Assembly: GCA_002254605.1 (NCBI GenBank)
Contig: NKPV01000011.1
Location: forward strand, 1 to 33,228
Direction of reading: 5' to 3'
DNA from: Armatimonadetes bacterium JP3_11
Lineage (GTDB): Bacteria > Armatimonadota > Fimbriimonadia > Fimbriimonadales > GBS-DC
Length of the DNA stretch: 33,228 nucleotides
Shown one piece after another: positions 1-33,228 of the stretch. The notes beneath the pieces were generated by a model that saw only the letters and a program-made list of their open reading frames with translations, ran no database searches and was not told the DNA's origin. Each line of letters opens with the position of its first letter. Positions within the stretch are counted from its first letter, which is position 1. A program made the translations under genes and the position numbers.

Positions 1-32
1 CCCACCCCCTCGCTCCGGGTTGAATTCACACC

Positions 33-1091
33 ATGAAAATCGCACTCATCGGATTTCCATTAAGCGGGCGTACGACCCTGTTCGAGGCGCTGTCGGGCGG
101 GCATGCGCGCGACGGCGTGGCAAGCATTCCCATCCCCGATGCGCGTTTTGAGGCGTTAGCGAAGCAGGCGGGCGCGAAGAAAATCACCTATGCCGCTTTT
201 GAGTGGCGCGATGACCTGCCCGACTTCAACCCCGAAAAGCCCGAAACCGTGCGGCAGCCGCTCAGTCTCGCACGCCAAAGCGACGCGCTGGTGTGTGTGT
301 TGCGCCTGTTCGACAGCCCCTACGCACCCTATCACGCGCCTATTGATCCCATGCGCGACTTGAAATTCTGGCTGGACGAGTTCACCCTCTCGGACTTGCA
401 AGTTATTGAGAACCGCCTCGAGCGATTGGCGAAACTATTCCAATCACACAAGGAGAGCGCGCCCGATCGAGCCGAATACGCGCTTTTGGAGCGGATGCAC
501 CGCGCGGTAAGCGCAGGCGAGTCGTTGCGTGCGTTAGAAATCCCTCCTGACTTGGAATCGCGTTTGCGCGGATTTGGGTTCCTTACACGCAAGCCGATGG
601 TGGTCGTGGCGAACATCGGCGAGAGTTCGCTGGGCAACGAGACGCGCTTGGAGCCGTTGCGCCGCTTGCAAGCCCTGTGCGACGAACGCGAACTGCCCCT
701 GATTAGCCTCTGCGCCACTTTTGAACGCGACCTGCGCCAGCTGCCTGAAGTGGAACAAGCCGAGTTCTTGCAGATGATGGGCGTCTCGGAGCCGATGCTG
801 CCCAAACTGGTGCGCACAGTCTATGAACAGCTCCACCTTCAGGTGTTCTACACCATCGGCGACGATTCCCGCGCCTGGTTAGTTCCTCAAGGCGCCACCG
901 CTTTGGAGGCGGCTGCGACCATCCATTCCGACCTCGCGCGCGGGTTTATCCGAGCCGAAGTGTGCCACGCAGACGAGGTGCTTGCCGCAGGCGGCTGGAA
1001 AGCGGCGCAAAAGGCAAACAAGGTGCAACTGGTTGGTAAAGAGTATCTGATGCGCGATGGCGATGTCATTCATGTGCGGTTCAATGTCTAA
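33..1091 (+). CDS. YchF-like (DUF933/TGS) protein with degenerate nucleotide-binding site
   Basis: 352 aa, close to the roughly 363 aa of the Obg-family ATPase YchF. The C-terminal TGS/DUF933 domain (about residues 268-352) is well conserved: it has VFYTIGDDSRAW, RGFIRAEV and a DGDVIHVRFNV end. The N-terminal G domain is not. The P-loop at residues 7-15 reads GFPLSGRTT, with Arg13 in place of the invariant Lys, and no DxxG switch II motif is visible around residues 53-66. The YchF-type NxxE specificity motif survives as N194-I-G-E197. YchF proteins bind ribosomes and ATP and have been tied to stress responses; this copy probably binds nucleotide poorly or not at all. No Shine-Dalgarno precedes the ATG. 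A GGTTGAAT at 18-25 lies 7 nt upstream and may be a -10 of a leaderless mRNA, but it is a weak match. It could be a paralogue of a canonical YchF elsewhere in the genome. Confidence 0.9.
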   Translation: MKIALIGFPLSGRTTLFEALSGGHARDGVASIPIPDARFEALAKQAGAKKITYAAFEWRDDLPDFNPEKPETVRQPLSLARQSDALVCVLRLFDSPYAPYHAPIDPMRDLKFWLDEFTLSDLQVIENRLERLAKLFQSHKESAPDRAEYALLERMHRAVSAGESLRALEIPPDLESRLRGFGFLTRKPMVVVANIGESSLGNETRLEPLRRLQALCDERELPLISLCATFERDLRQLPEVEQAEFLQMMGVSEPMLPKLVRTVYEQLHLQVFYTIGDDSRAWLVPQGATALEAAATIHSDLARGFIRAEVCHADEVLAAGGWKAAQKANKVQLVGKEYLMRDGDVIHVRFNV

Positions 1092-1102
1092 CCCATTTTC
1101 GT

Positions 1103-1119
1103 AGTCGGCGCCGCCGACT
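1103..1119. other. Inverted repeat downstream of ychF-like gene
   Basis: AGTCGGC, a 3-nt spacer, then GCCGACT form a perfect 7-bp stem 11 nt after the stop codon. No T-run follows, so it is at best a weak terminator or an mRNA-stabilising hairpin. The remaining 127 nt up to the prepilin gene show only a second short dyad (ATACGC-N6-GCGTAT, 1201-1218). Confidence 0.35.
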
Positions 1120-1246
1120 CCAGTTTCACATCGCCCGTGCCGATAATACCCACAGGTTGCTTTTGCTTCCGCGAAAGACCTTCCTGATTTCCCAAGCCTA
1201 ATACGCATGGTGGCGTATATCGTGTGCCGTATTTGGGGGTGATTCC

Positions 1247-2137
1247 ATGCATAACCGACAGAGCGGAATAACTCTGGTGGAACTGTTGATAGTGATTGCG
1301 ATTATAGCAGTGTTGACCGCACTGCTATTCCCGGTGTTTGCGACGGCGCGCCATGCCAGCAAGGCAAGTGTGTGCGCTTCGAACCTGCGGCAGCTGAGTA
1401 AGGCGACCCTGCTGTATGTGCAGGATTACGATGAGTGTTTCCCGCTGGCATTTTATCGTGTTGGTGGGGAGACAGGTGAGTGTCTGCGCACGGTGTGGGG
1501 GTGTCTCTATCCCTATTTGAAGGACTATCGGGTGGCGTTGTGTCCAGCGGAGACTCAGCCGACCGATTTGACTGCTTTGCGCGCGACGCGTCCCATCGCC
1601 ACGCCGGTGTGTGCGGGTGAACCGACTCATGCCTCCCTGATGCCCAACTGGTGCTTGACCGTGAACGCGGCGACCTACCCTGAAGTTCCCTCGGTGAGTT
1701 TAGCGCGTCTCCCGTTTCCCGCCAGCACGGGGTTCTGGTTCGATGGTTGGCTCGGCTCCAGTGATGGGGGGCGATTTGAGCCAACAAGTGGTGTGGAGCC
1801 GCGGCACGGACATCGGGCGTCGATTCCTAACCGCGTGATGGCGGGCGAGGAGTCGCGTTATCATGGGCGCGGTCAGGTAAGTTTTGTCGATGGGCATGTG
1901 CGTGCCTTCATGGCGCGTTTGCGCCCTGATGTATCGCGGCGCGGTGATATGTTCGAACTATCTGCCCGTCCGACCACTGTGGATGGGCGATTGAAGCCCG
2001 TATGGTTGGTGCAGGGCGGGGTTTATCATGAACGCGCGAGCTTCTTCGGCTGGCCCAGCCGCCCGAAGGAGGGCGATCCGAACCGTATGCTTTTGATGTG
2101 CTATCCCCGTCCGAACTACTGTGAGGAGTGGGAGTAA
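1247..2137 (+). CDS. Type IV prepilin-like protein with H-Xn-DG C-terminal motif
   Basis: 296 aa. The N-terminus is a class III (prepilin peptidase) signal: a short basic leader, Gly7 as the -1 residue, then ITLVELLIVIAIIAVLTAL. Glu at +5 and a single hydrophobic helix are as in type IV pilins and T2SS pseudopilins; the usual Phe at +1 is Ile here. The next block (NLRQLSKATLLYVQDYDE) is typical of the large prepilin families of Planctomycetota and Armatimonadota. Near residue 206 HGRGQVSFVDGH matches their His-Xn-Asp-Gly motif, with 8 residues between His and Asp rather than the commoner 9. A C-terminal tail of about 80 residues follows. It is probably exported and assembled or anchored at the inner membrane; the role is unknown. 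A GGGGGTG Shine-Dalgarno lies upstream. The gene is convergent with rpoC. Confidence 0.9.
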   Translation: MHNRQSGITLVELLIVIAIIAVLTALLFPVFATARHASKASVCASNLRQLSKATLLYVQDYDECFPLAFYRVGGETGECLRTVWGCLYPYLKDYRVALCPAETQPTDLTALRATRPIATPVCAGEPTHASLMPNWCLTVNAATYPEVPSVSLARLPFPASTGFWFDGWLGSSDGGRFEPTSGVEPRHGHRASIPNRVMAGEESRYHGRGQVSFVDGHVRAFMARLRPDVSRRGDMFELSARPTTVDGRLKPVWLVQGGVYHERASFFGWPSRPKEGDPNRMLLMCYPRPNYCEEWE

Positions 2138-2146
2138 AGCCGCGCA

Positions 2147-2190
2147 GCAGGGGGCGCCGACGCTTACAGGAGTTCGCGTCGGCGCCCTGC
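2147..2190. terminator. Strong hairpin between convergent prepilin and rpoC genes
   Basis: GGCGCCGACGC (from 2152) pairs perfectly with GCGTCGGCGCC ending near 2186. The stem is extended outward by GCAG/CTGC, with a 12-nt loop. It lies between the prepilin stop (2137) and the rpoC stop (2201), where a bidirectional terminator is expected. The T-run on the + strand (from about 2216) is distant and there is none on the - strand, so it may act as a processing or stability hairpin or need a factor. Confidence 0.6.
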
Positions 2191-2200
2191 GCGTGCGCTG

Positions 2201-5200
2201 CTACGCCTCGTCCTCTTTTTTGTGTTTGCGTTTGGGTTTTGGTGCGTCCTCGATCGACTCGGGCGTTATCTCCTCTGGGAGTGTAATAGAGGCTTCTATT
2301 TCGCCGGAATCGCTGTTGGTGGGGTTCAACTCCTCGGCGAACAGGGTCTCGAGGGTGGGTTGGCGGGTCTCCACAACGGCTTCGGTAGCGCGTGCGCCCC
2401 ACTCGAACTTCGGTTCGAAGCGAGGCTTCACATAGCCCGTGCCTGCAGGGATCAGTCGCCCGATAATCACATTCTCTTTCAAGCCGACCAGTTGGTCGAC
2501 CTTACCGCGCACGGCGGCTTCGGTGAGCGCTTTGACCGTGCGTTGGAACGAGGCAGCCGAGAGGAACGAGTCGGTCTGTTGCGCCGCTTCGGACACACCC
2601 AGCAGCACCCATTCGGCGGTCGCGGGGCGTCCGCCCTCGGCGATAACCTTCCGGTTGGCATCCTCGAACATGAATCGGTCTACGGTCTGTCCTGGCAGGA
2701 AGTAGGTGTCGCCGGGGTCGATCACACGCCGCTTACGCAGCATTTGACGAATAATAATCTCCAGGTGTTTGTCATCGATGTCGACTCCTTGCGCCTTGTA
2801 GACCGCCTGGATCTCCTGGATGAGGTACTCTTGGACGCCGCGCACGCCGCGCAAGCGCAGCAGCTCGTGGGGGTTCAGTGGTCCTGGGGTGAGGCGGTCG
2901 CCTGGCAGCACCTTGTCGCCCTTGACCACTTCCAGCGAGCCGAGCGGTGGCACCAGCACGGCATCCAGCACGGTCACCTGTTCTATGCCCGCCTCCAGCA
3001 AGCGGCTCACATGCGCGGAGCGAATCTCCTCCAGCTCATGCAGGATCGCCTCGCCTGTGCTGGGGTCTTCCACATTTTCGAGGCTCATCTTGCCCACGAG
3101 CAGCTCACCAACAGGCAGAGTCGCTTTAATCATCACCCAGCGTCCGAGCGAGCGGACGATATCGACCACTTCACCTTCGTAGTCGACAGTGATCGCTTCG
3201 CCCTTGGGCTTGCGCGCTTCGAAGAGCTCTTCCACGCGGTTGATGCCCGTGTTCGGCGGTTCTTGGAGTTTTGCGAGTTTGCGCAACGATTCGCGCGTGC
3301 GTTTCTCGATTCGCTCATCGCTCTCGCTGAGTGTATCCTCTTCCGTGTTGACCACGGGCACGGGCTTCCCTAACAAGTTCGAGGCGACCTTGAGCAGCAC
3401 ATTCTTCTGGTCGCGTCCAAGGTCGATGGCTTCTTGGGTAGCGCCTCGCTCTTCGAGTTCAGTTGCAGCGAGGGTGCGTACGCCGCCCCCGATTTTGAAG
3501 CCGGCGATTTGTTGTCCTGCCCCCGCCACGCCGCCTGTATGGAACACGCGCATCGTGAGCTGCGTCCCGGGTTCGCCGATGGACTCCGCGGCGATGATGC
3601 CGACTGCTGTGCCGCGTTCCACAGGGCGCAGTGTGCCCATGTCCAGCCCATAGCAGAGGGCGCACACGCCCAGCCGCGCATTGCAGGTCAGCGGCGAGCG
3701 GATCGGAACGCCCACGCGGTCGTGCTCGACCCACTCGAAGCCTGCCTTCTCCCAGATTGCGTGGATCTCATCGCGACGCGCGTGCAGGCGATCGAGAACC
3801 TCCTGCGTAGCCATGTCGTAAGGCTCCAGCAATACCTCGCCCGTGAAGGGGTCTTTGAGCGGCTGGTCGTCGTCGGGGGTGAACGGTTCACCCTCGTCTT
3901 TAGCGGCGAGTTCGCGCAGGGTCTGGGTGAACCGTTCGGTTGCCTGGGCGAGCGCGTCGATTTCGGTCGCGACCGCTTCGGAGATAATCTCGTTTTCCTT
4001 TACCAGCAGTTCGCCCATGGTGGGGTGGTGCAGGTTGCGCCGTGCGGTACGCCCACGGATGCGCTGGAAGAGGGTTTCAATCAGGTCGCCCTCGCGCTCG
4101 ATACGACTGACGACGATGCCCTCAGGGGTGTTGCAGTCGCGTTCGCGCACGACGACATCCTGAGCGACATCGCACATGCGTCGGGTGAGGTAGCCTGCGT
4201 TGGCGGTGAGCAGTGCGGTGCTTGCCAGCCCGCGGCGCGCCCCGTAGCCCGATACGAAGTATTCCAGCGTGGTCAAGCCTTCTTGGAAGTTATGGCGTAC
4301 GGGCAGCTCTTCCACGAGGCGCTCCCCGCCCGAGCGGAAGTCGAACCCGCCCATCATCAAGCCGCGCATGCCGACCAACTGCGCCAGCTGCTTCGTGGAA
4401 CCGCGCGCCCCCGAATCGGTGATGATAAAGAGCGGGTTGTCTGGACGCAGCTCCTGCAACATCATTTTGGACACCACATCATACACGCGCTGCCAGAGTT
4501 CGATCTTCCGCTGGCGTTTTTCGTCCTGTGTCAATTCACCCCGGTCGTACAGTTCGTCAATCGAGCGCGCCTCTTCTGCTGCCTTTTGCAGGATGGCGTC
4601 GCGCTGCTGGGGCACTGCCATGTCGGTCAGCGCGAAGGTAATCCCGCCGCGCAAGCCCCACTCGAAACCAAGCGCCTTGAGGTCGTCCAGGAAGCGCACG
4701 GTACGCGCGTGTCCGCAGGTCTGATACACTTCGCGAATCACCGCTGAGAGCATCTTCTTGTTGTAGACCGTATTTAGCCAATCCGGGTGATAGCGTAGCC
4801 CTTCGGGCATAATCTCTTGGAAAATGAGTCGCCCGATGGTGGTCTGCACCAGTATCGGGGTCTCCTCGCCCGGTGGCGTCAGGCGCACCCTAATCGGCTC
4901 GTGTAATCGGATGTCCCCGCGCTCGAACGCCTGTCGTGCCTCGTCGGGGTTCGCGAAGTAGAAACGCACCTCCTCTTGGCGTTGCGGATCGTTCATCGTG
5001 AGGTAGTACGCCCCCAGCACGATGTCCTGCAGCGGCGAGACGACTGGCGAACCGTCGGCGGGCTTGAACAGGTTGTGCGTGGAGAGCATCAGGGTACGTG
5101 CCTCCGCCTGCGCGGGGTAGGAAAGCGGCACATGCACCGCCATCTGGTCTCCGTCAAAGTCGGCGTTATAAGCGTGGCACACCAGCGGGTGGAGCTGAAT

Positions 5201-6793
5201 CGCCTTGCCCTCTACCAGAATCGGCTCGAACGCCTGAATGCCCAAGCGGTGTAGTGTTGGCGCGCGGTTCAGCAGCACGGGATGCTCTTTGATAACCGCT
5301 TCCAACGCTTTCCACACTTCGGGCAGTTGGCGATCGATGGCGTTTTTGGCGTTTTTCACATTGTTCGCCAGTTGGTCGCGAATCAGGCGTTGCATCACGA
5401 ACGGCTTAAACAGCTCCAGCGCCATCTCTTTGGGCAGTCCGCACTGGTGGAGTTGTAGGTTCGGTCCGACCACGATTACGGAGCGCCCCGAGTAGTCCAC
5501 GCGCTTACCGAGCAGGTTTTTGCGGAATCGCCCTTCCTTGCCCTTGAGCATATCCGAGAGCGACTTGAGCGGGCGTCCGCCAGTGCCGGTAACGGGCTTG
5601 GCGCGTTTAGAGTTGTCGATCAGCGCGTCCACAGCCTCTTGAAGCAGTCGCTTCTCGGAGTTGAGAATGCTTTTAGGGGCGCGGATCTCCACAATCTTGC
5701 GTAATCGGTTATTGCGGTTGACGATGCGCCGATAGAGGTCGTTGAGGTCGCTGGTGGCGAACCGCCCGCCATCGAGCTGCACCATGGGGCGTAGTTCTGG
5801 AGGCAGCACGGGCACGGCTTCTAAGATCATCCATTCGGGGCGCGTCTTGCTATTTTTGAACGCTTCCACGATTTCGAGCCGTTTGATGGCGCGGGCGCGG
5901 CGCGTGCCTTGCGTCTTGCTAATCTCCTCGCGCAGTTCCCGGTCGAGTTTTTCGAGGTCGATCTGTTTGAGCAGTTCGCGGACCGCTTCCGCGCCCTGCC
6001 CGACGCGCACGAGGGGGCGCAAATCGCGCTGCAGTTTGCGCGTGCCTACCAACAGAAGTTGTTCGATACCCTGCCAAGCGCTCTCATCGAGCAGTTCGTA
6101 TTGCTGCAGCTTCGCAAGCCGTTCGATGGCTTTTTCCATTTCTTGCAGCATCGCGGCGCGTTCGCGGCGTTCGCTCTCTTTCCGGTTTTCGCACATTCGC
6201 ACGCGCTCGGCGATCTGCTGCTCGGTCAGCGTGTCGCGCCCTTGCTCCAACTCGTACTCCAGACGCGCGTCCAGTTCTTTGAAGACGCGTTCGATCTCCG
6301 CGTCGAAGTTGCGTTTCTCCTCTTCGACCATCCGCTGCAGGTCGACCAAGCTCTGCTCGATGCCCGCGCGGTCGATATCGATGACCATGTAATTGGTGAA
6401 GTAGATGACCTTCTCCAGTTGGCGGGGCGAGATGTCCAGGAGCAGTCCGAGCGGGCTGGGGGGTTGCCCCTTAAGATACCATAGGTGGCACACGGGTGCG
6501 GCGAGTTCGATGTGCCCCATGCGTTCGCGGCGCACGCGCGCACGGGTCACCTCCACGCCGCAACGTTCGCAGCGAATACCTTTGTTCTTCACACGTTTAT
6601 AGCGTCCACAGGAGCATTCCCAGTCGCGCGTAGGACCGAAGATGCGCTCGCAAAACAGCCCGTCCCGCTCGGGCTTAAAGGTACGGTAGTTGATGGTTTC
6701 GGGCTTTTTGACTTCGCCATACGACCACGCACGAATGTCATCGGGCGATGCAAGTCCGATTTTGAGTGCCTTGATTCGCGAGATGTCTGCCAT
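2201..6793 (-). CDS. rpoC: DNA-directed RNA polymerase subunit beta'
   Basis: 1530 aa, full length and near the T. thermophilus size. Visible landmarks: the N-terminal zinc finger Cys60, 62, 75, 78 ([19 protein letters not shown]); the catalytic Mg2+ loop NADFDGDQM at residues 543-551; the second zinc site (DCNTPEG, then [15 protein letters not shown]); the bridge/trigger region [24 protein letters not shown]; and the C-terminal beta'-sweet region. Between the clamp start and [19 protein letters not shown] (about residues 140-310) is a long, charged, coiled-coil-like segment rich in Glu, Arg and Leu. It starts at an ATG with a GAGGTG Shine-Dalgarno 9 nt upstream, and 11 nt after the rpoB stop, so the two genes are co-transcribed. 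It forms the active centre of RNA polymerase with beta. Confidence 0.99.
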
Positions 6794-6804
6794 AAATTTT
6801 CACC

Positions 6805-9800
6805 TCATGCGTTTCCATCAGTCAGCGCACCGGCTGGCAGTTCTCCCAGCAGCGGCTTAGGTTTCGGTTCATCAAGAGTGTCAAGTTCTTCTAGGCTGCG
6901 CAGGTCGTGCGCGACATCGTTCTCGTCGATGATTTGTACCTTGAGCGCGAGCGCACGCAGCTCGTTGACCAGAATCTTGAACGATTCGGGTACGGAGGGC
7001 TGAATCACGGGCGCGCCCTTGATAATCGCTTCGAAGGTATGGATTCGCCCGTTCACATCGTCGGATTTGATGGTCAGCATCTCCTGCAGAGTGTGCGCAG
7101 CGCCGTAGGCTTCCAGCGCCCAGACCTCCATCTCGCCCAGTCGCTGTCCCCCAAACTGCGCCTTGCCGCCCAGCGGTTGCTGCGTGACCAAAGAGTACGG
7201 TCCGATGGAGCGGGCGTGGATTTTCTCCTCCGCGAGGTGTTCGAGCTTGAGGAGATACAGGTAGCCCACCGCGACAGGGTTGCCGAACGGTTCGCCGGTG
7301 CGTCCATCACGCAAGATCACCTTGCCCGTTTCTGGGTCGAAGCCGGCTCGGTCGATGGCGCGTTGGCGAATGGCGTCCACCAGCGCGTCCACAGACGGCG
7401 TTTTCTTTTCCGCGAAAGCGAGTCGGTCGGCGATGCGTTTGCGCTCCGACTCGGGCGCACGGTGCAACACGGAGCGCACGGCATCCATTGCTTCGTCGAA
7501 AGTTGCGCGATAGCCCCACACGACCGACTTACCATCCTCATCGCTCAGATGCAACTCGTGATCCAGCAAGATGCGCAACGCCTTGCGACGCAAGCGATCC
7601 GCCAAGAAGCGCATCTCTTGCTTGATCTCCTCAGGCGTGGAGCTCTGGAACACGGGCGTGCGGAAGCGAATGCCCAACTCACGGGCGACCAGCCCCAGGT
7701 GGAACTCCAGTATCTGCCCGATGTTCATGCGCGAGGGCACGCCCAACGGGTTCAACACGATATCAATCGGTGTCCCATCCATCAGGAACGGCATGTCCTC
7801 CACGGGCTGAATTTTGGAGATCACGCCTTTGTTGCCGTGTCGTCCTGCCATCTTATCGCCTTCTGTGAGCGGGCGTCGGGTGGCGACCGTCACGCGCACG
7901 CGATGATTGACGCTGGGCGGCAGCTCGTCCTCCTCAAGCTGTCGGAGTATGCCGTGACAGCGTGGACAAGTTTTCGTCTCCAAGGGCTTGGATCGATAGA
8001 ACAGGCTCTTGCACGATTCGCACTCGTATTTGAATCGGGCGAACTGCGTGACGCGCACCACATAGCCGCGCTCTCCGTGAGGCAGGCGCAGGGACACATC
8101 GCGCATCTCCTCCGCCTTGCCGCCGAAGATGATGCGCACCAGCTTCTGTTCGGTGGTGCCTTCGGTCTGACCCTTGGGCTGGATTTTGCCTACCAGCAGG
8201 TCTTCGGGCTTAACCTCGGCGCCGATGCGAATAATGCCGTTCTCATCCAGGTCGCGCCGCGCCTCCTCGCCAACATTTGGGATGTCGTTGGTAATCTCTT
8301 CAGGTCCGAGTTTAGTCTCGGTCGCATCCGTTTGATGGCTCTCCAGATGGATGCTGGTATAGACATCATCGTAGAGCAGTCGCTGCGAGACGAACACGGC
8401 GTCCTCATAGTTGTATCCCCCTGCCGGCAGGAACGCCACGAGGATATTGCGTCCCAGCGCCAGCTCGCCGTTTTCGGTGGAGGGACCATCCGCGATGACA
8501 TCGCCCGCGCGCACGCGCTGCCCCAGCTTCACTTTCGGCAGGAAGGTGAAACAGGTGCCTTTGTTCGATTGCACCAGGTGGGGCAATTTGTAGACCTCGA
8601 GGGTGCCGTCGTCTTCGCGCTCGATGCGAATCTCGGTTGCCGAGACATAGCGGACGCGCCCTGTGGCGCGGGCAGTGATGAGGCTCTGGGCGTACTTGGC
8701 GGCTTGGCGTTCGACCCCAGTGAACACCAGCGGCGCTTCGGGGTTGATCAGCGGCACGCCTTGACGCTGCATGTTCGAACCCATCAGGGCGCGCCCTGCA
8801 TCATCGTGTTCCAAGAAGGCGATCATCGTCGCCGAGACCGAGAACACCTGCGCCGGATTCACATCCATATAGTGCACTTGCTCACGCGGCACGATGGGGT
8901 ACTCGTCGCGCCAGCGTACCTGCACCGTTTCGGGCAGGTAGCCGTTCTCGTCCACGGGGGTGTCGGCAGGGGCGATATACGCATTCTCGTCCTCGTCGGC
9001 GGGTAGATACACTACCTCATCGGTGAGCTTGCCGTCGCGCACAACGCGGTATGGTGTGCGCAAGAAGCCGAACTCGTCCACATACGCATAGAGCGTCATC
9101 TGATTGACCAGACCGATGTTCTGCCCTTCAGGCGTTTCGATGGGGCAGATGCGCCCATACTGAGATGGGGTGATGTTGCGCACCTGGGGAGGGATACTTT
9201 GACGGTTCAGACCGCCTGGTCCCAGCACCGACAGGCGTCGCTTGTTCGCCAGCTCCGCCAGCGGGTTGGTCTGATCCATGAAAGTGGACAGCGGGTTCGT
9301 TGCGAAGAACGATTGCAACGCATTCGTCACGGGCTTTACACTCAGCACCACATTCGGCAGGATTTGCGACACATCCTCGGCGGCGGTCATCTTTTCGCGG
9401 GCGGTCTTCTCGAGTTTGAGGAAGGCTGCGCGGAGATGCGCCTGCAGCAGTTCGCCCACTGAACGCACGCGCTTGTTCGCGAGGTGGTCTGTGTCCTCGT
9501 ATTCGTGTTTCTCTTCTGCCATTTCCAGCAGGTGGCGCAGCGCGAGCAGCAAATCGGGCACGGTCAAGCGGCGCACCTCGAGCGGGATCCCGTGGCGCAA
9601 CTTGCGCGTAATCTGATACCGTCCGACGCGCCCCAAGTCATAGCGGCGGGGATCCAGCACCAGCCCGTAGAACAGGTTGCGCACATTCTCTTCGACGGCA
9701 GGGTCGCCCGGACGCATGCGGCGGTAGAAGTCCAACACTGCCTCGCGCGAGTCGGCGGTCGGGTCGGCGTCCAGCGTGGCTTTAAGCAGGGGTGGCAGTT

Positions 9801-10854
9801 CTATATCACCGCCCTGTACCTCCACAAAGCGGACGCGCACTTCGGGCAACTTCAGTTTGGCAACCTGTTTGGCGGTTTTCTCGTCGAACACCTCATTTGC
9901 TTGGATAATCGGTTTACCCTTCGCGTTGGTAATCGTTTCCGCGGCGGTTCTGCCAATGAGGTCGCCTTCTTTCGGCATGCGCAGGGTCGCCTCATGTAGG
10001 ATCTCGCGGCGTTCGCGCGGGCGCCCGAACATGTAAGCAATGGCGTCATTGGTCAGTCCGAGCTGCGGATCGTACGGTGGCTCGCATTTGACGCGGAGGG
10101 TGCGTATGTCTGCAGGGAAGTTTTCCAACCGCTCATAGGTGAGCAAATCGCCTGACCTCAGCAGGGTTTCGCCCCTATACTCGACGGTTTCTAAAATTCG
10201 CCAGCCGACGGCGCGCTCCAGCTCCAACTCGGCGGGCACACGCGCTTCCTCGTACGCTGCAAACGCCTTAATAATCTGCGTAATCGGCAATTGTTTAGAC
10301 TGGTGGACTTTCAGGCGGATAACATTCTGCGGGTCGGTGCCGCCGTCGAGCCACGGACCCTCAGCGGGGATAATTTGTATCTGCAGCACTTTACCGAAGG
10401 TACGCGCCATCATCTCGCGCCCCGTGCTGGACAAAAACGGCGACGGGAAGTGGATGCCCGGCGTGCGATTCAGCTGGCTGATAATCACGCGCTCGCGCCC
10501 ATTCACAATAAAAGTACCGCCCTCGGTCATCAGGGGAAGGTTGCCCAAGTAGATCTCGCTCTCTTGCACCTCGCCATCGCGTTTGCCAAAGCGCACCTTC
10601 ACGCGCAGCGGCGCGTCGAAGGTAATTTCACGCTCGCGACACTCGTCAACCGAGTATTTCGGCTCGCCCAAGCAGTAGTCGCCAAACTCTATAAAGTAGT
10701 TCCCTGTCAGATCATAAATCGGCGAAAAGGTCTGGAACAGTTCCTTCAATCCTTCTTCTAAAAACCAGCGGTAAGAGTTGTATTGGATTTCAATCAGGTT
10801 CGGCGGCTCTAAAACTTCACGAATGCGCTTTCGGCTGTGTTGCACAATCCGCAT
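6805..10854 (-). CDS. rpoB: DNA-directed RNA polymerase subunit beta
   Basis: 1349 aa from the ATG at 10854, which has GGAGG 6 nt upstream. A TTG at 10875 would add 7 residues but has no ribosome site. Conserved blocks include the fork loop ([12 protein letters not shown]), the [12 protein letters not shown] block, [12 protein letters not shown], and the C-terminal [24 protein letters not shown]. Two oddities. First, a four-Cys insertion (C945-x2-C948 and C963-x2-C966) lies between [12 protein letters not shown] and the [11 protein letters not shown] block, where E. coli has its lineage-specific beta-i9/SI2 segment; it looks like a zinc ribbon. Second, in the rifamycin pocket the E. coli Q513 position is Thr524 and H526 is Asn537, while D516, R529 and S531 equivalents are kept. 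The rplKAJL genes usually found upstream of rpoB are absent. Confidence 0.99.
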   Translation of the reverse strand: [1349 protein letters not shown]

Positions 10855-10891
10855 AAATACCCTCCACAGGCGCAAATTTGCCCAGTCTGAA

Positions 10892-10922
10892 AGTATACCT
10901 CAAGTACCTCTGTCCTTGTCAA
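10892..10922 (-). promoter_or_regulatory. rpoBC promoter
   Basis: On the - strand, TTGACA (10917-10922) is followed after 19 nt by TATACT (10892-10897), preceded by GAGG. Transcription would start about 30 nt before the rpoB ATG, leaving room for the GGAGG site. The spacer is longer than the optimal 17. Confidence 0.65.
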
Positions 10923-10955
10923 GGGGGGGCAAGGCTGCTCGAAAAATCGGGATGA

Positions 10956-11255
10956 GCGCGGAGGGACGCAGCAACGCCGTGCCCGTACTTGTTGGGGGCG
11001 TGGGTGAGCCGTTATGGTCGGAGTGGACTATCGGTAGGGACTTTGCTGGTGGGAGATAGGCTGTATGGACATCGGGCACATCGAATAGAGCGGGCGTTTG
11101 GGAGTGTGAAGAGTGCGTATGGAAGTGTCTGGCGTTCGCGTTCGTGGTTGGGTACGCAGGCAGAGGTGTAGGGGCTGTTTGTGTTGTGGAACATGGAGGG
11201 TTTGGTGCAGGTGTTGGGGGGTGATTTTGCGTGTTGGATCTGGTTGTCGGTGTGA
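10956..11255 (+). pseudogene. Decayed transposase C-terminal fragment
   Basis: One reading frame gives LLVGDRLYGHRAHRIERAFG then SVKSAYGSVWRSRSW. After an in-frame TAG (11169-11171) the same frame continues with GLFVLWNMEGLVQVLGG and ends at TGA 11253. An IERxFGxxKxxYG block followed by a hydrophobic WN helix resembles the end of IS4/IS5-type DDE transposases. The stop, the absence of an N-terminal two thirds and the lack of a start codon context mark it as a remnant. The strand is very G+T-rich compared with the flanking genes. This accounts for most of the 459-nt gap between rpoB and the DUF4838 gene. Clear terminal inverted repeats or target duplications were not found. The family assignment is tentative. 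Confidence 0.5.
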
Positions 11256-11313
11256 AAGGTGCTTTCTCGACACCCCACCCCTCAAGCCATGTTGAAGCCG
11301 ACCACAGAGGCAA

Positions 11314-13047
11314 TTACCTCTCCAACACGCGCTTGACGAACTCTTCAGGCGTCATGCCCGCTTCGTTGACATGGGTAATGGGTTTCCAGCCTTCGGGTCC
11401 GGGTGCAAGCGCGAGTTGGAGCCAGCGTTCGGCGAGCGTCTTTTTGTCGGCTGGGGGGTTCCAAGCCTGTTTCATCTCGATCGCCTGTTGTTGTAGTAAG
11501 TTCCAGTTCACCAGCCAAGCGTACCACACGGGCAGTCGGGCGATTTGTACGCGCCAGCGCAGGTCGGGATTGTGCTGCACGGCGCGTTCTGCGCGTTCCC
11601 AGAGCGTCTCTGCCTGACGCAGCACAGGATACTTCAGATACGGCGCAGTGTCGGGGCTGGTGAAACAGGTCATTTTGAAATCACGGGCGGCGCTCGCCAT
11701 CAAACGCAGGTAACGTTCAATCGGACGCGCGGCGGCGCCGTAGTAGCCGCGCAAAAACTCGCCCAGCAGTCGATGGTCGTCCTGGTAAGGGTTCCAGAGC
11801 AGTTGCGCCTGCAGCCACGCCTTCAGTTCCGCCATCTCGCCCCCATGCGATTGGTATGCGCCTTGCTCGAACACGCCGCGCACGCCGTGCCGATGAAAAA
11901 AGCGCAGATTCGCCCCTAAAACAAAGTAGTTCGGGTGGGGAAGCAGATAGTGGCTGAAGTTGGTTGTGTAGTCCCATACATAGAGCCGAGGGCATCGCTC
12001 GCCCCAGCCGCGAATATCATCGGCAAAGCCCGCGTTGTTAGGTTGCTCCAGTGGTTGCGCAAAACTGCACTCGATCGAGCAGAGCCGAATAATCACATTC
12101 GGGCGTGGACGCAAAGTGCGTGTCGGTTTGCGCGTGTACCAGTAGGCGAGCGTATCAAATGCCACCGACGGGAACTCGCGTTCCAGTCGCTCGGCGATGA
12201 AGTTGACGGTTTCCAGAATCGGGGCGACGGCGGAGCCTTCGCGCTCTTCCACGGCACGGCAACGCTCGCACTGGCATGCCCCGGTCCAGTCCTCTTGCGA
12301 GATCGAGACAATACGCGCTTGGGGGTTCTCGCGCAGTCGTTGGCGTACTCGCTCTACCAGGAACTCGCGCAGCGTGGGGTTCGTCCAGCACAGTTGCGCC
12401 CGCTCCCAGCGACGCTTGCCGTCAATCAGGCTGTACCATTCGGGATGTTGCTCGAAGTAGGTCTGTGGTGGAACGAGTTGGAACGAAGTATGCACGAAAC
12501 CTGCGTAGGTGATTTTGCCGCCGTGCTTTGCGGTGAGGTGCGGGTGGTGACCGTTGGCGTAGTTCCGTGCTGCCCAGTCGCCGTCGAAGGCGTGGAACCA
12601 GAACGGCTCGCGGTACTCAAACGCGGGCTGCTCGCGCAGATTGAGTGCGGAAACGGTCAGTTCACGTCGGTGGGGGATATGGTGTGCCCAAGGCGTCCAC
12701 CAGCGCACACCGAGTTGCGTCTGCAGGAACCGATACACGGCGTACAGAGCGCCGCGTGGGCGTCCACCTGCGAGCAGCAGATAGCCGTCGCGACAGGCGA
12801 TTAAAACCTCCTCTTCGCCCAGCGTACGGAAGTTCACATCGGGACGCAAGCGTTCTGCCAGCGCACCCTGACCGATGACGATGGCGCGTGTGGGTAGGGT
12901 ATCCGATTCGCGTATCTCAAATGGCGCACCTGTAATCGCCTGCAGGTGGGCGCGCAACTCCTCGGCGGCGTACCGCTCGGATTCTGTTGCGCCCTGCTGG
13001 ATGATAATCGGTGCAAGCGCCTTGCCACGACGACTCAGAAGTAGCAT
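11314..13047 (-). CDS. DUF4838 / alpha-glucuronidase-N-like glycoside hydrolase candidate
   Basis: 577 aa from the ATG at 13047; a TTG at 13071 would add 8 residues. Neither start has a clear Shine-Dalgarno. The N-terminal domain (ESERYAAEELRAHLQAITGA) resembles the domain that precedes GH67 alpha-glucuronidases and GH20 enzymes. The middle (about residues 120-450) matches DUF4838-type TIM barrels: WWTPWAHHIPHR, an ISQEDWTGACQCERCRAVEE segment with a CxCxxC motif, and RLYVWDYTTNFSHYLLPHPN. No signal peptide is visible, so a cytoplasmic location is implied unless the start is further upstream. Family members are usually found in polysaccharide-degrading bacteria; the substrate is unknown. It stands alone, divergent from the zinc-ribbon gene. 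Confidence 0.85.
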   Translation of the reverse strand: MLLLSRRGKALAPIIIQQGATESERYAAEELRAHLQAITGAPFEIRESDTLPTRAIVIGQGALAERLRPDVNFRTLGEEEVLIACRDGYLLLAGGRPRGALYAVYRFLQTQLGVRWWTPWAHHIPHRRELTVSALNLREQPAFEYREPFWFHAFDGDWAARNYANGHHPHLTAKHGGKITYAGFVHTSFQLVPPQTYFEQHPEWYSLIDGKRRWERAQLCWTNPTLREFLVERVRQRLRENPQARIVSISQEDWTGACQCERCRAVEEREGSAVAPILETVNFIAERLEREFPSVAFDTLAYWYTRKPTRTLRPRPNVIIRLCSIECSFAQPLEQPNNAGFADDIRGWGERCPRLYVWDYTTNFSHYLLPHPNYFVLGANLRFFHRHGVRGVFEQGAYQSHGGEMAELKAWLQAQLLWNPYQDDHRLLGEFLRGYYGAAARPIERYLRLMASAARDFKMTCFTSPDTAPYLKYPVLRQAETLWERAERAVQHNPDLRWRVQIARLPVWYAWLVNWNLLQQQAIEMKQAWNPPADKKTLAERWLQLALAPGPEGWKPITHVNEAGMTPEEFVKRVLER

Positions 13048-13097
13048 CCTAAGGGATTTAATACGCTGCAACGCGCGTGAACCCTGCCTGCGTTGGG

Positions 13098-13103
13098 TAC
13101 ACT
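13098..13103 (+). promoter_or_regulatory. Candidate leaderless promoter (-10) of zinc-ribbon gene
   Basis: GGTACACT (-10 TACACT) ends 6 nt before the ATG at 13110. No Shine-Dalgarno and no -35 are visible. This fits a transcript beginning at or next to the start codon. Confidence 0.45.
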
Positions 13104-13109
13104 TTGCAT

Positions 13110-13382
13110 ATGCCGCGCCGTTGCCCCTATTGCAACACGGAACTGCCTACCGACGCACCCGAACAGGAGTGCCCCGTGTGCCACAATATTGTGCGTCCAC
13201 CCAATCCGCACGCGCGGCGCTTCTCATGGGTTGCGCTCATCACCGCGACGCTGTACCTCGTTGCGATGTTCTCGATGTTGGGCGGCGATACGGGCTGGTG
13301 GGTGTTCGCGATTTTCGGTGCCGCCACTCTCAGCGGGGTCTATCTGTTGATTACGATGTACCACTTTTTCAAAGCAGGTTGA
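13110..13382 (+). CDS. Small zinc-ribbon membrane protein
   Basis: 90 aa from the ATG at 13110; a GTG at 13077 would add 11 residues of unlikely sequence. The N-terminus is a compact zinc ribbon (CPYC, then CPVC 17 residues later). It is followed by two hydrophobic segments, about residues 38-57 (WVALITATLYLVAMFSML) and 62-84 (WWVFAIFGAATLSGVYLLI). A cytosolic metal-binding head on a two-helix membrane anchor is predicted. The function is unknown; such proteins are common and poorly characterised. It is probably monocistronic and perhaps leaderless. Confidence 0.7.
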   Translation: MPRRCPYCNTELPTDAPEQECPVCHNIVRPPNPHARRFSWVALITATLYLVAMFSMLGGDTGWWVFAIFGAATLSGVYLLITMYHFFKAG

Positions 13383-13491
13383 GCAGGGTACATCGCTCCT
13401 CGCGCGCGGTGAGTGGAGAGGACGGGCGGGGACACGCCGTGCGATTGTGCCCATGCATCGGGCGGGTGTGAAAGCGGTTTTTTTCCGAACA

Positions 13492-13503
13492 CCCTTATAA
13501 GGG
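13492..13503. promoter_or_regulatory. 12-bp palindrome beside the nlpC/P60 promoter
   Basis: CCCTTATAAGGG is a perfect palindrome ending 1 bp before the -35 hexamer. Its position suits a regulator binding site. The preceding 108 nt (13383-13491) contain no gene, only an imperfect GGGTGT/ACACCC hairpin near 13465-13495. Confidence 0.4.
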
Positions 13504-13504
13504 G

Positions 13505-13534
13505 TTGACTCGTCTCACTCAGAGCGGGTATACT
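13505..13534 (+). promoter_or_regulatory. Promoter of the LysM-NlpC/P60 gene
   Basis: TTGACT (13505-13510), an 18-nt spacer, then TATACT (13529-13534). The start would be near 13541, giving a leader of about 50 nt that contains a perfect dyad (GCGACC-GA-GGTCGC, 13546-13559) and an AAGGAGGG ribosome site. Confidence 0.7.
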
Positions 13535-13590
13535 TCCCGCGCTTTGCGACCGAGGTCGCAGGGTACGAGACTATCACCAAGGAGGGAACT

Positions 13591-14532
13591 ATGGTCAACA
13601 TAGTACGCTTGGGGTTGATAGCCCCGCTCGTGAGCCTGATCGTCGCAGCCTCGGCGCAGCAAACGATCACTTACACGGTTAAACCGGGCGATTCGTTGTA
13701 TACCATTGCCCATCGGTACGGCTTGCGTTTGCCTGATCTACTAAAGGTCAACAATCTGCGCAACCCTCACGCCCTGCAGGTTGGCGACAAGATTAAGATC
13801 CCTATCAAGGGCGGCGCAGCACCTACAAAGCAGTCCTCGGCTCAGTCGGACTCCCCCGCGTCTGGCTGGGCGGAGATTAATAAAGACCGCATCAACATCC
13901 GCAGTACACCAAGCACTGACGCCAAGCGCATCACGATCGTCGATCGCTGGACAAAGGTGCAGGTGCTTGGGCGTCAAGGCGAATGGAGCCGCATTCAGCT
14001 CCCAAACGGTCGCATCGGCTGGGTACTTAGCCGTTACCTTAGTCCAACGAAGCCCCCGCAAACGAAGCAACTTGCGAACGCATCTTCACAAAAGCGCACA
14101 TCCTCATCGAAGCCGGCGTCGAAGCGCTCGCCGTCGGCACGCGCGGATACTCTCGCCAGCACAGGCGAGACGTCCCAAGCGGTACGCCATGCGCTCTCCT
14201 ATCTTGGCGCGCGCTATCGTTATGGCGGCAGCAGTTCGCGCGGCTTCGACTGCTCGGGCTTCACAGCTTATATCTATCGGCGGCACGGCATCAACTTGCC
14301 CCACAACTCATCCGCGCAGTACCGCGTTGGCAAGCCCGTCTCTCGCAGTGAACTCCGACCGGGCGACCTCGTGTTCTTCCGTACACGCGGATCGCGAATC
14401 TCGCATGTGGGCATCTATATCGGCGATGGCAAGTTTGTGCATGCCTCCAGCGCGCGGGGACGCGTGCGCATCGACACCCTAAACTCTGGCTACTACAAGC
14501 AGCGCTATGTCGGTGCGCGACGCATCAAGTGA
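13591..14532 (+). CDS. LysM-SH3-NlpC/P60 cell-wall endopeptidase
   Basis: 313 aa, exported. A signal peptide (about residues 1-22, cleavage after ASA) is followed by a LysM peptidoglycan-binding domain (27-71, YTVKPGDSLYTIAHRYGL). Next come a bacterial SH3 domain (93-150, INIRSTPSTDAKR and GWVLSRYL), a Ser/Lys-rich linker (151-190) and an NlpC/P60 domain (195-313). The catalytic triad is visible: Cys221 in FDCSGF, His272 in SHVGIYIGDG and His284 in FVHASS. It likely cleaves the gamma-D-Glu-diamino acid bond of stem peptides during growth or separation. A strong AAGGAGGG site precedes the ATG. It is a single-gene unit between its own promoter and a terminator at 14564. The substrate bond is inferred from the family. 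Confidence 0.95.
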   Translation: MVNIVRLGLIAPLVSLIVAASAQQTITYTVKPGDSLYTIAHRYGLRLPDLLKVNNLRNPHALQVGDKIKIPIKGGAAPTKQSSAQSDSPASGWAEINKDRINIRSTPSTDAKRITIVDRWTKVQVLGRQGEWSRIQLPNGRIGWVLSRYLSPTKPPQTKQLANASSQKRTSSSKPASKRSPSARADTLASTGETSQAVRHALSYLGARYRYGGSSSRGFDCSGFTAYIYRRHGINLPHNSSAQYRVGKPVSRSELRPGDLVFFRTRGSRISHVGIYIGDGKFVHASSARGRVRIDTLNSGYYKQRYVGARRIK

Positions 14533-14563
14533 TTGGCACGGACGCTGTCAGGCTGCGACAACC

Positions 14564-14590
14564 GCCCCCTGCCGCTTGGCAGGGGGCTTT
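14564..14590 (+). terminator. Rho-independent terminator after the nlpC/P60 gene
   Basis: A perfect 10-bp GC-rich stem (GCCCCCTGCC / GGCAGGGGGC) with a GCTT loop is followed by TTT on the + strand. It abuts the stop codon of the convergent GT39 gene; on the - strand no T-run follows, so it serves mainly the + strand gene. Confidence 0.8.
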
Positions 14591-16166
14591 ACGGTTCATA
14601 GCGCGGCGCCGTCAAGTAGAACCGCCGCCCCATCACCTGCGCCTCCGCTAACACGAATACCTCCGCACGCTGCGCAAAGGCAGCGTCGGTGGTCATGCAG
14701 TAGGCTCCTGTGCGCCGCATTTGCTGAAGCGTCGTCTCCGCATCGTCCGATGTGGCATAGTATCCCTTCCGGTAAAACTGCACACTGGGGTAGCCCGGAT
14801 TCACGCGATAGAGGATAAGCGTGCGATAGGGCGGCGGTTTGAGCGCCAACTCGCGCACAGGCTTGAGGGCAAGGCGGTCGTATCCTGTGAGTGCGCCGTT
14901 CCAGCCGATAAGCAAAGCGAGAATGCCCAAAACACGCCCCCACGGCGGCGCAGCGGGCTTGAAGAGCGTGAAGACCAGCAGCGGCACGCCCAGCACCAGC
15001 GCAACCGCCCAAAACGCGCTCTGCCACAAAGGCGCATACAACGCGACGGCACACCACACAGCGGCGCCGAGTATCAGCCCGAAGGACGCCACGCGCCGCA
15101 CCCACCTCGCACCCGACTGCTTATGGGACGAGGGAGACTCGGAAGCGGCGGGGCGAAGCCGAACTTGCACGATCTCCGCCCCCGCCAAAAGCGCAAACGC
15201 AGGAACCATCGGGAAGATATAGGCGGGCAGCTTCGTGAAGCTCAGCGTGAACAGCCCAAACACCAGCCATGCCCAGCGACGCAAATACAAACGCAGCGGG
15301 TCATCCTCGTGTCCCCATAGCACGCTCACATACCCAACCATCGGCAGTGCGCCCAGCCACAACACGACCACATAAAACAACAGGTACACTGCCACACCGC
15401 CCAGCACGCTCCCCAAGTCGCCGCGCTCAATCAAGGGCAGCACCGAGTGCGCCGTATCGCCCCCCGCGAAGCGCAGCAAGTTCTGCTTCACGACGAATTC
15501 GTTGAAAAACTCCGCGCCATGTTGCAGATACACCCCCACATACCACGGTAGCGCCGTGAGCAGCGCAACAACGAGCGCAACCACAACCCAGCGAAAACGC
15601 ACTCCATGCGCATGGAGCCGCTTCGCGTTCCACAGGTAAAGCAATCCCACCAGCCCCAGTCCAAAAGGTCCCTTGGTGAGAACGGCGAGACCTAACGCAA
15701 CGCCCCCCAGTAGGCTCCATCCGAGCCCACGCGCTTCCCACAGCGCAATCACCGCAAGCGTCAAGAAAAAGGTTAGCGCCATGTCGGTAATGGCGAGGCG
15801 CGAGAGGATCAGGCTCAGCGGTGCAACGGCGAAAAGCAGCGCCCCCCAACTCCCCGCGCCCTGCCCCAATCGCCGATTGCCCCACCACGCCAGCAGCCCG
15901 ATCGTGAGCGCGTAAAACAGCACGGATGGCAGACGCAGGGCAAACTCACTCTCCCCAAAAACGCGCATGCTCAGCACCATCAGCCAATAGAGCAGGGGGG
16001 GTTTCTCGAACCACGGCTGGTTCAGAAAAGTCGGCGTGAACCAATCGCCCGACTGGCGCATCTCCCACGCGACGGAAGCGTAGAAGCCCTCGTCCAAGTC
16101 GGTCAAGCCGAACGCCCGCAGGTCAATCAGCGCTGCCAGGACACACAGCCAACAGAGCCAGCGCAT
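14589..16166 (-). CDS. Integral-membrane glycosyltransferase, GT39/ArnT-like
   Basis: 525 aa, with about ten to twelve hydrophobic helices. The first loop has the family's acidic motif (LTDLDEGFYASVAWEM) and the QPWFEKPPLLYWL stretch typical of PMT/ArnT-type (PF02366/PF13231) transferases, which use polyprenyl-phosphate sugars. The C-terminal about 100 residues form a soluble domain (VNPGYPSVQFYRKGYYATSD). It likely moves a sugar from an undecaprenyl carrier onto a lipid or protein on the outer face of the inner membrane; the acceptor is unknown. The start lies 1 nt after the serS stop, so it is translated from the serS transcript. No ArnT or lipid A genes are nearby, so the specific name is not used. 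Confidence 0.88.
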   Translation of the reverse strand: MRWLCWLCVLAALIDLRAFGLTDLDEGFYASVAWEMRQSGDWFTPTFLNQPWFEKPPLLYWLMVLSMRVFGESEFALRLPSVLFYALTIGLLAWWGNRRLGQGAGSWGALLFAVAPLSLILSRLAITDMALTFFLTLAVIALWEARGLGWSLLGGVALGLAVLTKGPFGLGLVGLLYLWNAKRLHAHGVRFRWVVVALVVALLTALPWYVGVYLQHGAEFFNEFVVKQNLLRFAGGDTAHSVLPLIERGDLGSVLGGVAVYLLFYVVVLWLGALPMVGYVSVLWGHEDDPLRLYLRRWAWLVFGLFTLSFTKLPAYIFPMVPAFALLAGAEIVQVRLRPAASESPSSHKQSGARWVRRVASFGLILGAAVWCAVALYAPLWQSAFWAVALVLGVPLLVFTLFKPAAPPWGRVLGILALLIGWNGALTGYDRLALKPVRELALKPPPYRTLILYRVNPGYPSVQFYRKGYYATSDDAETTLQQMRRTGAYCMTTDAAFAQRAEVFVLAEAQVMGRRFYLTAPRYEP

Positions 16167-16167
16167 C

Positions 16168-18214
<2,047 letters not shown>

Positions 18215-18230
18215 ATCGGTTAGCCTCCTA

Positions 18231-18244
18231 TGCGCAATTGCGCA
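18231..18244. promoter_or_regulatory. 14-bp palindrome, possible operator
   Basis: TGCGCAATTGCGCA is a perfect palindrome. It overlaps the predicted transcription start of the secreted-protein gene (TATAAT at 18250-18255 on the - strand) and lies just upstream of its ribosome site, a classic place for a repressor. Confidence 0.45.
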
Positions 18245-18249
18245 GCGCG

Positions 18250-18257
18250 ATTATACC
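18250..18257 (-). promoter_or_regulatory. -10 of the secreted-protein gene
   Basis: GGTATAAT on the - strand, 35 nt before the ATG. No convincing -35. It is paired with the divergent bcp -10, 13 bp away. Confidence 0.5.
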
Positions 18258-18266
18258 TGACCAAAC

Positions 18267-18274
18267 GGTATAAT
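18267..18274 (+). promoter_or_regulatory. -10 of bcp, likely near-leaderless
   Basis: GGTATAAT ends 9 nt before the bcp ATG, which has no Shine-Dalgarno. The predicted start lies within 3 nt of the initiation codon. Confidence 0.5.
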
Positions 18275-18283
18275 TGACATACT

Positions 18284-18763
18284 ATGGCTATCCTAACGCA
18301 CGGTTCGAAAGCGCCCGACTTTAGCCTCACCGACCAGTACGGCAACACAATCCGCTTGAGCGATTACCAGGGACGCTGGGTGGTGCTCTATTTCTATCCA
18401 AAGGATATGACGCCGGGCTGTACCCAAGAGGCGTGTTCGTTTCGGGACATGCACGCGGATTTCGAACGGGAAGGTGTGGTGGTGCTGGGGGTGAGTGCGG
18501 ACAGTGTGCAGAGCCACCGTCAATTCGCCGATAAGTATGAACTACCGTTCCCGTTGCTGGCAGATGTAGACCATACGGTCAGCGCAGCTTACGGCGCGTG
18601 GCGCAAGAAACAGATGTACGGCAAAGAGTTCTGGGGTGTGGACAGGATCACCTACCTGATTGCGCCGGATGGCACGGTGTACCATGTGTTTACGAAGGTG
18701 AAGCCCGTGTCGCACGCAGACGAGGTCTTAACGGCGATTCGGCAGGCGAAACGGCATGGATAA
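18284..18763 (+). CDS. bcp: Bcp-type peroxiredoxin (thiol peroxidase)
   Basis: 159 aa, typical length. Thioredoxin fold of the AhpC/TSA family: GSKAPDFSLTDQYG at the N-terminus, then the active site MTPGCTQEAC. Peroxidatic Cys46 and a second Cys51 five residues on match the atypical 2-Cys arrangement of E. coli Bcp (PrxQ). The supporting Thr43 and Arg121 (VDRITYLI) are present. It reduces H2O2 and organic hydroperoxides using thioredoxin, in the cytoplasm. No Shine-Dalgarno; a GGTATAAT lies 9 nt upstream. The last 8 nt overlap the start of the ABC ATPase gene, so the two are co-translated. Confidence 0.97.
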   Translation: MAILTHGSKAPDFSLTDQYGNTIRLSDYQGRWVVLYFYPKDMTPGCTQEACSFRDMHADFEREGVVVLGVSADSVQSHRQFADKYELPFPLLADVDHTVSAAYGAWRKKQMYGKEFWGVDRITYLIAPDGTVYHVFTKVKPVSHADEVLTAIRQAKRHG

Positions 18764-19475
18764 ATCGGCGTTGATAGAGGCGCAAGCAGCCTCCCTAATA
18801 TATCGGGACGGCGACCGCGTGGTGCGTGCAGTCGATTCCGTCACCATGCAGGTGCGTCCCAGCGAGTTTGTGGGCATCGTGGGTCCGTCGGGTTCGGGTA
18901 AGAGTTCGCTGTTGTACCTGCTCAGCGGTCTCAAGTTGCCCACCCAGGGCACAGTGCGCTACCGGGGGCGGTGTTATACCGACGCCTCCGATGCAGAGCG
19001 GAGCGCGATGCGTCGCACGCGGTTCGGGTTCGTGTTCCAACAGCCCTACCTGCTGGGGTATCTGACCGTGTTGGAGAATGTGGTGGTGGGCGCGCCAGAT
19101 GTACGCGCGTACCGCGAGCGTGCGCTCTGGCTCTTGGAGCAACTCGGATTGGCAGACAAGGCGCATCGCTATCCGTCGGCGCTTTCAGGGGGCGAGCGTC
19201 AGCGAGCGTGTGTGGCGCGCGCGCTGCTCTTGGAACCCGAGGTCATCTTCGCCGATGAACCGACCGCCGCCTTAGACCAGCAAACAGGACTGCATGTGTT
19301 GGAACTGCTGGAACAGCATCGCGGCAACGGCGCCGTCGTGCTGGTCACGCACGATCCTCTGATGCTGCGCTACTGTGATACGGTCTACAAACTGCGTAGT
19401 GGACGGGTGGAAGCTGTGGAGACCGCGCCTGCGAAACCGTTGGGGGACGCCAGCGACTCGCTCCCCACGCCATAA
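18756..19475 (+). CDS. ABC transporter ATP-binding protein, LolD/MacB-like
   Basis: 239 aa. All ABC motifs are present: Walker A GPSGSGKS (43-50), a Q-loop (FVFQQPYLLG, about 93-101), the signature LSGGE (143-147), Walker B VIFADEP (163-169) and the H-loop VTHD near 201. The Q-loop and the ADEPTAALD wording put it with the LolD/MacB/FtsE branch, which usually works with FtsX-like permeases. No permease is adjacent, so its partner must be elsewhere. It overlaps bcp by 8 nt. Its 3' end overlaps the convergent small membrane gene by 131 nt; the last 20 or so residues (from about 220) are non-conserved. Confidence 0.92.
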   Translation: MDKSALIEAQAASLIYRDGDRVVRAVDSVTMQVRPSEFVGIVGPSGSGKSSLLYLLSGLKLPTQGTVRYRGRCYTDASDAERSAMRRTRFGFVFQQPYLLGYLTVLENVVVGAPDVRAYRERALWLLEQLGLADKAHRYPSALSGGERQRACVARALLLEPEVIFADEPTAALDQQTGLHVLELLEQHRGNGAVVLVTHDPLMLRYCDTVYKLRSGRVEAVETAPAKPLGDASDSLPTP

Positions 19476-19635
19476 TCCCAACGCCCAACCACCAGCCCCA
19501 AAGCCATGTGCCCTCAAGAGAGGGCGTCCACGCGAACCCTACCCACAGAACGGCGTTCACCAGCAGCCACCGATCCCGCAGACGCATACCGAAATAGGCG
19601 CACAAAATTGCCATCGCCATAAAGAACAGAATCAT
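19345..19635 (-). CDS. Hypothetical small two-helix membrane protein
   Basis: 96 aa. Two hydrophobic helices (about residues 1-17 and 24-59, rich in Trp) with a basic loop (RLRDRW) between, then a hydrophilic tail. The ATG has GGGGAGG 4 nt upstream, which supports translation. The last 131 nt run antisense into the 3' end of the ABC gene. It fills the otherwise empty gap to 19717. No family recognised. It could be spurious, but the site and composition argue for a real gene; the tail inside the ABC gene may be the unreliable part. Confidence 0.45.
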   Translation of the reverse strand: MILFFMAMAILCAYFGMRLRDRWLLVNAVLWVGFAWTPSLEGTWLWGWWLGVGIMAWGASRWRPPTVSQARSPQLPPVHYAVCRPYHSSAASEDRA

Positions 19636-19717
19636 ATCGCCTCCCCGAACAGGTTATTCCACACTCGGGGACGCGAATCAATAGACTCCCCACCCCTCTA
19701 AGGGTAGGGGGCGAGGG

Positions 19718-21076
19718 CTATCGCGCTTGGAACGGCACAATCTGGCTAATCGCGCGGGTGCTCCGATCGTTTGTGAACGCTAACACAACCGCATAGTAGG
19801 TGCGCCCACTTACCAAAGGTGGACCGGTATACACCAGTGAAGTGGCAGGCGCGAACACCTTCGCGGCGCCCGGATTGCTCAAGTCCGTTGGATAATACGG
19901 CGCAACAGTGTAATCGGGGAAACGGTCGTAAATCAGCACCAAGTAGTAGTCGGCGTTGGGTACCGCAGTCCACTGCAGAATCAAGCCGTCCACAATCTCG
20001 TTGGGGAACGGACGGGAGAGGGCGATGGGCGTAAAGGGGCGTGCACTGACGCGATTACTCCGCCCAGAGACCGCGCCGGGCAAGTCGTTGAGGTAATCTG
20101 TGTTCAACGCGACCATTTCGTAATAATAAGTCACATTCGGCTGCAGGGCAGGGTCCAAGTCCGCGAAGAAATCCGCCAGCGGGTCGCGCAGGAAGGCGAT
20201 GGCGTTTTGGTTCAGCTCGTCAATCGTGCGTCCGCGATAGATTCCGTAGCCCAGCAGGCTCAGTTGCTCTTGATAGTCCCAACTGAGGTCGATTTCAATC
20301 CAGTAGTCGCTTGGGGCACGGGTGGTTAGGGTGCGTCGTGGGCGGGGCTTCTCGTCAAAGAGTGCGCGGATGGCGTTGTAGGCGTTGCGTTCGCGTGCGC
20401 TGCGTGTTGCACTCAGCACGCGCGGCATCGTCCATGCTGTCGCCGTGAGGTTAAGCGGCGCCTGTACAGGGCGGTTCACAGAGCCGTTCAGCGTGAAACT
20501 AATCACCGTCGTCTGTCCAGCAACCACTTGCGCCGTGCGTTTGTCGTTCTCATAACCGGGTGCGGAGGCGACGATGGGGTATTCGTAGCCTGCCGGCAGC
20601 CCCGCGATACGATAGAACCCACGCTTATCGGTGATCGCGAACGCGCTGCTGAGCGCCCCCCCTGCAAACACCCGCGCTCCTTCGATGCCTACGCCAAACG
20701 CATCGCGCACGAAGCCCTCTATGGCGCCCTGGCGGTTCGCAGGCGCAATCATAATGTTCACATTTTTGGTCTGCTCGTTCTCGAACACTTGCGCCACATT
20801 TTGCCCCGTGTATTCCACGCCGTTAATCACCGCACGGGCGCGGATGAGAGTAAACCGGTCGGGCACATTCGTCAGGTAATAGGTGCCGTTGTGCAACGAG
20901 CGGGTCTGACTGTTCACAGAGTTCGCTGCGAAGACTTCCGCGTTGGCGACAGGCTCTCCATCGATGTCGGTAATCGTGCCCGAGACCACACCCACTTTAT
21001 TCTCGCCGCCGCACCCGGCGACACCCATCACGGCGCACGCAGCCCAAACGATCCACCAGACGCCTCGCTTCATCAT
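19718..21076 (-). CDS. Lipoprotein with carboxypeptidase-regulatory-like and Fn3-like domains
   Basis: 452 aa from the ATG at 21076. A further-upstream ATG (21118) would start right on a terminator tail and spoil the signal peptide. The signal (MMKRGVWWIVWAACAVMGVAGC) ends in a lipobox VAGC with lipidated Cys22. Two beta-sandwich carboxypeptidase-D-regulatory-like repeats follow: about residues 28-112, VSGTITDIDGEPVANAEVFA, and 116-200, IEGFVRDAFGVGIEGARVFA. Each has a GxYxLxxLPxG-type end. The C-terminal half has two fibronectin-III-like stretches (IDLSWDYQEQLSLLGYGIYR; LILQWTAVPNADYYLVLIYD). It is likely an outer-membrane or periplasmic surface protein; no enzymatic residues are seen. It lies downstream of a PEP-CTERM gene and separated from it by a terminator. 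Confidence 0.85.
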   Translation of the reverse strand: MMKRGVWWIVWAACAVMGVAGCGGENKVGVVSGTITDIDGEPVANAEVFAANSVNSQTRSLHNGTYYLTNVPDRFTLIRARAVINGVEYTGQNVAQVFENEQTKNVNIMIAPANRQGAIEGFVRDAFGVGIEGARVFAGGALSSAFAITDKRGFYRIAGLPAGYEYPIVASAPGYENDKRTAQVVAGQTTVISFTLNGSVNRPVQAPLNLTATAWTMPRVLSATRSARERNAYNAIRALFDEKPRPRRTLTTRAPSDYWIEIDLSWDYQEQLSLLGYGIYRGRTIDELNQNAIAFLRDPLADFFADLDPALQPNVTYYYEMVALNTDYLNDLPGAVSGRSNRVSARPFTPIALSRPFPNEIVDGLILQWTAVPNADYYLVLIYDRFPDYTVAPYYPTDLSNPGAAKVFAPATSLVYTGPPLVSGRTYYAVVLAFTNDRSTRAISQIVPFQAR

Positions 21077-21122
21077 ACAGGCAGACGATTCGCGTCCCCC
21101 GAAGTTTCTCCTGCGCATAATC

Positions 21123-21147
21123 AAAAAGGACGGCAGCGACGCCGTCC
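21123..21147 (-). terminator. Rho-independent terminator of the first PEP-CTERM gene
   Basis: On the - strand GGACGGC, a 6-nt loop, GCCGTCC and then TTTTT: a perfect 7-bp stem with a proper T-run, 35 nt after the stop at 21182. Confidence 0.8.
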
Positions 21148-21181
21148 TTGCGTGGTTGCCTACCTGCAGAAAGGAGGGGAG

Positions 21182-21826
21182 TTAGACTTGACGACGGCGG
21201 AGCAATAAGCCGCCCAACCCCGTCGCCAACGCAATCATGCTGGCAGGCTCTGGAACAACGGTCCAGTCCTGTTCCACCAGCATCAACGCTGCGCCAGAGC
21301 CCGGCTGACCGCCGCCCAGCAGTTGGAAAGTCTCGTAAACCGTGACATCGTTGGCAGGCGCCGAGAGCGTCGCAGGGATGACGACACTGAACGCGCCGTC
21401 CGAACCGCCTGCATAGGCGCTGCCCTGAAACATGCCATTGGCTTGCCACAGAATCGCGTTGTCCGAGTTGCGTACGACCTTCTTGAACCAGATAATCTGT
21501 CCGTAGTTAAATACAGCCCCCGAAATCACGAAGTTGAAGCCGCTCAGGTAGGGCTGTGTATTCGTCGGGTCATTGATCGTATACTGCCCCAAGAAGCTGC
21601 CATTGTTGAACCCTGTCCCTAAGCCGACTATCAACGGGTTCGGCATAGCCAGCGCGGTTTGGAAGGTAACCTGGGGGACGGGACTACTCTGTACGATGGT
21701 CGGCACCGTAACAGGTGTCGTCGGCAAGTACAGGACGCCGCTACTGTTCAGAATGGTCACATTCCACGAGGCGAATGCGCTTGCCGCAACGGCAAACACT
21801 CCCAGCGAAATTATCCATCGTTTCAT
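21182..21826 (-). CDS. PEP-CTERM surface protein (paralogue 1)
   Basis: 214 aa from the ATG at 21826, which has GGAGG 7 nt upstream; the longer frame to 21883 would include the promoter. A signal peptide (MKRWIISLGVFAVAASAFAS) is followed by a beta-rich body and a C-terminal sorting signal: VPEPASMIALATGLGGLLLR, i.e. the PEP motif, a hydrophobic helix and a basic tail (RRRQV). Such proteins are cut by an exosortase, and the PEP-CTERM system is tied to exopolysaccharide. The body is homologous along its length to the next gene (shared ASWN, FNFVISG, KKVVRNSDNAIL, DGAFSVVIP, LMLVEQDW). Transcription probably starts at a sigma-54 promoter (21879-21894). No exosortase gene is in the window. Confidence 0.92.
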   Translation of the reverse strand: MKRWIISLGVFAVAASAFASWNVTILNSSGVLYLPTTPVTVPTIVQSSPVPQVTFQTALAMPNPLIVGLGTGFNNGSFLGQYTINDPTNTQPYLSGFNFVISGAVFNYGQIIWFKKVVRNSDNAILWQANGMFQGSAYAGGSDGAFSVVIPATLSAPANDVTVYETFQLLGGGQPGSGAALMLVEQDWTVVPEPASMIALATGLGGLLLRRRQV

Positions 21827-21878
21827 GGTTGTTCCTCCATTTCCATGAGGCGCTTCGTATGCGCACTGCCTTGCATAG

Positions 21879-21894
21879 AGCAATTTCTATGCCA
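21879..21894 (-). promoter_or_regulatory. Sigma-54 (-24/-12) promoter of PEP-CTERM gene 1
   Basis: TGGCATAGAAATTGCT on the - strand fits TGGCAYR-N4-TTGCW with exact spacing. The predicted start, near 21868, gives a leader of about 41 nt with a proper ribosome site. Confidence 0.7.
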
Positions 21895-21912
21895 ATCATC
21901 TATTTTCGTTGA

Positions 21913-21928
21913 AAAACTGGTATTTTTT
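21913..21928 (-). promoter_or_regulatory. Conserved 16-bp box upstream of PEP-CTERM gene 1
   Basis: AAAAAATACCAGTTTT on the - strand, 18 bp upstream of the -24 element. The identical 16-mer occurs at the same distance before the second PEP-CTERM gene. It is roughly dyad-symmetric at its ends (AAAA/TTTT), suggesting a protein binding site centred near -52. Confidence 0.65.
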
Positions 21929-21955
21929 GCGATTTTTGGCTCTATAAAAGCGTTT

Positions 21956-21980
21956 CGGGCGAGGGTGGATCCCTCGCCCG
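21956..21980 (-). terminator. Hairpin terminator after PEP-CTERM gene 2
   Basis: A perfect 10-bp stem CGGGCGAGGG / CCCTCGCCCG with a 5-nt loop, followed on the - strand by AAACGCTTTT. It lies 29 nt past the stop of the upstream gene. The T-run is short and offset. Confidence 0.6.
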
Positions 21981-22008
21981 ATGCTACTGTAACAAGCGTC
22001 CCAGCAGT

Positions 22009-22656
22009 TCAGCGTTTGCGTCGGCGTAGCGCCATGAGCCCCACCAGACCGCTGCCGAGAGCAATCATGCTGGCAGGCTCGGGCACCCAGTCCTGCTCTA
22101 CCAGCAGCAAAGCGGCTGTGGAGGTCGGGTGCGTGGGCAGCACGAACAGCAGGAAGTTCTCGTACACCGACACATCATTCGCGGGTGCCGCCAGCGAGAC
22201 AGGAATCACCACACTGAACGCGCCGTCCGTGCCGCCGAAGCCCGACCCAGCGAACATGCCCGAGTCGTTGTACAGGATAGCGTTATCGGAGTTGCGTACA
22301 ACCTTCTTCTGCCATACAATCATCGCGCTGCCATCGACGACGCCCGAAATCACGAAGTTGAACCCCGTAAGCATGCTCGTGTTGCCCGGTTGGGGGCTAA
22401 TCTGGTACGCTGCAGAGAAGGTCCCGTTCAGGAAGGTGGTACCGTCGCCCACCAGAATAGGGTTGGGGGTTGCGACAGCCGTGAGGAAAGTCACCTGGGG
22501 CAGAGGATGGTTGACCGTCACATAGGGCACATTCACTGGGGTCGAAGGCGGGTTCAGCACCCCGCTGCTGATCGAGACATTAATATTCCACGACGCGAAC
22601 GCTCCTGTCGCCAGAGCGCTTACCATCAAGACCGAAGTCATCAGTCGTTTCATCAT
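22009..22656 (-). CDS. PEP-CTERM surface protein (paralogue 2)
   Basis: 215 aa. Signal peptide (MMKRLMTSVLMVSALATGAFAS), beta-rich middle, and a C-terminal VPEPASMIALGSGLVGLMAL plus basic tail (RRRKR), the PEP-CTERM exosortase signal. It is a clear tandem duplicate of the downstream gene, roughly 40-50% identical by eye over the mature part, with the KKVVRNSDNAIL block unchanged. AAGGAGG lies 8 nt before the first of two ATGs. It is driven by a sigma-54-type promoter at 22730-22745 and separated from paralogue 1 by a terminator, so the two are independent transcription units with matching control regions. The function is unknown; surface or extracellular matrix is likely. Confidence 0.92.
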   Translation of the reverse strand: MMKRLMTSVLMVSALATGAFASWNINVSISSGVLNPPSTPVNVPYVTVNHPLPQVTFLTAVATPNPILVGDGTTFLNGTFSAAYQISPQPGNTSMLTGFNFVISGVVDGSAMIVWQKKVVRNSDNAILYNDSGMFAGSGFGGTDGAFSVVIPVSLAAPANDVSVYENFLLFVLPTHPTSTAALLLVEQDWVPEPASMIALGSGLVGLMALRRRKR

Positions 22657-22729
22657 ATCGATCCTCCTTTTCGGTTTGGGAGGCGAATCGGGCGTACAGA
22701 CAAAACCTCACCAAACCAATCCTTTGACC

Positions 22730-22745
22730 AGCAATCTTCGTACCA
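22730..22745 (-). promoter_or_regulatory. Sigma-54 (-24/-12) promoter of PEP-CTERM gene 2
   Basis: TGGTACGAAGATTGCT on the - strand keeps the GG and GC dinucleotides at exact sigma-54 spacing and the TTGCT -12 box. The predicted start is near 22719, with a leader of about 62 nt. Confidence 0.7.
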
Positions 22746-22763
22746 AAGTTCCGTGTTTTGGAG

Positions 22764-22779
22764 AAAACTGGTATTTTTT
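22764..22779 (-). promoter_or_regulatory. Conserved 16-bp box upstream of PEP-CTERM gene 2
   Basis: The same AAAAAATACCAGTTTT as at 21913-21928, again 18 bp upstream of the -24 element. It ends 7 bp before the tgt stop codon. Confidence 0.65.
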
Positions 22780-22786
22780 CGGGGGT

Positions 22787-23875
22787 CTATAGTGCGCCTG
22801 TTTTGATCGCCTCGCGCAGGTGCGCCATCCAGCGGGCATAGTAGGCAAGGTTATGGTAGGTCGCCAGCCGCAAACCGAGCAGTTCACCCGCACGAAACAG
22901 ATGGTGGATATACGCCAGCGTGTAGCGTTGACATACCCAGCAGCGGCATTCGGGATCGATCGGTTCTCGCGCCTCCAAATGTTTTGCGTTGCGCAGGTTG
23001 AGCCTACCGCGCGAGGTGAACACCGCGCCATGCCGCGCCATGCGTGTCGGCAGGACGCAATCGAACATGTCCACGCCTTGCTGCACCGCATGGAGAATAT
23101 CCTCAGGCGTGCCGACCCCCATTAAGTAGCGGGGTTTCTCGGCGGGCATGCGGGGCGCCACGAACTCCACGATCCTGCGTATCTCCTCTACGGGCTCGCC
23201 GACCGATACGCCGCCAATCGCGTAGCCGGGCAACTCCAACGAGGTAATTTGTTGCAGGCTCATTAGGCGCAGGTCTTCGTGAACACCCCCCTGAATAATG
23301 CCGAACAGAGCGCCTTCCCCGTTCGTGGAGAGGGAACTGGTCGATTCCCAAGCCTGTTTACTCCGAATAGCCCACTGGTAAGTGCGTTCCGTGGCGCGCG
23401 CCACGGCGTCATAACTCGCAGGATATGGAGGGCACTCATCGAACGCCATCATAATGTCGCTTCCCAGATGACGCTGAACCTGAATCGAGCGTTCAGGCGT
23501 GAAGCGATGTTCAGAGCCGTCGAGGTGCGAGCGAAAGGTCACGCCCTCGTCGTCAATCTGGCGCAGCCCGGCGAGGCTAAATACTTGAAACCCACCGCTA
23601 TCGGTCAAAATCGCGCCCGACCAGCTCATGAACCGATGCAAACCGCCCAGACGCGCGATACGCTCATCTCCCGGGCGCAGGTATAAATGGTAGGTATTAC
23701 CCAAGATAATCTTGAAGCCCAACTGCTCCAGCTCGTCTTGGCTGAGCGTCTTCACACTTGCCTGCGTCCCGACGGGCATAAATACAGGCGTCTCAATCAC
23801 GCCGTGCGGCGTGTGGAGCTTGCCCACGCGGGCATGGGAGCGAGTAGACCGAGCGACCGTTTCGAAACGAATCAT
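22787..23875 (-). CDS. tgt: Queuine tRNA-ribosyltransferase (bacterial TGT)
   Basis: 362 aa from the ATG at 23875 (a GTG one codon earlier is possible; neither has a well-placed Shine-Dalgarno). The full TGT barrel is present. ILTDSGGFQVFSL holds the general-base Asp. The substrate-pocket FGIIQGGVHEDLR is followed by YAIGGVSVGEP. The nucleophile Asp lies in MFDCVLPTRMARHG. The zinc site CRCWVC precedes a His about 10 residues on (YIHHLF). It exchanges G34 for preQ1 in tRNAs with GUN anticodons, as part of queuosine synthesis. No queA or other que genes are adjacent. It lies 85 nt downstream of the pilB-like gene on the same strand and may share its transcript. Confidence 0.97.
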   Translation of the reverse strand: MIRFETVARSTRSHARVGKLHTPHGVIETPVFMPVGTQASVKTLSQDELEQLGFKIILGNTYHLYLRPGDERIARLGGLHRFMSWSGAILTDSGGFQVFSLAGLRQIDDEGVTFRSHLDGSEHRFTPERSIQVQRHLGSDIMMAFDECPPYPASYDAVARATERTYQWAIRSKQAWESTSSLSTNGEGALFGIIQGGVHEDLRLMSLQQITSLELPGYAIGGVSVGEPVEEIRRIVEFVAPRMPAEKPRYLMGVGTPEDILHAVQQGVDMFDCVLPTRMARHGAVFTSRGRLNLRNAKHLEAREPIDPECRCWVCQRYTLAYIHHLFRAGELLGLRLATYHNLAYYARWMAHLREAIKTGAL

Positions 23876-23960
23876 CACTGAAGAATTGTTCAGGCTGCTC
23901 CTTTAGTTGGGTCTATGGGGGTTCCGTCCTCAACCCGGTATCGGCGCGTCATACTGCCCC

Positions 23961-25223
23961 TCACGACTCGTACACACCTGCATAAACCGCTTGAATCACC
24001 TCGTGGGGGGTGGTAATTCCGCGCAGCACCTTATCGCGTCCGTCGTCGAGCATCGTGCGGAAGCCTTCCTTGACAGCGATTTGCATAATCTGGTCGCTGG
24101 AGGCGTGATTCACAATCGCCTCGCGGATAGCAGGGCTAATACGCAGCAGTTCGAAGATCCCCGTGCGTCCCCGATAGCCGGTTTCCATACACTTGGGGCA
24201 GCCCTTCCCCGTGTAGAATCGGGCTTGCGCGAGCCACTCCTGCGGTATTTTGAGCGCGGCGATCTCATCGGGCGTGGGCTGATAGGGCACGCGACAATCG
24301 GGACAAATCACGCGCACCAGTCGCTGCGCCATCGCACACTGCAGAGTCGCCGCAATTAGATAATCCTCGGCGCCCATATCCATCATGCGACTCAGCGTCT
24401 CAATCGCGTTATTTGTGTGAAGGGTCGACAACACCAGATGCCCCGTGAGCGCAGCCTGAATCCCAATCTGCAGCGATTCGCGGTCGCGAATCTCGCCAAT
24501 CATAATCACATCGGGGTCGTGGCGCAACATCGCCCGAAGCGCACGCGGGAAGGTAATTTTTTCGGTTACTTGCACCTGCATCACATTATCGGGAAACTCG
24601 TACTCGACAGGGTCTTCCACCGTCACGATGTTGCGCCGCACGCGGTCGAGGGTATGAAGCGAGGCGTAGAGGGTGGATGTCTTTCCCGAGCCTGTCGGAC
24701 CCGTGACGACCAGCATGCCGTAGGCGACCTGCAGGGCGCGTCGCCAGTTCGCCATCACATCCTGCGGCATGCCCAGCGAATCGAGTTTGACCTGCATCTT
24801 GGCGGGGTCTAAAATCCGCATCACGATTCGCTCACCGTTGAGCGTCGGGATACACGACACGCGTGCACTGAGCCGCCTATCCAGATATTCCATATCGATG
24901 CGCCCGTCTTGCGTGTCGCGCTTTTCGTCCAGGTGCATGTTCGCGGCGAGTTTCACGCGACTAATCATTGCCTGAATCAGGTCGGGCTGTGTAATTACTT
25001 CATGTTCATGCAGCACGCCGTCGATGCGGAATCGGATACGCAGAGCGTTGTGTTCGGGGTGCATATGGATATCCGACGCGCCCTTTTCGAGAGCGTGAAT
25101 GAACATCTGGTCAACGCGCTGCACCGCGAGGGAGAGCTCCTCGCCGCCCATTTCGCGGGCGACGCCCGCGTGGCGCATAATTAGCCGAAACATTCGCCCA
25201 GAACCGCGCATACCGCCGTACAT
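23961..25223 (-). CDS. PilB/GspE-family assembly ATPase, short form
   Basis: 420 aa. The core of type IV pilus or type II secretion ATPases is intact. The N2 domain SDIHMHPEHNALRIRFRIDG (50-69) comes first. Walker A GPTGSGKT (175-182), the Asp box (TVEDPVEYEF), Walker B (DPDVIMIGEIRD) and the His box (STLHTNN) follow. A zinc knuckle with two CxxC pairs (C307/C310, C342/C345) marks it as GspE/PilB rather than the retraction ATPase PilT. The usual N-terminal MshEN/GspE-N domain (150 or more residues) is absent; the protein starts about 30 residues before the N2 domain. It would power pilin polymerisation at the inner membrane. The ATG has AGGAG 7 nt upstream and a GAGGTATACT -10. No pilC or pilM-Q genes are nearby. 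Confidence 0.92.
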   Translation of the reverse strand: MYGGMRGSGRMFRLIMRHAGVAREMGGEELSLAVQRVDQMFIHALEKGASDIHMHPEHNALRIRFRIDGVLHEHEVITQPDLIQAMISRVKLAANMHLDEKRDTQDGRIDMEYLDRRLSARVSCIPTLNGERIVMRILDPAKMQVKLDSLGMPQDVMANWRRALQVAYGMLVVTGPTGSGKTSTLYASLHTLDRVRRNIVTVEDPVEYEFPDNVMQVQVTEKITFPRALRAMLRHDPDVIMIGEIRDRESLQIGIQAALTGHLVLSTLHTNNAIETLSRMMDMGAEDYLIAATLQCAMAQRLVRVICPDCRVPYQPTPDEIAALKIPQEWLAQARFYTGKGCPKCMETGYRGRTGIFELLRISPAIREAIVNHASSDQIMQIAVKEGFRTMLDDGRDKVLRGITTPHEVIQAVYAGVYES

Positions 25224-25263
25224 CGTTTCACTCCTGCGTGCTTAGACGCTTGTGGACTGCGAG

Positions 25264-25271
25264 AGTATACC
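25264..25271 (-). promoter_or_regulatory. -10 region of the pilB-like gene
   Basis: TGAGGTATACT on the - strand, matching the rpoBC -10 context almost exactly (TGAGGTATACTYTC in both). No -35 at the usual distance. Confidence 0.5.
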
Positions 25272-25298
25272 TCAGTGGGGCTGCAGCAGGCGTGTTCA

Positions 25299-25318
25299 GG
25301 TACAATTGGCATGCCAAT
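25299..25318 (+). promoter_or_regulatory. mqnPA -10 with adjoining 14-bp palindrome
   Basis: GGTACAAT (25299-25306) runs into ATTGGCATGCCAAT (25305-25318), a perfect palindrome that would cover the transcription start. It lies 9 nt before the mqnP ATG and could be an operator for the menaquinone genes. No -35 is seen. Confidence 0.5.
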
Positions 25319-25327
25319 CGCCTAAGC

Positions 25328-26176
25328 ATGCGCACGATTCGGATTTTTCTGGAAGCCATCAAGTTCGAGCATACGATTTTCGCGCTGCCGTTCGCGCTTT
25401 TGAGCCTGCTGTACGCGGCGGAAGGGGTTCCGCCGGCGCGGGTGGTGGGGTGGATTCTCGTCGCGATGGTCTCGGCGCGTACAGCGGCGATGGCGTTCAA
25501 CCGCATCGTCGACCGCGACATCGATGCGCTCAATCCGCGCACGCGCAACCGTGCTCTCCCGGCAGGATTACTCACCGTGCAGCAGATGCGCATAGCGATG
25601 GGGGTCTCGGCGGTGTTGTTTCTGTACGCGGCGTGGCAGTTGAACTGGGTCTGCTTTGTGCTCGCGCCTGTCGCGCTGGCGGTGATTCTGGGCTATTCGT
25701 ACTCCAAGCGGTTCACGCCGCTGTCGCACTACTGGCTGGGGCTGTCGCTGGGGATTGCGCCGAGCGCGGTCTGGATCGCTGTGCGGGGGACTCTGGAGCC
25801 TGCTCCGGTGTGGCTCACGCTGGGCGTCGCGCTGTGGGTGGCAGGGTTCGATATCCTGTATAGCCTGCAGGATGAGGCGTTCGACCGTGCGCACGGCTTG
25901 CGCAGCCTGCCCCAAACTCTGGGCGGGGCGCGCGCGATGGGCATTGCACGAATCTCGCATGCGCTCTGTATCGGCGCGTTCCTGATGGGTGGCGTCGCGT
26001 TGGGGGCAGGCGTGTGGTACTATCTCGGCGTGGCGTTCGCCGCGCTGATGCTCGCCTACGAGCAGTCGCTCGTCAAGCCGCATGACCTCAGCCGCTTGAA
26101 TGTCGCCTTCTTCACGCTGAACGGCTATGTGAGTATCGGTCTGTTCGTGTTTGCACTGTTAGATCGGGTGTTTTAA
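25328..26176 (+). CDS. mqnP: UbiA-family prenyltransferase, probably MqnP
   Basis: 282 aa from the ATG at 25328; the frame is open 90 nt further up, but that part covers the promoter palindrome. Seven to nine membrane helices. The two Asp-rich sites of UbiA enzymes are present: NRIVDRDIDALNPRTRNRALP (about residues 56-76) and YSLQDEAFDRAHGLRSLP (about 178-195). These bind the prenyl diphosphate through Mg2+. Alone, the sequence could be UbiA or MenA. Placement 1 nt before mqnA supports MqnP, which prenylates 1,4-dihydroxy-6-naphthoate or its carboxylated form in the futalosine menaquinone route. No Shine-Dalgarno is visible. The specific assignment rests on context. Confidence 0.85.
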   Translation: MRTIRIFLEAIKFEHTIFALPFALLSLLYAAEGVPPARVVGWILVAMVSARTAAMAFNRIVDRDIDALNPRTRNRALPAGLLTVQQMRIAMGVSAVLFLYAAWQLNWVCFVLAPVALAVILGYSYSKRFTPLSHYWLGLSLGIAPSAVWIAVRGTLEPAPVWLTLGVALWVAGFDILYSLQDEAFDRAHGLRSLPQTLGGARAMGIARISHALCIGAFLMGGVALGAGVWYYLGVAFAALMLAYEQSLVKPHDLSRLNVAFFTLNGYVSIGLFVFALLDRVF

Positions 26177-26177
26177 A

Positions 26178-26954
26178 ATGCGTTTTCGGATAGGAAGCGT
26201 TCCGTATATCAACGCCGCGCCGCTCACGCGTTGGCTGGAAACCGACGCGGGGAGGCGCTATGCAGAAGTGGTTTACGCACCGCCTTCGGGGTTGGCGCAG
26301 ATGCTGGAACAGCGCACCATCGATGTCGCGCTGGTCTCCTCAGTGGAGCATTTTCGGCGCCCGGAGACGCGATTTGTCGACGGCTTGGCAATCGCCTCGC
26401 GCCGCGAGGTGCTCAGCGTGCGCCTATTCAGTAAAACAACGATAGCCCGTATCCAGACCGTCGCGCTGGATACCAGTTCGCTCACCTCGGCGGCGCTCAC
26501 GCGCATTGTGCTGGAGCGCGCCTACGGGGTCTACCCGAACTATCGCTCCGCTCCCCCAGACCTAAATGTGATGCTCCAATCGGCGGATGCAGCCCTGCTG
26601 ATTGGCGATTTGGGGATGACAGCGCAGCATACGGCGGTGGTGCAGTACTTAGACCTCGGCGCGGCATGGCACGCATGGACGGGACTGCCGTTCGTGTGGG
26701 CGGTGTGGCTGATGAATCCCGAATCGCCCGCCGAACCGATCGCCGCGTTGCTCCACGACGCCTACCAGTGGGGCAAGGTACACCTGCCGACGATTGTGGA
26801 AGCCGAATCCCAGCGCACGGGCATCCCGTTGGAGCTGTGTCGACGCTACCTGAGCGAGGTGATGGTCTACGAGACCGACGCCGCGTGCCTGCAGGGGCTG
26901 GAGCGATTTCGGAACGAGTATCAGGCGATGTTCAGCGAACGGCGCCCCGAATAG
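26178..26954 (+). CDS. mqnA: Chorismate dehydratase (futalosine pathway)
   Basis: 258 aa. It begins with IGSVPYINAAPLTRWL, the hallmark of the MqnA/MqnD substrate-binding-protein-like fold. It then has APPSGLAQMLEQRTIDVALVSSVE, SLTSAALTRIVLE and ADAALLIGDLGM. The SVPY and VSSVE wording fits MqnA (dehydration of chorismate to 3-enolpyruvylbenzoate) rather than MqnD. It starts 1 nt after mqnP, so it is translationally coupled. Its last 23 nt overlap the convergent pyrD. Presence implies that menaquinone is made through futalosine and not through the MenFD route; the other mqn genes lie elsewhere. Confidence 0.93.
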   Translation: MRFRIGSVPYINAAPLTRWLETDAGRRYAEVVYAPPSGLAQMLEQRTIDVALVSSVEHFRRPETRFVDGLAIASRREVLSVRLFSKTTIARIQTVALDTSSLTSAALTRIVLERAYGVYPNYRSAPPDLNVMLQSADAALLIGDLGMTAQHTAVVQYLDLGAAWHAWTGLPFVWAVWLMNPESPAEPIAALLHDAYQWGKVHLPTIVEAESQRTGIPLELCRRYLSEVMVYETDAACLQGLERFRNEYQAMFSERRPE

Positions 26955-27846
26955 ACTCCACGCTTTCGAAGCCGTGCGTCGTCAGATACTCTTCGATGCC
27001 CTGCAGAATCTCGAGCGCGAGCGTCGGCTGCACATAGTGCGCCGTGCCGATCTGGATGGCGTGCGCCCCCAACAGGAGGAACTCAATGGCGTCGGCGGCG
27101 TTGCTAATCCCACCCACGCCAATCAGGGGCGTGTCGGGCAACGCCTGACGCACCCGCCAAAGATGGTACTGGGCAATAGGCTTAATAGCAGGTCCTGATA
27201 AGCCGCCGACCTTGCTGGCGATACGGAACTGACGCGTTTCGGCATCCACCGCGACGCCGAAGACCGTGTTGATCAGGCATAAACTATCGGCTCCCGCTTG
27301 AATGGCGGCTTGGGCAATCGGAACGATATCACCCGTGTTCGGCGAGAGTTTCGCAATAAGGGGAAGGTCTGATACTTGACGCACCGCGTTGACGGCATGC
27401 GCGGTGAGTTCGGGGTTGATACCGAACTCTATCCCGCCACGCGCCTGATTCGGGCAGGAGAGGTTCAACTCCAGCGCGGCGATACCCTCCGCACGGCTCA
27501 GTTTCTCGGCGACCTGCACATACTCCTCAAGGGTTTCCCCTGCCACGCTGGCGATAATCGGGGTTCCGTATTCGCGTAGGCGGGGCAGAGTCTCCACCAG
27601 GAACGCCTCCACGCCATCATTGTGCAGCCCAATAGCGTTGAGCATGCCTGCAGGTGTTTCAGCGACGCGCGGGGGTGGGTTGCCCATACGGGGCGCAAGC
27701 GTCAGGCTCTTCGTCACAATCGCCCCCAATTGCGTGAGGTCAAGCAGGTCGCGATACTCAAGTCCGTAGCCGAAGGTTCCTGCGGCGACCATCACGGGAT
27801 TGCGCAACGCGAGCCTGCCCAGCGAGACGCGCAGGTCAGGCGTCAT
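26932..27846 (-). CDS. pyrD: Dihydroorotate dehydrogenase B, catalytic subunit
   Basis: 304 aa from the ATG at 27846; the longer frame merely reads through pyrK. FMN barrel with MVAAGTFGYG, a TKSLTLAPRMGNPPPR loop (K47), ELNLSCPN (catalytic Cys131) and IAKLSPNTGDI (K167). A late IGVGGISNAADAIEFLLLGA phosphate-binding block follows. The active-site Cys instead of Ser and the adjacent PyrK show class 1B, which passes electrons to NAD+. The start overlaps the pyrK stop as ATGA (27843-27846), with GGAGGAGGTGG upstream. It oxidises dihydroorotate to orotate in pyrimidine synthesis. Confidence 0.97.
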   Translation of the reverse strand: MTPDLRVSLGRLALRNPVMVAAGTFGYGLEYRDLLDLTQLGAIVTKSLTLAPRMGNPPPRVAETPAGMLNAIGLHNDGVEAFLVETLPRLREYGTPIIASVAGETLEEYVQVAEKLSRAEGIAALELNLSCPNQARGGIEFGINPELTAHAVNAVRQVSDLPLIAKLSPNTGDIVPIAQAAIQAGADSLCLINTVFGVAVDAETRQFRIASKVGGLSGPAIKPIAQYHLWRVRQALPDTPLIGVGGISNAADAIEFLLLGAHAIQIGTAHYVQPTLALEILQGIEEYLTTHGFESVESIRGAVR

Positions 27847-28646
27847 CCCCAGACCACCTCCTCCGCACGAAACACGGGTCCTTCCACGCAAGCGCGCTTG
27901 TACCACACGCCCCCCTCTGGAGTGTTCACTTTCACAGCGCAGCCCAGACAAACTCCTATTCCGCAAGGCATCGGCGCATCGAGCGAGATTTGGCAGGGAA
28001 CGCCGTGGGCAAGGCACTGCTGCGCTACGACCTGCAGCATGCGGTTCGGTCCACACGCATAGACCGCCGACTCGATTGGGTCTTCCAAAGCGTCTCGGAG
28101 CAGGTCGGTAACATAGCCCTTGTAGCCCTGCGAGCCATCATCGGTGGCGATTCGCACTTCCGCACCCAGCGCACGGAACTCATCCAGCCCGACCAGCAAA
28201 TCTTTATGACGCGCTCCTGCGAGGATGAGGAGATTCTCGCCCTGCTGTAAACTCGGCGCGAGGCGCGAGGCAAAAAAGCACAACGGCGGTGCGCCCACCC
28301 CACCCGCCACAAGAATATGCCGCTGCACCGAACGCACCGGCTGGAAATAGCTGCCCAGTGGTCCCAGCGTCTGCACCGTGGAACCGATGGGCTTCATCGA
28401 AAGCAGCTCGGTAAACGCGCTCTGCACCGAGTAAAGCACGCTAAACACACCCTTGTCGGGGTTCGCACGCAGGATACTATAAGGACGCCGCCAGAGCGGT
28501 GCATGCGTGCGCATAGGACGCACCATCACGAACTGTCCCGGCATCGCGCTCTGAGCAATCGGCGGCGCATGCAGAATCAATTCATAGAGGTTCTTGCCAC
28601 GCCGTTGATGCTCCACCACCACAGCAGGCAACTCGTAACGCCTCAT
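27843..28646 (-). CDS. pyrK: Dihydroorotate dehydrogenase B, electron-transfer subunit
   Basis: 267 aa. FAD domain with RRPYSI (53-58) and the GPLGSYF loop; NAD-binding domain with HILVAGGVGAPPL and YACGPNRML. The C-terminal [2Fe-2S] site has Cys228, 233, 236 and 253 (CGIGVCLGCAV, then RACVEGPVF). It moves electrons from the FMN of PyrD through the cluster and FAD to NAD+. It is coupled to pyrD by a 4-nt overlap. The ATG has no Shine-Dalgarno, but GGTACACT ends 8 nt upstream, so the mRNA may be leaderless. Confidence 0.97.
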   Translation of the reverse strand: MRRYELPAVVVEHQRRGKNLYELILHAPPIAQSAMPGQFVMVRPMRTHAPLWRRPYSILRANPDKGVFSVLYSVQSAFTELLSMKPIGSTVQTLGPLGSYFQPVRSVQRHILVAGGVGAPPLCFFASRLAPSLQQGENLLILAGARHKDLLVGLDEFRALGAEVRIATDDGSQGYKGYVTDLLRDALEDPIESAVYACGPNRMLQVVAQQCLAHGVPCQISLDAPMPCGIGVCLGCAVKVNTPEGGVWYKRACVEGPVFRAEEVVWG

Positions 28647-28654
28647 CAGCAGAA

Positions 28655-28662
28655 AGTGTACC
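28655..28662 (-). promoter_or_regulatory. -10 of pyrKD, likely leaderless
   Basis: GGTACACT on the - strand, 8 nt before the pyrK ATG. It begins just after the stop codon of the carbonic anhydrase gene. No -35 and no ribosome site. Confidence 0.45.
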
Positions 28663-28664
28663 TG

Positions 28665-29441
28665 CTAAGGGTGCGACGCAGGAGCATAGCCTTCATGCCC
28701 CCCGCTGGAACCCGTTGAAGACGGATGTTCCTCAGGGCTTGAGTCGAACGGCTCTGACAGCTTGAGCCACTCCACCTTCCCCTCGCGCAACTGATAAACG
28801 CCTCCAGCGAATTTCAATTTGCCCTGCTCGTAGTAACTGCGTACAATCGCACTGCGCTGGTAGATGGTCTGCAGCGTGTGGCGCACATTTTCCTGAATAA
28901 CCCGCTCGGTCAATGCATCGCCCTTAAGGTGGGGATGCGTTGCGTGGACGCGCTTCACGACGGGTTCAATATGCGCGACGAGTTGCGGCAAGTGTCCCTT
29001 CAGGTGCTTGCCGGAAACTGCCGCCTTGACCGCGCCGCAATGCGTGTGCCCCAACACCACCAATAAGGGCACTTTGAGGTGTTCCACCGCGTACTCGATG
29101 GAGGCGAGGTTCTCTGCGTTGACGATGTTGCCCGCCACGCGCACCACGAACAGGTCGCCCAGCCCTTGATTGAAAATCAGCTCTGGCGGCACCCGCGAAT
29201 CGGCGCAGGAGACCACAATCGCGAATGGTTTCTGACCCTCTGTCTCCAGTTTGTAGCGGGTCATCTCATCCACGGGCTGCGGAAGCAACTTACCTTGGGC
29301 GAACAGGTCGTTGCCGTACTGGAGTCTGCCAAGCGGCTCTGTGGGGATTGGTTTCGGTTGGGGCGCGAGCATCCTGCCAGCGACCACCCCCACACCTGCA
29401 GCGACAAGCCCCACTGCCAGCACCTTCACCAGCGGTTTCAT
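28665..29441 (-). CDS. Membrane-anchored beta-carbonic anhydrase
   Basis: 258 aa. An uncleaved signal anchor or signal peptide (about residues 4-22, VKVLAVGLVAAGVGVVAG) is followed by a Pro-rich linker (27-36). The beta-class core comes next: Cys79-Ala-Asp81-Ser-Arg83 (zinc ligand and Asp/Arg dyad), then GHTHCGAV with zinc ligands His132 and Cys135. A low-complexity Ser/Gly/His tail ends the protein (from about residue 236, SSPEEHPSSTGSSGGHEG). Most beta enzymes are cytoplasmic; this one would work in the periplasm, interconverting CO2 and bicarbonate. It lies 43 nt after csrA. A GGAATAAT sits 10 nt before the ATG, a weak leaderless-type -10. Confidence 0.93.
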   Translation of the reverse strand: MKPLVKVLAVGLVAAGVGVVAGRMLAPQPKPIPTEPLGRLQYGNDLFAQGKLLPQPVDEMTRYKLETEGQKPFAIVVSCADSRVPPELIFNQGLGDLFVVRVAGNIVNAENLASIEYAVEHLKVPLLVVLGHTHCGAVKAAVSGKHLKGHLPQLVAHIEPVVKRVHATHPHLKGDALTERVIQENVRHTLQTIYQRSAIVRSYYEQGKLKFAGGVYQLREGKVEWLKLSEPFDSSPEEHPSSTGSSGGHEGYAPASHP

Positions 29442-29484
29442 GGCATGGGGGATTATTCCACATGTGGGGCAAGCAAGAGAGTCC

Positions 29485-29718
29485 CTACGACGCGCTTTTT
29501 ACCTGTTTTGTGGATGTCGGCACATCTTCGGGTTGCGTTTGCGCTGCCAGGAGATTCTCTTTTTGGATGGCTTCGTAGATCTCGCGCCGATGCACGGTCA
29601 CATTGCGGGGGGCTTTGATGCCGAGGCGCACCTGCTCGCCGCGCACCTCCAGCACGATGACCTCGATCTCATCGCCGATCATAATACTCTGATTGACCTT
29701 GCGTGTAAGCACTAACAT
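29485..29718 (-). CDS. csrA: Carbon storage / translational regulator CsrA
   Basis: 77 aa. [20 protein letters not shown] at the N-terminus and the RNA-binding strand [17 protein letters not shown], with Leu4 and Arg44, are diagnostic. It binds GGA-containing hairpins in mRNA leaders and blocks translation. The tail after residue 60 is unstructured. It lies 27 nt after fliW, with GGAGGG upstream. In Bacillus and Campylobacter FliW sequesters CsrA and is itself bound by flagellin, so flagellin translation tracks filament assembly; the adjacency here points to the same switch. Confidence 0.97.
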
Positions 29719-29745
29719 GTCGATAGCCCTCCCTGGCGTGTTGCG

Positions 29746-30210
29746 TTAGCCGGCAGCTTCCGCGGTCTGCGTATAGCGCCACATCTCCTGCAAGATCGGA
29801 TGGCGCGTATGGTAGCGCTCGTCATCTAAAATCACCTGCCGTCCGATGCGCCGCTCTGTATTGATCACTATCGGCGCGAGCAAGTTGGAAGTCATCGCAT
29901 GCGGCTTGCCAGGCGGAATCGTGACTGTCGTCAAAACCGCCCGCGGCGTCGACTCATCCAACTGTAGCTGCTCAACTTCAGAGTCCGACAACACCACCTC
30001 ATAGTCCGGTCGGAAGTACCACGGGTCAATCAGTAGCAGTGCAAAACTCGGCTCCTCTGCCGATTGCAGCCACCAGAACGGACCCTCGCTGTCATGGCGT
30101 ATCAGGACGAAACGACGATACTGACTAAGACCCACCAGTCCGTCCTCGAAGGTGATGATGTCGTCCGCTTGTATATTAATTGTACCGAATCGTGTGGTTT
30201 CAAGTTCCAT
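29746..30210 (-). CDS. fliW: Flagellar assembly factor FliW
   Basis: 154 aa, normal length. FGTINIQADDIITFEDGLVG at the start, a FVLIRHDSEGPFWWLQSAEEPSFALLLIDP core, and NLLAPIVINTERRIGRQVILDDERY near the end are FliW signatures. It is a protein antagonist of CsrA that is released or captured by flagellin. Its ribosome site (GGAGG) is formed by the last two codons of flgL, 7 nt before the ATG, so translation of the two genes is coupled. It precedes csrA. Confidence 0.97.
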   Translation of the reverse strand: MELETTRFGTINIQADDIITFEDGLVGLSQYRRFVLIRHDSEGPFWWLQSAEEPSFALLLIDPWYFRPDYEVVLSDSEVEQLQLDESTPRAVLTTVTIPPGKPHAMTSNLLAPIVINTERRIGRQVILDDERYHTRHPILQEMWRYTQTAEAAG

Positions 30211-30213
30211 GCT

Positions 30214-31098
30214 TTAACCTCCACGCAGGAAATCGAATAGGTTCACGCTCTGGATTCGTGTGAACACTTGCAACGACGCCTGATAGCTGAGTTCCGATTG
30301 TTTCAGTTGGCTGATGGCTTGGGCGAGGTCGATTTCTTCGATGTCGGCGAGGTTGCCCGTGAGTTGGTCGCGTCGGCTTAGGTGCAGTTGCTCGTAGTTG
30401 GTGAGTTCGCGTAGGCGCACGCCCACCTCGCCCCGATAGCGGTGGAACTCGTTTTGGAACTGTTCGATGTCCTGTAGATCCACCATCGATAGCTGAGCCG
30501 AAGCGCCGCTGATGAGGTTGTTTTCAATGTGGGTGAGTTTGTTATACAAATCGGCGATGCGTGCGCCTGAGAAGTTCATGGCGACGGCTCTATCGGCAGC
30601 GATGTTCACCAGCAGCGGATTGCCGTCGCCCACATAGCTCGCCACACCGCCCACCACATCGATAGGCGCGGTATGCACGGTCTGCCCGCTGAACAGGTAC
30701 CGTTCGCCGTCGGGTCGCTGGTTGGCAATCTGCAGCAGGCGGCGTTGGAGTTCGCGGATTTCTTGGGCTAAGGCTTCGCGTGCGTTGGCGTCGTTGGTGT
30801 CGTTAGCGCCCTGTGTAATAATCTGGCGGGTACGATGCAACAGGTCGCCGATGTCGGCGAACGCCTGCTCTGTCGCTTGCAGAAACAGACGCGCCTCGCG
30901 GATGTTGCGCCCATATTGATCGATTTGCTGGATTTGCTCGCGCAGGGCGAGCGCGTGCACCGAGCCGACCGGGTCGTCCGACGGCTGCTCGATGCGCCTG
31001 CCGGTAGCGACGCGCTGCTGCCAGAGCGTCATCTGATGCACGCTCTGTTCGGTTGCACGTTCCATTCGCCGAAACTGCCAATAGGTGCTGATTCGCAT
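30214..31098 (-). CDS. flgL: Flagellar hook-filament junction protein FlgL (HAP3)
   Basis: 294 aa from the ATG at 31098; an extra 19 codons upstream are unlikely. The N-terminal flagellin-like D0/D1 helix is MRISTYWQFRRMERATEQSV, then GRRIEQPSDDPVGSVHALAL. A second helix (NDANAREALAQEIRELQRRLLQIANQ) is followed by the short D2-like part (YLFSGQTVHTAPID) and the C-terminal helix (LAQAISQLKQSELSYQASLQ). It forms the ring joining FlgK to the filament. AGGACG precedes the start; the gap from flgK is 71 nt and contains a hairpin. Confidence 0.95.
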   Translation of the reverse strand: MRISTYWQFRRMERATEQSVHQMTLWQQRVATGRRIEQPSDDPVGSVHALALREQIQQIDQYGRNIREARLFLQATEQAFADIGDLLHRTRQIITQGANDTNDANAREALAQEIRELQRRLLQIANQRPDGERYLFSGQTVHTAPIDVVGGVASYVGDGNPLLVNIAADRAVAMNFSGARIADLYNKLTHIENNLISGASAQLSMVDLQDIEQFQNEFHRYRGEVGVRLRELTNYEQLHLSRRDQLTGNLADIEEIDLAQAISQLKQSELSYQASLQVFTRIQSVNLFDFLRGG

Positions 31099-31145
31099 CG
31101 TCCTCACCGCTTGGATTGTCTTGTCCAAGCAAACTCCGACGCTGC

Positions 31146-31167
31146 GCACGGACAAGACGGTCCGTGC
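31146..31167 (-). other. Hairpin between flgK and flgL
   Basis: GCACGGAC and GTCCGTGC form a perfect 8-bp stem with a 6-nt loop just after the flgK stop (31170). No T-run follows, so it is more likely an mRNA processing or stabilising element, or a partial terminator, than a full stop. Confidence 0.45.
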
Positions 31168-31169
31168 TA

Positions 31170-32525
31170 CTATCGGACTATCTGCAACACATCTTGGATC
31201 AGCGCATCGAAGGTGGTGATCACTTTCGCCGCGGCTTGATAGCTGCGCTGATACTTCACCAGATTCGCCGCTTCTTCATCCAGCGAAACGCCCGATACCG
31301 ATTCGCGAATCTGATACAGATGCTCCAGCGTTAATTGTTGCGATTCGGCGCGATTTCTGGAGACCTGCGCCTCGTTTCCGACCCGACCGACCAGGTCGCG
31401 GTAGTATTGCGTCAGGCTCATCCCGCCCAGCGTCGCCAGGGGCTGATTGCGCAGGTTCACCAACGCCTGTGCGATTCCGTTATTGCCGGGTGTATTGGGC
31501 AAGCCGCTGGCGGCGATGCGCTGGGGGTCGCTGATGTCGCTATGCAGCGCGATGTTAGAAGCATCTGTGCCATCAAAAAACAGGTAGCCTGTGTTGTTGT
31601 CCAGCCCGTATCCTGTCTGGTGGAGGGTGTTCACTTCGGTAATGAGCGTGTTTGTAAATAGGTTCAGGCGGCTCATGAAATCTTGCAGGTTCGCAGCGGC
31701 GTCCATCAGTCCGCGTAGTTGCCCACTCTGAATGCGGATATCGACGGGCGTGCTGTCCAAGTCGCGATTGGGCACATCGATGGCGTTAGGCAACGGAAAC
31801 GACGCGCCGTCCTGCACGAGGGTATGTCCATCCACGAAGACCATAACGCCGCCGTCGCCCGTGTAGTGCGCTCGTGCGCCCACCAGCTCGCTCAGGCGGG
31901 TAATCATGCGGTCGCGCTGATCGAGCAGGTCGCTGGCTTCCGCGCCGCTGGACTGCGCCGCGCGGATTTGCTCATTCAGCCGAGCGATTTGCGCCGCAAG
32001 CTCGTTCGCCTCGCTGACGGTTTGGGTCATGCGCTGCTGAATCTGGGTGTTGAGGTTCTGCCAGTTATTAGAGAGGCTTCGTATGCTTCCGACCAGCGCA
32101 CTGGCGGCTTGAATCACGCTTTGACGCGCCGCCATGCTGTCGGGGCGTGTGGCGAGTTCATCAAAGGCGTTGAAAAAGGCATTCAGGCGTGCGCTGATGC
32201 CCTCGTTGCCCGGCTCCAGCATTACCCCCTCAATGCCCTGCAGTTGCTGGCGCAGGGTATCCAAGCGTGCGAAATCGCTGGTATTGGCGTTGATGCGTTG
32301 CTCCAGCATCATATCGCGCACACGCTGCACATGCTGCACGAGGACGCCCGTGCCGATGCGAATGTTGGGGTTGAAAGCGTATTCGGGCGTGTTGGCGAAA
32401 TGCACGCGCCGACGCGAGAAGCCCGGCGTGTTCACATTCGCCACATTGTGCCCCGTGACTTCCAAGCCTATCTGAAAGGCTCGCAGGGCGCGTGCGCCTA
32501 ACTCGATGCCTTGAAAACTGGGCAT
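31170..32525 (-). CDS. flgK: Flagellar hook-associated protein FlgK (HAP1)
   Basis: 451 aa, near the short end of the family. The N-terminal rod/hook motif is present (GIELGARALRAFQIGLEVTG followed by HNVANVNTPGFSRRRV). A long coiled-coil helix (about residues 130-200) follows, then LLDQRDRMITRLSELVGARA and the C-terminal SGVSLDEEAANLVKYQRSYQAAAKVI segment ending VLQIVR. It connects the hook to FlgL. GGAGG lies 8 nt before the ATG; the gap to the flgN stop is 3 nt. Confidence 0.97.
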   Translation of the reverse strand: MPSFQGIELGARALRAFQIGLEVTGHNVANVNTPGFSRRRVHFANTPEYAFNPNIRIGTGVLVQHVQRVRDMMLEQRINANTSDFARLDTLRQQLQGIEGVMLEPGNEGISARLNAFFNAFDELATRPDSMAARQSVIQAASALVGSIRSLSNNWQNLNTQIQQRMTQTVSEANELAAQIARLNEQIRAAQSSGAEASDLLDQRDRMITRLSELVGARAHYTGDGGVMVFVDGHTLVQDGASFPLPNAIDVPNRDLDSTPVDIRIQSGQLRGLMDAAANLQDFMSRLNLFTNTLITEVNTLHQTGYGLDNNTGYLFFDGTDASNIALHSDISDPQRIAASGLPNTPGNNGIAQALVNLRNQPLATLGGMSLTQYYRDLVGRVGNEAQVSRNRAESQQLTLEHLYQIRESVSGVSLDEEAANLVKYQRSYQAAAKVITTFDALIQDVLQIVR

Positions 32526-32528
32526 GGT

Positions 32529-32930
32529 TTATGCCTCCGTGTTGAGCAGCACATTCGGGCTGCTCGGCGCGACGGTGGGCGCATAGTGTTCCGGTTCCGC
32601 GGCACGAGTGAGAATCGCCATCAAACCGTGCGTGTAGTCCAGTTCGTTCAAGATGATGTCGTAGGCGGTTTGGGCAATCGTATCGATCTGCTGGGCGAGA
32701 TGGAGCGCACGCTGCAGCAAGGGCGTGGGCAGCGACTCTGGCGACTCCAGTTGCGCTACGGCAGCACGCGCCTGCTCCAACCGTTCCAAAATCGGCTGGA
32801 GTTGCGCGTTCAGGCGGTCGATGCGCTCAAGGTCGCGTTGGACGAGGGCGTCGCGCCACTGCTCCAGCAGCGGCAACGCACGCCTGCCCTCGCGTAGCCA
32901 GTCGTTCAGCCACTCCGTGTAAGTTTTCAT
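32529..32930 (-). CDS. flgN: FlgN-like flagellar export chaperone
   Basis: 133 aa, mostly long amphipathic helices (about residues 1-110; LVQRDLERIDRLNAQLQPIL, LLQRALHLAQQIDTIAQTAY) and a loose Pro/Ser-rich tail. FlgN-family members keep FlgK and FlgL soluble and deliver them to the export ATPase; sequence conservation is low, so length, helix pattern and position directly before flgK carry the call. It overlaps the flgJ-like gene by 4 nt. Confidence 0.85.
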   Translation of the reverse strand: MKTYTEWLNDWLREGRRALPLLEQWRDALVQRDLERIDRLNAQLQPILERLEQARAAVAQLESPESLPTPLLQRALHLAQQIDTIAQTAYDIILNELDYTHGLMAILTRAAEPEHYAPTVAPSSPNVLLNTEA

Positions 32931-33220
32931 GGCGCCGGCTCCTTCGGCAAGTGTCGGCTCAACTGCTCGTAAAGCTGCTCTGCCAATCCGAAACGTCCAT
33001 GCGTGGCTAAATAGTCGGCAAATTGCACATCAAACATCTCTGTATAGTTAAGCGTTTTCGGTTGGTTTGGAATCGTGTTTTGCATCGCACGCCACAGCTG
33101 CAAGATAAAGATCGACTCGAACTCTTGGCACGCACGCAGGAGTTGCGGGTTGCGCTGCGGGTGCGACGGCGTGCCTATGGTCGGCTCTACAGGCGGGAAT
33201 GCTTGATTTATTCGCATCAT
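32927..33220 (-). CDS. flgJ: Rod-binding protein (FlgJ N-terminal domain only)
   Basis: 97 aa with GAGGTG 2-3 nt before the ATG (unusually close; a second ATG follows directly). The core, ACQEFESIFILQLWRAMQNT, then NYTEMFDVQFADYLATHGRFG and LAEQLYEQL, is the rod-binding domain of FlgJ. The muramidase domain found in E. coli FlgJ is missing, as in many bacteria. It likely caps or chaperones rod assembly, with peptidoglycan opening left to a separate enzyme. It is the first gene of the visible flagellar run; the 8 nt beyond it hold only its ribosome site. Confidence 0.88.
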   Translation of the reverse strand: MMRINQAFPPVEPTIGTPSHPQRNPQLLRACQEFESIFILQLWRAMQNTIPNQPKTLNYTEMFDVQFADYLATHGRFGLAEQLYEQLSRHLPKEPAP

Positions 33221-33228
33221 TGCACCTC

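Follow-up and report, generated by a model that had tools for sequence, protein, structure and literature searches.

Sigma-54 promoters and a conserved upstream box at PEP-CTERM genes of Fimbriimonadales: two probable layers of control for surface genes

Two PEP-CTERM genes stand in tandem in the genome of Armatimonadetes bacterium JP3_11, and upstream of each lie a sequence of sigma-54 (-24/-12) form and, a fixed distance further out, one and the same 16-bp box. What is the box for, and does it belong to the sigma-54 promoter beside it? A preliminary description of this DNA took the box to be the site of the promoter's own activator, in a circuit of the kind run elsewhere by RpoN and the PrsK/PrsR two-component system. 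We have examined this reading in the window (the whole stretch of DNA analysed, 33,228 nt, contig C108), in the rest of the source genome (G000; a 2.6 Mb draft, 94% complete), and in relatives, which are metagenome genomes of Fimbriimonadales (Armatimonadota), among them one complete genome, G010. The features of the locus are collected in Table 1.

Table 1. The tandem PEP-CTERM genes, their upstream elements and flanking features, in positions of the window
Feature	Position	Strand	Details
PEP-CTERM gene 1	21182..21826	-	214 aa; from translation; TIGR02595 27.4 bits
PEP-CTERM gene 2	22009..22656	-	215 aa; signal peptide-like start and PEP-CTERM tail; TIGR02595 26.1 bits; PF07589
Sigma-54 -24/-12 promoter, gene 1	21879..21894	-	TGGCATAGAAATTGCT; predicted start ~21868
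Sigma-54 -24/-12 promoter, gene 2	22730..22745	-	TGGTACGAAGATTGCT; predicted start ~22719; orthologous element in genus
Box copy 1	21913..21928	-	AAAAAATACCAGTTTT
Box copy 2	22764..22779	-	AAAAAATACCAGTTTT; starts a few bp beyond the tgt stop codon
GC-rich hairpin 3' of gene 2, possible terminator	21956..21980	-	lies just 5' of box 1; T tract weak; seen in sequence, not called by terminator scan
Intrinsic terminator-like hairpin 3' of gene 1	21126..21149	-	10-bp stem, then TTTGATTATG; terminator scan
tgt (queuine tRNA-ribosyltransferase)	22787..23878	-	upstream neighbour; TIGR00430 516.6 bits

The preliminary description placed and spelled the boxes and the sigma-54 elements correctly throughout, and both genes are PEP-CTERM genes as it said, scoring above the TIGR02595 cutoff of 16 bits. 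Their proteins are 61% identical, and their coding regions agree at 421/630 nt. Since gene 1 is followed by a terminator-like hairpin, and a search of 21000-22900 gave no sigma-70-type promoter, the two look like single-gene units. The upstream neighbour, tgt, is not part of the regulon. On the downstream side, and separated from gene 1 by the terminator-like hairpin, lies a gene (19718-21124, reverse strand) with carboxypeptidase-regulatory-like domains and a weak match to an S-layer glycoprotein.

When the two upstream regions are compared, anchored on the box, they agree at 16/16 positions in the box and 11/16 in the sigma-54 element, but at only 6/18 in the spacer, 6/40 in the next 40 nt downstream and 3/11 in the 11 nt upstream. 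The distance from box to sigma-54 element is exactly 18 nt at both genes, and an identical 16-mer at one fixed offset has a chance probability of ~3e-10. The earlier observations that the spacing is the same at the two genes, and that the DNA around and between the elements is unlike, are thus borne out. The exact 16-mer occurs in 2 copies only, genome-wide; with up to 3 mismatches it has 15 sites in this genome, against 3 for the reversed pattern. The arrangement also recurs elsewhere: orthologous tandem genes in many members of the genus, and in one neighbouring genus, carry the box and the sigma-54 element equally far apart; the sequence of the spacer varies, as do the genes nearby. Beside box 2, for example, there is tgt in this genome and a divergent rplU-like gene in G010 and G007.

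The machinery for sigma-54 transcription is in place. The genome encodes rpoN, for which the preliminary description had suggested looking, with its RpoN box (ARRTVAKYR) intact, and the two promoters have the -24 GG and -12 GC in consensus form. The PEP-CTERM proteins are accompanied by one exosortase (PF09721, G000:C56:22366-23076, 155 bits). A scan for sigma-54 activators (PF00158) in 15 genomes, a set separate from the complete G010, found one strong match in this genome and no more than one in any of the 14 others; the weak matches look like other AAA+ proteins. The strong match is a protein of 388 aa, comprising a receiver (REC, 4-113), an AAA+ domain (140-306) and its lid (311-386), with a GAYTGA loop. 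A domain scan revealed neither a Fis-type HTH nor any other DNA-binding domain: the stop codon comes directly after the AAA+ lid, and prfA begins a few bases 3' of the gene. Nor is there an HTH in those homologues, from within the genus and from further families of the order, whose C-terminal ends the sequence includes. A GAFTGA-type loop without a DNA-binding domain is the composition of the type Ic activators.

A histidine kinase gene adjoins that of the activator. The kinase scores 108.7 bits against the PrsK model TIGR02916 (cutoff 300), the part scanned being the 320-aa C-terminal portion of an 842 aa open frame. The activator itself reaches 379.2 bits against the PrsR model, under the NCBI cutoff of 502.6, and having no HTH besides, it was rejected as PrsR. 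Of the PrsR-like regulator that had been anticipated, there is then a response-regulator AAA+ protein beside a kinase, though not PrsR; and of the proposed control by RpoN and PrsK/PrsR, the sigma-54 promoters are present on several PEP-CTERM genes, while the activator falls short of the PrsR cutoff. Close to the kinase/activator pair (G000:C90:6500-14500) there is a frame resembling glutamine synthetase, and a nitrogen signal is for this reason possible.

The sigma-54 circuit appears to extend beyond the pair. A pattern search yielded 17 sites here, versus 4 for the reversed pattern, and 16 in G010, versus 5; near-consensus sites precede PEP-CTERM genes, a gene for a polysaccharide-export protein, and genes for a REC-PilZ protein and a sigma-70-family sigma factor. 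The polysaccharide-export gene, with the sigma-54 promoter at its head, begins a co-directional run of ~10 genes that includes the sole exosortase and keeps its order in both genomes (G000:C56:19500-30500 and G010:C1:1237800-1248800). RpoN probably drives the two PEP-CTERM genes and this EPS/exosortase operon, and sigma-54 would in this way tie the exosortase to a subset of the proteins that it sorts. At the conserved sigma-54 promoters of these other targets the box is missing, the best match within 150 bp having 4-7 mismatches, so the box, as judged from these sites, is not a general requirement at sigma-54 promoters. Those before the REC-PilZ and sigma-factor genes (L096/L093 and L100/L097) are conserved, which suggests that c-di-GMP and sigma-factor cascades lie below sigma-54.

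Some sigma-54 elements stand upstream of what are probably small RNAs. One such RNA (L094, G000:C161 ~31237; L091, G010 ~1378021) has ~45 near-identical nt, including a CCTCATAAG...CTTATGAGG hairpin that bears AAGGAGG, followed by a terminator-like hairpin; no convincing ORF was found in it. A second (L092, G000:C160 ~14156; L079, G010 ~367018), of ~110-130 nt, is less conserved in sequence; at its end are a strong GC hairpin and then T-rich sequence. An Rfam search of the sigma-54-driven RNAs returned no match. At a further pair of loci (L098, G000:C237 ~34569; L095, G010 ~1645750), the sigma-54 element is followed by a 96%-identical stretch that contains a GC hairpin and repeats of TCCCTCC (anti-Shine-Dalgarno-like). 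The stretch apparently lies next to where a convergent gene ends, and is possibly a regulatory RNA.

The box, for its part, is found well outside the sigma-54 promoters. Its consensus is AAAAATACNAGTTTT, and in a scan of 113 genomes of the order its excess over control proved confined to this family, which disposes of it as an order-wide motif. Summed from that scan, the family has 70 sites, distributed over 18/18 genomes, where the reversed control gives 6, and the relaxed box lies far above its reversed control in 15 genomes. Upstream regions of PEP-CTERM genes contain it, with up to 2 mismatches, in 6/31 cases in G010 and 4/14 in this genome, where block shuffling predicts 0.015; these two gene sets and the genome-wide counts are free of bias, whereas loci retrieved by means of the box itself are a sample skewed toward it. 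Most PEP-CTERM genes have no recognisable box, and in G010 21/31 lack both the box and a sigma-54 element. With up to 2 mismatches, G010 as a whole has 13 sites, compared with 2 in the control, and ~12 lie close to where an exported or surface gene begins. Many box-bearing PEP-CTERM genes have TATAAT-type promoters instead of sigma-54 ones. With gene classes assigned by ORF ends and a small number of domain scans, and sigma classes by promoter sequence, the other targets are genes for secreted proteins with dockerin-like tails, prepilin-like proteins, FliD and a REC-HD-GYP protein, and in one genome flagellin. In marking PEP-CTERM genes the box behaves as the preliminary description expected; it marks other surface genes too.

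Upstream of the REC-HD-GYP-like gene the box is conserved in several genomes (L127, G009; L144, G004; L145, G001; L014/L223, G000:C347). The dockerin-like tail, DVNSDGVVDDADLLIVLFNFG, is common to several of the box-linked exported proteins (L010/L292, L007, L297 and L304). It had no Pfam match in the one protein tested, and is perhaps another surface-attachment signal.

Upstream of these promoters the box keeps to a few fixed distances. From the start of a forward box to the TGG of a sigma-54 element is 33 bp in 17/21 cases and 44 bp in 2; to a TATAAT-type -10, in a register drawn from few cases, it is 48-50 or 60-62 bp. The steps of 11 bp suggest helical phasing. From the start of a reverse box to the -10 is exactly 43 bp in 13/14 of the sites within 42-45 bp, among them that of fliD (GCCGATAAT), the promoter of which is sigma-28-like. 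In the core of the box, T5, C7 and G10 are invariant in 28/28 in-register forward sites. The in-register sites as a whole include many orthologues, and so are not all independent. Some copies form a recognisable inverted repeat, CTNGTA-N4-TACNAG. By eye, reverse copies often extend as CTGGTA-TTTT-TACCAG, with one half-site equal to the forward core, and in forward copies the left half is degraded, leaving the repeat imperfect there.

Fixed geometry of this kind suggests a regulator in contact with RNA polymerase, the simplest case being an activator. A repressor that silences surface genes from the same sites is the first of the alternatives, and an unlikely one. The reverse copies overlap the -35 region of their promoters, as an operator for repression might, but the forward copies sit upstream of the promoter elements, at ~-45 to -63; the register to the -10 and -24 elements is fixed, whereas repressors usually tolerate varied positions; and the reverse sites apparently lack good -35 hexamers, as activator-dependent promoters do. 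Alternatively, a box-binding protein could serve the AAA+ activator in trans as its missing DNA-binding subunit, recruiting it to the promoter. A single activator without an HTH, and a near-invariant register of 33 (or 44) bp to the -24 element, speak for such recruitment. We consider it improbable all the same: many conserved sigma-54 promoters are without a box, so recruitment is not generally needed, and boxes also occur at promoters that are independent of the AAA+ activator.

The preliminary description had the box as an enhancer site for a PrsR-type sigma-54 activator, unusually close to the promoter, and this fares worse. The box does precede PEP-CTERM genes, and at the genes discussed here its distance from the sigma-54 element is 18 bp with few exceptions (29 bp in two cases). 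The sole strong activator has no HTH, however, so the box is not that protein's HTH site, and we rejected it as the activator's binding site; the ~6% absent from this draft could hold a further, HTH-bearing activator, but none of the other genomes scanned has such a protein. Other conserved sigma-54 promoters do without the box, sigma-A promoters of the TATAAT type and sigma-28-like promoters have it, and the known PrsR motif is different, ending in TTTACA and lying at a variable 32-92 nt (PMC1569441); the enhancer-site reading is, on these grounds, very improbable. Least credible is a UP element, bound directly by the alpha subunit of RNA polymerase, or else an A-tract bend. The position (~-45 to -63) and A/T flanks would suit either, but the most invariant bases include C and G (28/28), surface genes are what the box marks, and its two orientations come with different registers.

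Which protein reads the box? The shape of the operator suggests a CRP-family regulator, but this candidate was set aside since no such protein tracks the box across the family: the box-bearing genomes G014, G015 and G016 have no strong CRP-family (PF13545) match. A small, GerE-like protein of the LuxR type has a box in G017; it was likewise rejected as the binder, its orthologues in the genus being without one.

Putting these observations together, all of them from the comparison of sequences, we favor, at a probability of roughly 70%, two layers of regulation at this locus: a sigma-54 layer, served by a lone AAA+ activator that has no DNA-binding domain, and a second layer in which the box is the operator of a separate regulator. 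In the first, sigma-54 would transcribe both PEP-CTERM genes from their -24/-12 promoters, which the single receiver-AAA+ protein, phosphorylated by the adjacent kinase, would open, probably from solution. The same circuit would drive the EPS/exosortase operon, the genes for the REC-PilZ protein and the sigma-70-type sigma factor, and probably the small RNAs. In the second, a putative sequence-specific regulator, most likely an activator in contact with RNA polymerase, would bind the box at set distances from promoters of all three kinds, sigma-54, sigma-A and sigma-28-like, on their upstream side, and its targets would be PEP-CTERM, dockerin-tail, prepilin, FliD and HD-GYP genes. A more specific form of the proposal is that one DNA-binding activator coordinates surface genes over all three promoter classes. 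It would use a single operator, in either orientation and at helical-phase steps, and be superimposed on a sigma-54 circuit whose lone activator does not bind DNA. We advance this form tentatively, and would give it somewhat less than even odds.

How does this arrangement compare with systems already known? CRP/FNR-type activators act from class I and class II sites. Like their operators, the box has a 5-4-5-like inverted repeat, and its positions upstream of the -10 (48-50 and 60-62) are about one helical turn apart; unlike in CRP/FNR systems, no CRP-family protein accompanies it through the family.

The nearest parallel is the proteobacterial PrsK/PrsR system. In that system, PrsR reads, with its Fis HTH, a 17-nt motif ending in TTTACA that lies 32-92 nt upstream of sigma-54 elements, at a spacing of 62.8 (S.D. 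10.6) nt (Haft et al. 2006, PMC1569441). Both systems have single-gene PEP-CTERM units, sigma-54 promoters with a conserved motif upstream, a kinase/response-regulator pair, and EPS/exosortase genes (PMC1569441; Aquincola pepA, PMC9850573). They differ in that the motif here is AAAAATACNAGTTTT, at a fixed 18 nt, rather than one of the TTTACA type; in that the regulator has no Fis HTH and is under the PrsR cutoff; in that the box is also at sigma-A and sigma-28-like promoters; and in the phylum, Armatimonadota. As read from its sequences, the circuit for PEP-CTERM control here is distinct from PrsK/PrsR. Haft et al. (2006) left regulators and motifs outside the system they described to be found (PMC1569441), and among open-licence papers we found nothing on such control in Armatimonadota. 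The PEP-CTERM cis-regulatory circuit described hitherto is proteobacterial; to it can be added, for a second phylum, a motif, its spacing rules, a target list and a sigma-54 circuit, and with these a way to the regulator that can be tested directly.

Sigma-54 activators without a DNA-binding domain, the type Ic proteins, include FlgR of Helicobacter and CtcC of Chlamydia (Francke et al. 2011, PMC3162934; PMC7482065). The activator described here resembles them in consisting of receiver and AAA+ domains only, and in being the single sigma-54 activator of its genome. It differs in its predicted targets, which are an exosortase/EPS operon, PEP-CTERM genes and non-coding RNAs. These hot-spring Fimbriimonadales would then provide two natural cases for study: a sigma-54 regulon that apparently depends on one activator unable to bind DNA, and one operator that serves several sigma classes.
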